NCBI RefSeq assembly: GCF_024137865.1
Contig: NZ_CP099960.1
Span: 930,001-994,000, forward strand
Direction: 5' to 3'
From: Moraxella sp. FZFQ2102
GTDB taxonomy: Bacteria > Pseudomonadota > Gammaproteobacteria > Pseudomonadales > Moraxellaceae
Length of the DNA stretch: 64,000 nucleotides
In this document: in pieces, positions 1-64,000 of the stretch
How the letters are laid out: each line of letters starts with the position of its first letter
Numbering within the stretch: position 1 is the first letter of the stretch
Program-made: the position numbers and the translations under genes
Notes under the pieces: model-generated
The model's database searches: none
What the model saw: the letters and a program-made list of their open reading frames with translations, nothing else
What the model was told of the DNA's origin: nothing

Positions 1-599
1 GTGCCATAAGCCAATGCCGCCACCGCCTGCGCGCCACCGATGGTAATCACCGTATCAACGCCCGCCAAGTGCGCCGCCGCCAATACCAAAGGATTGAGCT
101 GTCCATCGGGTGCTGGCACGACCATGGTAATGTTCGCCACGCCTGCGACCTTGGCAGGAATGGCATTCATCAGCACCGATGATGGATAACTTGCCAAGCC
201 ACCAGGGACATAGATGCCGACGCTGTCAAGCGGGGTGATTTTTTGCCCAAGCATATTGCCAAGGCTGTCGGTAAAGCGAAAGCCGTCCTGCACTTGATAC
301 TCATGAAAAGCAAAAATCCGCTCAGCAGATAATTTCAATGCCGCGCGCACTTCATCGCTTAAGTCATCAAATGCTGCCTTTAGCACAGCTTGGCTGATGA
401 ATAATTCACTCATCGATGTCGCAGGATGGCGGTCAAATTTTTGGGTAAGCTCAAGCACCGCATCATCACCACGGCGGCGCACATCAGCGATGATGTTATC
501 GACAGTCGCAACCAAATTGGCATCAGTCACCGTTTCAAAAGCCAATAATTCTGCCAATTGTGCGTCAAAATCTGCTTGTGCGGAATCTAATTTTTTCAT
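1..599 (-). CDS. hisD: Histidinol dehydrogenase, C-terminus cut by window edge
   Basis: Catalyses the last two steps of histidine synthesis, oxidising L-histidinol to L-histidine with NAD in the cytoplasm. The visible part is the N-terminal half, starting MKKLDSAQADFDAQLAEL at 599. It includes the conserved stretch with GIYVPGGLASYPSSVLMN and IGGAQAVAALAYGT, typical of HisD. About 199 codons are present out of a usual 430 or so; the rest lies outside the window. It sits 30 bases downstream of hisG on the same strand, matching the Pseudomonas-type order murA-hisG-hisD, so the two are probably co-transcribed. Identification is from motif recognition and gene order. Confidence 0.95.
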   Translation of the reverse strand, partial: MKKLDSAQADFDAQLAELLAFETVTDANLVATVDNIIADVRRRGDDAVLELTQKFDRHPATSMSELFISQAVLKAAFDDLSDEVRAALKLSAERIFAFHEYQVQDGFRFTDSLGNMLGQKITPLDSVGIYVPGGLASYPSSVLMNAIPAKVAGVANITMVVPAPDGQLNPLVLAAAHLAGVDTVITIGGAQAVAALAYG

Positions 600-629
600 T
601 CAATTATCCTTATTCTTATTCAACGATGC

Positions 630-1289
630 TTAGCGATTGGCTTTGACCGCATCTTCTAAAATCTGCAAAATCGGTTCAAGCTTGGCAAGTTTGCGCTTAT
701 GGCTGACAGGATTGGCAATCAGGCGTGATGACACTTGGCAAATGGTCTCAAGCGGCTCAAGTCCATTGGCGCGCAAGGTGTTACCCGTATCGACGACATC
801 GACGATCAGATCGCCCAAGCCCACCAATGGCGCAAGTTCCATCGAGCCATACAGCTTGATGATATCCACCTGCTCACCTAGGCTTGCAAAATACTGGCGC
901 GCGACATTGACATATTTGGTGGCGATACGCAGGCGGCGATTGGGCAGACTCACTCCCTTGATGCCTGCAGTCATCAGGCGGCATTTGGCGATGTCAAGGT
1001 CAAGTAATTCATAGACTTGGGCATCATATTCCATCAAGACATCTTTACCCGCCACGCCAATATCGGCCGCTCCATGCTCAACATAAGTCGGCACATCAGA
1101 TGCGCGCAAAATCAGCAAACGCACTGCAGGATCTGTGGTCTCAAAAATCAGCTTGCGTGATTTTTCCATATCTTCAAGCGGCGCAATGCCTGCTTTGGCA
1201 AATAGCGGTAAAGTTTCGTTCAAAATTCGCCCCTTAGATAGAGCGATGGTTAAGCCGTCAAATTGGCTTGTTTGCATTGGATCAGCCAT
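630..1289 (-). CDS. hisG: ATP phosphoribosyltransferase, short (HisZ-dependent) form
   Basis: First enzyme of histidine synthesis: condenses ATP with PRPP. The product is 219 residues, the length of the short HisG form that lacks the C-terminal regulatory domain and needs the HisZ subunit for activity and feedback control; hisZ is not in this window. Typical sequence includes [18 protein letters not shown] near the N-terminus, the [12 protein letters not shown] segment around residues 77-88, and a PRPP-binding region with [18 protein letters not shown] around 160-177. A start at the internal Met5 is also possible. It is separated from murA by a strong terminator and is followed by hisD. Confidence 0.96.
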
Positions 1290-1350
1290 GACAATTCTCT
1301 AAGGTTTTTCTAATTTTTTTGTCTAATTTTATCTATACAAATTAAGAAAA

Positions 1351-1377
1351 AACGCACCGCCTAGACAGTGGTGCGTT
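1351..1377 (-). terminator. Rho-independent terminator after murA
   Basis: Arms AACGCACC (1351-1358) and GGTGCGTT (1370-1377) pair perfectly. On the minus strand the stem is followed by a run of Ts. It lies just past the murA stop and before hisG, so hisG probably has its own promoter. Confidence 0.85.
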
Positions 1378-1382
1378 CTGGC

Positions 1383-2645
1383 TTAGCCTTTGATGCGTTC
1401 GATATTCACGCCCAAGGCACGCAGTTTGTTTTCAACATCATCATAACCGCGATCAATGTGATAAATGCGGTCAATGATACTCTCGCCTTCGGCACACGCT
1501 GCCGCCATTACCAGCGACATCGATGCGCGCAAGTCCGTCGCCATCACAGGCGCTGGGCTGAAGCTCTCCACCCCTTCAACGATGGCGGTATGACCATCGA
1601 CGCGGATGTTTGCACCCATGCGCTGCAGCTCTGGCACATGCATGAAGCGGTTTTCAAAGATATTTTCGATGATGGTACTTGTACCTTCAGCTAGGCAGCA
1701 CACCGCCATCAGCTGTGCTTGCATATCGGTTGGGAAGCCTGGATGCACTTGCGTACGGATATCCACCGCCTTTGGACGACCTTTCATCACCGCGCGAATC
1801 CAGTCATCGCCTGTGGTGATGGTCGCGCCCATCGCTTCAAACTTCTTCAAGACAGGATGTAAAAACTCAGCCGATGTATTGGTGGTCAGTACATCACCTT
1901 CGCTCATCAGCGCACCCGCCAAATACGAACCTGTCTCAATACGGTCTGCGATGACACTATACTCACAGCCGTGCAAGCTTTCGACACCTTCGATGACCAT
2001 CGTCGTCGTGCCGATGCCGCTGATTTTTGCACCCATTGCCACAAGCATATTGGCAAGATCAACGACTTCAGGCTCGGTCGCGCAGTTCTCTAGGCGAGTC
2101 GTGCCACGCGCCAAAGTCGCCGCCATGATGACATTCTCAGTACCGCCAACTGTCACCATATCAAAGCTAAAATCACAGCCAATCAGACGACCACCTGCAG
2201 GGGCTTTGGCTTTGACATAGCCATTTTCGACCGTGATGGTCGCGCCCAACGCTTCAAAGGCTTTTAGATGCTGATCCACAGGACGCGAGCCAATCGAGCA
2301 GCCACCTGGTAGCGACACTTCGGCTTCACCAAAGCGCGCAAGCAATGGGCCAAGCACCAAAATTGATGCACGCATGGTGCGTACCAGCTCATACGGCGCA
2401 TAATAATCTGTCACAGTGCGCGCATCTGCGGTGACTGTATTGCCTTCTTTGACGATTTTTACGCCTGTGCCTGCGATCAATTTCACCAAAGTGTCGGTGT
2501 CTTTGAGCGTCGGGACATTGTGCAAAACGGTTTCGTCATTTGGCAACAGCATGGCAGCAAGCAGCGGCAAGGCGGCATTTTTTGAGCCAGAAATGGCAAC
2601 TTCACCTGCGATACGGCTTTTGCCTGTGATTTTAAATTTATCCAT
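1383..2645 (-). CDS. murA: UDP-N-acetylglucosamine 1-carboxyvinyltransferase
   Basis: Commits UDP-GlcNAc to peptidoglycan synthesis by transferring enolpyruvate from PEP; the fosfomycin target. The 420-residue length is normal for the family. The N-terminus [20 protein letters not shown] and the SKNAALPLL substrate loop are standard. The catalytic, fosfomycin-reactive cysteine is present at Cys116 in the loop [13 protein letters not shown]. It lies 23 bases downstream of ibaG on the same strand, the usual ibaG-murA pairing in gamma-proteobacteria, and ends in a terminator before hisG. Confidence 0.98.
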
Positions 2646-2668
2646 GAAATATCTCTTAAAATAACTTA

Positions 2669-2911
2669 TTATGCTTTTTTGGCATCATATTCAGCAGGGG
2701 TCAGCGCGTGAATAGTCAAGGCGTGCATCGCGCCACTTTGGATATGCTCATTCACCAGTGCAAAAATCATCTGCTGACGCGCGACCAAACGCTTGCCTTC
2801 AAAGGCACCATCTACGATCAGTAGCTCAAATTTATTACCCTGATTCACCGCTTCGATGTGCGCATCGGCAAAATGCGGGCGAAGTAGTGCGATTAGATCA
2901 TCTGCATTCAT
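2669..2911 (-). CDS. ibaG: BolA-family protein IbaG
   Basis: Small BolA-fold protein of 80 residues thought to work with monothiol glutaredoxins in iron-sulfur cluster trafficking and acid response. I chose the start [14 protein letters not shown] at 2911 because an AAGAGA-like ribosome site precedes it; a longer reading from 2929 would add only MKKEKT, which is the ribosome site translated. The central segment [20 protein letters not shown] matches the BolA helix-turn-helix-like region with its conserved histidine or arginine position. It is immediately upstream of murA, as in Escherichia coli and Pseudomonas. Confidence 0.9.
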
Positions 2912-3036
2912 AGTTTTCTCTTTTTTCAATATAAATGATAGCTAAAGCATATACCAAGCCATCTAAATCATGGCTATTATAGCAAATTTTCAACCATACA
3001 ACGCGAAAAAATTCACAATTTTTGCATCAATTCTAC

Positions 3037-3798
3037 TTATTGTGCAGGCTGAAAAACAGGTACTGTGTTGATCGGTGCGGTCGTGCTGGCTTCTGGTGTA
3101 TAAATCTCTTGTAGCGTATAAGCATCGCTGCTTGGAGCGGCAACAGGTGCAGCAGCTTCACCGCCATAGATTGTACCGCCTTGATCAGCAGCAGATGTAT
3201 CATTTGGCAGGCTTGTCACTTGACCATCAGTGACCAAAGTCGTCAAAGTCACCGCCATCTCTATACCAGGTGTGGCTTGTACCGCGTTTAAAATATCCAC
3301 CTGCTGATCTGGGGTCATATAACCCATCACATAGGCGGTGCGGTCGCGGACGATGACTTTAAATTGTGATGATTTGATGTTGCGATCAGTAAGTAGGCGC
3401 GCGTTGATCTTGGTGCGCAGATAATTTTCTTGGACGGTGTGGCTTTGGCTGCGCGGCGTCTCGGTGACAGTCAGATAATTGTACACTTTTGCGACATCAC
3501 GCATCGACTCGATGGTGCGGCCGACTTCGACCTTGATTTGCTCGCTTGGCACTTCACCTGTTAGCAGAACTTCACGGCGATAGCTGTCGATGGCGATGCG
3601 GACATTGTTGGCATCGATCCCTGGTACGGTGGCCAGATTGCGGCGTGCAGTCAGCTCAATGCTGCTGTCACTAATACGCTCAGGGATAGTGCGACCCATA
3701 GCATCCGCGCCCACGCTTTGGTTTGCACCACCTGTAGCACAGGCGCTCATCACAGCAGCAGACAGCACCATCATCGATACGGCTAATACTTTTTTCAT
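3037..3798 (-). CDS. BON-domain outer-membrane lipoprotein, DolP/YraP-like
   Basis: A predicted lipoprotein with two BON domains, a fold linked to phospholipid binding at the outer membrane. The start at 3798 (MKKVLAVSMM) has a GGAAG ribosome site; the longer in-frame reading from 3846 lacks one. A signal peptide ends at Cys20 (VMSAC), an acceptable though not perfect lipobox. BON-like stretches cover about residues 50-125 (VRIAIDSYRREVLLTGEV) and 130-200 (VIVRDRTAYVMGYMT). The C-terminal 50 residues are Ala/Thr/Pro-rich and low in complexity. It neighbours yraN, echoing the E. coli yraN-diaA-dolP cluster without diaA, which supports the DolP assignment. Confidence 0.85.
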   Translation of the reverse strand: MKKVLAVSMMVLSAAVMSACATGGANQSVGADAMGRTIPERISDSSIELTARRNLATVPGIDANNVRIAIDSYRREVLLTGEVPSEQIKVEVGRTIESMRDVAKVYNYLTVTETPRSQSHTVQENYLRTKINARLLTDRNIKSSQFKVIVRDRTAYVMGYMTPDQQVDILNAVQATPGIEMAVTLTTLVTDGQVTSLPNDTSAADQGGTIYGGEAAAPVAAPSSDAYTLQEIYTPEASTTAPINTVPVFQPAQ

Positions 3799-3892
3799 AA
3801 GACACTTCCAGTACTTTTTTGTAAAATAAATCCAAACAAAGATCAAATCTATTGTTTAATCAATTGATAAAATCTGGGCATTAATAAGCAAT

Positions 3893-4288
3893 CTAAAATG
3901 CCGACACAATCCATTCATGCGTGATCGCGCCATCTTGAGCGATATCAAACGCCATCACATCAAAGCGTATGGATAAATCAGCAAACTGCGGATAAGCTTG
4001 TAAAAAATGCTCCGCTGTCCGTCTAATTTTCTGTACCTTAGCATGATTGATGCTATCAATCGCCGTGCCGAACTCTGACCGCGTGCGACTGCGCACTTCG
4101 ACAAAGACAAGCTCACGCACGCATCTGCCCCGCACCGTCTTATCAGCGATGGCAATGATGTCAATCTCACCGACTTTTGCCACCAGATAATTTTGGGCGA
4201 TGATCTTAAGTCCTGCCGCTACCAGTATTTGTACCGCTTGCGTCTCAAAAGCATCACCCTGCCTGCGCTTGGCGGTCTTGGTGGTCAT
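3893..4288 (-). CDS. yraN: YraN/UPF0102 family endonuclease-fold protein
   Basis: Member of the UPF0102 family, a small restriction-endonuclease-like fold of uncertain role, often near rsmI and dolP. The 131-residue protein has the family pattern: GDAFETQAVQILVAAG, then NYLVAKVGEIDIIA, then ELVFVEVRSR, which supplies the E-xn-D-xn-ExR/K residues of a PD-(D/E)XK active site. Its ATG directly abuts the stop codon of the upstream RDD gene, so the pair is probably translationally coupled. Confidence 0.9.
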   Translation of the reverse strand: MTTKTAKRRQGDAFETQAVQILVAAGLKIIAQNYLVAKVGEIDIIAIADKTVRGRCVRELVFVEVRSRTRSEFGTAIDSINHAKVQKIRRTAEHFLQAYPQFADLSIRFDVMAFDIAQDGAITHEWIVSAF

Positions 4289-4741
4289 TTAGCGCACTCG
4301 CTTGACGACGACCGTCCCTGCGATTTTATCATGCCAGCCTTGTTTTTTCTTATCAAAACCCGCCCAGATATAGCCTAGGCAAAATACAATCGCCGACACA
4401 GTATAGCCAACCAAATACCGCAGCAATGCGCGCGGTACAGTGATGAACTGCCCTGTCTTAGCATCTCGGATTTGTAAACCGAACAGCATCTTACCAGGCG
4501 TTGCGCCTTTTTTCACCCAAAACCAAATAAACAGCGCAATCACCGCCACTGTCAGCACCAGATCCATCGGCGTATAAGCAGGTATTTCATCGATCGGCAC
4601 ATCCGCATACTGCATATAACTATAAAAATAGTACGGCAGCATCAACACCGAAATCAGCAGGCTGTCCACACAATAAGCGGCAAAACGCACCCAGAAGCCC
4701 GCGTATTCAAATTCACTGTCGTCCGTGCGTGGATCGTGCAT
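4289..4741 (-). CDS. RDD family inner-membrane protein
   Basis: Small integral membrane protein of the RDD family, named for conserved Arg and Asp residues and of mostly unknown function. The family signature is visible as GFWVRFAAYCVDSLLI near residue 15, then a second membrane segment and ATPGKMLFGLQIRDAKTG, then RALLRYLVGY. About three membrane segments are expected. I prefer the ATG at 4741 because AAGGTG lies at ribosome-site distance; a GTG three codons upstream is the alternative. It directly precedes yraN with no gap. Confidence 0.85.
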   Translation of the reverse strand: MHDPRTDDSEFEYAGFWVRFAAYCVDSLLISVLMLPYYFYSYMQYADVPIDEIPAYTPMDLVLTVAVIALFIWFWVKKGATPGKMLFGLQIRDAKTGQFITVPRALLRYLVGYTVSAIVFCLGYIWAGFDKKKQGWHDKIAGTVVVKRVR

Positions 4742-4895
4742 GGCGCTCACCTTTATTTAATTTGTAAAATCATCAATTATAAAAGATCTTTTAGCATAGC
4801 AAAGTTTTACGCTTTTCGCCATAGATTGATGATTTTTTCGATGAATTTTTGCAAAAATTTGGGTAAACTATCGGCAAATAATTTGGAATAAAACC

Positions 4896-5378
4896 ATGAA
4901 ATTACGCATTTTAAGTGTCGGGCATAAGATGCCAAATTGGGTGCAGACAGGCTTTGAAGAATATTTTAAGCGCATTCAGCCGATGATGACGGTGGAATTG
5001 ATCGAGCTACCCCCTGCCAAGCGCAGTAAAAATCCATCGCCTGCCGAGATTGATAAATATAAAGCTATAGAAGCTGTGACGATTTTGAACGCCAAACAGC
5101 CCAAAGAGCTGTTATGGCTACTGGAAGTCAAAGGCAAAATGCTCTCCACCGAAAAGCTTGCCGATAAGCTTGGGGTCGCCATGCAAGATGGTGTGGACAT
5201 CGCGCTGGTCATCGGTGGTGCTGATGGTGTGGCAGCAGAAGTCTTGCAAGCGGCGGATTTTAAATGGTCGATGTCAGATCTTACCCTGCCACATCCCTTG
5301 GTGCGCGTGATTTTGATGGAGCAGCTGTACCGTGCGATGAGTATTATCAACAACCACCCATATCATCGGGGCGGTTGA
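4896..5378 (+). CDS. rlmH: 23S rRNA pseudouridine-1915 N3-methyltransferase
   Basis: SPOUT-class methyltransferase that modifies pseudouridine 1915 in helix 69 of 23S rRNA on assembled 70S ribosomes. The 160 residues show the trefoil-knot core with VIGGADGVA near residue 105 and the diagnostic C-terminal end HPYHRGG. Length and start (MKLRILSVGHKMPNWV) are standard. It is the last core gene before the accessory block: 40 bases past its stop lies the inverted repeat of an IS element. Confidence 0.97.
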   Translation: MKLRILSVGHKMPNWVQTGFEEYFKRIQPMMTVELIELPPAKRSKNPSPAEIDKYKAIEAVTILNAKQPKELLWLLEVKGKMLSTEKLADKLGVAMQDGVDIALVIGGADGVAAEVLQAADFKWSMSDLTLPHPLVRVILMEQLYRAMSIINNHPYHRGG

Positions 5379-5418
5379 TTTTCTACTTTACATAAAAATT
5401 AACAATGATAAAATATTA

Positions 5419-6143
5419 GGGACTGTACTAGATTAGCCTAAATTCCACACCATTTTCTCAGCACTTTAAACTGATTAGATGGTGTACCATAATTAAATCT
5501 AAACTCGCATTCTTTGATGAATAAGTGAAAATTTTTCTTATCAACGCCATTGTGCTTTCTAAGTACTCGTTTGGCTTGACTCCAGAAATTCTCAATACCA
5601 TTGATGTAATTGTGGTCTTTGGCAAATTCTTTAGAGTGATTAATTCTAAAGTGTTTAAAGTCAGAAACATCAAGAACATTGTAGCTTTTGTAGCTGTCCG
5701 TATAAACAATGCTATCAGGCTTGATTTTGCTTGAAATAATAGGCATTAGCGTATCTGTTTTGGTATCTTTTACAATAGCGGTATAAACTTTACCATTGCG
5801 TTTTAACAAGCCAAATACAGCAGTCTTACCACCTGCACCACGCCCACGCTTGCCTTTGCGCATTCCACCAAAATAGCTTTCGTCAAGTTCAATCTCGCCA
5901 TCAAACAAGGTGTGAGCTTCAAGATTAAGATTGTATTCTATCACAAGCCTGATTTTATGGTGGAATAAAGCTGCTGAATTTGGGTGTATTTGTAGCAAAT
6001 CAGCTGCCGAATGAGCAGTTACTTCAAGCACAAAAAAAAATTCGAGCAGTCTTTTTTGTACTTTTTTACTTGGTTTACAATGGGTTACAATGGGTTACCT
6101 TCATAAAACCAGTATAACATGAGAGTTATTCTAGTGCAGCCCC
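5419..6143. mobile_element. Degenerate IS1595-family (IS1016-type) insertion sequence
   Basis: An element of about 725 bases with imperfect terminal inverted repeats: GGGACTGTACTAGATTAG at 5419-5436 and, read from the other end, GGGGCTGCACTAGAATAA ending at 6143. It contains one transposase gene with a frameshift near its start. I could not find a convincing 8-base target duplication (flanks AAATATTA and TATTTTTA), which suggests an old insertion or recombination across it. It marks the left edge of the accessory block. Confidence 0.8.
5438..6104 (-). pseudogene. IS1595-family transposase, frameshifted near its N-terminus
   Basis: DDE-type transposase of the ISXO2/IS1016 group. The intact part (from about 6031) reads through ELDESYFGGMRKGKRGRGAGG, VYTDSYKSY and NGIENFWSQAKRVLRKHNG, which carry the catalytic acidic residues, and ends RKWCGI as in relatives. 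The expected start is the ATG at 6104 (MKVTHC), but the ten-base unit AATGGGTTAC is present twice in tandem at 6079-6098. Removing one copy restores a continuous reading MKVTHCKPSKKVQKRLLEF into the rest. Without that, translation would need a GTG at 6031 and would lack the N-terminal DNA-binding region. It is therefore probably inactive. Confidence 0.8.
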
Positions 6144-6179
6144 TATTTTTAAATCCAATTATTTATTTGAGCCACCATC

Positions 6180-7109
6180 ATGAAACTTCATACCCTCACA
6201 CTTTTGGCTACAAGTCTGGCTACCACCGCCCTAAGCGCCTGCACCACACCACAAGTCATACCAGCACAAACAGCCAATGCCACAGCCCAAACCAAAAGCT
6301 ATGTTAGTGATGATTATCACAACCGCCACCAAGGCTATGACTGGGCCGCCGTTGAAACCACTGAGCAAGCCAACAACTCGCTAAAAGTACAAATCCGCTC
6401 TCGCATTGATAAGAAAAAACCAACCTGTACATTTGACGGTATCGCCCACCCTGTGAGTACTACTCTTTACCAAATCAGACAAGGCGATATGACACTCAAT
6501 CTGACAAGAAATGCCAACAGTATTGACATAAAACCTGCCCAAGACAGCGACCGTCATAAAGCGATGGCGTATTGTTCAGGCGGTGGCAGCTTGATCGGCA
6601 CTTACAAACAAGTTGCAAAGCTTGACCGTACGGGGCTTGACACCACCAAATATGCCCAAACGCTGTCTTTACAAAATATCCACTTTTTTATTGAGCATAA
6701 AGATGATGCGGTGAATGTGCGTACCAGTGGTTTGGCTCATGAATTTAATGAAAATTTCACGATCAAAAATCAACGCATCACCCATGCTGACATTGCAGAT
6801 ATGAACCGTGATGGTTATCCAGAAGTTTTGATTTATCTACAACATATCAAACAACCTTTTTATGGTGATTTGCTGGCATTTTCAGCCAATGGCAATCAAT
6901 CTTTAAGCCAAATGAGCTTTACCCCTGCCAAAGATCATCCTGAGTTACGCGCTTATTATCATGGTGGTGATGAGTTTGGTTTGGTGGAACATGATTTAGT
7001 TCAGCGTTTCCCTGAATATATCAATGGCAAAGCCACAGGACACACCAAACAAGTGACTTATCAAGTACAAAATGGCGAAGCATCTCGTCAATTGGTGCTT
7101 GTTAAATAA
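6180..7109 (+). CDS. Lipoprotein resembling PliI-type lysozyme inhibitors
   Basis: Predicted lipoprotein of 309 residues with a signal peptide ending at Cys21 (LSAC). The C-terminal half contains DMNRDGYPEVLIYL, YGDLLAFSANGNQSLSQM, YHGGDEFGLVEHDLVQRFPEY and a closing DGEAS-like NGEASRQL. I associate this pattern with periplasmic inhibitors of invertebrate-type lysozyme (PliI). The N-terminal half (about residues 60-150) has a separate beta-rich region with two cysteines. If right, it protects peptidoglycan from host or competitor lysozyme. The IS end lies only 36 bases upstream and may have replaced its promoter. Assignment is from memory of the motif, so moderate. Confidence 0.6.
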   Translation: MKLHTLTLLATSLATTALSACTTPQVIPAQTANATAQTKSYVSDDYHNRHQGYDWAAVETTEQANNSLKVQIRSRIDKKKPTCTFDGIAHPVSTTLYQIRQGDMTLNLTRNANSIDIKPAQDSDRHKAMAYCSGGGSLIGTYKQVAKLDRTGLDTTKYAQTLSLQNIHFFIEHKDDAVNVRTSGLAHEFNENFTIKNQRITHADIADMNRDGYPEVLIYLQHIKQPFYGDLLAFSANGNQSLSQMSFTPAKDHPELRAYYHGGDEFGLVEHDLVQRFPEYINGKATGHTKQVTYQVQNGEASRQLVLVK

Positions 7110-7112
7110 ATC

Positions 7113-7150
7113 AAAACGCCGTTTGAACAGCACATTCAAAACGGCGTTTT
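7113..7150. terminator. Strong hairpin terminator between convergent genes
   Basis: Arms AAAACGCCGTTTGAA (7113-7127) and TTCAAAACGGCGTTTT (7135-7150) pair with a one-base bulge and run into Ts on both strands. It can serve both the lipoprotein gene and the converging LysR gene. It resembles the CACCG/CGGTG hairpins found further along the block. Confidence 0.85.
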
Positions 7151-7167
7151 TTTAAATTTTACGGCTT

Positions 7168-7179
7168 AAGCAGCCTGAA
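7168..7179 (+). repeat. Near-match Kingella-type DNA uptake sequence
   Basis: AAGCAGCCTGAA, one base away from AGGCAGCCTGAA. It follows the terminator at 7113-7150, the same terminator-plus-uptake-sequence association seen at other sites in the block. Confidence 0.55.
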
Positions 7180-7186
7180 AATAAAT

Positions 7187-8077
7187 TCACCAATCCCTAC
7201 CTTCAAAATACCCCACCAAAAAGTCCACCAACTTCCGCACCGGGGGCGGCAATTTATGCCGAGACGGATACAGCAAATAAATCGTGAATTTGGGTAATTG
7301 CCAATCGGTTAGCACAGCAGTCAGTTGCCCAGTTTGCAGATAATCTTCCAACAAATATTTTGGCAACATCGCCACGCCACTGTGCGCCAACACGCTGTTC
7401 AACAAAACCGTGGTTTCATTGGTGGTTAATTGACTGGTTAATTCTAATACGACTTCTTGATTTTCTTGATAAAAATACCATTCTTTGCGGTTGATATTGG
7501 CATGGGTCAAATAGCGATGATGTCGCAAATCTTCGGGGTGCTTGGGCGTGCCAAACCGTGCCAAATACTCGGGCGTGGCGACAATCAACGAATGACAATC
7601 CGCCAATTTGCGTGCCACTAAATTCGGGTCGGGTTGATTGGTAATGCGTACCGCCAAATCAATGCGTTCAGCCACCAAATCCAGCAATTTATCGCTTAAT
7701 TCTAAATGAATGTTTAAATTGGGGTGTTCACGCAAAAACACATTGACCGCTTTGGTCAAATGGGTTGTCCCAAACGAACCGCTACTGCTCAAACGAATAT
7801 TTCCCCGCAAATCGCCTTGTTGTGCTGATAATTCTTGTTCTAATTCAATGCTTAACGCCAACATTTTTTGGCAAACAATCACTGCTTGTTCGCCAGCGTC
7901 TGTTAATTGCACTTGTCGTGTGGTGCGTTGGAACAAACGGGCGTTAAGCCATTCTTCCATTAGGGCAATATGCCGTGTAATCATGGGTTTGGACATATCC
8001 AAACGGTCGGCGGTGGCGGTAAAACTGCCTGTTTCAGCAACCGATAAAAACACTTTGATGGCGGTTAATTTATCCAT
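7187..8077 (-). CDS. LysR-family transcriptional regulator
   Basis: A 296-residue LysR regulator. The N-terminal winged helix is MDKLTAIKVFLSVAETGSFT followed by MSKPMITRHIALMEEWL and the usual LFQRTTRQVQLTDAG wing, of the subgroup that often controls quinone-, redox- or drug-related neighbours. The rest is the periplasmic-binding-like effector domain ending near PPVRKLVDFLVGYF. It is divergent from the metallo-beta-lactamase-fold gene at 8199, with a dyad between them, and so is likely to control that gene and itself. Effector unknown. Confidence 0.9.
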   Translation of the reverse strand: MDKLTAIKVFLSVAETGSFTATADRLDMSKPMITRHIALMEEWLNARLFQRTTRQVQLTDAGEQAVIVCQKMLALSIELEQELSAQQGDLRGNIRLSSSGSFGTTHLTKAVNVFLREHPNLNIHLELSDKLLDLVAERIDLAVRITNQPDPNLVARKLADCHSLIVATPEYLARFGTPKHPEDLRHHRYLTHANINRKEWYFYQENQEVVLELTSQLTTNETTVLLNSVLAHSGVAMLPKYLLEDYLQTGQLTAVLTDWQLPKFTIYLLYPSRHKLPPPVRKLVDFLVGYFEGRDW

Positions 8078-8089
8078 GTATGCTCCTAA

Positions 8090-8110
8090 TTATTTCAAAT
8101 AAAGAAATAA
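8090..8110. promoter_or_regulatory. Dyad typical of a LysR operator
   Basis: TTATTTC (8090-8096) and GAAATAA (8104-8110) are perfect inverted arms around a 7-base centre, fitting the T-N11-A pattern of LysR binding sites. It lies 12 bases upstream of the LysR start and about 90 bases before the divergent gene. Confidence 0.55.
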
Positions 8111-8198
8111 TGATATTCATAAAACGCTATTTTTCGTAAATTTTATTTCATTATAATACACATATTCAATGATTTTTTTAACTTTTAAGGTGAATAGT

Positions 8199-9053
8199 AT
8201 GAACTTGAAAACAGTCTTTTTAACATTAACATTAGGTCTTTCTGCTGCTGCACACGCTGAATTAAATGTGAAAGTGTATCAAGCAGATAGCAATAGTTTT
8301 AATGTTACTTCCACGTTGGTAACAGGAGAAAAAGAAGCCATTTTGATTGATACGGGGTTTACTCGTGCGGACGCATTGCGTATTTCTGCCGATATTTTGG
8401 ACAGCAAAAAGACGCTGACCACCATTTTAGTCAGTCAAGCCGACCCTGATTATTATTTTGGGGTAGAAACCATTAAAGAAATTTTCCCAAATGTTCAAGT
8501 GGTTACGACACCTGCGGTATTGGCAAAGATTGAAGCGAAATTACCTAATAAATTAGCCACTTGGTCGCCAAAAATGGGGGCAAATGCACCCCGTAAGCCG
8601 ATTTTGCCAACGGCATTAAACGGTACAACTTTCACGCTGGAAGGCGAAACCATTGAAATTCGTGGGACAAAAGGTCTGTTGGCACATCGCCCTTATGTGT
8701 GGATACCGTCTATTCAAACGATTACTGGCAATATTGGCGTATTTGGCAATATGCACGTTTGGACTGCCGATACGCAAACCAAATCATACCGTCAGGCGTG
8801 GGTTGCCCAATTAGATGAGATGAAAGCGTTAAATCCGCAAAAAGTGATTGCAGGTCATATGGCACAAGGCACGGCATTGGATAGCACCGCCATTGATTTT
8901 ACAAAAACTTATTTGCAAACTTTTGAGCAAGCATTAAAAGGCAAAGACAGTAGCACCGTCATTGCCACGATGGATAAGGCATATCCTAATTTACCTGCCA
9001 AATTTAATTTGGAATTAGGCGCAAAAGTGAATAAAGGTGAGATGAAGTGGTAA
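8199..9053 (+). CDS. Exported metallo-beta-lactamase-fold protein lacking the HxHxDH motif
   Basis: A 284-residue protein with an export signal (MNLKTVFLTLTLGLSAAAHA) and the beta-lactamase fold order: EAILIDTGFTRADALRI, then a motif strand, then VIAGHMAQG. I start at 8199 because AAGGTG precedes it. The zinc motif, normally THxHxDH, is VSQADPDYYFG here, so all three histidine ligands are gone while the aspartates and following YFG remain. GHMA keeps one later histidine. It may be a non-hydrolytic or non-zinc member of the fold. The LysR gene diverges from it and a DsbA-like gene follows 35 bases downstream in the same direction. Confidence 0.75.
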   Translation: MNLKTVFLTLTLGLSAAAHAELNVKVYQADSNSFNVTSTLVTGEKEAILIDTGFTRADALRISADILDSKKTLTTILVSQADPDYYFGVETIKEIFPNVQVVTTPAVLAKIEAKLPNKLATWSPKMGANAPRKPILPTALNGTTFTLEGETIEIRGTKGLLAHRPYVWIPSIQTITGNIGVFGNMHVWTADTQTKSYRQAWVAQLDEMKALNPQKVIAGHMAQGTALDSTAIDFTKTYLQTFEQALKGKDSSTVIATMDKAYPNLPAKFNLELGAKVNKGEMKW

Positions 9054-9063
9054 AAGCCATTTC

Positions 9064-9075
9064 AGGCAGCCTGAA
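9064..9075 (+). repeat. Kingella-type DNA uptake sequence
   Basis: Exact AGGCAGCCTGAA between the metallo-beta-lactamase-fold gene and the DsbA-like gene, embedded in TTTCAGGCAGCCTGAAAA. Confidence 0.85.
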
Positions 9076-9088
9076 AATTGGAAAAATC

Positions 9089-9697
9089 ATGAAAGTTTAT
9101 TATTTATTTGACCCTTTATGCGGTTGGTGCTATGGGGCGAAACCTGCGTTAGAAACGGTTGCGTCTCAATATCCTGTGGAGCTTACGCCAACGGGTTTGT
9201 TTTTCCGTAGCGGTCGCGTGATGGACGCGGATTTTGCCCAATACGCATGGGGTAACGACCAACGCATTCAACGCTTAACAGGGCAAGCATTCAGCACCGC
9301 TTATCGTGAAAATGTGTTGCAAGGCGGTGGGCAATTTGATTCACAAAACAGCTTATTAGCTTTGACGGCTGTCCGTGAAATGGCACCTGAACAAGAAATT
9401 GCCGTATTGAGTGCCTTGCAAACGGCGCGTTATGTTGATGGGCGTGATAATGCCGATTTGAACGTGATTACCGATGTGTTGCAATCGCAAGGTTTGGGCG
9501 ATGTCGTGCCAAAATTGCACGATCCAGCAACCGAACAAACATTGTTGGCGAGAATCAACTTCGGGCAACAACTCACGCAGCGTCTGGGCGTGTCGGGCGT
9601 ACCGCAGTTGGTGCTGGAACGCGATGGGGAATGGGAGTTAGTGCCGAGCCAATTGTTGTTTGGGGATGGCGGTGGGTTGCTGAATGCTTTTGGGTAA
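9089..9697 (+). CDS. DsbA-family thioredoxin-fold oxidoreductase
   Basis: A 202-residue cytoplasmic DsbA-like protein. The active site CGWC follows MKVYYLFDPL at residues 10-13, and a cis-proline typical of the fold appears in GVSGVPQLV near residue 180. This form (COG3531-like) is a predicted protein-disulfide isomerase without an export signal. I start at 9089 rather than 9047 because the extra 14 residues would be a translation of the uptake sequence. It probably shares a transcript with the preceding gene. Confidence 0.85.
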   Translation: MKVYYLFDPLCGWCYGAKPALETVASQYPVELTPTGLFFRSGRVMDADFAQYAWGNDQRIQRLTGQAFSTAYRENVLQGGGQFDSQNSLLALTAVREMAPEQEIAVLSALQTARYVDGRDNADLNVITDVLQSQGLGDVVPKLHDPATEQTLLARINFGQQLTQRLGVSGVPQLVLERDGEWELVPSQLLFGDGGGLLNAFG

Positions 9698-9713
9698 GGG
9701 TGTTGGTTAAAAT

Positions 9714-9754
9714 AAAAAATGCCACCTGAACCCAGCATTCAAATGGCATTTTTT
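9714..9754. terminator. Bidirectional hairpin terminator
   Basis: Arms AAAAAATGCCA (9714-9724) and TGGCATTTTTT (9744-9754) pair perfectly, with T runs on either strand, between the convergent DsbA-like and hydrolase genes. Confidence 0.85.
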
Positions 9755-9758
9755 AAAT

Positions 9759-10709
9759 TTACGGCTTAATTTGTACATCTTGCCATAGTTGATTATGTTT
9801 TATTTCAGGATTGACACCAACAAACGCTTTGCCTGCATTCGCATCATTCAACAGGGTATAAAGAAACCAAGCCGTCATATAGCCATCGCCAATATAAAGC
9901 ATTTGACCGTGGTCAGCATCTTTACGGCGAGCCATTACATTTAGTTTTTGGCTGTTGATTTGCTTGGCATTTTCTTGCATAGACGAAAGCGGTGTAATGC
10001 CTGATTTTTTGTCATCGCCATTACCTGCATCTACGCCCCCCATACCTGCGGTAGCAAAATACGGTACGGAAATTTTGTTGATGTGGTAATCCCATTTCAA
10101 CTGTTGTGCCAAAGGTAATTTTGTCGTGCTGGCAGTATGCACGGATTTAAATTGACGGCTATTGGCAAACTCGGTTGCGCCATTGATTGCACCGACACCG
10201 CCTTGAGAATGCCCTGTAATGCCTGCATTATGGGTATCCAATTTTTTGTAAAAAATACTGTTTTTATCCGCATTAAGCTCATCTAATTTTGCCAATGATT
10301 GCGATGATGATAAACCGCTCCAACTGGTGCCGTCATCATTGCCAATGACCACAAAGCCCCAACTTGCCAAACGTGCCAATACTGGTTCATATTTTTGATA
10401 CGCAAACCCTGAACCATTTGCCGAAACAATCACAGGAAATGGCTTGGTACTTTGAGCAATATCCGCTGGATACCAAACTTTATAAGTTTTAAAACGAGCG
10501 TCATCACTTGGGAAAACTTGGCTTTGTACCGCATATTTGCCCATGCCTGTATATTGGCGTTCAATTGGGTAATTGGTTTGTGTTTGGGTGTAATAATTGG
10601 GCTGAATGGCAAATGCTTGCTCTATTTTTTTGACAATGCTTGTACAGCCCACTGCCAACAAACTGGCACCCAATACCGCACAAAGCGTCCATTTTTCAAT
10701 TGCTTGCAT
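9759..10709 (-). CDS. Lipoprotein alpha/beta hydrolase, cutinase/dienelactone-hydrolase-like
   Basis: A 316-residue predicted lipoprotein: signal peptide ending LLAVGC with the lipid-bearing Cys22. The serine hydrolase nucleophile is Ser168 in GHSQGG, preceded by the oxyanion-type VSANGSGF stretch and followed late by DADHGQM, the likely catalytic histidine. The pattern is that of PET-hydrolase/cutinase-like or dienelactone-hydrolase-like esterases anchored in the envelope. Substrate unknown. It diverges from a TetR gene, with a long perfect inverted repeat between them. Confidence 0.8.
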   Translation of the reverse strand: MQAIEKWTLCAVLGASLLAVGCTSIVKKIEQAFAIQPNYYTQTQTNYPIERQYTGMGKYAVQSQVFPSDDARFKTYKVWYPADIAQSTKPFPVIVSANGSGFAYQKYEPVLARLASWGFVVIGNDDGTSWSGLSSSQSLAKLDELNADKNSIFYKKLDTHNAGITGHSQGGVGAINGATEFANSRQFKSVHTASTTKLPLAQQLKWDYHINKISVPYFATAGMGGVDAGNGDDKKSGITPLSSMQENAKQINSQKLNVMARRKDADHGQMLYIGDGYMTAWFLYTLLNDANAGKAFVGVNPEIKHNQLWQDVQIKP

Positions 10710-10781
10710 GATGATTTTCCTGTGAATATGAAAGATTTGTCTATTGTAATGACATTGATTATTCCATGCAATTCAATGATA

Positions 10782-10819
10782 AAAAACTGCAACAAAAAGC
10801 CGATTTTGTTGCAGTTTTT
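10782..10819. promoter_or_regulatory. 16-base perfect inverted repeat between hydrolase and TetR genes
   Basis: AAAAACTGCAACAAAA (10782-10797) and TTTTGTTGCAGTTTTT (10804-10819) are perfect complements around the loop AGCCGA. Its place between divergent starts fits a TetR operator; its shape also fits a terminator on either strand. Confidence 0.55.
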
Positions 10820-10876
10820 AAAATGGACTTGATTTTGCTAAAATATGCTTAGAATTGCACAATTATTTGTTTTAAA

Positions 10877-11392
10877 ATGAAAAATACGCTGAATACTCAT
10901 ATTAAAGATTATATCGCCCAATCATTGATTTTGTTGTTAAAACAAAAGCCTTTTGATGACATTAAAATCAATGAAATTTGTCAAAAAGCAGGCGTTAATC
11001 GTTCATCTTTTTATCGCAATTTTGCCAATAAAGAACAGGCGATTGTGTTTTATTTACAGCTCAATATGATACCTGCGTATTTGGCTCGTCCGCTGAATAA
11101 TACAAGGGCTGTTTTTATCGCCATGTTTGAAAGCATTAACGAAATGGGCGAAGTGGTGGATTTGTTGTATGCCAATGATTTATCGCACATATTTTTGCAA
11201 TACATCAAAGAGTGTTGTGGGGTCAAACCGCATTTTGATGACGATGAAGCCTATCGCACAAGCTTGATTATGGGGTTGGTATTTGGTTCGCTTGATGAAT
11301 GGATTGTGCGTGGACGCAAGCAGTCGCCTGATGAAATGGCAAATAAAATTGGCGAACATTTACAAAGAATTGGTGCGAATTGGGATAAATGA
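10877..11392 (+). CDS. TetR/AcrR-family transcriptional regulator
   Basis: A 171-residue TetR-type repressor. The DNA-binding part is FDDIKINEICQKAGVNRSSFYRNFANKEQ at about residues 26-54, with the family's typical SSFYRNFANKE recognition helix. The C-terminal ligand domain is not recognisable by eye and resembles the TetR_C_7-like group of Firmicutes and Neisseriaceae. It is divergent from the alpha/beta hydrolase and probably represses that gene. Confidence 0.88.
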   Translation: MKNTLNTHIKDYIAQSLILLLKQKPFDDIKINEICQKAGVNRSSFYRNFANKEQAIVFYLQLNMIPAYLARPLNNTRAVFIAMFESINEMGEVVDLLYANDLSHIFLQYIKECCGVKPHFDDDEAYRTSLIMGLVFGSLDEWIVRGRKQSPDEMANKIGEHLQRIGANWDK

Positions 11393-11424
11393 GTTTTTCA
11401 TCACTCCATCTAAGTTATGATAAG

Positions 11425-11452
11425 CACCGCTTACATTTTTTTGTAAACGGTG
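11425..11452. terminator. CACCG/CGGTG hairpin terminator
   Basis: CACCGCTTACA (11425-11435) pairs with TGTAAACGGTG (11442-11452) except for one central mismatch, followed by TTTT. It is a member of the repeated hairpin family in this block and lies between convergent genes. Confidence 0.8.
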
Positions 11453-11462
11453 TTTTATCAAC

Positions 11463-11963
11463 TCAAACGACTTCAATCCAATCTCTATCCGACAGCGCCC
11501 CAAGTGCGATTTGATGAATCAGCTCGGTCGGTGCGGTACAAAGGCTTGATAATACACGGATTTTATAATCTTTGGCAAAAGGTGAAAGTGCGGTATGGGT
11601 CACGCAGTTTTGGGTCATAATACCGCAAATGTCCACTTGCTCAATACCATTTTCTTGCAAGATTTCAACAAGATTGGTATTTAAAAAACTGTCGGCGTGG
11701 ACTTTTTGTACCACTGGCTTATCCGCCAAAATGCCTGCGACCGATGAATGCAACTCTGCACCAATCGAACCTTCGGCAAACAGCGGATAATCTTTTGCCA
11801 TGATATGCTGAACGCCAATAATGAGCGTGCCGTTTTGCTCGGCAGTCTTGGCATAATCGGCGATGTCTTTGGCAATGTTATCTACATTAAACTGGTCAAA
11901 TTGACCACCTGCGGACGCAAAATATTCGTTTTGAACATCAATGATTAACAGGGCTGTTTTCAT
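11463..11963 (-). CDS. Isochorismatase-family cysteine hydrolase
   Basis: A 166-residue cysteine hydrolase. The expected triad is visible: Asp9 in LLIIDVQNEYF, Lys87 in PVVQKVHADSF and Cys120 in IMTQNCVTHTAL. Members act on amides such as nicotinamide, N-carbamoyl compounds or isochorismate; the substrate cannot be told from sequence. It ends by the hairpin terminator and lies 26 bases downstream of the UlaG-like gene on the same strand, so the two likely form an operon facing the GlxA-type regulator. Confidence 0.85.
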   Translation of the reverse strand: MKTALLIIDVQNEYFASAGGQFDQFNVDNIAKDIADYAKTAEQNGTLIIGVQHIMAKDYPLFAEGSIGAELHSSVAGILADKPVVQKVHADSFLNTNLVEILQENGIEQVDICGIMTQNCVTHTALSPFAKDYKIRVLSSLCTAPTELIHQIALGALSDRDWIEVV

Positions 11964-11989
11964 AAGATTTCTCCGATTATTGAATAAAA

Positions 11990-12838
11990 TTATTTAAAAT
12001 CAATAACTTCACCATCATTAGGCACAATCACTTTATCCGTTAATTTTTCACCAATGACAAATTTACGCATATCATCACGACTTGTTGCGGTGTGATTGAC
12101 CGTATCCATATGTACGGTGATAATCTTGGCATTTGGGGCGATTTGTGTGGCTTTTAGCACATCTTCCACACCCATAATAATACTGTCTGATAATCCATTC
12201 ACACGGGCAAAACCGGTATTCATCACCAAGAAATCAGGCTTATATTTGTGCAAAGCTTTATTGACATCAGCCGTCCAAACGGTGTCACCTACGATATAAG
12301 CGGTCTTATGTCCATCTTTTTTGATGACCACGCCCATTGCTTCGCCCAAAAGCGTGGCAAGCTGTGGATTGGCGTACATTTGCTCTGTACCGTGCGAACC
12401 ACCTGTTTTATGGAGTTCTACGCCATTAAAGGTTAATTTTTCATGCAACACTTGTACATTTTTAAAGCCTTGATTTTTGATTAATTTGGCATCGCTCTCA
12501 TTTTGTACAAAAATCGGCAAATGTTTGGGTATGGCTTTTTGGGCAACTTCATCCCAATGGTCTTCGTGAGTGTGGGTTACAATGACCGCATCCACACCTT
12601 TTAAAATCTCATTTGTGGACATCGGCAAATCAATCAAAGGCATACGCAAATGACTGTTGAAGGTTCCTTCAAAACCTGCCATAGATTCTTTTTTGGCAAA
12701 AAATGGATCCACCAAAAAGGTTTGTCCTGCGTATTCAATTTTGGCAGTAGCGTTACGAATATGTTGATAGCTATCAAAAGCAAAAGCGGGGATGCTCATT
12801 GTCAAAGCAAGAGCGGATAAAGCAAGTTTTTTTAGCAT
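11990..12838 (-). CDS. Exported metallo-beta-lactamase-fold hydrolase, UlaG-like
   Basis: A 282-residue protein with a clear export signal (MLKKLALSALALTMSIPAFA). Unlike the gene at 8199 it has the intact metal motif THTHEDHW, a later GSHGTEQ and IVGDTVW, and HMDTVNH, consistent with a two-metal UlaG-like hydrolase. I start at 12838; the longer reading from 12874 would place the start inside an inverted repeat that is better read as an operator. It probably forms an operon with the isochorismatase-family gene and is divergent from the GlxA-type regulator. Confidence 0.8.
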   Translation of the reverse strand: MLKKLALSALALTMSIPAFAFDSYQHIRNATAKIEYAGQTFLVDPFFAKKESMAGFEGTFNSHLRMPLIDLPMSTNEILKGVDAVIVTHTHEDHWDEVAQKAIPKHLPIFVQNESDAKLIKNQGFKNVQVLHEKLTFNGVELHKTGGSHGTEQMYANPQLATLLGEAMGVVIKKDGHKTAYIVGDTVWTADVNKALHKYKPDFLVMNTGFARVNGLSDSIIMGVEDVLKATQIAPNAKIITVHMDTVNHTATSRDDMRKFVIGEKLTDKVIVPNDGEVIDFK

Positions 12839-12850
12839 TTTAAAGTTTCC

Positions 12851-12886
12851 AATAGGGTTAAAATTTATGAGCATTTTAACCCTATT
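12851..12886. promoter_or_regulatory. 14-base perfect inverted repeat, likely operator
   Basis: AATAGGGTTAAAAT (12851-12864) and ATTTTAACCCTATT (12873-12886) are perfect complements around an 8-base centre. It lies 13 bases upstream of the UlaG-like gene and 53 bases before the divergent regulator, a sensible place for regulator binding. Confidence 0.55.
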
Positions 12887-12939
12887 TTGGTTATGCTAAA
12901 ATAGGCAATATTGACAATCAACGCAAGGATTTTGCCAAA

Positions 12940-13893
12940 ATGACTTTCACCCATCAACCACCAAAACTTATCCTTTACGCCCAAAACGGCTGTAACGATT
13001 TTGTTTTTAATATTCCCTTTTCGCTGTTTCAAGCCACTTATCAAGGGCAAAAACTGTTTGATTTTGCGGTATGTAGCGACAATGGCAAGGCGATTGTCAG
13101 CGAATTTGGTGCAAAAATTGCGGTCAATGGCGATTTGTCACTGCTCAACACGGCGGACATCATAGTGATTAGTGGCTTTGTGGGTGATGTACCCAGTGCC
13201 AAATTATGCCAAAAATTGCAAACCGCCCACGCACAAGGCAAAAAAATCATTGGGCTGTGTTATGGCACTTTTGTGCTGGCTTTTGCGGATATATTGCAGG
13301 ATAAAACGGTGGTGACGCATTGGGCGGGTGAGCGAGCATTTAAGGATAAATTTACAAATATTCAACTAGATAGCAATCGGCTTTATATTGATGACGGCAA
13401 TATTTTGACATCAGCTGGGACATTTGCAGGCTTAGATTGTTGCTTGTATTTTATCCGTACACTGTATGGGGCAAAGGTAGCCAATGAGTTGGCTCGGAAC
13501 TTGGTTTCTGCACCGCACCGTGAAGGCGGTCAAGCCCAGTTCAATGCTATCAGCCCAATTAGCCACGCAAAAGATAAAAAAATCAATGAATTATTGCAAT
13601 TTTTAAGCGATAATTTGGACAAACCCCATACGCTTAATGAATTAGCAGAGCGAGTACATTTATCCAAAAGAAGTTTTCATCGTCATTTCAAATCCGCCAC
13701 GCAAATGACATTAACCGAGTGGCTGACCGCCAAACGCCTAAGCCTTGCCCAAGAGCTGCTAGAAAGTACAGATTTTTCCATTGAAGTCATTGCCCATCAG
13801 ACAGGCTTTGGCACGGCAAGCCATTTTAGAATGCAATTCAAGGCACGCTTTGGCGTATCACCACAAAGTTTTAGGAAAAGTTTTGGCGGATAA
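12940..13893 (+). CDS. GlxA-type regulator: DJ-1/PfpI domain plus AraC DNA-binding domain
   Basis: A 317-residue two-domain regulator. Residues 1-200 form a class I glutamine-amidotransferase/DJ-1-like domain with a cysteine at 107 in the elbow-like IIGLCYGTF. Residues 217-317 form an AraC/XylS double helix-turn-helix: LNELAERVHLSKRSFHRHFK, then IEVIAHQTGFGTASHFRMQF and the closing FGVSPQSFRKSF. The effector is unknown. It diverges from the UlaG-like/isochorismatase-family pair and is the natural candidate to control them through the 14-base dyad. Confidence 0.88.
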   Translation: MTFTHQPPKLILYAQNGCNDFVFNIPFSLFQATYQGQKLFDFAVCSDNGKAIVSEFGAKIAVNGDLSLLNTADIIVISGFVGDVPSAKLCQKLQTAHAQGKKIIGLCYGTFVLAFADILQDKTVVTHWAGERAFKDKFTNIQLDSNRLYIDDGNILTSAGTFAGLDCCLYFIRTLYGAKVANELARNLVSAPHREGGQAQFNAISPISHAKDKKINELLQFLSDNLDKPHTLNELAERVHLSKRSFHRHFKSATQMTLTEWLTAKRLSLAQELLESTDFSIEVIAHQTGFGTASHFRMQFKARFGVSPQSFRKSFGG

Positions 13894-13933
13894 ACTCTGT
13901 TTATCATCATAAACGGTGGTGTATTTTTCAAAT

Positions 13934-13969
13934 CATCTCATCAATTTATCAACCAATTTTGGCACGCTT
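13934..13969 (-). pseudogene. Fragment of a nitronate monooxygenase 3' end
   Basis: On the minus strand this short stretch reads SVPKLVDKLMR, which matches SVQELVDELM at the C-terminus of the nitronate monooxygenase gene at 18813-19775. At DNA level 27 of 31 bases agree between 13939-13969 and the corresponding part of that gene. It has no open gene around it and is best read as a leftover gene end. Confidence 0.5.
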
Positions 13970-14050
13970 GTTATTCTCACGCCACAAAGTGCGTATCGAC
14001 CTGTGAGTGTGCAGACGGTGATGGATTTTTTTGTGGAAAAATGGGATGGG
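13967..14050 (+). pseudogene. Fragment of a LysR regulator C-terminus
   Basis: The plus-strand reading LTPQSAYRPVSVQTVMDFFV resembles the end of LysR effector domains (compare PPPVRKLVDFLVGYF in the regulator at 7187-8077). No start or DNA-binding part is present. Together with the adjoining nitronate monooxygenase fragment it suggests a gene pair once stood here and was replaced. Confidence 0.45.
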
Positions 14051-14059
14051 AGGGGGGGA

Positions 14060-14146
14060 GAAGTTGGGCGTTTCAGGCAGCCTGAAAATATTTTGCAAAA
14101 TTTCCACACAAAAACACCGCTTGAAAATCAAATTCAAACGGTGTTT
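14060..14146. repeat. Composite repeat: uptake sequence plus hairpin terminator
   Basis: Contains the exact Kingella-type uptake sequence AGGCAGCCTGAA at 14075-14086, then AAAATATTTTGC, then the hairpin AAACACCGCTTGAA (14112-14125) / TTCAAACGGTGTTT (14133-14146). The leading stretch AGTTGGGCGTTTCAGG recurs at 16015-16030, so the repeat is longer than the uptake word. It sits at the 3' end of the cation transporter gene. Confidence 0.8.
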
Positions 14147-14151
14147 ATAAA

Positions 14152-14766
14152 TTAACTGACTTTTAATTCCACCCAAGCCCTTTTGATGATTTCTTGACTG
14201 GCTTGTAATGCTAAAAATGCCAAAATAAACGCCACAATTAAATCAGGATATTTTGATTGAAAAAAATAAACTGCTATACCAGCCAAAATTACTGCCACAT
14301 TACCAATCGCATCATTGCGAGAACAAAGCCATACACTTCGGACATTACTGTCGCCATCACGAAATTTTAATAATATCAACACTGCTGACACATTCACCAA
14401 CAACGCCAAAAATCCTACAATACTCATTTCGCTATAACTAGGAATTTCCCCATAAAACACACGATAAACGGTTGTAATTAAAATAAATAAGCCAAAAACA
14501 CCCATCGTTAGCCCTTTAACCATAGATGCTTTGGCACGGTAACTTAATGCCATTGGCAAAACAATCAAACTTATCAAATAATTGGCACTGTCGCCCAAGA
14601 AATCTAAACTGTCTGACAATAGTGAAGTTGAACCTGATTTAACCCCCATTACAATTTCCACAAAGAACATTGATAAATTTAACATCAAGACAATCCACAA
14701 GGCTTTTTTGTACTTGGGTGATTGGTGAATGGGCTGATTTGAACTGCAACAACTTTGGCACGCCAT
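14152..14766 (-). CDS. Cation diffusion facilitator-type metal transporter, short form
   Basis: A 204-residue membrane protein with about six membrane segments, related to the CDF family but without the usual cytoplasmic C-terminal domain. The N-terminus is cysteine-rich (MACQSCCSSN), suggesting metal capture. Membrane segment 2 has SDSLDFLGDSANY and segment 5 has SRNDAIGNVAV, the places where CDF proteins bind metal. It faces a MerR-type regulator, and its promoter has the stretched spacer that MerR activators need, so expression should be induced by metal, probably Zn, Cd or Co. The ribosome site GGAG precedes the ATG. Confidence 0.82.
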   Translation of the reverse strand: MACQSCCSSNQPIHQSPKYKKALWIVLMLNLSMFFVEIVMGVKSGSTSLLSDSLDFLGDSANYLISLIVLPMALSYRAKASMVKGLTMGVFGLFILITTVYRVFYGEIPSYSEMSIVGFLALLVNVSAVLILLKFRDGDSNVRSVWLCSRNDAIGNVAVILAGIAVYFFQSKYPDLIVAFILAFLALQASQEIIKRAWVELKVS

Positions 14767-14799
14767 AACAAACTCCGAAAGAGGATTGAAATTTGCTAT

Positions 14800-14830
14800 A
14801 ATATAAACTCCGTAGTCATTACAGGGTCAA
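14800..14830 (-). promoter_or_regulatory. MerR-type promoter with 19-base spacer and operator dyad
   Basis: Read on the minus strand: -35 TTGACC (14825-14830), -10 TATATT (14800-14805), spacer exactly 19 bases. Inside the spacer lies the dyad ACTCCGTA (14807-14814) / TACAGGGT (14820-14827), very close to the classic MerR-family operator. It drives the cation transporter and sits 6 bases before the MerR start. Confidence 0.85.
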
Positions 14831-14835
14831 GTACA

Positions 14836-15234
14836 ATGTCAAAAATTTTTCAAATTAAACAAGCCAGTGAACAAACAGGCGTACATTTGGAAACCATTCG
14901 TTATTATGAAAAACAAGGCTTAATCAAGCCAACTTTTCAAGCTAATGGCTACCGAGTTTTTGATGAAAATCAGCTAGAACAATTACGCTTTATTAAAACT
15001 TGTCGCAATCTCGGTTTTTCTTTAAAAGACATTCAGGTCTTATTGACATTCCAAACAACTCCCAATCATCAATGTGATGATGTTGATGAGTTAACCCAAA
15101 AACATTTATCGCATATCAATGAACAAATTAAGCAATTACAAGAAGTTAAATCATTTTTAGAACAAATTATTGGTTGTCAAAATAAAAAAATTGAAAATTG
15201 TCAAATCATTAAAAGTATTAAAGATAAAGGATAA
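14836..15234 (+). CDS. MerR-family metal-responsive regulator (CadR/PbrR/ZntR-like)
   Basis: A 132-residue MerR activator. The N-terminal winged helix has VHLETIRYYEKQGLIKP. Metal-binding cysteines are in the right places for a divalent metal sensor: one in NHQCDDVDEL at the start of the dimerisation helix and two in the C-terminal loop, GCQNKKIENC. This C-xn-C-x8-C arrangement matches CadR/PbrR/ZntR relatives rather than Cu or redox sensors. I start at 14836 (MSKIFQIKQ); longer readings run through the operator. It is divergent from the metal transporter it should control. Confidence 0.88.
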   Translation: MSKIFQIKQASEQTGVHLETIRYYEKQGLIKPTFQANGYRVFDENQLEQLRFIKTCRNLGFSLKDIQVLLTFQTTPNHQCDDVDELTQKHLSHINEQIKQLQEVKSFLEQIIGCQNKKIENCQIIKSIKDKG

Positions 15235-15240
15235 TGTTTC

Positions 15241-15303
15241 AGGCAGCCTGAAAATATTTTGCCAATAAAAAACACCGCTTTTATTTCTAAAAACGGTGTT
15301 TGT
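15241..15303. repeat. Composite repeat: uptake sequence plus hairpin terminator
   Basis: AGGCAGCCTGAA at 15241-15252 is followed by AAATATTTTGCC and the hairpin AAAACACCGCTTTT / AAAAACGGTGTTT at about 15269-15303. Same composite as at 14060-14146, here between the convergent MerR and quinone reductase genes. Confidence 0.8.
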
Positions 15304-15314
15304 TAAACCTAAAA

Positions 15315-15875
15315 TTAAATCAAACTTTCCAATTTTTCAATCAAAGTTTTGGCGTGGGCTTTGGCATTGTTTTGCAGATGTGCCAAATGTTCATCGTTAT
15401 GCAAGCCTGCAATGTACAACGCACCATAAAGTGGGTACACGCCTTGCCATTCAAAGCCGGAATACAAAGCCGAATGTTTAACAGGCTTCACCAAATCTTC
15501 AATTTTTGCCACGATTTCGCCATTATAAGTGCCTTCTTGCGAGCCTGTGCTGGTAGAAACGAGCAATTTTTTACCGTGCATTTTGTCGCCACCTTCACCA
15601 TAAGCAAAGCCGTAGAGCCACACATCGTCTAACCATTTTTTCAAAATCGCAGGGGTGTTAAACCAAAAAGTCGGGTATTGGAACAAGACCACATCGGCTT
15701 GCACCAACGCATTTTGTTCGGCTGGCGCATCAATTTTAAAATCAGGGTACAAATCAGACAAACGGCGAACGCTGATTTTGTCGCCAAAATGGTTTTCTAA
15801 TTCTTTTAAAATTAATTGGTTGCTGACCGATTGATTTAAATCTTGGTGGGCAGAGATGACTAAAATTTTGCTCAT
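15315..15875 (-). CDS. NAD(P)H-dependent quinone oxidoreductase, flavodoxin-like fold
   Basis: A 186-residue flavoprotein of the MdaB/KefF/NQO1-like group, two-electron reductases of quinones and related toxic electrophiles. The N-terminus MSKILVISAHQDLNQS gives the FMN/FAD phosphate loop. The diagnostic FQYPTFWFNTPAILKKWLD stretch is at about residues 64-82, followed by VSTSTGSQEGTYNG. An HxlR-type operator lies about 70 bases upstream, consistent with induction by quinones or aldehydes, but no HxlR gene is in the window. Confidence 0.88.
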   Translation of the reverse strand: MSKILVISAHQDLNQSVSNQLILKELENHFGDKISVRRLSDLYPDFKIDAPAEQNALVQADVVLFQYPTFWFNTPAILKKWLDDVWLYGFAYGEGGDKMHGKKLLVSTSTGSQEGTYNGEIVAKIEDLVKPVKHSALYSGFEWQGVYPLYGALYIAGLHNDEHLAHLQNNAKAHAKTLIEKLESLI

Positions 15876-15943
15876 AAAAGCTCCTAAAATAATATGGATA
15901 TGGTTTGTGCCATATTTTAGTGTGATTGCTAATATTTCGATAG

Positions 15944-15963
15944 TACTTACATTTTTGTAAGTA
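15944..15963. promoter_or_regulatory. HxlR-type operator
   Basis: TACTTACA (15944-15951) and TGTAAGTA (15956-15963) are perfect arms around TTTT. This matches the TACTTAC-N-GTAAGTA pattern bound by HxlR-family repressors such as YodB. Outer arms AATATTTC and GAAATATT extend the dyad. It is upstream of the quinone reductase. Confidence 0.65.
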
Positions 15964-16014
15964 TGGAAATATTTTTTAATTGATTGATTTTTTTAGAAAA
16001 ATACAAAATAGAAA

Positions 16015-16083
16015 AGTTGGGCGTTTCAGGTAGCCTGAAAACAAAAAAAACAACCTGAAAGCCAAATAAACAGCTTTCGGGTT
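16015..16083 (-). terminator. Uptake-sequence variant and hairpin terminator
   Basis: AGGTAGCCTGAA (16028-16039) is one base off the Kingella uptake word. It is followed by the hairpin AACCTGAAAGC (16052-16062) / GCTTTCGGGTT (16073-16083), which with a T run on the minus strand ends the DUF2798 gene. Confidence 0.7.
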
Positions 16084-16103
16084 ATTTATTGAAAAATAAG
16101 AAT

Positions 16104-16346
16104 TTATTTATCCTGACGGATACTCCATTGCACCCATTTCACAATCATCGGGCGCACCAGTAAAACACAAATAAATGCAATCGGCATGGCAATGGCATAG
16201 TTATACAAGACACGCCAAATATAACCGTCTGTTATGCCCGTATTGATTGCCACCAAAACTGCCGACATAAGCAATGCCATCACCAAAGCCATATAAAACG
16301 CCAATAATACATTAGCATATCGGCTGGGAAAAAAACCTTTAGCCAT
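16104..16346 (-). CDS. DUF2798 family small membrane protein
   Basis: An 80-residue protein with two membrane segments and the look of the DUF2798 family: the N-terminal FFPSRYANVLLAFYMALVMA and the second segment YAIAMPIAFICVLLVRPMI ending in VKWV. Function unknown. It lies downstream of the YcaC-like gene, from which a uptake-sequence terminator separates it. Confidence 0.75.
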   Translation of the reverse strand: MAKGFFPSRYANVLLAFYMALVMALLMSAVLVAINTGITDGYIWRVLYNYAIAMPIAFICVLLVRPMIVKWVQWSIRQDK

Positions 16347-16378
16347 TTGATTATTCCATTTAGCATTCGCACATTTTG

Positions 16379-16416
16379 AAAAGCCGTCTGAAAAAACATG
16401 ATTTCAGACGACTTTT
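16379..16416. terminator. Neisserial uptake-sequence terminator
   Basis: AAAAGCCGTCTGAAA (16379-16393) contains the exact Neisseria uptake 10-mer GCCGTCTGAA. It pairs, with one mismatch, with TTTCAGACGACTTTT (16402-16416). Paired uptake sequences acting as terminators are a known Neisseria habit. It ends the YcaC-like gene. Confidence 0.85.
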
Positions 16417-16428
16417 CAATGATAACGA

Positions 16429-17010
16429 TTAAGCTTGGAAACCTTCTACAATAATTCCCAACAATTTAGAGCCGTCTTCGCTTGACCAATCTTGTGCCAA
16501 TTCGGCAATTAGTTGATTGGTGCTGGTAATGATTGCGCCTGCATCGCGCATACGGATTAACGCCATTTCATCGGCAAATTTGCTGGGCGAACCGCCTGCA
16601 TCGGCAACCACTTGCACTTCATAACCTTGTTCCAACAAAGTCAAAACAGGATAAACGGTACACACATCATTGGTTACGCCTGCCACAATGATTTTTTTGC
16701 GTCCTGTCGCTTCAACAGCACGGGCAAAATTCGGGTCAGTCATGGCATTTACAATGCCAGCGCGTAAAATGCGGTTGTCAAATTCGGTTGGCAAAATGTC
16801 TTTCAATTCAGACAATAATGGACCTTGCGCGTTTTCTTCCATGCTGGAAGTCAAAATAGTGGGCATACCAATCGCTTTGGCAGATTTCGCCAACATCAAA
16901 GCGTGTTTTTTCATTTCATCAAAAGAAATCGAACCTACCCAACCCATTGTGCCAACTTGGTGGTCAATCAATAATAATGCGGCGTTTTGAGAAGAAAATA
17001 CGTTTTTCAT
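16429..17010 (-). CDS. Isochorismatase-family hydrolase, YcaC-like
   Basis: A 193-residue cysteine hydrolase closest in pattern to YcaC: Asp16 in ALLLIDHQVGTMGW, and the nucleophile Cys117 in AGVTNDVCTVYP, followed by the VVADAGGSPS loop. The substrate of YcaC-type enzymes is not established. It diverges from the LysR gene at 17126, which probably regulates it. It is the second cysteine hydrolase of this superfamily in the block and is not a close copy of the one at 11463. Confidence 0.85.
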   Translation of the reverse strand: MKNVFSSQNAALLLIDHQVGTMGWVGSISFDEMKKHALMLAKSAKAIGMPTILTSSMEENAQGPLLSELKDILPTEFDNRILRAGIVNAMTDPNFARAVEATGRKKIIVAGVTNDVCTVYPVLTLLEQGYEVQVVADAGGSPSKFADEMALIRMRDAGAIITSTNQLIAELAQDWSSEDGSKLLGIIVEGFQA

Positions 17011-17125
17011 GGTGTTACCTATGTTTCGTTGTGTTGTTTAAGATGAAACGCATTATACGTTGTTTCTTAAATCGGATAAATAGGCTAAAATTGAAAACAC
17101 TATTCGTTTAAATGGATAATAAACC

Positions 17126-17977
17126 ATGAACTCACTGGACGATATGCAGTTATTTGTTGAAGTGGTGCAAAACAAAAGTTTTGTGAAAGCGGGGGAACGC
17201 TTGAATTTAGCCACTTCTACCGTGTCTTTGCGTATTCAGAAATTGGAACAGCGATTGGGATTGCGTTTGCTGAACCGCACCACGCGCAAAATTGAATTGA
17301 CCGAAGCAGGCAGCCTGTATTTTGCCAAAGCCCACCACATCGTGCAGGAAGCCGAAACGGTACACGAAACCTTAACCGAAATGCTGTCTGAACCATCGGG
17401 AACGGTGCGCATTTCCATGCCTGTGGATTGGGCGTATCAGGCATTTGCCCCGCTTGTGCCGTTGTTTTATCGGCAGTTCCCTAAAATTAAGCTGGATATT
17501 GATACCAGTGCGCGTGTGGTGGATTTGATGAGCGAGCCGTTTGATGTGGCGTTGCGAATGGGCGAACCCAAAGATGTGAATTTGATTGCTCGATTGCTGG
17601 CGACTTATCCGTTTCATTTGTATGCGTCTGCCGATTATTTGGCGCAACACGGTACGCCACAATCGTTGGACGATTTGGCACATCATCAATGTTTGGCGTT
17701 TCGGCAGGAACAATGGCAGTTGTTTCGCAATGGGCAGGAAAAAATTTACAATTTTGACGCGGTGATGATTGGGCAAAATTTGGGTTTGCTGGAACGCTTG
17801 GTTACGCAAAACATGGGCGTGGCGTTGTTGCCTAATATTGTGGTTAAAAATAGGGATTTGTGTCGCGTGCTGCCTGAATGGTCGGGCAAGTCGTCTTGTT
17901 TGTACGCCATTACGACCACGCGCTTGTTGCCGAAAAAGGTGCAGGTGTTGATTGATTTTTTGCGCGAATATTTGTGA
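17126..17977 (+). CDS. LysR-family transcriptional regulator
   Basis: A 283-residue LysR regulator of the CrgA/AaeR-like subgroup. The N-terminal helix-turn-helix is MNSLDDMQLFVEVVQNKSFV with STVSLRIQKLEQRL and LLNRTTRKIELTEAG. The effector domain starts with the usual GTVRISMPVDWAY. It is divergent from the YcaC-like hydrolase, its likely target. A partial uptake word (AGGCAGCCTGTA) lies inside the gene at 17298, probably chance or decayed. Confidence 0.9.
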   Translation: MNSLDDMQLFVEVVQNKSFVKAGERLNLATSTVSLRIQKLEQRLGLRLLNRTTRKIELTEAGSLYFAKAHHIVQEAETVHETLTEMLSEPSGTVRISMPVDWAYQAFAPLVPLFYRQFPKIKLDIDTSARVVDLMSEPFDVALRMGEPKDVNLIARLLATYPFHLYASADYLAQHGTPQSLDDLAHHQCLAFRQEQWQLFRNGQEKIYNFDAVMIGQNLGLLERLVTQNMGVALLPNIVVKNRDLCRVLPEWSGKSSCLYAITTTRLLPKKVQVLIDFLREYL

Positions 17978-17994
17978 TATGACGGGGATTGGAT

Positions 17995-18048
17995 TTCAGG
18001 CTGCCTGAAAATAAAAACACCGCTTACATTTTTTTGTAAACGGTGTTT
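17995..18048. repeat. Composite repeat: uptake sequence plus hairpin terminator
   Basis: TTCAGGCTGCCTGAA at 17995-18009 carries the Kingella uptake word on the minus strand (17995-18006) and the Simonsiella-type variant AGGCTGCCTGAA on the plus strand. It is followed by the hairpin AAACACCGCTTACA (18015-18028) / TGTAAACGGTGTTT (18035-18048). Confidence 0.8.
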
Positions 18049-18052
18049 GATA

Positions 18053-18802
18053 TTATACATTCAACATACGATTTGCTTTAATCACATTCTCATGCGAAAA
18101 ATCGCCACCTGTCAGCTTAGGCAATTCGCCCACCGCATAAGCACGGTTTTGGCGGACGCTGTCGGCAGTTTGGGCAGAATTTTTACGGCGTTGGCGTAAT
18201 TCATCAGCGGTACAATCACAGCAATAGCCTGCCGAATTCGGCTGTTGTTTCCACGAATTTGCCAAATCCCCACCATCTAACGCATCAAAACCGCACTCAT
18301 CAACCAAGCCCATAATTAAGTGTTTTTGATGCTCATCATCGCCTGCCACCCACATCGCCAAACGGTTGCTTTGTTTTGGATTTTTGCCCAAATTGGCAAG
18401 AGAATGGGCAAGAAGCATATTAAACGCTTTGACCACTTTTCGCCCAGCCACTTTACTGACCCACAGGCTTTCAGGCTGTCCCTTGTCAATCTCATCAATG
18501 CGAGCATCACGAAATTCAGGATAATAATTGCCCGTATCCACAATCACGGTATCAGGCGACAAATTCGCCCACAAACTTTTGGGCAAATCAGCAATACTTG
18601 GGGTTGGCACGGACAAAATCAGCACATCAATGTCCACGCCCACCGTTTGTAAATCGGCAGGAATTGCGCCAATTTCTTTGGCAAAATCCGCCACGCTGTC
18701 AATGCCTTTTGAATTGGCGACCTTGACCATATGTCCCGTTTTTGCCAATTTTTTGGCGATGGTTCCGCCAATTTGTCCGATACCAATCACACCAATTTTC
18801 AT
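18053..18802 (-). CDS. NADP-dependent oxidoreductase, F420-reductase-like Rossmann protein
   Basis: A 249-residue protein starting MKIGVIGIGQIGGTIAKKLA, a Rossmann GxGxxG nucleotide site at residues 6-12. It belongs to the NADP oxidoreductase family named for coenzyme F420, though non-F420 bacteria use members with other substrates. Further family signs are VDTGNYYPEFRD and RKVVKAFNMLLAHSL. An unusual C-terminal segment is rich in Cys and Arg (SAGYCCDCTADELRQRRKN). I start at 18802, ten bases after the stop of the nitronate monooxygenase gene, so the two are an operon. Confidence 0.78.
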   Translation of the reverse strand: MKIGVIGIGQIGGTIAKKLAKTGHMVKVANSKGIDSVADFAKEIGAIPADLQTVGVDIDVLILSVPTPSIADLPKSLWANLSPDTVIVDTGNYYPEFRDARIDEIDKGQPESLWVSKVAGRKVVKAFNMLLAHSLANLGKNPKQSNRLAMWVAGDDEHQKHLIMGLVDECGFDALDGGDLANSWKQQPNSAGYCCDCTADELRQRRKNSAQTADSVRQNRAYAVGELPKLTGGDFSHENVIKANRMLNV

Positions 18803-18812
18803 ATATTTTTCC

Positions 18813-19775
18813 TTACGCAATCTCTGCCATCAATTCATCAACCAATTCCTGCACGCTTTTCACACGGTAAATCTCGGAAATGCCATTACCCACCGACACA
18901 TAACCGTGTTCAAAATCCCCTTCCAGCATACCCAAACGCATACCCGTACCCGCATTCATCACCTTGGCAATATCGGCACGAGTTGCCCCATTTTCGCTCA
19001 TTTCAAAGCATTTTTTGGCGACTTCGGTTGGCAAAGAGCGGTAATAATACGGCTCGGTGCGGAACAATAACAAATCATTGGCAGTTGATTGAACAACCCA
19101 ATCTTTCACTTTTTGACTGGCTCGGCACTCATGCGTCGCGATAAATGCCGTCCCCACCCACACGCCCTCTGCACCGAGCATAAACGCGGTCTGAACCGCT
19201 TTTTTATCGGCAATGCCACCAGCAAGCATCATTGGCAAATCCACCTTGCCCACAAATTCCGCCAATACATTAAAACTGCCAATTTCTTTCATCGGCAAGG
19301 TTCCGCCTTCATCAAAACCCGTCAGCACCAAAATATCCGCACCCAATTTTTGAGCTTTTAAAGCATCTGGCAAATTCGGATTGCCCAAACGGCAAATGAT
19401 TTTAATGCCTGCCTGTTTGAGTTTGGCGTAAATTTGTTCGTCCAACCAACCATTATCCAGCACCACAGGCACTTGCTCTTCAATCAGCAAATCTACCATC
19501 AACGGAATCAGCGAAAAGTCATAAGACAACATAAATGGCACGCCAAAAGGCTTATCTGTCAAGGCTTTGACTTTGCTAATTTCGGCACGCATACGGTCTA
19601 ATACATCTTGATTGGAGGTTGGATTGGTGGTTTGTCCAGCGTGTGGGGCTAAAAAGCCCAATCCGCCAGCATTGGCAACACTCGCCACTAAATGCGCATC
19701 GGTCAGCCACGACATTGGGGCTTGGACAATGGGGTATTTGATATTTAAAATTTGGCTAATGCGATTGTTTTGCAT
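18813..19775 (-). CDS. Nitronate monooxygenase (2-nitropropane dioxygenase family)
   Basis: A 320-residue FMN-dependent TIM-barrel enzyme that oxidises toxic alkyl nitronates, or a related enoyl-reductase-like enzyme. Recognisable parts are YPIVQAPMSWLTDAHLVASVANAG near residue 14, the PFGVPF and FMN phosphate-binding segments, MLAGGIADKKAV and GAEGVWVGTAF in the C-terminal half. It lies just upstream of the F420-reductase-like gene in one operon. A short second copy of its 3' end is preserved at 13934-13969. Confidence 0.87.
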   Translation of the reverse strand: MQNNRISQILNIKYPIVQAPMSWLTDAHLVASVANAGGLGFLAPHAGQTTNPTSNQDVLDRMRAEISKVKALTDKPFGVPFMLSYDFSLIPLMVDLLIEEQVPVVLDNGWLDEQIYAKLKQAGIKIICRLGNPNLPDALKAQKLGADILVLTGFDEGGTLPMKEIGSFNVLAEFVGKVDLPMMLAGGIADKKAVQTAFMLGAEGVWVGTAFIATHECRASQKVKDWVVQSTANDLLLFRTEPYYYRSLPTEVAKKCFEMSENGATRADIAKVMNAGTGMRLGMLEGDFEHGYVSVGNGISEIYRVKSVQELVDELMAEIA

Positions 19776-19885
19776 AATATTTTCTCTGATTTAAAAAATG
19801 GAATAAGCGTATTTTAGGTTATTCAAATTGAGAAAAGAATAGCGAATTTTGGGAAGTTAGTTTTCATTTATGGAAATTAACTTTC

Positions 19886-19958
19886 AGGCAGCCTGAAAAC
19901 TTATTTTGCACATTTTCCAAACAAAAACACCGCTTATCATCACGATAAACGGTGTTTT
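19886..19958. repeat. Composite repeat: uptake sequence plus hairpin terminator
   Basis: Exact AGGCAGCCTGAA at 19886-19897, then a TTATTTTGC spacer, then the perfect-armed hairpin AAAACACCGCTTATC (19924-19938) / GATAAACGGTGTTTT (19944-19958). It ends the membrane protein gene at 19962. Confidence 0.82.
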
Positions 19959-19961
19959 GCT

Positions 19962-20456
19962 TTACTTTTTCGCCTGTTCCAAAACTGCCCGATAGCCATT
20001 CGCTCGTTCTTTAGAAAAATAGTCAATCACGGCAAACGAAGTCCCCAAAATAAGTAACGCCACCGCCCACGCTTTCCATTTCACGCCCACATCAAAATGC
20101 AATAACGCCAACGCCACCGCAAAACTAACCACACTAATCGCAATAGACATCGAATACAAATATTGAAAATTCGCTACCCGTTTTAATTCATCGACAACAA
20201 ATTGCGTTTCGCCCACGGCTTGATAAGTGTCTGCCACGTTTGCCATGGTCTGTATATTGCTATAAATCATCGGCACACCAATCGCCAAAAAAAGCACCAA
20301 AAGCACCATCATCGGCACAAACAAGGCTTTCGCCCCTGTACTTTGCCCATAAAAATGGCACAGCAAACCAATCAGCCCCAAACAAACGCCCGCCCCCACA
20401 ATAAACCATGCTTCCAAAATTTCGCCTTGATACCAAGCAATCGTGTGTTGATACAT
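19962..20456 (-). CDS. Hypothetical membrane protein, four membrane segments
   Basis: A 164-residue protein I do not recognise. Hydrophobic segments lie at about residues 15-35, 45-67, 98-118 and 128-147. The loop between segments 2 and 3 is polar and probably exposed (SNIQTMANVADTYQAVGETQ). The C-terminus is charged. It stands between the SDR gene and the nitronate monooxygenase operon, all on the minus strand, with 67 bases to the SDR gene, so co-transcription with the SDR gene is possible. Confidence 0.7.
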   Translation of the reverse strand: MYQHTIAWYQGEILEAWFIVGAGVCLGLIGLLCHFYGQSTGAKALFVPMMVLLVLFLAIGVPMIYSNIQTMANVADTYQAVGETQFVVDELKRVANFQYLYSMSIAISVVSFAVALALLHFDVGVKWKAWAVALLILGTSFAVIDYFSKERANGYRAVLEQAKK

Positions 20457-20523
20457 TTTATTATCCTAAAAAGTGAAAGGTTTTGGCATTATTAAAACAC
20501 CAAAAACCATTGATTTTTAAAAA

Positions 20524-21273
20524 TTACTTGGCACAAAAACCGCCATCAACATTTAAAATCGTTCCTGTCATAAACGGCACATCAGGCGATGCCAAAAACA
20601 CAATCGCATTAGCAATAGAACTCGTATCGCCCATTTTATTCATCGGGTGAATGCCTGCAATTTTATCTTCTGGATAAACGCCTGCGTTAATAGCATTTTG
20701 CAAAATATCGGTTTTAATTGCCCCAGGGGCAACGGCATTGACCCGAATGCCTTGTGTCGCATAATCCAATGACGCTGACTTGGTTAAGCCGACCACTGCG
20801 TGTTTGCTTGCCGAATATTGCGAAGTAAATTCAATGCCATTTAAACCTGCAATAGACGCCAAATTAACCACCACGCCACCGCCAGTTTTGAGCATGGCGT
20901 CAATGGCGTATTTCATTCCCCAAAATAGCCCCATCACATTGACTTCAATCAACTCACGGAAATTTTCGGTAGAATGTTGATGTAATGGTACATTTTCACG
21001 CCCTGCAATGCCTGAATTATTGACCATTACATCAATTTTACCAAAATGGGCAACGGCTTGTTCAATCAAGGCTTTGACTTCATTTTCTTGGGTAATGTCT
21101 GTTTTGACAAAAATCGCATTCGTACCCAATGATTTGATTTCATTGATAACTTCTAAACCTTCTTTTTCACGGCGACCGCTGACCACGATATTGTCGCCTA
21201 ATTTGGCAAATGCCAATGCCGTTTCTTTGCCGATACCCGATGTTGCCCCAGTAATGACGATAGTGCGTTTCAT
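20524..21273 (-). CDS. Short-chain dehydrogenase/reductase
   Basis: A 249-residue classical SDR. The cofactor site TGATSGIG is at residues 8-15, followed by SGRREKEG, which favours NADP. The catalytic Ser140 (VVNLASIAG), Tyr153 and Lys157 (YSASK) are all present, as is the NNSGIAG strand and the C-terminal GTILNVDGGF. Substrate unknown; relatives include FabG-like and glucose-dehydrogenase-like enzymes. It diverges from a TetR gene across a nested dyad, so it is probably repressed by that regulator. Confidence 0.92.
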   Translation of the reverse strand: MKRTIVITGATSGIGKETALAFAKLGDNIVVSGRREKEGLEVINEIKSLGTNAIFVKTDITQENEVKALIEQAVAHFGKIDVMVNNSGIAGRENVPLHQHSTENFRELIEVNVMGLFWGMKYAIDAMLKTGGGVVVNLASIAGLNGIEFTSQYSASKHAVVGLTKSASLDYATQGIRVNAVAPGAIKTDILQNAINAGVYPEDKIAGIHPMNKMGDTSSIANAIVFLASPDVPFMTGTILNVDGGFCAK

Positions 21274-21358
21274 AAAAAATCCTTGTGTGTGTTGAAAATT
21301 TAAGATGAGCGTATTTTAGGAGATTTTTATGTGTTAAAATAGCTATAAATGATATTCA

Positions 21359-21410
21359 AATTTCATCATATCCATACAAAATACATAAAAAGTATGCTTA
21401 TGATGAAATT
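21359..21410. promoter_or_regulatory. Nested inverted repeat between SDR and TetR genes
   Basis: Outer arms AATTTCATCATA (21359-21370) and TATGATGAAATT (21399-21410) are perfect 12-base complements. Inside them CATAC (21373-21377) and GTATG (21392-21396) form a second dyad. The position between divergent starts fits a TetR operator. Confidence 0.6.
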
Positions 21411-21442
21411 AACCAGCAAATAGTTTAACCAACGAGTAAGCC

Positions 21443-21967
21443 ATGAACAAAACCGACCTGCGTGTGATTAAAACACGCGAAACCATGCACCGTGCTTTAA
21501 TTGATTTGTTGCACGAAAAGCCATTTAACGAGATTACCGCCAAAGATGTGATTGAAAAAGCGAGGGTTAATCGCACGACTTTTTACCGTTATTATTCGGG
21601 ACTGGTTTCTTTAATTGATGAAGTGTTTTTTGATTTTAAACAAAAATTTGCGGATTTGCTTGCCAATGAACATTGCCAAACCGAACAAGTTTTTCAAGAT
21701 TTTCTCAATTCTCGGCACACTATTTCAGCGTTATGGAAAATCCAATCTCGCCGTTATGGGCTATATGATGATATGCACAAAATGTTGCGAGTTGCTTTTG
21801 CTGATGAATTGGTTAAGCAAAATATGGTGGGACATTCTTTGCATTATCAATCATTTATTTGTGCCAGTTTGTGTATGGAAAGTTTGCGATATGCGATTTT
21901 GCATAATGAAACCATGAGTTTGAAACAGAGCATTGATGATATTAAATCATTGACTGGTTTATTTTGA
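21443..21967 (+). CDS. TetR/AcrR-family transcriptional regulator
   Basis: A 174-residue TetR-type regulator. The DNA-binding region FNEITAKDVIEKARVNRTTFYRYYSG is at about residues 28-53, then a helical C-terminal domain. The RTTFYRYYSGLVSLIDEVF form is common in the group that pairs with SDR or flavin enzymes. It is divergent from the SDR gene and sits 33 bases past the nested dyad. Confidence 0.88.
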   Translation: MNKTDLRVIKTRETMHRALIDLLHEKPFNEITAKDVIEKARVNRTTFYRYYSGLVSLIDEVFFDFKQKFADLLANEHCQTEQVFQDFLNSRHTISALWKIQSRRYGLYDDMHKMLRVAFADELVKQNMVGHSLHYQSFICASLCMESLRYAILHNETMSLKQSIDDIKSLTGLF

Positions 21968-21979
21968 ATTTGTATTTTC

Positions 21980-22042
21980 AGGCAGTCTGAAAGTTATTTT
22001 AAATAAAAAACACCGCTTGAATTGCTCCAAACGGTGTTTTTA
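21980..22042. repeat. Composite repeat: uptake-sequence variant plus hairpin terminator
   Basis: AGGCAGTCTGAA at 21980-21991 is one base off the Kingella uptake word. It is followed by the hairpin AAAAACACCGCTTG (from 22006) / CCAAACGGTGTTTTT (to 22042), between the convergent TetR and SnoaL-like genes. Confidence 0.75.
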
Positions 22043-22054
22043 CGCTTTACAAGA

Positions 22055-22511
22055 TTAAAACATACTGCGACCACTGGCAGTTTTGGCTGGCACGGCTTGC
22101 AGAACATCCCAATGCTCTACGATTTTACCATTTTCATCAAAACGAAAAATGTCCACCACTGCACTGCCCAAGCTGTCTGGCGTTGGTTGGCTATGAATGT
22201 GCAACACCACCAAATCGCCTTCGGCAATCGCACGCTTGATGTGTGAGCGAGCTTGTGGGGCTTGGCTGACAAATCCGCCAATGCCTTTGACAAAGGCTTC
22301 TTTGCCGTCCGCCACCATTGGATTGTGCTGTAAATAAACATCACCAATGTATTTATCAGCGGCTTCTTGGACTTTGTGCTGATTAAATGCCAAATCATAA
22401 AAAGCAATGGCATTGGCTTTATTGCGTTCAGTCTTGGATTGAACCACTGATTTGACACTTGTTTCGGCTTTTTGTGCGGTATTGGATTCGCTTTGGCAAC
22501 CTGTTATAGCT
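22055..22511 (-). pseudogene. SnoaL/NTF2-like lipoprotein, signal peptide broken
   Basis: The body is a SnoaL-like (NTF2-fold) domain: FYDLAFNQHKVQEAADKY, YLQHNPMVADGKEAFVKG, VVDIFRFDENGKIVEHWDVLQ. The short reading begins with GTG at 22447. The same frame continues upstream through ITGC and QSESNTAQKAETSV, a lipobox cysteine and a mature lipoprotein N-terminus, to about 22511, then hits a stop without any start codon. The ATG that would begin the signal peptide lies in another frame. The protein therefore seems to have lost its signal peptide where the defence gene region begins. A cytoplasmic product from 22447 remains possible. Confidence 0.65.
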
Positions 22512-22573
22512 TGAAATATACTTAAAAATCATCATGTTTATAAATTAGAAAATTCACTTAGGGTCATATAAAA

Positions 22574-25500
22574 ATGTCTATCAGATGGGAAAATATTAAA
22601 CCTTTAAAAGGTTCTCAAAATAATGCTTTTGAAGAACTGGTATGTCAATTGGCACGCCAAGAGTTTAGATCAAAAGGCAAATTTACCAGAATTTCTGCCC
22701 CTGATGGCGGTATTGAAGCAATGTGTGAATTTTCAGATGGCTCATTATATGGATGGCAAGCCAAATACTTTTTGAGTTCATTTTCATCGTCACAATGGAG
22801 ACAAATTGAAGATTCTTTCAAGGAATCTTTAAAAAATTATCCAAACCTTACAAAATATTATGTTTGCGTCGCAACTGATAGAGCAAATGCCAACATATCT
22901 GGAAACAAATCTTTTCTTACAAAATGGGAGGAGTATGTCCAAAAATGGAAAGAATTCGCTCAATCACAAGGTCGTGAAATAGAATTTGAATTTTGGGGAA
23001 GTTTTGAATTATCTGATTTATTATCAAAACCAAAAAATGCAGGTAAAAAATTCTTTTGGTTTAATGAAAATGAATTATCAGATAAATGGTTTGAACAATA
23101 CAATCAATTAGCTATTAGCAATCTTGGTGTTCGTTATACACCAGAAATCAATGTTGATTTACCCATTACAATGCAATTAGAAAGCTTGGCAAGAACAAAA
23201 ATTTTTAAAGAAAATTTTGGAAACCAATTTAGCCAATTATTAATAGATGTTAAATCACAATATCAATCTCTGTATCGTTATGAAGAGTTAGATCAGTATT
23301 TTGAGCCTGTATACAAACTTTTAATTAAAGAACTTAATTTATCAATAATTGATGATTTAGAAATAATCATTAATATTGATTTATTAATTCAAAAAATCAA
23401 TGAGTTGATAATACATCTTGAAGATTTCTCTAAAAATTATTTAAATAAAGAAGAAAAAAACAATAATGACTATTACTATTTCAGAAAATTAATCAGCTGA
23501 TTAGAAGATATTATTCAGTTGTTAAATTCATCTGAATTGTCATTATTCAATGGCAAAGTGCTTGTTTTAACTGGTCAAGCTGGTAATGGTAAATCTCATT
23601 TATTAGGAGATTTTGTCCAAAAGAGTCAATCTTCGGGAAAATATGCTTTGCTATTATTGGGTCAAGATTTTACTGAAAAATCTAATGTTTGGAGCCAAAT
23701 TTTCAAGCAGTTAAATCTAAATAATACAACACCTGATGTTTTTTTGTCAGCTTTGAATAGCATAGGAGAAATGCAGAAAGAACGGGTTATTTTAGCCATA
23801 GATGCCTTAAATGAAGGTGAGGGAAAATCTTTGTGGAATAACCAACTCAATGGATTAATTGAATTAGTAAGTCAATATTCAAACATTGGGCTAGTGATTA
23901 GTGTACGAGACAGTTACCAAGAAATTATTTTGAATCAATTAACCACAAAAAATAAAGAAAAATTATGTTATGTCCATCATACAGGATTTATGGATAATGA
24001 ATTTGAAGCTATTCAAATATTTTTTCCCTACTACGGCTTACAACTACCTAGTGTGCCATTGCTCAATCCAGAATTTTCTAATCCATTGTATTTAAAATTA
24101 TTTTGTGAGTCTTTAAGATTTCAAGGGGAGACTTGTGTTCCGAGAGGTCATAAGGGATTGAATAACATTATAAAATTTTACTTAGATGGGGTTGAGAAAC
24201 ATATTTGCAAACAAATTGAACAAGATATTGGTTTAAACTTAGTTCAAAGAGCAATCAATGTGATTGCAAAATTACAATTAGAGGAAAATAAATTTAGCTT
24301 GGATTATATTACAGCCAAGAGGGGGTGCGAAATGAATTAATAGAAGACATTGCAGAATCAGATGCTAAAAGATTTCTTGATTACTTAATTAAAGAAAATG
24401 TTATTAGTAAAAATGCTTACTATAACAGAGATGAAGAGTATATTTATTTCAATTATGAAAGGATTGGGGAATATCAAAAAGCGAATTTAATATTAAAACA
24501 TATTCACAACCAAGATGATTTTGTTCAATGGTTAAATAGCGAACAAGGAAAAAACCTATGTAACAGCGTTGGTTTTAATAGAGGTGTATGGGAAGCATTG
24601 AGTGTATTATTACCAGAACGATTTGATTTTGAAGTGTTTGAAGTGCTTGATTGCTCAAAAGATTGGGTTTGGTTTGAAATTATTGTGGAAAATCTCTTTT
24701 GGAGGCAGCCTGAAACAATCAATCTGCAGAAACTACGACAGTTTTTCAAAACTAATCAATATTTCAATCAAGCAACTTGGACTGATGTTTTGTATCAACT
24801 GGCTACCGAAATTAATCACCCGTTAAATATAAAATATTTGCACAATACACTGCATTCTTTTTCTTTAGCAGATAGAGATGCCGTTTGGACTGCTTTTATT
24901 GCATTAAATTCTGATGAATGCCCAGCAATAGATAGATTATTGACTTGGTGTTATAAATCAAGTGGTCAAGAAAATATTGAACCAGAAGTATTATTGCTGG
25001 GTGCAATCGCTGTAAGTTGGTTATTTACTTCTACTGATAAACAAAGTAGAAATAAACATATCAATGCATTGGCTCATTTATTATGGAATAGATTGGACAT
25101 TGCATTAGAATTATTTAAAGAATTTCATACAGTTAATGACCCATATGTGATGGAAGGTATTTTATCTGCCATTCATGGTGCTGTTGTCTATTCAGAAAAT
25201 ATATCTTATTTAAAAGAACTTGCATTAGAAATAGACAATCAAATATTTAATAAACCTGAAAAAGAAGAAATCTATCCCAATGTTTTGGTTCGTGATTATT
25301 CTCGCCATATTATTGAATATTCTTTACAAAAAGATAATTATTCATCAAATAATATTGATTTAATCAGAGAAAGAATCACACCACCATATAAAAGTTCTTT
25401 TCCTAATATTCTACCAACAAATGAAGAAATTGATGAAAAGTATCATTCTGATGGACAAAGAATAATTATTCGTTCAATGACAACGGAGTATGGTCGTGGG

Positions 25501-26736
25501 ACAGGCGGATATGGTGATTTTGGCAGATACACTTTTGAAGCTAAGTTTCGTCAATGGGAAAGTTATAAATTAGGCAATATTATTGATGTTAATTTATTAA
25601 GCAATTATGCCTGCCAAATGATTTTTGAGCAATTTGGTTATGATGATGAAAAGCATCTGAAATTTGATAGGGAAAGCTATTCAAGATATTGGCGAAGAGA
25701 TGATACCAGTAAAATTGAGCGAATTGGTAAAAAGTACCAATGGTTGGCTTTATACGAAATTTTGGCAAGAGTGATGGATAATTTTCCTGCTTTTGTTGAT
25801 AGCTATAATGATAAATCAGAACGTGATTATATGAGAAATTTAGATGATTTTTATTTACCAAAAACTCAAATTAAAATTTCACCGCCAACTAGAACCGATG
25901 TATTCTCTCAATACAAAAATCAAAAACCATGCCAAACCAAACATTATTTTACCATCCAAGATAATGAATTAATTGATGAATGGGTACAAACCAATGATTT
26001 TCCTGATATTAGCAATTTGCTGGAATTGACGATTAATGGTGAAAAATGGCTTGTTTTAGAAAGACACGATGATTTTCGCGAAATGGCAAAATTCGGGCAA
26101 AAAGAAACTTATGATATTCAAAAATGGCTGCAAATACGCAGTTATTTAGTTAAAGAAACTCAATACTTAAAAGCCAAAACTTGGTTGCAACAACAAAATT
26201 TTATGGGAAGATGGATGCCAGAAAGTAATGAATATTATAATATTGATGTTAATCAATTTTTTGCTAAAAATACATTCAATGAATGGCAAGAAATTTCTAG
26301 GTATCAAGATATTGAACCACCTTCATTTAAAGTTATACCTAGTGTAAATTCCTATATTTGGGAATCTACTTATGGTAATGATGGTATTTCATTTTATGCC
26401 CCTAACCCTATTATTTATCACGGAATGAAAATGCAAAATTGTATTAAAAATGGCTATTGGGTTAATTCACAAAATAATTTAATCTGTTTTAATCCGCAGA
26501 TAAATGATGAATTTCAAAATAGTTTATTGGTTAAAAAGGATGAATTCTTAAATTTCGTAAAAGAGCATAAATTAAAATTAATTTGGACTGTTTTAGGTGA
26601 GAAACATGCTTATACACAAAGCAAATTTTTACAAGAGCTTTCGGGAGTTTATTATCTGCATGGGAAAAATCAGCAAGCAAATGGTAATGTTTCAAATAGC
26701 ATTCAAGAGATTCAACATTGGGGAAATGAACAATGA
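22574..26736 (+). pseudogene. Nuclease-STAND NTPase of the Avs (AVAST-like) anti-phage type, broken by a stop and a frameshift
   Basis: One gene of about 1387 codons, read as three pieces. Piece 1 (22574-23500) has an N-terminal PD-(D/E)XK, Mrr-like nuclease: Glu20, Asp44 in APDGGIEA and Gln62-x-Lys64 in YGWQAKYF. An in-frame TGA at 23498 stops it, but the frame continues to 24340 with Walker A GQAGNGKS (composite residues 334-341), Walker B ILAIDALNEG (406-415) and a sensor-like ISVRDSYQ. At GGGGG (24321-24325) the frame shifts; one extra G would join TAKRG to VRNELIED and the third piece, which runs to 26736 as a long helical sensor-like region. This order (nuclease, STAND NTPase, long C-terminal sensor) is that of Avs phage sensors; which type I cannot tell. 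The gene is markedly AT-rich and contains an uptake word at 24703. Confidence 0.75.
24703..24714 (+). repeat. Kingella-type DNA uptake sequence inside the STAND gene
   Basis: Exact AGGCAGCCTGAA within the coding sequence (read as RQPETI). Its presence inside the gene suggests the defence gene had resided in an uptake-sequence-bearing genome before it reached this one. Confidence 0.85.
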
Positions 26737-27605
26737 ACCTAAACGCCCTATCCCTATTTGTTTCTGTCGTCCAAGACGGCAGTCTCTCCAAAGCATCGGA
26801 ACGGCTGAATGTACCGATTGCCACCATTAGCCGTCAAATTACAGAATTGGAAAAATCGCTCAATATTCAACTATTTGACCGCAAAAAATCAGGCGTTAAG
26901 CCGACAATGACAGGGCAAAAGCTTTATGAACAAGTGTATCAAAACATCGATAATTTATTGCAAGTAGAAAAAGCATTCTCTGAACATCAAGAAATTAGCG
27001 GAACATTACGCATTTCCACCTTTACAGGATTGGAAGAAGTTTGGGTGTGGCTCGATGAATTTGGCACGAAATATCCCAAAGTGAGCATTCATTGCCAAGT
27101 AACCGACCGAGTTTTGGATTTGGTGGAAGATAATATTGATTTTGCGTTTCGGGCAGGGGATTTGCATACCGATAATGCGGTGGCGCGTTTGGTGCTGACG
27201 GCAAAAGTCAAATGCGTGGCACATCCGCATTTATTGGCACAATACGGCACCCCGACAACGCCTGATGGTTTAGTGCGTTTTCCTTGTGTGGGTTTTGCCA
27301 AAGCCGAACAAAAAGAGTTGATGATTACATTAGAAAATAAGATGCTGAAATTACCTTATGTGTTTGCGTCAAACGATGTGTATGCCATCGCTTATTTAAT
27401 TCAACAAGGGCGTGGTGTGGGGCATTTACCTGAAACGATTGCCAATCGTTTGATTGAAGAATATGGCTTGGTGGAAGTGTTGCACGATTACCCGATGCGG
27501 ACTTATCCTGTGCATTTGTTGTATTTGAAACATCGTTATCCGTCTTCGGTGATGCGTGCGTTTTTGGATTTTGTGATGGAGAAAGTGGGGTTTTTGGCAG
27601 TTTAA
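26733..27605 (+). CDS. LysR-family transcriptional regulator
   Basis: A 290-residue LysR regulator: MNLNALSLFVSVVQDGSLSK and PIATISRQITELEKSL form the DNA-binding part, and the effector domain ends VMRAFLDFVMEKV. Its ATG overlaps the stop of the STAND gene (ATGA), which would couple translation if the upstream gene were intact. There is no divergent partner here, unlike the other LysR genes, so its target is unclear. It is the last gene of the accessory block; a GacA-type box begins 20 bases after its stop. Confidence 0.9.
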   Translation: MNLNALSLFVSVVQDGSLSKASERLNVPIATISRQITELEKSLNIQLFDRKKSGVKPTMTGQKLYEQVYQNIDNLLQVEKAFSEHQEISGTLRISTFTGLEEVWVWLDEFGTKYPKVSIHCQVTDRVLDLVEDNIDFAFRAGDLHTDNAVARLVLTAKVKCVAHPHLLAQYGTPTTPDGLVRFPCVGFAKAEQKELMITLENKMLKLPYVFASNDVYAIAYLIQQGRGVGHLPETIANRLIEEYGLVEVLHDYPMRTYPVHLLYLKHRYPSSVMRAFLDFVMEKVGFLAV

Positions 27606-27624
27606 AGTGGTTTGATGGATGCTT

Positions 27625-27642
27625 TGTAAGAAATTTCGTACA
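27625..27642 (+). promoter_or_regulatory. GacA/LetA/UvrY-type upstream activating box
   Basis: TGTAAG-AAATTT-CGTACA differs by one base from the Pseudomonas consensus TGTAAG-N6-CTTACA. It also matches the Legionella LetA consensus TNAGAAATTTCTNA at all but one position. Its centre lies about 65 bases upstream of the predicted start of the small RNA, the usual place for these boxes in front of rsmY/rsmZ genes. Confidence 0.75.
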
Positions 27643-27665
27643 CAGATTGCCGATTTTTGCCACTG

Positions 27666-27692
27666 TTTACGACACTGTCATTTTGGCATAAT
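27666..27692 (+). promoter_or_regulatory. Promoter of the CsrB/RsmZ-like RNA
   Basis: The -10 element CATAAT is at 27687-27692, with a weak -35 TTTACG at 27666-27671 (spacer 15). A weak -35 is expected for a promoter that needs an activator. The predicted start is about 27699. Confidence 0.5.
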
Positions 27693-27809
27693 ACGCATAA
27701 CAGCAATGGAAACCGATACAGGATGTATCAAGCAAGGATGATCAGCTGTTCGTATGGAAACACCGTAAGGATGCACGCAGGATATGCACCAAAAAGCCAC
27801 AAGTTAACG

Positions 27810-28198
27810 TGAACCGCACCCCAAAAGTTAGGCAACCTTTGGGGTGTTTTTATGACCAAATACACAATGGACTTTAAACTTGAAGTCATTGATCATTATC
27901 ACAATGGACTTAGTTGCAATCAGATTGTACCGGTACACTGATGCGGCAATTGCTTGGATAATGCAGTGATAGAGAGTTTCTTTGGGGCGTTAAAAGAAGA
28001 AATCTTCTTTAATGGCAAAAAAGTAGAAGATTTACATCAACCGATGAACTTGGATAAGTGATTGATGAGTGTATTCACTACTACAATCATGATAGAATAA
28101 AAGTAAAATTAAAAGGACTGAGTCCTGTACAATACAGAACTCAGTCCTTTATTAAACCTTAACCGTTAATCTTAGTGTCTAAGAATTGGGTTGGTTCA
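27810..28198. mobile_element. Internally deleted IS3-family (IS150-like) element
   Basis: A 389-base remnant with terminal repeats TGAACC...AAAGTTAGGCA at the left and, inverted, TGAACCAACCCAATTC at the right (ending 28198). The left part starts an orfA (MTKYTMDFKLEVIDHYHNGL from 27852). After a deletion near 27930 it jumps to the end of the orfB transposase: CLDNAVIESFFGALKEE, then KLKGLSPVQYRTQSF, with stops. It cannot move by itself but keeps both ends. No clear 3-base target duplication is visible (ACG against CCG). Confidence 0.8.
27817..27851 (+). terminator. Terminator in the left end of the IS3 remnant
   Basis: CACCCCAAA (27817-27825) pairs with TTTGGGGTG (27838-27846) and is followed by TTTTT. 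IS elements often carry such a hairpin to block read-through. Here it may now end the CsrB/RsmZ-like RNA. Confidence 0.75.
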
Positions 28199-28237
28199 CC
28201 GACGATAAAGCGGTTTTTTGATTGATCAATAAATCAA

Positions 28238-30331
28238 TTATTGCTCAATGCCTTTCATGGTCAGCTTGATGCGGCCACGGTTATCGATGTCTTGGACTTG
28301 GACTTTGACCACTTGACCTTCTTTTAGGTAGTCACTGACATTCTCGACGCGCTCATCTGAGATTTGGCTGATGTGTACCAGACCATCAGTACCTGGTAGG
28401 ATGGTCACGAACGCACCAAAATCAACGATACGCGCCACTGTACCTTCATAGACAGTGCCCACTTCCACTTCAGCGGTGATCGCTTCGATTTGTGTCATTG
28501 CTGCACGCGTCGATGCTTTATCCATACCAAAGATGCGGATTGTGCCGTTGTCTTCGATGTCGATGGTTGCGCCAGTGTCTTCGGTCAGCTGACGGATGGT
28601 CGCGCCGCCTTTACCGATGACATCGCGGATTTTTTCTGGGTTAATGTTCATGGTTGCGTAGTTTGGCGCATAGGCATTGATCTCGGTGCGGCTTGTTGAG
28701 ATAACTTCATTCATCGCAGCCAAGATGTGGATACGGCCAGCATGAGCTTGTTTCAGCGCTTGCTCCATGATGTCGGCGGTGATACCTTCGATCTTGATGT
28801 CCATCTGTAGCGCGGTGATGCCTTCGGTCGTACCTGCTACTTTAAAGTCCATATCACCCAAGTGGTCTTCGTCACCTAGGATGTCAGATAGTACGGCAAA
28901 ACGCTCGCCTTCTTTGACCAGACCCATCGCAATACCTGCCACAGGTGCTTTTAGCGGTACGCCTGCATCCATCAATGATAGTGATGCACCGCACACAGAT
29001 GCCATAGATGATGAACCGTTTGATTCGGTGATTTCTGATACCACACGGATGGTGTAAGGGAAGCGATCAGCGGCTGGTAGCATGGCTTGGACACCACGGC
29101 GAGCTAGGCGACCATGACCAATCTCACGGCGTTTTGGCGCACCTTCACGACCTGTCTCACCCACTGAGAAATGCGGGAAGTTGTAATGTAGCATGAAGTG
29201 GTCTTGCTTAGTGCCTGCCAAAGTATCCACCAAGTTTACATCACGGCTAGTACCTAGTGTGGTCACGACCAAAGCCTGTGTCTCACCACGGGTAAACAGT
29301 GCTGAGCCGTGCGTATAAGGCAATACACCCACTTGGATATCCAATGCACGCACAGTCTCAAGGTCACGGCCGTCGATACGTGGTTTGCCTGATAGAATAT
29401 TGTCACGCACGGTGCGGTATTTTAGCTCTTCGAACAATGCTTTGATGTCATCAACACGCTCAGCATAACCCTCGCTCTCAGCATCGTCTGCCAATGCTTC
29501 GATGGCTTCGTTTTTGATTTCATCTAGGCGAGCATAGCGATCTTGCTTGACGGTGATGGTATAAGCTTCGCTCACTTTGTCAGTAAAGCCTGCCTTAAGT
29601 GCGTTGTTTAGCTCTTCGTTAATTGCAGGGGCGACAAATTCTTGCTTGGCATTGCCAACAGCTGCAGCAAAGGCATTGATGTTATCAATCACGATTTGTT
29701 GCTGTGCATGGCCATACAGTACCGCGCCCAGCATCTGATCTTCTGACAGCTCGCGCGCTTCTGACTCTACCATCAAGACCGCTGACTTAGTACCAGCAAC
29801 GACCAAATCCAAGTCGCTTTGTTTCATCTGTGCCAGATTTGGGTTTAGGACATATTCACCATTGATAAAGCCGACACGAGCGGCACCGATTGGGCCATTA
29901 AATGGTGCAGGTGAAATCGCCAATGCCGCTGACGCACCAATCATCGCCGCGATGTCAGCATCTTGGCTCTTATCTGATGAGATGGTGGTGGCGGTGATTT
30001 GGATTTCGTTGTAGTAGCCTTCTGGGAATAGTGGGCGGATTGGACGGTCAATCAAACGAGATGTCAGCGTCTCAAACTCGCTGGCACGGCCTTCACGCTT
30101 GCCATAGCCACCTGGGATTTTGCCCGATGCGTACATTTTTTCTTGATAATTGACGGTCAGTGGGAAGAAATTTTGACCAGCAACAGCTTCTGGACGCACA
30201 ACCACAGCAACCAGCACAGACACACCACCCATGTGCACAAGCACTGAGTTTGCTTGGCGTGCGATACGGCCAGTTTCTAGGACAACTTGTTGGTTGCCAT
30301 ATTGAAATTCTTGACGAATGGTATTAAACAT
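28238..30331 (-). CDS. pnp: Polynucleotide phosphorylase
   Basis: 3'-5' exoribonuclease and polymerase of the RNA degradosome. The 697 residues follow the family layout: two RNase PH-like cores (first with [17 protein letters not shown], second with [13 protein letters not shown] and [26 protein letters not shown]), a KH domain with [15 protein letters not shown] near residue 555, and a C-terminal S1 domain ([28 protein letters not shown]). It follows rpsO with a terminator-like hairpin between them, as in E. coli, where that leader is the site of pnp autocontrol by RNase III. Confidence 0.98.
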
Positions 30332-30456
30332 AAACTTTTCCTAATAAATGAACTTTGGCAATATCTAAAGCCCTAAGCCATTACACCGATTGGAAATCCA
30401 ACTTGTGCCATGCCTTAGAGTTCTAAATACCTGCCAAATTTTGCTTAAAATTAACG

Positions 30457-30489
30457 AAAAAACGGCACGCAAAAAGCACGCCGTTTTTT
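30457..30489 (-). terminator. rpsO-pnp intergenic hairpin
   Basis: AAAAAACGGC-ACGC and its complement GC-ACGCCGTTTTTT form a long stem at 30457-30489 with T runs on either strand. It probably gives partial termination after rpsO. Confidence 0.8.
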
Positions 30490-30529
30490 ATTATCGTAAA
30501 CAGGACTTACCTGTCGCCACAAGAGCGAA

Positions 30530-30796
30530 TTAACGACGCAGACCCAGTGAACCGATTAGGTCGGTATAACGATTTAGGTCTTTACCTTTTAGGTAGTCAA
30601 GCAGCTTACGGCGTTGGTTAACCATACGGATTAGGCCACGACGGCTGTGATGGTCAGCTTTGTGTGCTTTGAAGTGGTCTTGTAGGTCGTTGATACGAGC
30701 AGTCAATAGTGCTACTTGCACTTCTGGGCTACCAGTGTCATTTTCAGCGCGCTTGTATTTAGCGATGATGTCGATACGATCTTGATTCGTTAGCAT
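30530..30796 (-). CDS. rpsO: 30S ribosomal protein S15
   Basis: Primary 16S rRNA-binding protein of the small-subunit platform. The 88-residue length is standard, with [25 protein letters not shown] and the characteristic [22 protein letters not shown]. It precedes pnp as usual, but here a beta-barrel gene separates it from truB. Confidence 0.98.
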
Positions 30797-30949
30797 AACA
30801 ATTTCCTAATAAGCAATGCAGTGATATTCGGGCAAGCATTGCATTGCTAAAGCTTGCCTAAGCCAATTGGCACTTAAACGCAGATTATAACAGATTTGAG
30901 CGTGCTTGTCAGCTTATTTTGTGGTATTTTGGTGCAAAATTTCACAAAA

Positions 30950-30983
30950 ACAAACCCATCGATCATCTGACCGATGGGTTTGT
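30950..30983. terminator. Hairpin terminator between beta-barrel gene and rpsO
   Basis: ACAAACCCATCG (30950-30961) and CGATGGGTTTGT (30972-30983) are perfect 12-base arms. It ends the outer-membrane protein gene and insulates rpsO. Confidence 0.8.
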
Positions 30984-30998
30984 ATTGATGAATTTGGC

Positions 30999-31628
30999 TT
31001 AAAAATTCATACGCACGCCGACATTAGCACCTGTTTGGGTGACTTTGGTATCGCCAACTTTACCCAAATAGTTATATTCGCCGCTGACATTGACCGCCAC
31101 CGCAGGGGTTGCTTGATAGCTGACACCCACGATACCGCCGACGCCGACACGCGTGTCAGTATTGGTGTCGTCGCTATAGCCACAGACCGAACCCAAACCT
31201 ACCGATGACACACAGCGGCGCAAATCTTGGCTCAAGAAGTTCACACCCACGCGCGCGCCAACATATGGCGTGACGCGACTAGTATTTTTGAAATCATAAA
31301 ACGCGCTTGCGCCGATCGAATGTGCATAAGTGTCATATTCGTCACGCACATAAGTGGTGCCGCTGCGCCAGTGGTAGTTGTCTTCAGCATTGCCAAAATA
31401 GCTGTAATCATAGGCATAGCGGTAGCTGCCTTTATCTTTACCGACGCTGATGCGACCGCCGACACCATCTTCATCACGCTCGGCATCACCGAAGTCGAAA
31501 TTTAGATCCGAGTAGCCGATGTCCGCTTGCCAATACCATTGATTGGTGCTTTGTTCGATGTCATAAATAGATGCCTGTGCAGCGCTGGTAGTGAAAATCG
31601 CCGCTGCCAAAAGTGCTAATTTTTTCAT
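30999..31628 (-). CDS. Outer-membrane beta-barrel protein, opacity/OmpX-like
   Basis: A 209-residue protein with a signal peptide (MKKLALLAAAIFTTSAAQA) and alternating amphipathic strands ending in MNF, the terminal aromatic required by the barrel assembly machinery. The start at 31628 has GGTGA upstream; a longer frame to 31796 lacks support. Surface loops are rich in Asp, Tyr and Ser, and two cysteines lie in one loop (RRCVSSVGLGSVCGY). About eight strands are expected. It stands alone between truB and rpsO, genes that are adjacent in most relatives, so it was probably inserted there. Confidence 0.8.
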   Translation of the reverse strand: MKKLALLAAAIFTTSAAQASIYDIEQSTNQWYWQADIGYSDLNFDFGDAERDEDGVGGRISVGKDKGSYRYAYDYSYFGNAEDNYHWRSGTTYVRDEYDTYAHSIGASAFYDFKNTSRVTPYVGARVGVNFLSQDLRRCVSSVGLGSVCGYSDDTNTDTRVGVGGIVGVSYQATPAVAVNVSGEYNYLGKVGDTKVTQTGANVGVRMNF

Positions 31629-31816
31629 AAATTCACCGTATTTTTTGTGATTGGTTGGGTGCATTGTACGCACAATCTGCCTAGATGACAAGCTGACTTG
31701 ATGATGAAACAGGGCTTTTGTTGAAAAATTTTGTAACATTTGCCGAAAATTTAGACAATCGCCAAACAGCTGTCTAAACTTTGTGCAATTCTCCAAAACT
31801 GCTTAACAAACAAGCC

Positions 31817-32740
31817 CTACGCCACCAATTTTTTCGGCTGTAATCGCCCTGTATTTGCCACTTCACCCAAGCCCAAAAATTCGCCATCGGCATACAGTCT
31901 GACTAGGCAAGTCTCTGTAAAGCTTGGCAAGGTATTCACGCGGTCTTTGACATTCAGCCGCTGCCCAAGCTTAAGGCGCGCTGCCTCATCATCATTTACC
32001 GCCAAAATCGGCAAATGCATTAGCATCGCATCGATCGGCAGCAGCCTGCCAAGCCGCTCAGCCATTGGCAAAGCTTCAAACGCATCCATGCTAATGGCGT
32101 CATCAATACCAAAGCCACCCGTCAAAGTACGACGCAAACTCGTCAAATGCCCAAGCGTGCCAAGTCGTTTGGCAATGTCTTCGCCAAGCACACGCACATA
32201 AGTGCCTTTTGAGCAAATGACTGACAGCCTAATATGCTCATCATCAAGCTTGGTTAGGCTCAAATGGTGAATGGTGATGGCTCGTGGCGCACGCTCAATC
32301 TCGATGCCGTCTCGGGCATATTCGTAGAGCTTTTTGCCGTCTTTTTTGAGCGCGGAGTACATCGGCGGGATTTGACTTTGTGCGCCTGTCATAGCAGCGG
32401 CAATCTGATCTAACTCCGCTTGGCTAAAGTTTGGCACGAAAGCTGTATCAATCACTTGCCCATCAGCATCGCCCGAATCGGTCGCTACGCCTAGGCGAAT
32501 AGTCGCCGTGTAGCCTTTATCAGCATCCAGTCCATATTGTGCAAATTTGGTCGCTTCGCCAAATACCAACGGCAAAAGCCCAGTCGCCATCGGATCAAGC
32601 GTGCCTGTATGCCCTGCTTTTTTGGAATCTTGGCTGTCTGATTTGAACAAAAACTTCGCCTTTGCCAATGCCGAATGCGAGCTGATGCCTTGGGACTTAT
32701 CCAATAATAAAATCCCTGAAATGACGGTCTTAGCACTCAT
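31817..32740 (-). CDS. truB: tRNA pseudouridine-55 synthase
   Basis: Makes pseudouridine 55 in the T-loop of nearly all tRNAs. The 307 residues include GILLLDKSQGISSHSAL and the catalytic aspartate in GHTGTLDPMATGLLPL, then the KGYTATIRLG and SKGTYVRVLGEDI segments and a C-terminal PUA-like part. I take the ATG at 32740, which follows the rbfA stop directly; a GTG one codon earlier is an alternative. Part of the nusA-infB operon. Confidence 0.96.
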   Translation of the reverse strand: MSAKTVISGILLLDKSQGISSHSALAKAKFLFKSDSQDSKKAGHTGTLDPMATGLLPLVFGEATKFAQYGLDADKGYTATIRLGVATDSGDADGQVIDTAFVPNFSQAELDQIAAAMTGAQSQIPPMYSALKKDGKKLYEYARDGIEIERAPRAITIHHLSLTKLDDEHIRLSVICSKGTYVRVLGEDIAKRLGTLGHLTSLRRTLTGGFGIDDAISMDAFEALPMAERLGRLLPIDAMLMHLPILAVNDDEAARLKLGQRLNVKDRVNTLPSFTETCLVRLYADGEFLGLGEVANTGRLQPKKLVA

Positions 32741-32743
32741 CAC

Positions 32744-33151
32744 TCACTCTGCCGTCTCATCATCATAATGCTGTTCGCTCTCATGTGTCTTTTTCATCGC
32801 CTGATTGACCAAATCCATCATGTGATTGCCATGCGCCGTCACTTCATCATAATGAAATCTTAGGCGTGGCGTGGTGCGAGTTTTCATCGTGTGCGATAAT
32901 TCGGTACGCAAAAACCCTGACGCACGGTTCAAGATAGCGACACTCTCACGGTGGCTATCAATGTTCATGCCTGTGTCATTATGCGGCTCAAGGATGGTCA
33001 CATACACATCAGCATAACCCAAATCAGGGCTGACCTTGACACTTGAGATGGTCACAAATCCCGTCAAGCGTGGATCGTTAATCTCATCGCGAATCAAAGT
33101 GGCAAGCGTTCGCTGAATTTGATCAGCAAGTCGTTGTAAGCGTTGGCTCAT
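32744..33151 (-). CDS. rbfA: Ribosome-binding factor A
   Basis: Cold-shock-linked factor that matures the 5' end of 16S rRNA on the 30S subunit. The 135-residue protein has the family KH-like core: RLQRLADQIQRTLATLIRDE, DPRLTGFVTISSVKVSPDLGYADVYV and a TRTTPRLRFHYDE segment. It lies between infB and truB, its standard neighbours, and its stop abuts the truB start. Confidence 0.96.
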   Translation of the reverse strand: MSQRLQRLADQIQRTLATLIRDEINDPRLTGFVTISSVKVSPDLGYADVYVTILEPHNDTGMNIDSHRESVAILNRASGFLRTELSHTMKTRTTPRLRFHYDEVTAHGNHMMDLVNQAMKKTHESEQHYDDETAE

Positions 33152-33303
33152 TGAATTTTTTCCAATAAATAATAAATTTTAACTTATCCACCAAAGACAA
33201 CTTGGATAAAGGTCGTCTTTTATGCTGGGTAGTATAACAAATTTCACCCATCTATGGCGACAAAACCCCATCATGCGACAGGGTTTTGGCAAGAGTATGG
33301 CGA

Positions 33304-36039
33304 TTATAGTTCGCGTTTGATTTCGTGGATTTCAAAGACTTCGATCTTATCACCCACAGCGACTTCATAACCCTTGACGGCAAGACCACATTCCATGCCA
33401 GCTTTGACTTCATTGACATCGTCTTTGTAGCGACGCAGTGACTGTAGCTGACCTGTGAAGATGACCTTATCATCACGCAAGACGCGGATTGGCTTGTTGC
33501 GATGGATGGTACCTTCTTGCACCATACAGCCTGCCGCCGCACCGAATTTGCTTGAGCGGAAGACTTCACGCACTTCAGCGATACCCAAGATCTTCTCACG
33601 ATGCTCAGGGGCAAGCATACCACTCATCGCCGCTTTGACATCATCGATCAGACCATAGATGACACTGTAGTAACGGATATCTAAGCCTGCTGCATCGGCT
33701 TTTTTCTTGCCTTGGTTGTCAGCACGGACGTTAAAGCCTAGCAGCACCGCTTCTGAGGATTCTGCCAAGATGACATCAGATTCGGTAATCGCACCGACAC
33801 CAGAGCTGATGACACGCACTTTGACTTCATCAGTCGATAGCTCATCAAGTGCACCAAGCAATGCTTCTAGCGAACCACGCACATCGGTCTTCAAGATGAT
33901 GTTCAAGGTGGCAACTTCTGCACTACCCATGCTGTCAAATAGGGTGTCTAGGCGCATCTTGTTTTGACGCTCAAGGATGCGATCACGCTCACGAGCGGCA
34001 CGGAAATCAGCCACTTCACGGGCTTTTTTCTCATCTGAGACAACCAAGAATTCGCTACCTGCTGCTGGTGCTTCAGGCAAGCCTAGAATCTCAACAGGAA
34101 TCGATGGACCGGCTGATTTGATACGCTGACCATTCTCATCAGTCATCGCACGCACTTTGCCGTAATATTCGCCCGCCAAGACCAAATCACCTTGGTTCAA
34201 TGTACCTTTTTTGACCAATAGACTTGCGACTGCACCACGACCTTTGTCCAAGCGAGACTCAATCACCACACCTTGGGCAGCACCATCAACAGGTGCTTCT
34301 AGCTCCATCAATTCTGCTTGGATGCTGATGACTTCTAGTAGTTCATCAATACCCATGCCTGATTTGGCAGAGACTTTGACCATCGGGGTATCACCGCCCC
34401 ACTCTTCAGGGATGACTTCTTTGACAGACAGCTCATTGATGACGCGATCAGGATCGGCAGTATCTTTGTCCATTTTGTTAATAGCGACAATCAGCGGCGT
34501 ACCTGCTGCACGCGCATGGTCAATTGCTTCTTCAGTTTGTGGCATCATGCCGTCATCGGCTGCAACCACTAGGACAACGATATCGGTCGCCTGCGCACCA
34601 CGAGAACGCATTGCTGTAAAGGCAGCATGGCCTGGGGTGTCAAGGAAAGTAATCACGCCACGATCTGTCGTCACATGGTATGCGCCGATGTGCTGAGTGA
34701 TGCCACCCGCTTCGCCAGATGCCACCTTGGTCGCACGAATCTTATCCAGTAGTGATGTTTTACCGTGGTCAACATGGCCCATGATGGTCACAACTGGTGG
34801 GCGAGTTTGGACATTACCCGATTTTTCATCGACTGCCACTTGTAGATCATCTTCAAGCTGTGTGTCGCTGACTGGGATAAAGTTATGGCCAAATTCTTCA
34901 ATCACCAATGCCGCCGTCATCTGATCGATGGTATCAGATTCACGCACCATTTCACCCATCTTCATCAAGGCTTTGATGACTTCACGCACTTTGACGGCCA
35001 TTTTTTGAGCCAAATCAGACAGGACGATACTCTCACCCACTTCGACATTGTGGACGATTTTTTCGACAGGCATTTCAAACTTATGCTTGTTGGCTTGTGA
35101 TGACTTCAAGCCCTTTGAACGCGTTTTGATTTCACGCTCTTCTTGCTGACCTTTGCGGCCTTTTTTAGCACCTTTGCCTGTAGTACCTGCTGTACCACGC
35201 TTGATTTCACGGCGTTCTTTTTCGAACGACTCTTCAAGCGCTGCACCCACCAAGCCATCTGCGAGCGGTGCATCATCTTTGGTGCGCACGATGGTGCTAC
35301 TTGTCGCATCATCACTATCGCTATAACGGGATGCCATTTGTTTCATCTGCTCAAGTGTGCGTTTTTGGGCTTCTTCAGCAGCTTTACGGCGGGTTTCGGC
35401 TTCCATCTGACGCAAGCGTTCTTCTTCGGCTTCACGAGCTTCACGAGCCGCTTTGTCTTCGGCAGATTCTTGTTTGACAGGCTTGGCTGGTTTTTTCTTG
35501 TCAGCTTTATTGTCTGCTTTTGCTTCTGCTGCGTCGTCTTTTTTGGCTTTTTTGACCACAACACTGCTTGAGCTGTCAGATTTTTCGCTTGGTGCACTGC
35601 TGGCTCGCATCGCTGCCAAGGTTGCCGCTTGACGCTCAGCCGCTTCTTTTTTGCTACGCTCAGCAGCCTGCTTAGCTTCCGCTTCTTTTAGGCGAGCTTC
35701 TTCGGCTGCACGTGCTTGGGCAGCGATTTCAGCTTCGATTTTGGCCGGATCTGGCTTTTCGTACACGACTTTTTTGGTACGCACGACATTGACCGTCTTG
35801 GCTTTGCCTGATGTACCCGTCACTTGAGCGGTAGAAGTGGTTTTTGATTTTAGACTGATGCGAGATTTTGGTTTTTCGCCGTGGCTTTGTTTTAAAAATG
35901 CCACCAGTTTTTCTTGTTCAGCTTCACTGACGCTATCAGCTTCACCACGAGCAGGTAGGCCTGCATCGCTTAATTGCTTGAGAATGGTCTCAACATTGGT
36001 ATTAGAAAGTTGGGCTAGTTCTTTGACTGTTTTCGCCAT
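33304..36039 (-). CDS. infB: Translation initiation factor IF-2
   Basis: GTPase that brings initiator tRNA to the 30S subunit and promotes subunit joining. The 911-residue protein has the N-terminal IF2_N domain ([20 protein letters not shown]), a long Lys/Ala/Glu-rich charged linker at about residues 70-290, a second IF2_N-type domain (about 330-400), then the G domain with [20 protein letters not shown] and NKMD, and the C-terminal beta-barrel domains. The open frames on the opposite strand here only mirror its repetitive linker. It is between nusA and rbfA. Confidence 0.98.
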
Positions 36040-36231
36040 TATATCACCTAAAATTATTGGTTTGGCAAGTGGATTGATAAGTATCGCTAATCTGTGTCAT
36101 TGATACTTATCAAGATTATCCACTATTAAATTTGCTGCCAAACCGCTTTTTCGGCTTGGCAAAATTAGTTCAATGCGTGCATGATCATGACAGTATTCAT
36201 CATCATGCACCAACGCCTGTGGCACGCATGG

Positions 36232-37713
36232 TTAGGCAAACCACGATTGGCGAGCCTGCATGATCAGCTTGCCTGCACTATCAGCATCCAAGCCTTCGAT
36301 ATCTTCGATATCAAACACCGCTTGCTCAGCCAAATCATCCAGCGTGATGATGTCGCGCTCGGCAAGCTTATACGCGATCGCAGGCGTCATATCTTCTAGG
36401 GCAAGCAGTTCAGCACTTGGCTCTTTGATGTTTTGCTGCTTGGCAAGCTCATCTGAGATGATAACTTCTTTGGCACGCGCTTGGATGGCAGCGATGGTCT
36501 CATCGTCCAAGCCATCGATTTCGTAGAATTCTTCGACAGGTGCATATGCCACTGTCTCGATGTCGCTAAAGCCAACTTCAGTCAGCACTTCTGCCAAGTC
36601 ACGATCCACTTCCAGACGCTCATAGAACATCTCGATGACCGCTTGATTTTCTGACTCTTGGCGCTCGTTGTATTCAGATTCTAGGATCATGTTCAGCTTA
36701 TAGCCCGTCAATTCTGACGCTAGGCGGACATTTTGACCTTGAGAACCGATCGCACGCGCCAACTGATCATTGGTCGCAAAAATCACATCGGCAGTCTTGG
36801 TATCTTCATCAAGTACAAGACCGCTGACATCAGCAGGCTCAAGCGCGCTGATGATGTACTGCGCAGGGTCTTCGTTCCATACGATGACATCGATGCGCTC
36901 ACCGTCCAGCTCTTGTTGTACCGCTTGGATACGCGTGCCACGCATACCGATACACGCGCCCACAGGATCGATGCGATGGTCATTGGTCTTCACCGAAATC
37001 TTGGCACGCAAGCCTGGCAAGCGAGCCACATCACGAATCTCGATGATTTGTTCGCTGATCTCTGGGACTTCTTTTTGCATCAATGCGATCAGCATCTCTT
37101 TATTGGTGCGAGACAGCACCAACTGTGGGCTACGGCCATCGCGATTGACTTGTGCCAAGATCGCTGTGACGCGGCTTTTTGGGCGCAGGCTTTCGCGTGG
37201 TAGCGTTTGGTCTTTGGCAAGATAACCTTCACCACCTTCGCCCAGATCAATGATATAAGCATCGCGGCTTTGTTTTTTCACTTCGCCAGTGACAAGCTCG
37301 CCTAGGTGCGATTCAAAGGCATCAGCGACAAGCGCACGCTCAGCTTCGCGAATCTTTTGGATGATGACTTGCTTGGCTTGGGTAGCAGCGATACGACCAA
37401 ACTCGATCGACTCGATTTGCTCTTCGACGATGTCGCCGATTTTGTATTCATTTTCGTCAAGATCGCTGATGGCAAGCTGACACGCAGGCATCTCGTGGTC
37501 TTCGTCCGCCACCACAGTCCAAAAACGGAAAGTGTCATAATCGCCTGTTTTGCGGTCGATATGCACACGAATCGCCACTTCTGGCTGCTCGGTATAGACT
37601 TTTTTCTTGGTAGAAACGACCAACGCTTGTTCAATCGCTTCAAAGATGTCTTCAGGATTTAGCCCTTTTTCGTTACTGACGGTTTCAACCACGGTCAAAA
37701 TTTCGCGACTCAT
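36232..37713 (-). CDS. nusA: Transcription termination/antitermination factor NusA
   Basis: RNA polymerase-bound elongation factor acting in pausing, termination and antitermination. The 493 residues show the N-terminal polymerase-binding domain (MSREILTVVETVSNEKGLNP), an S1 domain (GEVKKQSRDAYIIDLG), two KH domains (GACIGMRGTRIQAVQQEL and ATNDQLARAIGSQGQNVRLA) and two C-terminal acidic helical repeats (DIETVAYAPVEEFYEIDGLD and ITLDDLAEQAVFDIEDIEGL). It follows rimP with a 119-base gap. Confidence 0.98.
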   Translation of the reverse strand: MSREILTVVETVSNEKGLNPEDIFEAIEQALVVSTKKKVYTEQPEVAIRVHIDRKTGDYDTFRFWTVVADEDHEMPACQLAISDLDENEYKIGDIVEEQIESIEFGRIAATQAKQVIIQKIREAERALVADAFESHLGELVTGEVKKQSRDAYIIDLGEGGEGYLAKDQTLPRESLRPKSRVTAILAQVNRDGRSPQLVLSRTNKEMLIALMQKEVPEISEQIIEIRDVARLPGLRAKISVKTNDHRIDPVGACIGMRGTRIQAVQQELDGERIDVIVWNEDPAQYIISALEPADVSGLVLDEDTKTADVIFATNDQLARAIGSQGQNVRLASELTGYKLNMILESEYNERQESENQAVIEMFYERLEVDRDLAEVLTEVGFSDIETVAYAPVEEFYEIDGLDDETIAAIQARAKEVIISDELAKQQNIKEPSAELLALEDMTPAIAYKLAERDIITLDDLAEQAVFDIEDIEGLDADSAGKLIMQARQSWFA

Positions 37714-37832
37714 CTGTGGATTCCTTGGGTTAATTGTTAATAATAATTACAAATCTATAAGAAATTTTGTATCAGATTATACGGATAAAGCTTATGATAA
37801 AACTGGCAAAGCAATGCCATTTATAAGCTGGA

Positions 37833-38330
37833 TTAATCTTCATAAACCAAATGCGCTTTATCCACACTATCAAAAGCAATGTCAAACTCAAGCTTATCTT
37901 CGGTAACGACTTTCATCGTATCGCTGCCAACTTCTGTCAAGCGACCCACCACTTTACGGCGTTTGGCATCGCCTGTACCGATGGCGTGAATTAAGCGTAA
38001 GTTTACAATCTCACCGACATATTCTGCCACTTGCTCACGGGTAAATAGCGGACGGTCAAAGCCAGGGCTTGACACTTCCAGCACATACTCGCCTGCGATC
38101 GGATCATGAACATCAAGCACGCCTGAGACTTGGTGATTGACCGCTGAACAGTCTTCGATGGTCACATGCACGCCGCGCGCGCGATCTTCTGGCAAGGTCT
38201 CAATATAAATGCGCAACAGCGATTTGCGTCCTTGGGGCATGAACTCAATACCCCACAGATCCACGCCACAGGCGGCAACTGCAGGGGCGATTAACTCGGT
38301 TAATTCAGCAATTTTGCTTGATGGTTTCAT
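37833..38330 (-). CDS. rimP: Ribosome maturation factor RimP
   Basis: Assists 30S subunit assembly. The 165-residue protein has the RimP pattern: LIAPAVAACGVDLWGIEFMPQGRKSLLRIYIE, then VTIEDCSAVNHQVSGVLDVHDPI, YVLEVSSPGFDRPLFT, and a C-terminal SH3-like region. First protein gene of the operon rimP-nusA-infB-rbfA-truB, downstream of the initiator tRNA gene. Confidence 0.96.
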   Translation of the reverse strand: MKPSSKIAELTELIAPAVAACGVDLWGIEFMPQGRKSLLRIYIETLPEDRARGVHVTIEDCSAVNHQVSGVLDVHDPIAGEYVLEVSSPGFDRPLFTREQVAEYVGEIVNLRLIHAIGTGDAKRRKVVGRLTEVGSDTMKVVTEDKLEFDIAFDSVDKAHLVYED

Positions 38331-38430
38331 GATTGAATGTTAATTCCTAAAAAATTCAATAAGCCTATCGGCACTTCGTCGCCATCATAAGTGCAAACAC
38401 CCAAAGATAGACAACGACAGATACAAAAAA

Positions 38431-38457
38431 GCCCACAAAACACTCAGGTTGGTGGGC
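38431..38457 (-). terminator. Terminator after tRNA-fMet
   Basis: GCCCAC (38431-38436) pairs with GTGGGC (38452-38457); on the minus strand a TTTTTT run follows. It lies between the tRNA and rimP, so read-through or a separate promoter would be needed for the operon. Confidence 0.75.
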
Positions 38458-38557
38458 GATCATAATACCAGCCGACAGCTTGACTGTTTTGTCAAACTAC
38501 CTAAGAACTTATCTCAATCAACTTGATTATCAAAGCCTTTCTTAGGATTTTAAAAAG

Positions 38558-38634
<77 letters not shown>

Positions 38635-38854
38635 TCAATTTAGGTTGCCTATTATACGGCAAATTTTTTCAATGTCAAGCTTTTTTGATGAGATTTTTTG
38701 GAATTTGGTGAAAATTAATACTTGAAGACAATTTAGTAAGCAAAAAAAACCTTTCATTAACTCATCCAAGCGTACAAAAAACTGAATTTTCTACGCAAAT
38801 TATGCGTCAAATATATGCTACAATCAACGCAAAATCTATTTTTTCTAGCTAACT

Positions 38855-39985
38855 ATGACGCAATCTTTATGCATCTACGAATATGACAATTGGACAAATT
38901 AACAAATTGACAATGCCACCTTGTTGCCCATCGTCGCTCGCATACGCCTACTACAAGGCAGACTACTTGGGTAAATTCACAGTCTTGGGTTTGATTTGCC
39001 ATTGCAAATGCGGCTTGAGACACTAAGTCTAGAAGTGGTAAAAACCTCTGAAATTGAAGGCGAGATTTTAAATACCGAGCAAGTGCGCTCCTCTGTGGCG
39101 CGCCAGCTTGGAATTGAACACCTATATAGCAACTTGGTTGCACCAAGCCGAGAGATTGATGTCATTGTTGAGATGATGCTGAAGGCAAGCTATGATTATG
39201 ACAAACCACTAACTCTTGATGAGCTGTTTCGTTGGCATAAAGCACTTTTTCCGACGGGCACAAGTGGCTTATATAATATCAAAACAGGTGCATTTCGCGA
39301 TGATAGCAATGGCGTCATGCAAGTAGTATCAGGGGGCTATGGCCGCACAAAAGTGCATTTTGAAGCCCCCAAAACTGAGAGATTGCCCGATGAGATGGTT
39401 AAGTTTTTGGCATGGTATAATGATGAAGATGCCACACTTGACCTAACCATTAAAGCTGGACTTGCTCATTTATGGTTTGTCACTTTACACCCTTTTGATG
39501 ATGGCAATGGGCGACTGACACGAGCTATCACTGAGCGCATGCTTGCCAAGAGCGATGATAGCAAACAGCGATTTTATAGCATGTCGGCACAGATTTTAGC
39601 CTGTCGAAATGAATATTACCAAATTCTAGAACACACCCAAAATGGCATCGCATCAGTCAATGATTGGCTTATTTGGTTTTTATCAAGTCTAGAAAACAGT
39701 CTGATTAAGTCATTGGAAATGCTACAAAAAATCATGGGTCAAGCCAAGTTCTGGCACGCTCATCATGACACTATATTAAATCAACGGCAAATTCTGATGA
39801 TTAATAAGCTATTCGGTAATTTCTATGGCAACTTGACCAGTAAAAAATGGGCGAGTATCACCAAAGTGTCTCACGATACCGCCTTAAGAGATATTAATGA
39901 TTTGATTGATAAAGGAATTTTGAAAAAATCTGAAGCATCTGGACGTAGTCAAAGTTACGAATTGGTGATAAATGAAGCATCCTAG
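38855..39985 (+). pseudogene. Fic-domain protein with two in-frame stops in its N-terminal domain
   Basis: The full frame from ATG 38855 would give about 376 residues. It starts with a DUF4172-like N-terminal domain (YDNWTN, then QIDNATLLPIVARIRLLQGRLLG) but has TAA stops at 38900-38902 and 38972-38974. From 38996 (TTG) or 39008 (ATG) the frame is open for 329 or 325 residues. This part keeps the inhibitory-helix motif TSEIEG, the Fic active site HPFDDGNGRLTR, and a C-terminal winged helix. Fic enzymes transfer AMP to proteins. A shortened protein may still be made, but no good ribosome site is visible. It lies between two tRNA genes in the core operon region. Confidence 0.8.
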
Positions 39986-40083
39986 GAATAAAACAAGCCC
40001 TGCATTTATGGCACACTGAGTGGTACACACAACTGCAAGGCTTGCTAATTTTTTATATATTTCAATGACTTATCAGTCGAATT

Positions 40084-40168
40084 TGGTGCGATCGGAGGGA
40101 CTTGAACCCTCACGCCGTGAAGCACCACCCCCTCAAGATGGCGTGTCTACCAATTCCACCACGATCGC
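40084..40168 (-). tRNA. tRNA-Leu (GAG)
   Basis: An 85-base class II tRNA with encoded CCA and a long variable arm. The acceptor stem GCGATCG pairs fully with CGATCGC. The anticodon stem-loop CCATC-TTGAGGG-GGTGG gives anticodon GAG. It sits beside secG, as leuU does in E. coli. Confidence 0.93.
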
Positions 40169-40237
40169 AAACTTGGGCGTATTCTACCCAAAAAAGCCGC
40201 CAAGCGCAAGTGCTTTGGCGAATTTACGCAATGATGC

Positions 40238-40558
40238 TCAATTGCTGCCTTGGGCTGGCGTGGTCGATGTTGGTGCTGGTGTGCTACTCACCGCCGGCAC
40301 ATCCAGACGCAGCTGATCTGCCGCTTGTTTTTGGGCAAAATGCGCCAAAGCAAGGCTTGTGATGAAAAAAATCGTCGCCAAAACCGCCGTGGTACGCGTC
40401 AAAAAGTTCGCCGAACCTGCCGCACCAAATACTGTACCTGATGCGCCTGCACCAAATGATGCACCTGCATCCGCACCCTTGCCATGCTGAATTAAGATAA
40501 ATCCAATCATCACAATAGCAACGATAATATGAACGGCTAATAGAATGTTAAATAGCAT
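40238..40558 (-). CDS. secG: Preprotein translocase subunit SecG
   Basis: Small inner-membrane subunit of the SecYEG channel. The 106-residue protein has two membrane segments (ILLAVHIIVAIVMIGFILIQ and TTAVLATIFFITSLALAHF) joined by the conserved loop HGKGADAGASFGAGASGTVFG. The C-terminal tail is Ala/Pro/Thr-rich. It follows tpiA, the usual order. Confidence 0.95.
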   Translation of the reverse strand: MLFNILLAVHIIVAIVMIGFILIQHGKGADAGASFGAGASGTVFGAAGSANFLTRTTAVLATIFFITSLALAHFAQKQAADQLRLDVPAVSSTPAPTSTTPAQGSN

Positions 40559-40606
40559 AAAAAACTCTTTGGTAAACTTACCAGTTACTGATCAATAAAT
40601 TTAAAA

Positions 40607-41356
40607 TCACGCACTTGTGGCAAATGCTGCTGCAATCACCGCAAAGCTGTCGGCTTTTAGGCTGGCACCGCCCACGAGCGCACCGCCCACTTCATCAGCA
40701 GCGGCAAAATCTTTGGCATTATCCGCATTGACACTGCCGCCATACAGCACGCAGATATTTGGCAAGTCTTTTTCTGCCAATTTCGCTTGGATATGGCGAT
40801 GCACCGCCACCACTTCTTCAACCGTCGGTGTCAGTCCTGTGCCGATCGCCCACACAGGCTCATAGGCGATGATCAGCGATTTGGCAGGGACGCCCAGACC
40901 ATCCAAGACCGACAGCTGCGCATCCAACACTTGCAAGGTTTGACCGCTTTGGTAGTCATCCTTGGTCTCGCCGATACACAGCACAATTGCCAAATCAGCA
41001 GCCATCGCTTGCTTGATTTTTTCGCTTAAGATGGCATTGTCTTCGCCATGATATTGGCGGCGTTCTGAATGTCCTAGGATGACGAATTTTGCCCCAGCGT
41101 CGATGATTTGCGCTGCAGAAATATCACCCGTGAATGCACCTGTCACACCTGTCTTGGCGGATAAATCCTGCGCACCCACCCACAATGGCGAGTCTGCCAA
41201 TACATCTGCCACCACAGGCAAATGCACAAAACTTGGCGCACAGCCAAGCTTGACAGTATCCATATCAAGGCTGTCTTTAAGCTCGTTTGCCAATGCCTTA
41301 GCTTCTGCTAAGCTTGCTGGGTTTAATTTCCAATTGCCGATGACATATTTTGCCAT
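40607..41356 (-). CDS. tpiA: Triosephosphate isomerase
   Basis: Glycolytic enzyme interconverting dihydroxyacetone phosphate and glyceraldehyde 3-phosphate. The 249 residues begin MAKYVIGNWKLN, with the catalytic Lys; the electrophile His is in ILGHSERRQY and the general base Glu in IAYEPVWAIGTG. The phosphate-binding LYGGSVNADN and GALVGGASL are present. I start at 41356 because the longer frame to 41416 adds sequence foreign to the family. Confidence 0.98.
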   Translation of the reverse strand: MAKYVIGNWKLNPASLAEAKALANELKDSLDMDTVKLGCAPSFVHLPVVADVLADSPLWVGAQDLSAKTGVTGAFTGDISAAQIIDAGAKFVILGHSERRQYHGEDNAILSEKIKQAMAADLAIVLCIGETKDDYQSGQTLQVLDAQLSVLDGLGVPAKSLIIAYEPVWAIGTGLTPTVEEVVAVHRHIQAKLAEKDLPNICVLYGGSVNADNAKDFAAADEVGGALVGGASLKADSFAVIAAAFATSA

Positions 41357-41539
41357 ATCGATGTCCGTGTCAAATTTTTTAATCAGAATATCAAAATAAA
41401 ACTGTGATACGCTCAAATGCGCACTGTGAACACGATATTATAACCCAAATTCTGATAATGCCAAAAATATTTTGTGGTATTTGGATAAAAAATTTGCTAT
41501 TTTTGTAACTGTTGTTGTTTTTTCTTAAGGATCGTCGTC

Positions 41540-43192
41540 ATGCTGACCGCGTTTCATCATCGACTCATTGCACAGTTATCACAGCTTGGTTGTGATGCTG
41601 ACGCGCTCACCACCGCCATGACTGATGCATATGCCAACTCTACCCCATGGACAGATGCTGTAATCAATGCACAGCTTGTCAGTCCAAAGCCGCTTGGTGA
41701 TACAATGGCGATACTGCTCAATATGCCGCTTGTCGATTTAGATCGTCATGATACGCGCGATGCTGGCACGCTGATCGATCCCAGGCTCATTGCGCGCCAT
41801 CGCGTCTTGCCACTTAGCAAGGATAATAGCACGCTGACCCTTGCCATGAGCGATCCGACTGACCGCGATGCCATTCAGTCCATTCGCTTTCACACACATC
41901 TGAATGTCACGCCAGTACTGGTTGAAGCTGATAAATTGTCGCGACATCTTGATAAGCTGAGTCTGGGCGCGCCCGTGGTGCTCGATGAACATCTGGATGA
42001 TGAAGACATCGAAGACGATCCCATCGTTGATGCGCCGACGGTACAATTTGTCCAAAAAATCCTAGCCGACGCGGTGCAACTGGGCGCATCTGACATTCAT
42101 TTTGAGCCTTATGAAAACAGCTTTCGCGTGCGCTATCGCATCGATGGCGTGATGAGCAGTGTCAATACACCACCCAAAAGCCAAGCGGGTAAAATCACCA
42201 CGCGGCTTAAAGTCATGGCGCATTTGGACATCGCCGAGCGACGCAAACCCCAAGATGGGCGTATCAAATTTCGCTTATCTGAACATAAATCGGTGGATTT
42301 TCGCGTCAGTACTTTGCCTACTTTATTCGGTGAAAAAGTCGTCTTACGAATCTTGGACTCAGCGCAGACGCTCATCGGCATGGACGCGCTAGGGCTTAAT
42401 GCCACACAAAAACAGCAGTTCACCGACGCCCTGCACAAGCCCCAAGGCATGATTTTGATCACAGGTCCGACAGGCAGCGGCAAGACCATCTCGCTATATA
42501 CCGCGCTTGGGTTATTAAACCGTGGCGATAATAATATCTTGACCGCCGAAGATCCTGTGGAAATCAATCTTGACGGCATTAACCAGACTAACATCAATCC
42601 AAAAATCGGCTTGGATTTTGCCGACTTATTACGCGCGTTCTTACGCCAAGATCCTGATGTGATCATGGTCGGTGAAATTCGCGATACCGAGACGGCTGAG
42701 ATCGCGATCAAGGCAGCACAAACAGGGCATTTGGTGCTATCGACCCTGCATACCAATTCTGCCGCTGCCACCTTGACGCGTCTTGGCAGTATGGGCGTGC
42801 CAAGCTTTCAACTTGCCAGTGGCGTCAATCTGATCATCGCCCAACGCCTAGCGCGGCGGCTGTGTGATGACTGCAAGCGCGCGGTAGTGCTACCGCCACA
42901 GGTGCTGCGTGAAGCAGGCTTTGGTGATGATGACATCTCACGCACCCATCAGCTGTACGAGCCTGTGGGCTGCCATCGCTGCCGTGATGGCTATCGTGGG
43001 CGTGTGGGTATCTTTGAGCTGCTGCCGATCACGCCCAATATTCGCAAGTTGATTTTTGATCGTGCTGACAGCGATGTCATTGATCATGCCAATCGCCAAG
43101 CAGGTAATATCAGCTTACGCCAATCAGGAATCGCCGCTGTCATGGCAGGCATCACAAGCTTGACTGAAATGCACCGCGTGACATCGGACTGA
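41540..43192 (+). CDS. pilB: Type IV pilus extension ATPase PilB
   Basis: Hexameric ATPase that powers pilus assembly at the inner membrane. The 550 residues include the N-terminal GspE_N region, Walker A ITGPTGSGKTISLYTAL, the Asp box and Walker B DPDVIMVGEIRDTETAEIA, the His box HLVLSTLHTNSA, and a tetracysteine zinc site formed by CDDCKRA and CHRCRDGYRG. It leads the pilB-pilC-pilD-coaE cluster. In Moraxella these pili serve twitching, adhesion and DNA uptake, which matters given the uptake-sequence-rich block in this window. Confidence 0.97.
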   Translation: MLTAFHHRLIAQLSQLGCDADALTTAMTDAYANSTPWTDAVINAQLVSPKPLGDTMAILLNMPLVDLDRHDTRDAGTLIDPRLIARHRVLPLSKDNSTLTLAMSDPTDRDAIQSIRFHTHLNVTPVLVEADKLSRHLDKLSLGAPVVLDEHLDDEDIEDDPIVDAPTVQFVQKILADAVQLGASDIHFEPYENSFRVRYRIDGVMSSVNTPPKSQAGKITTRLKVMAHLDIAERRKPQDGRIKFRLSEHKSVDFRVSTLPTLFGEKVVLRILDSAQTLIGMDALGLNATQKQQFTDALHKPQGMILITGPTGSGKTISLYTALGLLNRGDNNILTAEDPVEINLDGINQTNINPKIGLDFADLLRAFLRQDPDVIMVGEIRDTETAEIAIKAAQTGHLVLSTLHTNSAAATLTRLGSMGVPSFQLASGVNLIIAQRLARRLCDDCKRAVVLPPQVLREAGFGDDDISRTHQLYEPVGCHRCRDGYRGRVGIFELLPITPNIRKLIFDRADSDVIDHANRQAGNISLRQSGIAAVMAGITSLTEMHRVTSD

Positions 43193-43196
43193 TCGC

Positions 43197-44417
43197 ATGA
43201 AACCATCATCTCAAAGTCCAACACAGCGCTTTAGTTATAAAGCCATCAACGCGCGCGGCAAAGCTGTTGCAGGCGAGATCAGCGCGGCAAATCTTGCACT
43301 CGCCAAAGTCATGCTGCACAAGCAAGGCTTAGCACAAATCACGCTCAAGCCTGCAGCGGTGCGCGTATCGTGGCGAAAATCGCGCGTACGCCCTGCTGAT
43401 GCTTTGCTTGGATTAAGAACACTTGCCACGCTGATCAGCTCAGGGCTGGTGCTCACTCAAGCACTGGATATCGCTAAGCAAACCACCAACAGCACCGCCT
43501 TGGCAGCTTATCTGAACAAGCTAAAAACCGACATCGAGACAGGGCATAGTTTTGCCACTGCCATCGACAATGCACCACCTGTATTTGGCACACTTGCCTA
43601 TCCACTGATCGATGCCGGTGAAAAATCAGGCGCGCTCGATGTCATGCTTGATCGCCTAGCTACCTACAGCGAACAGCAAGCCACCCTTAGAGCCACCGTC
43701 AAGCAAGCCGTGCGCTATCCGTTGATCGTGCTGATCGTTGCACTGGTGGTGATGGCGATTTTATTATTAAAAGTCGTGCCAAGCTTTGCCATGACTTTTG
43801 CATCAATGGGTGAAACTTTGCCTTTACCGACACGCATCGTGCTTGGCTTATCACAGTTTTTACAAAGTTATTTTTGGCTCATTTTTATGAGCATCATCGG
43901 CGTTATCGTCATTGGTGTGACAGCTTATCAACGATCTGCCGCCTTGCGCCATCGATGGGCTGTGTTCTCCCTGCGCCTGCCTGTCATCGGCGCGCTGATT
44001 CGCTTGGTTGGCAGCGCACGATTTGCACGCACTTTATCGACGACTTTTGGCGCAGGCGTACCCTTGCCACAAGCCCTAAGCCTAGCAGCACGCGCCACCG
44101 ATCATCCTATTTTTATTAGCGCAACCGAACAAATCATCAGCCAAATCCACAGTGGTCACAGCTTATTTGCCGCGATCAAAAATACCGATCTGTTCTCACC
44201 GATGAGCGTGCAGATGATCGGCGTCGGCGAAAGCTCAGGCAAGCTTGTGCCCATGCTTGAGAAAGTCGCTGATTATCACGAACAACAAATCCACGCCAAA
44301 GTCAGCACCATCACTGGCATGATCGAGCCTGTGATGATCGTGGTGCTGGGCGTATTGATCGGTGGTTTGGTGTTGGCGATGTATCTGCCGCTGTTTAATC
44401 TGGGAGCAGGCTTGTGA
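43197..44417 (+). CDS. pilC: Type IV pilus inner-membrane platform protein PilC
   Basis: Inner-membrane platform with which PilB works. The 406-residue protein contains two GspF/T2SSF cytoplasmic domains separated by membrane segments (YPLIVLIVALVVMAILLLKVVP, SYFWLIFMSIIGVIVIG, and the last at MIVVLGVLIGGLVLAMYLPLF). Signature pieces are RFARTLSTTFGAGVPLPQAL and GVGESSGKL. Start is 4 bases after pilB, and it overlaps the start of pilD. Confidence 0.96.
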   Translation: MKPSSQSPTQRFSYKAINARGKAVAGEISAANLALAKVMLHKQGLAQITLKPAAVRVSWRKSRVRPADALLGLRTLATLISSGLVLTQALDIAKQTTNSTALAAYLNKLKTDIETGHSFATAIDNAPPVFGTLAYPLIDAGEKSGALDVMLDRLATYSEQQATLRATVKQAVRYPLIVLIVALVVMAILLLKVVPSFAMTFASMGETLPLPTRIVLGLSQFLQSYFWLIFMSIIGVIVIGVTAYQRSAALRHRWAVFSLRLPVIGALIRLVGSARFARTLSTTFGAGVPLPQALSLAARATDHPIFISATEQIISQIHSGHSLFAAIKNTDLFSPMSVQMIGVGESSGKLVPMLEKVADYHEQQIHAKVSTITGMIEPVMIVVLGVLIGGLVLAMYLPLFNLGAGL

Positions 44418-45274
44418 TGATTTATTTGGTATTTATTGGTGTGCTTGGGCTGTGCATTGGCAGTTTTTTGAGCGTTGTCATTCATCGCTTGCTGATCATC
44501 ATGCAGTGGCAATGGCAACAAGATGCGCAAGATTTCATTGCACAATCTGCCCTGTCAAGTACCACCAAAGACGATGTCAAACAGCACTTTGCCACGCCCT
44601 TGCCTGTATCAATGTCACATCCGCGTTCGCAGTGCCCGACTTGTCATACGCCGATTGCTTGGTTTGATAATCTGCCTGTACTCAGCTTTGTGCTGCTGCG
44701 CGGGCGTTGTCGTGCTTGTTATGCGCCGATCGCTTGGCGGTACCCTGCTCTTGAGCTGATCACCGCCATCTTAAGCGTACTGGTTGTGCTGCGCTTAGAT
44801 CTTGGTTTACAAGGCGCGCTTGGTTTGGTGTTTGTGTGGCTATTGATCGCTTTATCAGGGATTGACTGGCGGATGCAGATTCTACCCGATCGCTTGGTGC
44901 TGCCGCTTGGGATGATTGGCTTGACTGCCAATGGCTTGGGGATTTTCACCACGCCAAGCGATGCGATCTTTGGGGTGGTGGCAGGTTTTGGTGCGCTGTG
45001 GCTGGTTAATGTGATTTATAAACTGCTGCGCGGTCATGATGGTATGGGTCTGGGGGACGCTAAGCTATTTGCCGCCATCGGTGCGTATTTGGGCGTATGG
45101 CAGCTGCCCTTGGTGTTACTGATTGCAGCCTTGATGGGCGTGGTGGTCGGTATCATTCACAGCGTTAAGCATGGGCACGCGCCGTTTGCTTTCGGGCCAT
45201 ATCTTGCCATCGGTGCGGTGGTGGCGTTATTATTTGGCAAATCTATGATGACATGGTATGTGTCGTTATTTTAA
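44417..45274 (+). CDS. pilD: Prepilin peptidase and N-methyltransferase PilD
   Basis: Cleaves and methylates prepilins. The 285 residues show the N-terminal zinc-type domain with CPTCHTPIAWFDNLPVLSF and GRCRACYAPIAWRYP, then the aspartate protease residues in SGIDWRMQILPDRL and GMGLGDAKLFAAIGA. I take the ATG at 44417, which overlaps the pilC stop as TGATG. About eight membrane segments are expected. Confidence 0.95.
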   Translation: MIYLVFIGVLGLCIGSFLSVVIHRLLIIMQWQWQQDAQDFIAQSALSSTTKDDVKQHFATPLPVSMSHPRSQCPTCHTPIAWFDNLPVLSFVLLRGRCRACYAPIAWRYPALELITAILSVLVVLRLDLGLQGALGLVFVWLLIALSGIDWRMQILPDRLVLPLGMIGLTANGLGIFTTPSDAIFGVVAGFGALWLVNVIYKLLRGHDGMGLGDAKLFAAIGAYLGVWQLPLVLLIAALMGVVVGIIHSVKHGHAPFAFGPYLAIGAVVALLFGKSMMTWYVSLF

Positions 45275-45315
45275 ATGGAAATTTAAATAACAATTTAAAT
45301 AATAAGGGGAAAGTA

Positions 45316-45942
45316 ATGTCAAAATTCATCGTCGGACTAACAGGCGGTATCGGCAGCGGCAAGACAGCGGTGAGTGATTATTTCGCCGCCCAAGGCATGG
45401 ATGTCATCGATGCTGATGTCATCGCCCATCACCTAACAGCAAAAGGCAGCCCGCTACTTGACACACTTAGGCACGCCTTCGGTGACTGGGTCGTCGATAA
45501 TGATGGCAATTATGACCGCGCTGCCATGCGTGCTTATATCTTTGGGCGTGATGATGAGTTGGCGCGGCTCAATGCCATCATTCATCCTGCCATCCGCCGT
45601 GCGATCATCGATGAGCTTGCGCGCGCGACATCGCCTTATGCTATCTTGTCCGTGCCGCTGCTGCTCGAAGGTCGCCACAGTACGCCCAATCTGCTTGAGC
45701 TGTGCGATCATCTGCTCATCGTCGATGTGCCTGTCGTTGTGCAGCTTGAGCGCGCAAGCCGCCGTGATGATAATGCCATCGCGCAGATTCAAGCCATCAT
45801 CGATAAGCAAATCAGCCGCGATGAACGCCTAAAGCTTGCTACCAAGCTTGGTGCAGATATCGTGGATAACAGCCAAGATCTACCTACTTTATACGCACAG
45901 CTTGCACCGCTACACCAGCGATATTTAGCGATGGCAAAATAA
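45316..45942 (+). CDS. coaE: Dephospho-CoA kinase
   Basis: Last step of coenzyme A synthesis, phosphorylating dephospho-CoA. The 208 residues start MSKFIVGLTGGIGSGKTAVSDYF, with the P-loop GGIGSGKT, followed by DVIDADVIAHHL and the LLEGRHSTPNLL lid region. AGGGGAAA precedes the ATG at 45316; the longer frame from 45253 runs through this ribosome site. coaE commonly follows pilD in Pseudomonas and its relatives. Confidence 0.95.
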   Translation: MSKFIVGLTGGIGSGKTAVSDYFAAQGMDVIDADVIAHHLTAKGSPLLDTLRHAFGDWVVDNDGNYDRAAMRAYIFGRDDELARLNAIIHPAIRRAIIDELARATSPYAILSVPLLLEGRHSTPNLLELCDHLLIVDVPVVVQLERASRRDDNAIAQIQAIIDKQISRDERLKLATKLGADIVDNSQDLPTLYAQLAPLHQRYLAMAK

Positions 45943-46096
45943 CTTGGCACAAAAATACAAAATATTTAACAAAACCCTTGAAATCTCCACCCAATGACAA
46001 CAATAAGATAGCAGCGTTTTTGGGCGATTGATGCCAAATTCGCATAATAATATTATAAACATAATTAATTTACAGATATTGCATATCTTACACAAT

Positions 46097-46143
46097 CGGT
46101 ATATTATATATTACGATAACTTACTATTATAAATACCGTTATC
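46097..46143. promoter_or_regulatory. Overlapping dyads upstream of the lactate-oxidase-like gene
   Basis: In a very AT-rich leader (45943-46182) the arms CGGTAT (46097) / ATACCG (46133) and GATAAC (46114) / GTTATC (46138) overlap. No regulator can be named. The leader ends with AGGAG before the ATG at 46183. Confidence 0.35.
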
Positions 46144-46182
46144 ATTCAATAATTAGTACTATGACCAATCAGGAGAATAACA

Positions 46183-47475
46183 ATGGATAATCACAACACC
46201 ACAGAACAAGCAGAACCAACCGTTTCTCTATCTCGCCGCAAGATGCTTGCCGCAACTGGTATCGGTCTTGCCGCCCTGCCATTGATGAGCAAAACTGCCT
46301 TTGCTGCAGATGGTATCACCAAAACTGTCACCCCTGCTGCTGCCATTCCAAAATTTGCCGCCACCGCATACGGCGCAAGCACGCGTGAAGGCAAAATCAA
46401 TGTCGTAAACTTCAACCTGCTAGAAGACCAAGCCAAAAAAGTCATCCCGCAAGCGGGCTATACTTTCGTCTCTGGCGCAGCAGGCGATGAATGGACCTTG
46501 CGCGAGAACCGCCGTTCATTCGATGATTATCGCATCACATCAAAACGCCTAGTCGGACTAGCGGCATCAGACATCGATATCTCAACTAAGCTACTGGGTC
46601 ACGACCTACCAATGCCAATCATGGTCGCACCAATGGGTGTGCATGGTATGGTACACGAAGGCAAAGAAGTCTTGACCGCTAAGGGTGCTGGTCTTGCAGG
46701 TACGCTATACTGCTCATCAGGTGCATCACACGCATCACTAGAAGAAATTGCAGCAGCGACCACTGGCCCAAAATGGTTCCAACTATACTACAATAAAGAC
46801 GAGCAAGTAACACGCTCACTACTGACTCGCGCCAAAAAAGCAGGCTTTACCGCCATCGTGCTGACCGCTGATGCGCTTGGCCCAGGTCAATCAGATGCCT
46901 TCATCGCGCTAGGTCGCCCATTCCGTACTGACCTGCCATTCGGCAACCATGATCCAAAACGCGGCGGCAGCGGTGATTTCTTTGCCCAAAAAACCGACCT
47001 AACACCTGAAACCATCAAATTCATCAAAGAATTCACAGGTCTGCCTGTCATCGTCAAAGGCGTCCTACGCGCTGATGATGCGGTGCGCTTCGTCAATGCA
47101 GGCGCAGACGCGATCCAAGTATCGAACCACGGCGGTCGCCAAATCGACGGCGTACCTGCCAGCATGACTGCACTGCCTGCAATCGCCAAAGCAGTGAACG
47201 GTCGCGTGCCTGTACTACTAGACGGTGGCGTGCGTCGCGGTATCGATGTGGTACGCGCCATCGCGATGGGTGCAACTGCCGTAATGGTCGGTCGTCCAAT
47301 GCTATATGCACTGGCGATGGGTGGCGCTGAAGGTGTACAATCAGCTCTAGAATGGCTAGCCAACGACACCAAAACTGCCATGCTGCTAGCAGGCGCAGGC
47401 AAGCTGTCAGACCTAGACGCAAGCTACATCGACATCGTCGGTGAAAATGCTCGCTTCAATGTCGCAAAAGGCTAA
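46183..47475 (+). CDS. Tat-exported FMN-dependent alpha-hydroxy acid oxidase (lactate-oxidase-like)
   Basis: A 430-residue flavoprotein of the L-lactate oxidase/dehydrogenase family. The N-terminus carries a twin-arginine export signal: SRRKMLAATGIGLAALPLM with a cut site after TAFA. The mature part has the FMN barrel: MPIMVAPMGVHGM, the SSGASHASLEEIA stretch, FQLYYNKD, and the catalytic histidine region VSNHGGRQIDG followed by VLLDGGVRRGIDVV. The electron acceptor cannot be told; a periplasmic place favours a quinone-linked or oxygen-using enzyme. Export of a folded flavoprotein by Tat is sensible because FMN is loaded in the cytoplasm. Stand-alone gene with its own terminator. Confidence 0.88.
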   Translation: MDNHNTTEQAEPTVSLSRRKMLAATGIGLAALPLMSKTAFAADGITKTVTPAAAIPKFAATAYGASTREGKINVVNFNLLEDQAKKVIPQAGYTFVSGAAGDEWTLRENRRSFDDYRITSKRLVGLAASDIDISTKLLGHDLPMPIMVAPMGVHGMVHEGKEVLTAKGAGLAGTLYCSSGASHASLEEIAAATTGPKWFQLYYNKDEQVTRSLLTRAKKAGFTAIVLTADALGPGQSDAFIALGRPFRTDLPFGNHDPKRGGSGDFFAQKTDLTPETIKFIKEFTGLPVIVKGVLRADDAVRFVNAGADAIQVSNHGGRQIDGVPASMTALPAIAKAVNGRVPVLLDGGVRRGIDVVRAIAMGATAVMVGRPMLYALAMGGAEGVQSALEWLANDTKTAMLLAGAGKLSDLDASYIDIVGENARFNVAKG

Positions 47476-47496
47476 TTAGCCCACGCTACAAGCATA

Positions 47497-47526
47497 AAAA
47501 CTGGCGCAGAATTCTGTGCCAGTTTT
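47497..47526 (+). terminator. Terminator of the lactate-oxidase-like gene
   Basis: AAAACTGGC-GCAGAA and TTCTG-TGCCAGTTTT form a near-perfect hairpin, followed by Ts. Confidence 0.85.
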
Positions 47527-47700
47527 TTATTGTTTGTCGTTTAGGCGGGTGTAGCATTCGTGCCAATCACACCAATGCGCATCAATATTTATAAAATCAA
47601 GCTTCAACTACCGACCCCTAATATATAAAATCACCCTACCGCCATTTTTTAATAATTGACAAAACAACTGCCAATTCGATGCTTTTATTTCATCAATAAA

Positions 47701-47731
47701 AAAACTGCCCAGAAATCTTCTGAGCAGTTTT
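47701..47731 (-). terminator. Terminator of the zinc hydrolase gene
   Basis: AAAACTGCCCAGA (47701-47713) pairs, with one mismatch, with TCTGAGCAGTTTT (47719-47731). The minus strand runs into seven Ts. Confidence 0.8.
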
Positions 47732-47754
47732 GCTTTGGGGTGATTGTCAATCAA

Positions 47755-48702
47755 TTACCAGTTACCACGGCGGTGGTTTGATACCCAACGATACATACCC
47801 AAAGTATTTGGAATGCGCATGGTATCAAAGCCAATCCAGCTTTGGACTTCTGGGCTAAACTTCACATTGCGATACAGCTGATCCCATGATTGACCTTGGC
47901 GAGTCAGATCCAGCACTTGTTGGTGCAGATCAACCATATAATCGCGCAGTGCTTGTTGGTCTTTTTTGGTCGCTGGGCTGTAGTGGCCAACATCGATCAC
48001 TTCGACATCTTGTTCTAGTACCCAGTTTAGCGTATCGATCCAACCAGTGTAGTAGAAATCTAGGAAGTCATTGTACGGCATTGATTTGCTTTCGCAAACA
48101 TCGGTACATTGTAGCGCTTTTTGGCGTGGGAATAGTACCATCACCATGCTGTCAGAGTGGCTTGGTGATACATGATGTAGCAAGACTTTTTCGCCGCCAA
48201 GCTCGATTTCCATGTCTTTATCAAACACTTTATCAGGCACTGGTACAGGCAGTTTCTCACCAACGATCGGCTCAACCGCGCGCTTGTTCGCTACAACGAT
48301 CGCGCCAGCATCTTTGAACACTTGAGTGCCTGTGATGTGGTCAGCGTGTGCGTGCGTTTGGATCACATATTTGACAGGTACGCCAAAACGCGTCTTGATC
48401 TCTTTGTTCAGCCATTCAGCTGCACAGGTCGCGCCACTATCCACCACCAGCGCGCCCTCTTTAGTGATCATCACAAGACCACTGTGTACAGCCAAACCAC
48501 CGCCATTGGTATGGCGATAGATGTTATCCTTGATGTGTACCAAAGTCGGAGCATAAGTATCACACATCGCACCAGTGAAGTCAGGCAGCGTCTCACGGTT
48601 AAGATAAGGAGTGTGATCAAGCGGCGTGCCAGTATCTGAAGCAGCCATGGCTGATAGTGACAGGGTCGCGCCCACGAAGGCAGCAAGTGCTTTTTTTAAC
48701 AT
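47755..48702 (-). CDS. Exported metallo-beta-lactamase-fold zinc hydrolase
   Basis: A 315-residue protein starting MLKKALAAFVGATLSLSAMA, an export signal. The intact metal motif is QTHAHADHITG, followed by a later SPSHSDSMVMV and VIDVGHYSP histidines, so it should bind two zinc ions. It resembles SoxH-like or quinoprotein-relay-type hydrolases rather than true beta-lactamases; substrate unknown. I start at 48702; the longer frame to 48774 adds a non-signal stretch. Its upstream region holds the dyad TAGCAAG/CTTGCTA at 48809-48828. Confidence 0.78.
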   Translation of the reverse strand: MLKKALAAFVGATLSLSAMAASDTGTPLDHTPYLNRETLPDFTGAMCDTYAPTLVHIKDNIYRHTNGGGLAVHSGLVMITKEGALVVDSGATCAAEWLNKEIKTRFGVPVKYVIQTHAHADHITGTQVFKDAGAIVVANKRAVEPIVGEKLPVPVPDKVFDKDMEIELGGEKVLLHHVSPSHSDSMVMVLFPRQKALQCTDVCESKSMPYNDFLDFYYTGWIDTLNWVLEQDVEVIDVGHYSPATKKDQQALRDYMVDLHQQVLDLTRQGQSWDQLYRNVKFSPEVQSWIGFDTMRIPNTLGMYRWVSNHRRGNW

Positions 48703-48808
48703 GATAGACCTCGGTATTGTTGTTTTTAATTCTTGTTCGATCGCTGATGATTTTTCAATTGGTATAATAGACATCAGCTTTGGACATAATACTCCTTGTT
48801 TGTAAATT

Positions 48809-48828
48809 TAGCAAGACAAAACTTGCTA
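48809..48828. promoter_or_regulatory. Dyad upstream of the zinc hydrolase gene
   Basis: TAGCAAG (48809-48815) and CTTGCTA (48822-48828) are perfect arms around ACAAAA, about 107 bases before the hydrolase start. Nothing else is seen in 48703-49018 beyond AT-rich sequence. Confidence 0.4.
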
Positions 48829-49018
48829 TTTTGTTGCGTGATTGCTCAAGATTTACACAATTTGACATATTTCGCTACAAAATCAGTCATGACAACTGAT
48901 ATTTTTGGTGTGCTATTACAAGTGTCTTGTACCAATTTTCATCGGTTGCACAGATCTTGATTGCTTTATTTTTAATCATTCAATGATCAACATATCAAAT
49001 AAAAATCGCCAAATAAAA

Positions 49019-49039
49019 ACCGCCCAAATCATTGAGCGG
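49019..49039 (-). terminator. Terminator of the beta-helix gene
   Basis: ACCGCCCAA (49019-49027) pairs with TTGAGCGG (49032-49039) with one mismatch, followed by Ts on the minus strand. Confidence 0.65.
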
Positions 49040-49070
49040 CCTTGATCGTGCCATCTATCCGTCATACAGA

Positions 49071-50363
49071 TCAGCGAATCGGCGTCACCGCGCCATCTTG
49101 TACAGTGATAGCGTCCGCCCCTGCAGCCGTAATCCTGCCGCCGACGCTGATGGCGTGTACTTTGCCGCCGTTCTCGACTTGATAAGCGGTGACATCTTTG
49201 CCTTGGGTGCTGATGTTGCCTTTGACAGTGATGCTATCGACTTCGCCGCCGTCTTTGATACTAAGAGCGATGGCTGGCAGCAGTACATTTTTACCCTTGA
49301 CCAAAGAATTACCGATGCCGCCTTGGGTAGTGATGCTGCCATTGACCGTGAGCGTGCCAATTTTTTTGCTGATTTGCACACCGACCGAGCCATCGCCATA
49401 GGTGGCAATGTCATTAAATTCGATGCGATCGACCGTGCCATCGTACTGATTGTAGCCGCGCGCGCCTAAGCCATAAGTTTTCACCGCGCCTTTGACCACG
49501 AAGTTTTTGACATAGCCAAAGTTCACAAAGCCGACACCGCTTGGGCTATATGAGATGATGTCTTGGTGCGATACCCATTCATCGACCTGACCCCAAGTGT
49601 CCAGCACCATGTCATTGACACCATAGGTGACGATGTTGCCGTGATGTTCGACGCGTTTGGCATGCGCGCCATAGACGATGAACACGCCTGCGGTGATGAG
49701 ATTTGCCACACCAAAAGGCAGCTTGCCATTACTATAGATGTCGCCTGTTTCGATGACATCGATCAGCGTGCGGCCACCTTCATCGCCAAAGCCTGAGACG
49801 AACAGCCCTGAGCCTGCCACTGGTGCATTAGCACGGCCGATGCGAATATTTTTGATGCTGATATTCAGCACGCTGTCAGGATTACTGTTGAAATTATAGG
49901 CAGTAAATGCGCCTTGTAGGACATTGACGCCGTATTTTTGTGGCTGTTCAAAATAATGACGCGCATCGGCATAGACGATGTCCAAATCATCAATAGTCAC
50001 TTGTGCCGACTGACTGCCTGCGCGCATGATGAAAGAAAATTGACCGATTAAGCTTAGGCGCGAGAAGTGAAATTTACCCAAATCTTCTGCAGTCTTGGTA
50101 TTGAAAATCGCGCGGTGCTCGGCTGATGCTGCGATGTTCAGATTTTGTACCGTGTTGTTCGTGGTCAGCACTACGCCATCAGCAAGAAAAGATAAAACAG
50201 GCAAGCTGCCATCTTCTTGGGCGATACCTTCTAATAGCGTACCATCAGGCAGCGTCACTGAATCTAGTGCCAAAAAGCTGCGCGTGATGGCGATGTGCGC
50301 GGCGCGATTGTCGATGGCTTGGGTCAGTTCGTTATAATTGGTGACTTTAGTAATCGTAGTCAT
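49071..50363 (-). CDS. Predicted parallel beta-helix protein of unknown function
   Basis: A 430-residue protein I do not recognise by name. It has repeating short beta segments with GDIY, GNIVTYG, GAVKTYG, DIATYGDG, GSITTQGG and GNISTQG, spaced by about 20-25 residues, typical of a right-handed parallel beta-helix (pectate-lyase-like fold). No export signal is evident: MTTITKVTNYNELTQAID looks cytoplasmic, and there is no autotransporter domain. It stands alone between the zinc hydrolase and the RND pump, with its own terminator. It could be released by a route not visible here or be a phage-derived adhesin; both are guesses. Confidence 0.7.
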   Translation of the reverse strand: MTTITKVTNYNELTQAIDNRAAHIAITRSFLALDSVTLPDGTLLEGIAQEDGSLPVLSFLADGVVLTTNNTVQNLNIAASAEHRAIFNTKTAEDLGKFHFSRLSLIGQFSFIMRAGSQSAQVTIDDLDIVYADARHYFEQPQKYGVNVLQGAFTAYNFNSNPDSVLNISIKNIRIGRANAPVAGSGLFVSGFGDEGGRTLIDVIETGDIYSNGKLPFGVANLITAGVFIVYGAHAKRVEHHGNIVTYGVNDMVLDTWGQVDEWVSHQDIISYSPSGVGFVNFGYVKNFVVKGAVKTYGLGARGYNQYDGTVDRIEFNDIATYGDGSVGVQISKKIGTLTVNGSITTQGGIGNSLVKGKNVLLPAIALSIKDGGEVDSITVKGNISTQGKDVTAYQVENGGKVHAISVGGRITAAGADAITVQDGAVTPIR

Positions 50364-50518
50364 GATGATTTCCTTATATTGTTATTGTTGTTGAATGATC
50401 CGATTAAAAACCAATGCCATCAGTATAGCACCAATGGCATCGGTTTGGATAATAAAATTCGTGTATTTTTATGAAGTTTACTTACACAAAAATTACTTGC
50501 AAAATGGATAAATTAAGA

Positions 50519-53500
50519 TTATGCCGCAGATTTTCTCTGAAACACCCTACCCAAATCATCCATCAGCGTATAAAACACAGGAATCACCACAAGGCTTAAT
50601 AGTGTCGATGTGATCAAGCCGCCCAGCACCGCCACCGCCATCGGACGGCTGAAGGTCGAATCGACACCGCCAAAGCCAATAATCAAAGGCAGCATCCCCG
50701 CACCCATCGCGATGGTGGTCATGATGATCGGCTGCGCGCGCTTACGGCAGGCATCGATGATGGCATCTAGGCGCGATAAGCCGTGTTCGTCTTGGGCAAT
50801 GATGGCATAATCAACGAGCAAAATCGAGTTTTTGGTCGCAATCCCCATCAACAGAATAAAGCCAATCATCGCAGGCATCGACATACTACTGCCAGTCAAT
50901 AATAAGCCCACGAACGCCCCACCGATCGACAGCGGCAGCGCCATCAAGATGGTCAAAGGCTGCAGCACACGGTGGAACAACAGCATCAGCACCGCAAAGA
51001 TACAAAATACCCCCACACTCATCGCCATCACAAAGCCTGTGAATAGCTCCGCCATATTCTCCGCCTGCCCTTCATCAATGATATTCACACCGGCAGGCAG
51101 TGCGCTCATGATCGGCGTCGCCTTGACATCTGCCATCAGACTGCCAAGCTCGCCGCCAGCAGGTAGCACGGTGATCTTGATCGCGCGTTCACGATTTAGG
51201 CGACTGACCGACGACTCACCTGTGCCGAAGCTCAGCGATGCAACATCTTTGACTTGCACCGCCTGCCCTTTGCTGTTGGGCACATACAGATTGGCAAGTT
51301 CGGTCAGGCTTTTTTTGTGCTGATCATTAAGACGAATCACGATCGGGATTTGGCGCGTGTCTAGATTCAGCTTCGGCAAGGCTTGATCATAATCGCCCAT
51401 CGTCGCCACTCTCAATACATCCGCCAGATCGCGCGTGGTCACGCCTTTATCCGCCATCGCAAGCTCATTGGGCGTGATCGACAGCTCTGGGCGCGGCAAG
51501 GCGCGGTTATTGATAACATTGGCAACACTTGGCAAGGCGCGCACCTGCTGCATGATCTCTTGTACCGTCTGCTCAAGCAGCTTATTATCACTGCTCGTCA
51601 CCGAAAAGCCATAGCCTGTCTCGCTGCCACCTGTGGAGATGCCGACATTAAAGCGCGCAGACGGCACGGTCAGTAGCGCTTGATTGATCTGATTTTCGAT
51701 CACGGTCTTGGTAGCGCGTTCTGTGCGATTAACCAGCTTCACTTCCAGCGTCGCCACATTCACCGAACCACCACGCATACTGCTTGGGTCGCCCGTGCTT
51801 TGCCCCTGTCCGATGGTCAAAAGCACACTATCTACGCCATCGATGGCTTCGACCTTGGCAAGTGCCATTTGACTGATACGCAGCGTATCATCGATGGTGG
51901 CATCAGGAGTCAGCTCAATCGCCACCTGCGTCTGATTCATCTCATCAGGCGGAATGAACGCCGATGGCAACAGGCTTGCCAAGCTTAACGATCCCACAAA
52001 AAACGCCAACGCCGCAAACACCGTCAGCGCGCGGTGCTTGAGCGTCCAGCGCACGGCATTTAGGTAGCGTTGCATGATTTTGCCCGCAGGTTTTTCTTCA
52101 TGCTTACTTGGCTTAAGCAAATACGCCGCCATCATTGGTGTCAAAAGCCGCGCGACCAAAAGCGACATAAAAATCGCAATCACCGCCGTCCAGCCAAATT
52201 GACTGAAAAACTGCCCAACAATCCCGCTCATAAATGCGGTCGGCAAAAACACCGCGATCAAAGTAAAAGTCGTGGCAATCACCGCAAGCCCAATCTCATC
52301 AGCCGCTTCCATCGCCGCTTGTATCGGAGTCTTGCCCATATTCAGATGCCGTACGATATTCTCAATCTCAACGATGGCATCATCGACAAGCACACCGATG
52401 ACCAAAGTCAGCGCAAGCAGCGAAATCATATTCAGGCTAAAGCCGAACAGATGCATGATAAAAAATGTCGGAATGATCGACAATGGCAACGCCGTCGCTG
52501 CAACGAAAGTCGCACGCCAATCTCGTAAGAACACAAAGACCACGATCACCGCCAAAATACAGCCTTCGATCAGCATACGCATGGTGGCGTGATAATTTTC
52601 TTCGATCGGCGCGGCATAATCGACGATTTTGTCAATATGCACTGTCGGCATCTGCGTCTGTAGCTCGGCGATGGCAGCATCGACAGCAGCGACCACTTCC
52701 ACTTCACCAGCACCCTTAGCACGCGTGATATTAAACGCCACCACAGGCTCGCCTGCCAGTAGCGCCATCGATGTGATGTCAGCATGGCCATCTTCGATAC
52801 TCGCAAGGCTGTCTAGTCGCACCGCTGTGCCTGTCGGTGTGGTGATTTGTAAATCATTCAAATCACTGACGCGTGTGCCTGAGCCAAGTACGCGGATGGT
52901 TTGGTTTTGGTTGCCGATCTTCGATTCACCACCTGCTGCGTCTTGCCACTTGGCAAAAATCTGCTGCGATAAGCTGCTGATCGGCATCGATAAGCTCGCC
53001 AATAAATCAGGCTTGGGCTGCACCAAAATCTGCCGCTCCACACCACCCACGCGCGCAACACTGCCGACGCCTGTGATGTCTGATAGCCGCTTGGTCAAGG
53101 TATCATCAACGAACCACGACAGCTCGCTATCGCTCATATTATCAGCACGCACCGAATAAGTCACCACAGGAAATCCTGCAGTCGAGACTTTTGAGACGAT
53201 CGGCGGATTGGCAGCGGCAGGCAGATCGCCTTGTACTTCACTCACCGCTGAGCGCACATCATCTAGTGCTTCATCATTGGGTTTTTCTAATTCAAACTCG
53301 GTAAAAATCGTCACCACCCCAGTCTGTAGCGTGGTGCGGATATTTTTCGCCCCTTCAATGTTGGTGATTTTGTTTTCGACTTTTTTGGCGATGTCGCTCT
53401 CAAGCTGATCAGGCGTCGCCCCTGGTAAGGTAATGGTCGTCACCACCCCCGGTAGGTCAATATCGGGAAACTGCTGCACTTTCATCTGATGAAAGCCGAA

Positions 53501-53581
53501 AATCCCAAGCAAGGTAAATAAGCTGAAAAATAAGATGGCGACCAGTGGATTTTTGATCGAATAGGCAGAAAAATTCATCAC
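50519..53581 (-). CDS. RND-family efflux transporter (AcrB/MexB-like)
   Basis: Inner-membrane proton-driven drug or metabolite pump of 1020 residues with twelve membrane segments. The N-terminus is FSAYSIKNPLVAILFFSLFTLLG; the proton-relay aspartates are in LALTLVIGVLVDDAIVEIEN near residue 400, with the second-half match GFILLMGIATKNSILLVDYA. Two large periplasmic loops lie between segments 1-2 and 7-8. It starts 5 bases after the adaptor gene, so the two are one operon. No outer-membrane channel gene is present here, so it probably borrows a TolC/OprM-like partner. Confidence 0.93.
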   Translation of the reverse strand: MMNFSAYSIKNPLVAILFFSLFTLLGIFGFHQMKVQQFPDIDLPGVVTTITLPGATPDQLESDIAKKVENKITNIEGAKNIRTTLQTGVVTIFTEFELEKPNDEALDDVRSAVSEVQGDLPAAANPPIVSKVSTAGFPVVTYSVRADNMSDSELSWFVDDTLTKRLSDITGVGSVARVGGVERQILVQPKPDLLASLSMPISSLSQQIFAKWQDAAGGESKIGNQNQTIRVLGSGTRVSDLNDLQITTPTGTAVRLDSLASIEDGHADITSMALLAGEPVVAFNITRAKGAGEVEVVAAVDAAIAELQTQMPTVHIDKIVDYAAPIEENYHATMRMLIEGCILAVIVVFVFLRDWRATFVAATALPLSIIPTFFIMHLFGFSLNMISLLALTLVIGVLVDDAIVEIENIVRHLNMGKTPIQAAMEAADEIGLAVIATTFTLIAVFLPTAFMSGIVGQFFSQFGWTAVIAIFMSLLVARLLTPMMAAYLLKPSKHEEKPAGKIMQRYLNAVRWTLKHRALTVFAALAFFVGSLSLASLLPSAFIPPDEMNQTQVAIELTPDATIDDTLRISQMALAKVEAIDGVDSVLLTIGQGQSTGDPSSMRGGSVNVATLEVKLVNRTERATKTVIENQINQALLTVPSARFNVGISTGGSETGYGFSVTSSDNKLLEQTVQEIMQQVRALPSVANVINNRALPRPELSITPNELAMADKGVTTRDLADVLRVATMGDYDQALPKLNLDTRQIPIVIRLNDQHKKSLTELANLYVPNSKGQAVQVKDVASLSFGTGESSVSRLNRERAIKITVLPAGGELGSLMADVKATPIMSALPAGVNIIDEGQAENMAELFTGFVMAMSVGVFCIFAVLMLLFHRVLQPLTILMALPLSIGGAFVGLLLTGSSMSMPAMIGFILLMGIATKNSILLVDYAIIAQDEHGLSRLDAIIDACRKRAQPIIMTTIAMGAGMLPLIIGFGGVDSTFSRPMAVAVLGGLITSTLLSLVVIPVFYTLMDDLGRVFQRKSAA

Positions 53582-53586
53582 ACCCC

Positions 53587-54750
53587 CTATTGTGCTGCGG
53601 TCGGCACAGGGGTGGTTTCGCCGTTAATACTTGCCACCGTCACCAGATCATTGTCATTTAAAAAACCGACACTACTTGCGACGATCAGCGCATCATCAGG
53701 CAGATTGGCAGCGATTTTATTGTCCTTTTGGGCAAGGATAGTGATCGGCTCGCGCTTAACTTGGTAGCGACCATCTGCCACAGGGGTCAGACGCCATACA
53801 TAGTCATAGCCATCGCTCGTCATCAGTGCGCTGATCGGCACGGCGCTGACAGTCTGCGCACCGAAGATGAATTTGCCCGATTGATACATTCCTGCTGACA
53901 GCGTGCCATCATTAGGCAGGCGCACATGGATAGTCATGTCGCGGCTGTCATTCGCCACAGGGCTTAGGCGCGTGACACGCCCTGCGATGATACGATCACC
54001 GATGGTAAGATGCGCGGTTTGTCCGATTTGAATGCGTGATGCTTCAATCGGCGCGACTTGCGCTTGCCATTCTAGTGTGCCATTTTTGATGATGCTAAAT
54101 AGCGGCGCGCCTGCGACTTGCGTACCGACTTGGGCATTTTTGGCACTGATGATGCCATCGACAGGGGCGGTGACATTGCCGTCTTGCTGTCGAGTGCGCG
54201 CGGTGATCAGATTGGCTTCGGCGGCAGCGACATTGGCTTTGGCTTGGGTAAGCGCCGTGCGATAGGCGTCGATCTCTTGGTGGCTGATGGCATCGATGGC
54301 AAGTAGCGGCTCTGTACGCGCAAGATCAGCGGCGGCGCGAGCTTCAGCGGCTTGTGCGGTGGTCAGCTCTGCTTCAGCAGCACGCGTCTGCTGCTGAAGC
54401 GTACGCGTATCAAGCACAGCAAGCACCTGTCCTGCGCGCACGCGATCCCCTTCTTCAACCAGCACCTGATCGATGGTGACACCTGTCAGCTGACCGCTCA
54501 CTTCTGCCGTATCGACTGCAGCGATCAGCCCATTGGCATCCAAGCTATGCTCAACCTGCGTCATCTCAGGCGTCACTGCTTCGACCGCCATCACCACCGC
54601 TTGGGACTGCTCAGCCTGCGGCGCATCCTGTGGCGATGTCGTCTCAGGTGCGGTACTGCCACGCCCGATCAGCACGCCTGCTGCAAGTAGCGCGACGGCG
54701 AGCACAGGCTGCCACCAAGCAAATTGGGGGTTTTTATATGATGCTGTCAT
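53587..54750 (-). CDS. RND efflux periplasmic adaptor (MFP/HlyD family)
   Basis: Links the RND pump to an outer-membrane channel. The 387-residue protein has an N-terminal membrane anchor (PVLAVALLAAGVLIG), the first lipoyl half VSGQLTGVTIDQVLVEEGDRVRAGQVLAVLD, a coiled-coil hairpin rich in Ala and Glu (about 120-180), the second lipoyl half VTAPVDGIISAKNAQVG, and beta-barrel and membrane-proximal domains. First gene of the two-gene operon. Confidence 0.92.
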   Translation of the reverse strand: MTASYKNPQFAWWQPVLAVALLAAGVLIGRGSTAPETTSPQDAPQAEQSQAVVMAVEAVTPEMTQVEHSLDANGLIAAVDTAEVSGQLTGVTIDQVLVEEGDRVRAGQVLAVLDTRTLQQQTRAAEAELTTAQAAEARAAADLARTEPLLAIDAISHQEIDAYRTALTQAKANVAAAEANLITARTRQQDGNVTAPVDGIISAKNAQVGTQVAGAPLFSIIKNGTLEWQAQVAPIEASRIQIGQTAHLTIGDRIIAGRVTRLSPVANDSRDMTIHVRLPNDGTLSAGMYQSGKFIFGAQTVSAVPISALMTSDGYDYVWRLTPVADGRYQVKREPITILAQKDNKIAANLPDDALIVASSVGFLNDNDLVTVASINGETTPVPTAAQ

Positions 54751-54860
54751 GTTCTTGCCACCATCTTATGATTTAAAATAGCTTATTATACTGTATTTTG
54801 GCGACGTGCTGATGACACATTTGTGTCACTATGTAGTCACGATTTATAATTGGTGTAATA

Positions 54861-54994
54861 TAGTGATTTAACTTCAAAAATCGCCATAACCGTTCGCTCT
54901 GAGCTTGTCGAAGGGCAATGGTTTTTCATCATGGTTCGACAAGCTCACCACGAACGAAAACCCAATCGTGGTGCATTTTGGAGTTAAGTAACTA
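54861..54994. repeat. REP/MITE-like palindromic element
   Basis: A 134-base imperfect palindrome. The core arms are GAGCTTGTCGAA (54901-54912) and TTCGACAAGCTC (54935-54946), a motif I know from dispersed repeats in many bacteria. The outer arms also pair: TTAACTTCAAAA against TTTTGGAGTTAA. It lies in the 392-base gap between the efflux adaptor and chrA; nothing else is seen in that gap. Confidence 0.7.
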
Positions 54995-55142
54995 TAAATG
55001 AATTTTGGAAAACTGGGTTATTAAGCCATTGGCAGTTTGATAAAGTCAGATAAATTTGAAGAAAAATCTTAGGAAAAATTGATGTCATGATAAGATTTTT
55101 ATCCAATTAACTGACATCGCTAAATTTTATCAACCCAGCCCA

Positions 55143-56276
55143 TCACCATAACGCACCGACCACACCACACAGCACCACCACCGCCCACGGCGGCACACAC
55201 CACGCCATCAGTGCTGTCATCGCCACAATCACCACTGCAAAATCCGCCGCCGTCGCCACCGCACTCGTCCAAATCGGCTGATACAGCGCCGCAAGCAAAA
55301 TCCCCACCACACACGCATTCACACCCATCAATGCCGCACGCGCCCGAGCATGATGGCGAATCGTCTGCCAAAATGGCAACGCACCAAACACCAGCAGAAA
55401 CGATGATAAGAAAATCGCTACCGTCGCCACCACAGCTCCTGTCACGCCTGAGACTGCTGCGCCCAAAAAGCTGGCAAAAGTAAACAGCGGGCCGGGTACT
55501 GCCTGCGTCGCGCCATAGCCTGCCAAAAAGGTGCTATTATCCACAAGCCCTGCGCCCACCACTTCTGACTGTAGTAGCGGCAGCACCACATGACCCCCGC
55601 CAAAGACGAACGCCCCCGTCCGATAAAAGCTATCAAACATCGCAAGTAGTGACACATCGAACGCCTGCACCAACATCGGCAACAGCACAAGCAAAGCAGC
55701 AAAGATCATCAGCCACACCGCACCTGCCGACCGACTGACAGGCGCCGTCATCGTCTCATGCGTCTGCGCCATCACCGGCCGCAAAAACGCCATGCCAAGC
55801 ACCGCCCCAAGCCCAATCACCACAAACTGCAGCCACGCCACAGGCATCAGCAGTAGCGCACACGCACTCAGCACCGCCAGTGACAGCGTCTGCACCGTCG
55901 TGCACAGCTGCCGCGACATTCCCCACACGGCCTGCGCGACCACCGCCACCGACGCAAGCTTCAGCCCATGCAGCACGCCTACCCCAAGCAGATCTGCGTA
56001 CGTCGCCACACCAAAGGCAAATAAAGCAAGCACCGCCGCTGATGGCAAGGTAAAGCCAAGCCATGCCGCACGCGCACCCAAATAACCTGCGCGAGTCAGC
56101 CCAATGGCGATACCCACTTGGCTACTGGCAGGGCCGGGCAAAAACTGGCACAAAGCAACAATCTCGGCATAGTACGCTTCGCTCAGCCACCGTCTGCGCG
56201 CGACGAACTCTTCGCGAAAATAGCCCAAATGCGCCACAGGACCGCCAAAACTTGTCAAGCCAAGTTTCAAAAACAC
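55143..56276 (-). CDS. chrA: Chromate transporter, ChrA family
   Basis: Two-domain CHR-type membrane protein that exports chromate in resistant bacteria. The 377 residues carry the N-terminal signature LKLGLTSFGGPVAHLGYFREEFV, and CQFLPGPASSQVGIAIG; the second half repeats it as YRTGAFVFGGGHVVLPLLQ and AVPGPLFTFASFLG. About ten to twelve membrane segments are expected. The start is uncertain: GTG at 56276 has no clear ribosome site, while the frame runs on upstream (QDKFHKNNSTDQSVWA) to a stop with no usual start codon. The Crp/Fnr-type gene lies 101 bases upstream. Confidence 0.85.
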   Translation of the reverse strand: MFLKLGLTSFGGPVAHLGYFREEFVARRRWLSEAYYAEIVALCQFLPGPASSQVGIAIGLTRAGYLGARAAWLGFTLPSAAVLALFAFGVATYADLLGVGVLHGLKLASVAVVAQAVWGMSRQLCTTVQTLSLAVLSACALLLMPVAWLQFVVIGLGAVLGMAFLRPVMAQTHETMTAPVSRSAGAVWLMIFAALLVLLPMLVQAFDVSLLAMFDSFYRTGAFVFGGGHVVLPLLQSEVVGAGLVDNSTFLAGYGATQAVPGPLFTFASFLGAAVSGVTGAVVATVAIFLSSFLLVFGALPFWQTIRHHARARAALMGVNACVVGILLAALYQPIWTSAVATAADFAVVIVAMTALMAWCVPPWAVVVLCGVVGALW

Positions 56277-56377
56277 CGCCCAAACTGATTGATCGGTGCT
56301 GTTGTTTTTGTGAAATTTATCTTGAAAATCGTTTTGAAAGCTGTTTTAAGAATTGTCTTGCAATTTGGTCATCGCCA

Positions 56378-57064
56378 CTACCTGTCAGTCGATTTTTGGG
56401 TCAGTCCCAGATTTTTTCGGATACGGGTGATACTTTGGCGCGTCATACCAAGATATGAGCTCAGATCTGCCAAAGACAGCCGCTCGACAAGCTTGGGATT
56501 ATCTTTGATAAAACTTAAATAACGCGCGGTATTATCCGCGATCAAAAAACTCTCCGTTCTCTCGATATGTCTGAACAACAGCGCCATCGTCTGCCCATGC
56601 ACATAGCGCAAAAAATCAGGATATTTATCACAGCACGCTTCAAAATGCGCCTTATCCAAAATCATCAAAATGCTCGGCTCAATGGTCTGCATATTGTATT
56701 TGGTCGGCAAATCCTTGAACACCGCCATAAAATCCCCCACCGCGTCCTGCTCTGCTATGAACTGCACATTGATCTCGCTACCATCAGGCATTTGATAAGA
56801 TAATTTACACAATCCAGATAAAATAAAACCCAGCTTATCAATGCTCTGCCCTGCACTCGCCCAATAATGCTTGGCAGGCAGCCGCTCGATGGAAAATGAC
56901 GCGCTGATCCATGCGACATCATCAGTACTGAGCATCGGTAGCACGCTTTGTAGATATTGCCGATGCAGTGTGAAAATCTCGCTGTCATTGAGCCGCCAAA
57001 TCACCTTGGGGTCAATCTCAAGCATCGGTTTTTCATAAAGGATTGGCATGGTTATTACATCCAT
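56378..57064 (-). CDS. Crp/Fnr-family transcriptional regulator
   Basis: A 228-residue regulator with an N-terminal cyclic-nucleotide-binding-like domain (about residues 35-150: HYWASAGQSIDKLGFILSGLCKLSY) and a C-terminal winged helix with LSLADLSSYLGMTRQSITRIRKNLG. It lacks the N-terminal cysteine cluster of FNR, so it is not an iron-sulfur oxygen sensor of that kind; ligand unknown. It could start at 57049 instead. It is upstream of chrA on the same strand and may control it. Confidence 0.85.
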   Translation of the reverse strand: MDVITMPILYEKPMLEIDPKVIWRLNDSEIFTLHRQYLQSVLPMLSTDDVAWISASFSIERLPAKHYWASAGQSIDKLGFILSGLCKLSYQMPDGSEINVQFIAEQDAVGDFMAVFKDLPTKYNMQTIEPSILMILDKAHFEACCDKYPDFLRYVHGQTMALLFRHIERTESFLIADNTARYLSFIKDNPKLVERLSLADLSSYLGMTRQSITRIRKNLGLTQKSTDR

Positions 57065-57199
57065 TTAACAGTGGATAAGTTGGGAGAAGTTACGGTTATT
57101 TGTTATAACTTATTGATATTATTTGGTTTTTAAAGTTAATCCAACAGGTTAAAATTTCACTCATCTAAAGCCAAAACACCCTAACGACTTTATAAAAAA

Positions 57200-59296
57200 T
57201 CACACATTCACATATTCTTGGGCAGATGGAATCCAAGTCTGCATAATCCGCGCTGCCTTGTCAATCTGTGCACCATCAGCAATCAAGCGATGCGCGATTT
57301 TGCCTGCCGCCTCAAGCAGCACTTCATCACGCACGATGTCCGCCAGATAATAGCCCATATCGCCCGTTTGTCGCTTGCCCAGTAGCTCGCCTGCCCCACG
57401 CAGCTCAAGGTCTTTTTGGGCGATGACAAAGCCATCGGTACTATCACGCAGTACATTGAGTCGCTCAATGCCTGTCAGGGATAATGGCGCTTGATACAGC
57501 AGCACGCAGAAGCTTTTGGCACTGCCACGGCCGACTCGTCCACGCAACTGATGCAGTTGAGATAAGCCCAGTCGTTCGGCATTTTCGATCACCATGAGTG
57601 ATGCATTTGGCACATCCACACCCACTTCGATCACCGTCGTCGCCACCAGTAGATCAATCTCACCATGTTTAAACGCTGTCATCACCGCTTGCTTATCCGC
57701 AGGCTTCATCTTGCCGTGCACAAGCCCTGTGCGGATATCCAGCCTATCGGTCAAATCCTCGTACAAAAGCTCTGCCGACTGAGCATCGAGCACGCTTGAC
57801 TCTTCGACCAGTGGGCAGACCCAGTAGGCTTGCTTGCCCTGTTTGCAGTTTTCACGAATACGCTCGATGACTTCATCACGGCGATCACGATTGATGGTCA
57901 CGGTGGTAATGGGTGTACGATTGGGCGGCAGCTCATCAATCACTGACACATCCATATCGCCATACATACTCATCGCAAGCGTTCTGGGAATGGGTGTCGC
58001 CGTCATCGTCAGCTGATGCGGTGTACCACCTGCGACGCCTTTGTTAGTCAGCTTAAGCCGCTGCTCCACCCCAAAGCGATGCTGTTCATCAATGATAACC
58101 AGTCCAAGCTTGGCAAAGGCAACCGTATCTGAAAACAGTGCGTGCGTCCCTACCACCACTTGCACTTCGTTATTGGCCACTTGTTCAAGGGCAGCCGCTC
58201 GCTCTTTGGCAGTTTGTTTGCCAGCAAGCCAACCCACACCGATACCCAATGGCTCAAACCATTTTTTAAAATTCAGCAAATGCTGCTCCGCCAAAATCTC
58301 CGTCGGCGCCATCACTGCCACCTGCCAACCGCTATCAAGCGCATAGCACGCCGTCATCGCCGCCACCAAAGTCTTACCTGCACCGACATCACCTTGGATG
58401 AGCCTGAGCATCGGCTGCGATGTCGCCATATCCGCCACCGCTTCACCGATCACTCGCTGCTGTGCGCCTGTGAGTGCAAATGGCAAACTACTTGCCAAAC
58501 TCTGTGCCAATGGGCTATGATTTTGGCATTTGGGCGCTTTGTGATGATAGACATTATTACGACGAAATAAGAAACTCAGCTGATGTGCCACCAGCTCCTC
58601 GATGATGATACGCCGACACGCAGGGTGCGAGCGGTCTTTGAGTCCGTTTAGCAGTGCCGTCTGCCCAAAAATATCCGCATCTTGCTTGGGCAAATGAATC
58701 TGATGCAACGCAGGCAACAAATCGCCCGACAGACCCACGCCCACCGCACGCAGCTCATCATCCGACAGACAGCTGATGCCCTCACGGCTCACGGCTTGTA
58801 GCGCCAATCGCACCAGTTGGCGTAGCTTATTTTGATGCAGTCCTTTGACCGCAGGATAAATGGGTAACAGCCCCGTCTCAAAGGACTTACTGCCTGTGAT
58901 GTGATACTCAGGATGCGACATCTGCGTACCAAAACGACTGATTTTCACCTCACCAAAAGCGGTGATTTTCGCCCCCACTTCCATTGTAGATAGCAAACTG
59001 GCATAAGTCTTAAAAAACCTGAGCACCACAAACCCAGTCTTATCCTCCAAAGTCACCGACAGACCAGTTTTGTTTTTTTCGACCCAAGTCACCGTCCCTG
59101 ACACCAACGCACTCATCCCATGCTCAAGCTCACCGATTGGTACGATACGGCTACGATCTTCATAATCTCGTGGCAAGTGCATCAGCATATCAAAAATGCG
59201 ATAAATCCCAAGCTCTGCCAAGCGATTTGCCAAGGCTAATCCCACCCCAGCAAGGGCAGTGACAGGCAGATGGATGGTCATGGCAGATGCGTTCAT
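57200..59296 (-). CDS. recG: ATP-dependent DNA helicase RecG
   Basis: Branch-migration helicase that remodels stalled forks and Holliday junctions. The 698 residues include the wedge/OB domain (about 60-160), the helicase motifs IQGDVGAGKTLVA (motif I), IIDEQHRFG (motif II, with the RecG-typical DEQH), TMTATPIPRT (III), and HGKMKPADKQ, ATTVIEVGVDVPNA and HQLRGRVGRG in the second helicase domain. It is a stand-alone gene. Confidence 0.97.
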   Translation of the reverse strand: MNASAMTIHLPVTALAGVGLALANRLAELGIYRIFDMLMHLPRDYEDRSRIVPIGELEHGMSALVSGTVTWVEKNKTGLSVTLEDKTGFVVLRFFKTYASLLSTMEVGAKITAFGEVKISRFGTQMSHPEYHITGSKSFETGLLPIYPAVKGLHQNKLRQLVRLALQAVSREGISCLSDDELRAVGVGLSGDLLPALHQIHLPKQDADIFGQTALLNGLKDRSHPACRRIIIEELVAHQLSFLFRRNNVYHHKAPKCQNHSPLAQSLASSLPFALTGAQQRVIGEAVADMATSQPMLRLIQGDVGAGKTLVAAMTACYALDSGWQVAVMAPTEILAEQHLLNFKKWFEPLGIGVGWLAGKQTAKERAAALEQVANNEVQVVVGTHALFSDTVAFAKLGLVIIDEQHRFGVEQRLKLTNKGVAGGTPHQLTMTATPIPRTLAMSMYGDMDVSVIDELPPNRTPITTVTINRDRRDEVIERIRENCKQGKQAYWVCPLVEESSVLDAQSAELLYEDLTDRLDIRTGLVHGKMKPADKQAVMTAFKHGEIDLLVATTVIEVGVDVPNASLMVIENAERLGLSQLHQLRGRVGRGSAKSFCVLLYQAPLSLTGIERLNVLRDSTDGFVIAQKDLELRGAGELLGKRQTGDMGYYLADIVRDEVLLEAAGKIAHRLIADGAQIDKAARIMQTWIPSAQEYVNV

Positions 59297-59354
59297 GATG
59301 ATACCTAGTATGAATCGGATGATGAGAGAATTTTAAAATAATTCACCCAAAAAA

Positions 59355-59385
59355 GCAAAAAGCCGACACCCTGCCGACTTTTTGC
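59355..59385 (-). terminator. Terminator after cysN
   Basis: GCAAAAAG (59355-59362) and CTTTTTGC (59378-59385) form the base of a hairpin around a GC-rich centre, just past the cysN stop. Confidence 0.6.
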
Positions 59386-59406
59386 CATGATGATGACTTT
59401 GGTAGA

Positions 59407-60717
59407 TTACCAATCATCATCTTCGCTATCATTTTGTAGAATCATACCGCCTGCAACGGTATGGTAGGTTGCTTCATCAATCAAAATAAATGACCCTGTT
59501 GCTGTATTTTCGGCATATGGTGTCGCTAAAATTGGCTTTTGTAGGCGTAAAGTTACTTCACCTAAGTCATTCATAGTTAAAGTATCTTTATCACTAAAGT
59601 TGCTTAGGGTATGTACATCCCACACATGATTGATGCTATCGACTTTGGCAAACACAGTTTGCGTGGTGTGTTTTAATAAATATTTGCGTGCAGGGTTTAA
59701 CGCACGGCTATCAAACCAGCATAAAGTCGCTCTAATTTCTTTGGTTGGCATACGCTTTGAATTGCTTGAGATCAGCATATCACCACGAGAAATGTCGATG
59801 TCATCGCTAAGGCGAATGGTAACTTGTTCACCACTAGTAGCAGATTGTACAATCCCATTTGGACTGATAATTTCGCTCACGCGGCTCACATGACCTGATG
59901 GCTCAACACGAATTTCATCGCCAACAGCCACTTGACCTGCTTCAATACGCCCTTGATAACCACGGAAATCATCTTGTTTATCGCCATCTGCACGCAGGAC
60001 AAATTGTACAGGGAAATGGAAATTCACTTTATCTTCTTGGACAAATTCGCCTGTCGGTAAATCTTCTAAAATACCCAGCAATGCACCGCCTTGATACCAC
60101 GGTGTATTATCGCTTTTATGGACGATATTATCGCCATTTAACGCTGAAATTGGGATAAATCGTACATCATTTAAGCCCAATTGTTCCGCTAAAGTTTCGT
60201 AAGCACGGACAATGGCATTAAATTTATCTTCACTAAAGCCAAGTAAATCCATTTTATTGACCGCCACCAGTACATGTGGACAGCGTAAATGTTTCAAAAT
60301 GGCTGAATGGCGTTTGGTTTGTGGTAATAATTGGACGGGTTCTTGACTAAAATCAATTTGTGATGCGTCAAGTAATACCACCGCCGCATGAGCAGTTGAT
60401 GCCCCTGTGACCATGTTACGGGTATATTGTTCATGCCCTGGCGTATCAGCGATGATAAATTTGCGTTTTGCCGTTGAAAAGTAGCGATACGCCACATCAA
60501 TGGTAATGCCTTGTTCTCGTTCGGCTTCCAAACCATCAGTTAAAACAGAGAAGTCAATCACTTCAGATTGATTTTTGGTTTTAGCAAGGTTATTGAGTTG
60601 GTCGGTCAATAATGCCTTGCTATCGTATAATAAACGTCCAATCAGCGTGCTTTTGCCATCGTCCACGCTACCAGCGGTAATAAAGCGTAATGGGGCATAT
60701 TGGTTTAAATTTGACAT
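59407..60717 (-). CDS. cysN: Sulfate adenylyltransferase large (GTPase) subunit
   Basis: GTPase subunit of ATP sulfurylase that activates sulfate to APS together with CysD. The 436 residues have the EF-Tu-like G domain: TAGSVDDGKSTLIGRLL, DTPGHEQYTRNM and VNKMDLL, then two beta-barrel domains. There is no fused APS kinase (CysC) domain. Downstream of cysD, separated from it by a 144-base gap filled with a palindromic repeat. Start MSNLNQYAPLRFI has GGATAA upstream. Confidence 0.96.
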   Translation of the reverse strand: MSNLNQYAPLRFITAGSVDDGKSTLIGRLLYDSKALLTDQLNNLAKTKNQSEVIDFSVLTDGLEAEREQGITIDVAYRYFSTAKRKFIIADTPGHEQYTRNMVTGASTAHAAVVLLDASQIDFSQEPVQLLPQTKRHSAILKHLRCPHVLVAVNKMDLLGFSEDKFNAIVRAYETLAEQLGLNDVRFIPISALNGDNIVHKSDNTPWYQGGALLGILEDLPTGEFVQEDKVNFHFPVQFVLRADGDKQDDFRGYQGRIEAGQVAVGDEIRVEPSGHVSRVSEIISPNGIVQSATSGEQVTIRLSDDIDISRGDMLISSNSKRMPTKEIRATLCWFDSRALNPARKYLLKHTTQTVFAKVDSINHVWDVHTLSNFSDKDTLTMNDLGEVTLRLQKPILATPYAENTATGSFILIDEATYHTVAGGMILQNDSEDDDW

Positions 60718-60757
60718 CTTGTTATCCTTTTTTTCAATTTAATGCGTTATCTGATGC

Positions 60758-60862
60758 AATTGCCATACAAATGGCTTTTGCTACTAGGCAAACGAGCGAA
60801 GTTGTACAAGTAGTACTACGAGCGAGTTTAACGACGTAGCAGAAGTCATTTGGCAGGCAATT
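60758..60862. repeat. Palindromic element between cysD and cysN
   Basis: The 27-base ends starting AATTGCCATACAAATGG (60758) and, inverted, AATTGCCTGCCAAATGA (to 60862) match at 22 of 27 positions and enclose smaller palindromes (TTGTACAA, AGTACT). It would form one long hairpin and reaches the cysD stop codon. It looks like a small non-coding mobile or regulatory repeat. Confidence 0.6.
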
Positions 60863-61788
60863 TAGAAATAGCCCTGTTTCTTACGCTCTTCCATCGCCGC
60901 TTCACTCACTTGGTCATCAAGGCGAGTAGCACTACGTTCAGAGATTTCAACTACAGCAGTTTCGGCAATAATTTCTTCTGCGGTGCTTGCGGTACTTGCC
61001 ACAGGACAAGTGCATGAAATATCGCCAACGGTACGGAAACGTACAGAGCGAATTTCGCTGACATCATCAGGTGCTTTTGGTGTTAATGGCGTAACAGGCA
61101 CAAGTAAGCCATTTTTTGCCACAACTTCTCGTTCATGTGCATAGTAAATCGATGGTAATTCTAAGTTTTCACGTGCGATATATTGCCAGATGTCTAATTC
61201 TGTCCAGTTTGAAATTGGGAAAACTCGCATATTTTCGCCTTTATGGTGCTTGGCATTGTACAATGACCATAATTCTGGGCGTTGGGCTTTCGGGTCCCAT
61301 TGTCCAAACTCATCACGGAAAGAGAAAATACGCTCTTTGGCACGGGCTTTTTCTTCATCTCGTCTTGCACCGCCCATCAAAGCATCAAATTTATGTTCGG
61401 CAATGGTTTCCAATAAAGTTACGGCTTGAGCGCCATTGCGTGAATCGGTTTCTTTACGCAAAACCACCGTGCCTTTAGCAATTGAATCTTCCACATGACC
61501 CACCACCAAGCGAGCATTTAATTTCTTCACTTGCTCATCACGAAATTGGATAACTTCTGGATAGTTATGCCCTGTATCAATATGGACTAATGGAAAAGGT
61601 AGTTCAATGTCTCGCCCTTCAATGGCAAAGGCTTTGCGAGCCAAAGCCAACAAAACGACCGAATCTTTACCGCCCGAAAACAGCAAAGCAGGATTGCTAC
61701 ATTCGGCAATCACTTCTCGAATGATATAAATTGACTCCGCTTCAAGCCAGTCAAGGTGTTTATTTTGCAGGGTTGTTTGTTCTGACAT
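60862..61788 (-). CDS. cysD: Sulfate adenylyltransferase small subunit
   Basis: Catalytic subunit of ATP sulfurylase. The 308 residues contain the PP-loop LLFSGGKDSVVLLALA near residue 36, then FPLVHIDTGHNYPEV and the RRDEEKARAKERIFSFRDEFGQWD segment. I use the ATG at 61788 because AGG stands at ribosome-site distance; the first ATG is two codons upstream. It follows cysH by 77 bases on the same strand, so cysH-cysD-cysN are probably one sulfate assimilation operon. Confidence 0.95.
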   Translation of the reverse strand: MSEQTTLQNKHLDWLEAESIYIIREVIAECSNPALLFSGGKDSVVLLALARKAFAIEGRDIELPFPLVHIDTGHNYPEVIQFRDEQVKKLNARLVVGHVEDSIAKGTVVLRKETDSRNGAQAVTLLETIAEHKFDALMGGARRDEEKARAKERIFSFRDEFGQWDPKAQRPELWSLYNAKHHKGENMRVFPISNWTELDIWQYIARENLELPSIYYAHEREVVAKNGLLVPVTPLTPKAPDDVSEIRSVRFRTVGDISCTCPVASTASTAEEIIAETAVVEISERSATRLDDQVSEAAMEERKKQGYF

Positions 61789-61865
61789 AATCATTACCTA
61801 ATTTTATTGAATCTTAAAAATTTAAACTGGGATTTTTGCGTTTTTCCGCATTTTTCTGCGTTAAG

Positions 61866-62597
61866 CTACTTATGAAGTCCGCACTCTTTACTATCTCGGT
61901 TTTCCCACCACCAACGCCCAGAGCGAATGTCTTCACCTTCTTTGACAGGCATGGTGCATGGCTCACAGCCAATGCTTGGATAACCTTGACGGTATAATTC
62001 ATTAAATGGAATGTTAAACTTTAAAATATATGCCCAAACATCTATCTCTGACCAGTCATAAATCGGATTATATTTGGCAATGCCACGACCATCATCGTGT
62101 TCGGCAAAGGGTAAATCCGTGCGAGTAACCGATTGTTCACGGCGTTGTCCTGTGAGCCACGCATCTGCATCTGCCAATGCTCGGTTTAATGGCTCAACTT
62201 TGCGGATAAAACAGCACTGCTTACGAGCATCGACACTGTCATAAAAGGCATTCGCCCCTTGTGTTTTGACATACTCATCGACCGCTGATGCATCAGGCGT
62301 ATAGAGTTTAAAATTTAGGTTTGGATAGCGGGCTTGTACCACATCAATCAAAGCCAGCGTTTCATCATTCAGCCGTCCTGTCTGCAGGGTAAAGACTTCA
62401 ATCTTTGCCCCAATATTCACCAAAGCATCGGTAATCACCATATCTTCCACAGCAAGACTGCTGGCAAATTTGACTTGGCTGTGTTGGCTGTCGATTTGGC
62501 GTAGTCGCTCGTGTAGCGTGATAATTTTGTCGTCCAAAGCGGCAAAATCAGCATCGCTTGGCGTGGGTATCTGCCAAAATTTTGGCTTAGTAATCAT
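61866..62597 (-). CDS. cysH: Iron-sulfur adenylylsulfate (APS) reductase
   Basis: Reduces activated sulfate to sulfite. The 243 residues include the PP-loop-like FASSLAVEDMVITDAL, the two cysteine pairs that bind a [4Fe-4S] cluster (KQCCFIRK near residue 138 and GCEPCTMP near 218), and the C-terminal catalytic cysteine in SKECGLHK. This cluster-bearing form uses APS rather than PAPS, in line with the absence of an APS kinase domain in cysN. First gene of the cysH-cysD-cysN group. Confidence 0.92.
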   Translation of the reverse strand: MITKPKFWQIPTPSDADFAALDDKIITLHERLRQIDSQHSQVKFASSLAVEDMVITDALVNIGAKIEVFTLQTGRLNDETLALIDVVQARYPNLNFKLYTPDASAVDEYVKTQGANAFYDSVDARKQCCFIRKVEPLNRALADADAWLTGQRREQSVTRTDLPFAEHDDGRGIAKYNPIYDWSEIDVWAYILKFNIPFNELYRQGYPSIGCEPCTMPVKEGEDIRSGRWWWENRDSKECGLHK

Positions 62598-62957
62598 AGT
62601 GGCTCCCTATTGCAGGTGGCTTGCCTTGTTATAATGATGTCAATGCGGCGTGAAAATGAGCATTCAAATAAACATGATAAAATTATCACTGAAACGGCAA
62701 AATCGAAAATTACTTTTTGTACAAAGTAAATCGCTTTTTGGCATTAGAAAATTATAACCATCACAGATGCTGAGCAGATGCTGATTTTTTTACTTGGTTT
62801 TTGGTCGGTTTTGTCGCTACAAATCTGCCACACAACACCGTCAAATGATAAAAATTGTGCCAATAAATTATGCTATAGTGTGTATAATCAATCCATCAAT
62901 GCCGACATCAGGATGGCATTGAACCATGAAATTGACCCAAATTAGGAAAAATTTGCG
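62598..62957. other. Divergent intergenic region between cysH and the patatin gene
   Basis: This 360-base stretch has no gene. TATAGT (62873-62878) and TATAAT (62883-62888) are possible -10 elements for the patatin gene on the plus strand. Otherwise the stretch is AT-rich with no clear repeat. Confidence 0.4.
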
Positions 62958-64000
62958 ATGATGACACGCCTTGTACCTGCCGCCAGTGCCGTGCTTGCCA
63001 CTTTATTTGTGAGTGCTTGTGCCAGTACGACGCCGACACCCACATCAACCATCAGCCAAACAACCGATACGCCACAGCGTCCTGTCGTAGCGCTCGTGCT
63101 TGGCGGTGGTGGTGCTCGTGGCTTTGCGCACATTGGGGTGATTGAGTCGCTCGAAGCACACGGCATCCGCCCTGATTTGGTGGTGGGTACGAGCGTCGGT
63201 GCGATGGTCGGCAGTGTCTATGCCAGTGGTGCGACACCTGCCCAGCTTGTCGCGATGGCAGATGAACTCAAAGAAACCGATTTGATTGACATCAGCCCAT
63301 CCAAACAAGGCTTCATCGATGGCTCTCGCCTGCGTCAGTATATCAATACCCAAGTGGGCAATCGCCCGATAGAAGCATTTGCGATTCGCTTTGCTGCTGT
63401 CGCTACCGAGATGCAAAGCAAGCAAGCGGTCACTTTCCGCCAAGGTGAAGCGGGTCTGGCTGTACAGGCTTCTGCCAGTGTGCCAAACCTATTTATCCCA
63501 CCACGCATCCCCGAAAACGGCGGCAAAAAATACATCGACGGCTCACAGTCTGCCCTACTGCCTGCTCGCATCGCCAAGAACATGGGCGCTGATGTGGTGA
63601 TTGCGGTGGATTTGATGGCAAACGCCGATACCGTCGATACCGACAGCGATACCAAGACAAGCACCGACAAGCCAGACACCCCAAACACCGTCAGTATCGG
63701 CCGTGATGACACAGGCGTCCATGCCAAATGGGGCAATGAGACCATCCGTATCCCGATTGACATCGCCCAGATGAATGATGCCGCCAAAGGCTTGCCATTT
63801 GAGCTGCCGCTCGGGGATATCTTTGGCAATGTCCTAAAAGCCATCCCTGAAAGCACCCAAATCGAGCTACCAAAAGAGCTACCGAACAAACTGCCAAAAA
63901 ATCCATCAGAATTTTGGCAACTGTTTGGCAATGTCGGCGCCAATATCAAAGCCAATCCTGCCGATATCAAAGCCAGTGATGTGGTGATTGCCCCTGATTT
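62958..64000 (+). CDS. Patatin-like phospholipase lipoprotein, cut by window end
   Basis: RssA/patatin-family lipid hydrolase, predicted lipoprotein (signal peptide ending LFVSAC near residue 20). The oxyanion motif GGGGARGFAHIGVIE is at about residues 49-63, the serine nucleophile is in VGTSVGAMVG, and the catalytic aspartate in YIDGSQSALLP, where DGS replaces the more common DGG/A. AGGA lies upstream of the ATG at 62958. The frame is open to the window end, so the C-terminus is missing. Substrate presumably membrane lipids. Confidence 0.88.
   Translation, partial: MMTRLVPAASAVLATLFVSACASTTPTPTSTISQTTDTPQRPVVALVLGGGGARGFAHIGVIESLEAHGIRPDLVVGTSVGAMVGSVYASGATPAQLVAMADELKETDLIDISPSKQGFIDGSRLRQYINTQVGNRPIEAFAIRFAAVATEMQSKQAVTFRQGEAGLAVQASASVPNLFIPPRIPENGGKKYIDGSQSALLPARIAKNMGADVVIAVDLMANADTVDTDSDTKTSTDKPDTPNTVSIGRDDTGVHAKWGNETIRIPIDIAQMNDAAKGLPFELPLGDIFGNVLKAIPESTQIELPKELPNKLPKNPSEFWQLFGNVGANIKANPADIKASDVVIAPD

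Follow-up and report, generated by a model that had tools for sequence, protein, structure and literature searches.

Does the intergenic DNA beside pnp in Moraxella sp. FZFQ2102 encode a small RNA (sRNA) that sequesters CsrA, and is it the only such RNA of the organism? The initial annotation of the window (the whole 64,000-nucleotide stretch of DNA that was analysed) relied on an 18-base box, a -10 element, six GGA motifs in 75 nucleotides and the hairpin GATAC-AGGAT-GTATC, all of which are present when the sequence is read directly. The locus and its neighbours are laid out as follows.

26733..27605, plus strand: LysR-family regulator, the upstream neighbour (PF00126 and PF03466).
27625..27642, plus strand: GacA/UvrY-type box TGTAAGAAATTTCGTACA, read directly.
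27646..27660, plus strand: second conserved stretch of the promoter, ATTGCCGATTTTTGC, found at columns 22-36 of the 34-sequence alignment A3.
27687..27692, plus strand: -10-like element CATAAT, read directly, 44 bases 3' of the box.
27699..27851, plus strand: predicted sRNA of about 150 nt, with start and end inferred from the spacing to the -10 element and from the profile and R1 matches.
27699-27704 with 27745-27750, plus strand: outer closing stem AACAGC/GCTGTT (helix 1), from folding.
27708..27782, plus strand: six GGA motifs, the predicted CsrA sites, four of the six being ANGGA.
27715..27729, plus strand: inner hairpin GATAC-AGGAT-GTATC (helix 2), perfect, with GGA in the loop, read directly.
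27791..27804, plus strand: 5' arm of the native terminator, AAAAAGCCACAAGT; the 3' arm is missing in the window, and both arms are found in copy L086 of genome G020 and in the FZFQ2102 paralogue L004.
27810..28198, strand not given: insertion-sequence (IS) remnant of 389 bp with ends TGAACC...GGTTCA, presumably IS3-like from the look of those ends; full and partial copies lie elsewhere in the genome.
27817..27851, plus strand: terminator-like hairpin CACCCC...GGGGTG followed by TTTTT, formed by the IS end, from folding and a terminator search.
28238..30331, minus strand: open reading frame that we take from the look of its sequence to be pnp (polynucleotide phosphorylase), a neighbour outside the sRNA system that is matched over its full length in 21 of the 22 genus genomes.

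The GGA motifs start at 27708, 27721, 27736, 27756, 27769 and 27780. The box TGTAAGAAATTTCGTACA is one base off TGTAAG-N6-CTTACA, the E. coli UvrY sequence (PMC4682653), in line with the one-base distance from consensus claimed earlier. The stretch ATTGCCGATTTTTGC begins 3 bases past the box and has a consensus of approximately ATTG-CG---TTTGC in the copies of A3. The covariance model R1, which describes the 5' core of the sRNA and was trained on 34 sequences, matches the window at 27697-27757 with 45.7 bits, this copy having belonged to the training set.

A first concern is whether this arrangement exceeds chance. Within the window, counting both strands, six GGAs in 75 nt are unique to the sRNA locus. 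An nhmmer profile of 30 sequences from other genomes (A3 minus the four rows of the FZFQ2102 genome) matches 27625-27756 with an E-value of 9.2e-20; its second-best match in the window, at E 0.47, is this box again in the reverse direction. When the profile is restricted to the transcript, the sRNA locus is still the best place in the window, at a weak E of 7.6e-4, followed by a match elsewhere at E 0.0081; much of the profile strength thus sits in the box and promoter, since the transcript part alone scores weakly. Genome-wide, TGTAAG-N6-CNTACA yields six matches at four places, compared with a single match for the reversed control pattern, and all four places sit at copies of the sRNA with the same arrangement downstream. 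The alternative that box and GGA cluster form a chance pattern in intergenic scrap left by an IS insertion would accommodate the ordinary folding energy of the window core taken alone (z -0.72; 45 of 200 shuffles as good) and the absence of the window sRNA promoter from the list of a generic sigma-70 scan, but it would have to explain an independent match at E 9e-20 from a profile built without the genome in question, and homologues in 21 genomes in which the box is coupled to the transcript. Chance is hence barely conceivable as an explanation, and it was rejected on the profile match at the window copy.

The sRNA is not single. R1 detects five copies in the FZFQ2102 genome, at C1:957697, 1191684, 1091076, 751907 and 723008, the fifth (723008) sharing 92% identity over 216 nt with the copy at 751907. 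The wording 'the Csr/Rsm RNA of this organism' consequently does not hold, as the window locus is one of five copies and the one with the broken native terminator; the other four had been overlooked, as had the IS remnant, which fills 27810-28198 of the interval first annotated. Across the genus, the family is present in 21 of 22 genomes, consistent with the conservation of box and GGA hairpins in relatives that had been anticipated. There are 60 R1 matches, 1-5 per genome, of which 34 form the training set and 26 lie outside it. The remaining genome, G007, has no R1 match and likewise none for pnp, csrA or the GacA family, and is therefore probably unreadable. Exact box sites number 41 in the 22 genomes, and 34 carry an R1 transcript; the other seven are L018, L029, L035, L036, L041, L043 and the first site of L017. 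Of 41 rows considered for alignment, L030 (+), L037 (-) and L040 (+) were dropped as the wrong strand of a site and L018, L029, L036 and L041 as divergent, leaving the 34 of alignments A2 and A3.

Several observations accompany these counts. At L029, L036 and L041, R1 misses a divergent sequence that is box-controlled, carries 3-4 GGA and has an end resembling a terminator; it is possibly a further type of the sRNA family. Near-tandem copies, approximately 0.7-3 kb apart, occur in several relatives (L012, L014, L088, L089). At L077, positions 310-468 on the plus strand give a sub-threshold match to Aggregatibacter sRNA 41 (RF02901; 35.4 bits, gathering 97, E 4.3e-5), which, on the opposite strand, overlaps the distal end of the fifth sRNA copy.

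Beyond the assembled genus set, a box-plus-promoter pattern in named genomes identifies 25 stretches: 21 in Moraxella (including M. catarrhalis, L156, and M. bovoculi, M. lacunata, M. caprae, M. cuniculi and M. oblonga), two in Psychrobacter, one in Vibrio and one in a Ruminococcaceae bin. The last two, each with one GGA downstream, look like chance. In 277 genomes of the bacterial family outside the genus, R1 run with stricter filters gives one marginal match (G184, E 5.6e-4), which was left out of the copy counts. The two named Psychrobacter records and G105, a genome of another genus, share a box, then GGA-bearing sequence and an apparent terminator at the end. A pattern demanding TATAAT matches 1 of 119 (G105, outside the genus), a figure that says nothing on Moraxella since the pattern misfits the CATAATA of the Moraxella copies.

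The anatomy of the family was counted in 57 of the 60 copies, leaving out G012:C1:886058, G006:C1:49878 and G016:C39:20494. Summed over the 57, GGA occurs 315 times against 22 for TCC, with 4-7 GGA per copy, and a simple terminator search is positive in 49. Allowing up to two mismatches, 55 of the 57 have a box; as 34 of the 57 were found by the box, the clean figure is 21 of 23: of the 23 copies found by transcript, without an exact box, 21 have one with no more than two mismatches, 71-73 nt ahead of the model start. All 57 copies examined have ATAATA or GATACTAT at the -10 place.

The conserved core folds into two nested helices. In 36 sequences, 96.7% of the cells of helix 1, the outer stem, are paired; in helix 2, the inner hairpin, 80.4% are paired, and double changes are seen at 3 of 3 pairs. 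Both stems together reach 90.6% of cells paired, compared with 77.9% in shuffled alignments and 18-47% when the structure is slid. The covariation score is 0.320 against 0.121 for shuffles, none of 500 being as high, on an alignment that had been adjusted to the structure; of the five shuffle measures, two are weak, being reached by 51 and 27 of 500 shuffles. Unguided alifold on a MAFFT alignment, which shifts the inner hairpin, recovers the outer stem only. A hairpin with GGA in its loop is found in 47 of 57 copies, the window copy included, and 10 show none. The mean GGA-loop score is 4.66, compared with 2.93 in shuffles with the GGA fixed, and none of 300 shuffles is as high, which is no strict probability because the copies are related. 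The stem sequence of the inner hairpin varies between copies while the GGA is kept in the loop; the paralogue L004 has GGG in place of GGA there. As judged from these alignments, the predicted nested architecture, a closing stem around one GGA-loop hairpin, is conserved and covarying.

A GacA-activated sRNA might act through base pairing with mRNAs in the manner of Hfq-dependent RNAs, and not by holding CsrA; RgsA, described in PMC2375449 as a GacA-controlled sRNA with a single GGA and no RsmA titration, provides the precedent. The Moraxella copies carry 4-7 GGAs with a strong strand bias (315 GGA, 22 TCC), however, and hold GGA in a hairpin loop whose stem sequence is free to vary, both of which fit protein binding and make a base-pairing mode improbable.

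Titration of CsrA presupposes the protein partners, and candidates for each are encoded in the genome. CsrA scores above two curated cut-offs and, by alignment count, shares 50 of 59 residues, among them L4 and R44, with the solved chain 1y00_A, presumably a CsrA chain of E. coli origin. A GacA-like response regulator has NF007018 (UvrY/SirA/GacA) as its best family (252 bits, curated cut-off 280), and a hybrid kinase of approximately 1020 residues with an Hpt domain has NF008318 (BarA) as its best family (524 bits, curated cut-off 890). The BarA/UvrY-type regulators expected at the outset are accordingly present as best matches; their orthology is likely, not proven, because these matches fall below the curated cut-offs. 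The two genes are encoded far apart. Among the 22 genus genomes, CsrA is found in 19 and a strong GacA-like match in 20, the misses being G007, which also lacks a pnp match, and the drafts G014 and G018 (CsrA) and G019 (GacA), which are 63-88% complete. Residues L4 and R44 have a role in CsrA (PMC7652899).

Taken with the family data, the window locus is very probably one of five paralogous Csr/Rsm-type sRNA genes, predicted to be Gac-controlled and CsrA-sequestering. Conservation in the genus, covariation and the csrA, gacA-like and gacS-like genes lend good support to the class assignment of the initial annotation; the annotation's claim of a sole Csr RNA is the part that fell. The genome sequence itself shows the genes, the box and its spacing, the GGA enrichment, the nested structure, how many copies there are, and that csrA, gacA-like and gacS-like genes are encoded. 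Transcription, control by GacA and binding of CsrA are predicted on that basis, with steps that follow the E. coli and Pseudomonas literature (PMC2375449, PMC7911923, PMC4682653 and PMC7652899). A BarA/GacS-like kinase would phosphorylate the GacA/UvrY-like regulator, which would bind the 18-bp box, whose centre lies approximately 66 bp before the inferred start, and turn on transcription. The resulting transcript, about 150 nt for the window copy and about 125-140 nt for the four other FZFQ2102 copies, would offer 4-7 GGA motifs, one of which usually occupies the loop of a small hairpin that a closing stem encloses, and would sequester CsrA, releasing CsrA-controlled mRNAs. The window copy would end properly at the IS hairpin.

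The relationship to known Csr/Rsm RNAs is one of kind and not of sequence. None of the Rfam models CsrB, CsrC, RsmX, RsmY and RsmZ, three of which had been proposed as a check, matches at gathering threshold in the window or in 14 loci. A permissive search of six loci returns, as the sole Csr/Rsm match, RsmY on the G020 copy with 17.4 bits (gathering 57; E 1.4). Membership in the Rfam Csr/Rsm sequence families was rejected on these covariance-model scores. Like the Moraxella sRNA, RsmX, RsmY and RsmZ of Pseudomonas have an upstream GacA box, several GGA/ANGGA motifs partly in loops and several genes. The Rsm RNAs of P. brassicacearum contain 6-10 GGA/ANGGA motifs each, RsmX-2 is 110 nt long, and rsmX duplicates exist, with up to five rsmX copies in P. 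syringae (PMC7911923). The Moraxella sRNA differs in belonging to another genus, in having no Rfam match at threshold and in that its function is predicted; the nested architecture and the second promoter stretch are listed as further differences ahead of a detailed comparison with Pseudomonas. CsrB and CsrC of E. coli likewise combine the UvrY-type 18-bp palindrome TGTAAG-N6-CTTACA with GGA motifs, being activated through the palindrome bound by UvrY (PMC4682653) and holding CsrA by the GGA motifs (PMC7652899). CsrB, however, has 22 GGA motifs (PMC7652899) compared with 4-7 per Moraxella copy, and the centre of its box lies about 182 bp before the start (PMC4682653) compared with about 66 bp; E. 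coli has two such RNAs, whereas Moraxella has up to five short copies. Within the same bacterial family but in another genus, RsmA-regulating sRNAs of Acinetobacter ADP1 have been predicted computationally (Table 2 of PMC5568370, which cites an earlier sequence-based prediction as its reference 12), a likeness drawn from the descriptions. Among open-licence papers, mostly listings, these predictions are the only Csr-type sRNAs found named for the family, and no description of such an sRNA family was found for the genus Moraxella. Judged against Rfam 15, the putative family is new as a sequence family but of a well-known kind with the expected circuit.

The position beside pnp looks incidental. 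When the pnp loci of 20 relatives were searched together with flanks of about 1.5 kb, a copy turned up at the G014 locus alone, so that the box and GGA hairpins, thought earlier to be worth seeking next to pnp in other Moraxella, adjoin it in 2 of 21 genomes; a meaning of the neighbourhood was rejected for this reason. In G020 (L123), about 4.6 kb separate the LysR gene from the sRNA, the two sharing a contig and coming in reversed order, whereas they are adjacent beside pnp in the window (26733-27807); the block has therefore been rearranged or transferred. Further upstream, at 22574-26736, an Avs2-type anti-phage gene is spread over three consecutive frames corresponding to 1-307, 316-582 and 585-1379 of the Avs2 profile, and is apparently broken.

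What distinguishes the window copy is its 3' end. The IS starts inside the loop of the native terminator of the sRNA, leaving the 3' arm missing, and its other end lies in the apparent loop of the pnp terminator, which is intact in G020. The two terminator halves flanking the IS fail to pair, and there is no sign of a target duplication; the junction therefore probably arose by recombination between IS copies. The hairpin formed by the IS end at 27817-27851 has a folding energy of -17.3 kcal/mol (z -3.19) and is followed by a T-run; it was found by one terminator search, another terminator scan being blind to it because of a loop limit of 8. From this predicted fold, it is a plausible replacement terminator. 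With its native terminator cut by an IS whose end forms a terminator-like hairpin, the window copy may either be live or be in decay. By pnp (98%), the nearest relative is G020; it has three sRNA copies, and the one most like the window copy (L086; 88.6% identity over 184 nt, terminator intact) occupies the position of L004 and not a place beside pnp. This placement, together with the cut terminator, would suit a displaced duplicate without a terminator of its own that is decaying and out of the RNA pool; yet the box, the -10 element, six GGAs and both stems are kept, and a strong hairpin and a T-run are provided by the end of the IS. Decay is a real possibility, though a somewhat doubtful one, and it concerns the window copy alone, being compatible with the Csr/Rsm-type reading of the family.

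The finding provides Moraxella, M. catarrhalis included (L156), with a testable Gac-Csr circuit that has defined RNA antagonists, and with R1 and the fixed spacing between box and start, other Moraxella genomes are easy to annotate. The spread of 1-5 copies raises the question of why Csr RNAs multiply; copy number, the nested design and the terminator interrupted by an IS are the points that merit a specialist's time. A broader scenario is tentative and, taken as a whole, rather unlikely: Moraxella would have amplified its own Csr-type RNA family (1-5 genes, in near-tandem or displaced duplicates) with a nested architecture absent from Rfam, and an IS of terminator loops could land in such a gene and supply a working stop, so that IS traffic would alter sRNA dosage without loss of the decoy.

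The insertion sites of the element show a recurring pattern elsewhere in the data. At L171 and L172, reading inward from either flank reveals an A-run and stem bases that match; a diverged relative of the IS, at L179, has no such pattern. An A-run ends approximately 9-17 nt before the IS at all seven distinct close left ends that were read, and by its flanking sequences the element seems to insert into the loops of intrinsic terminators.
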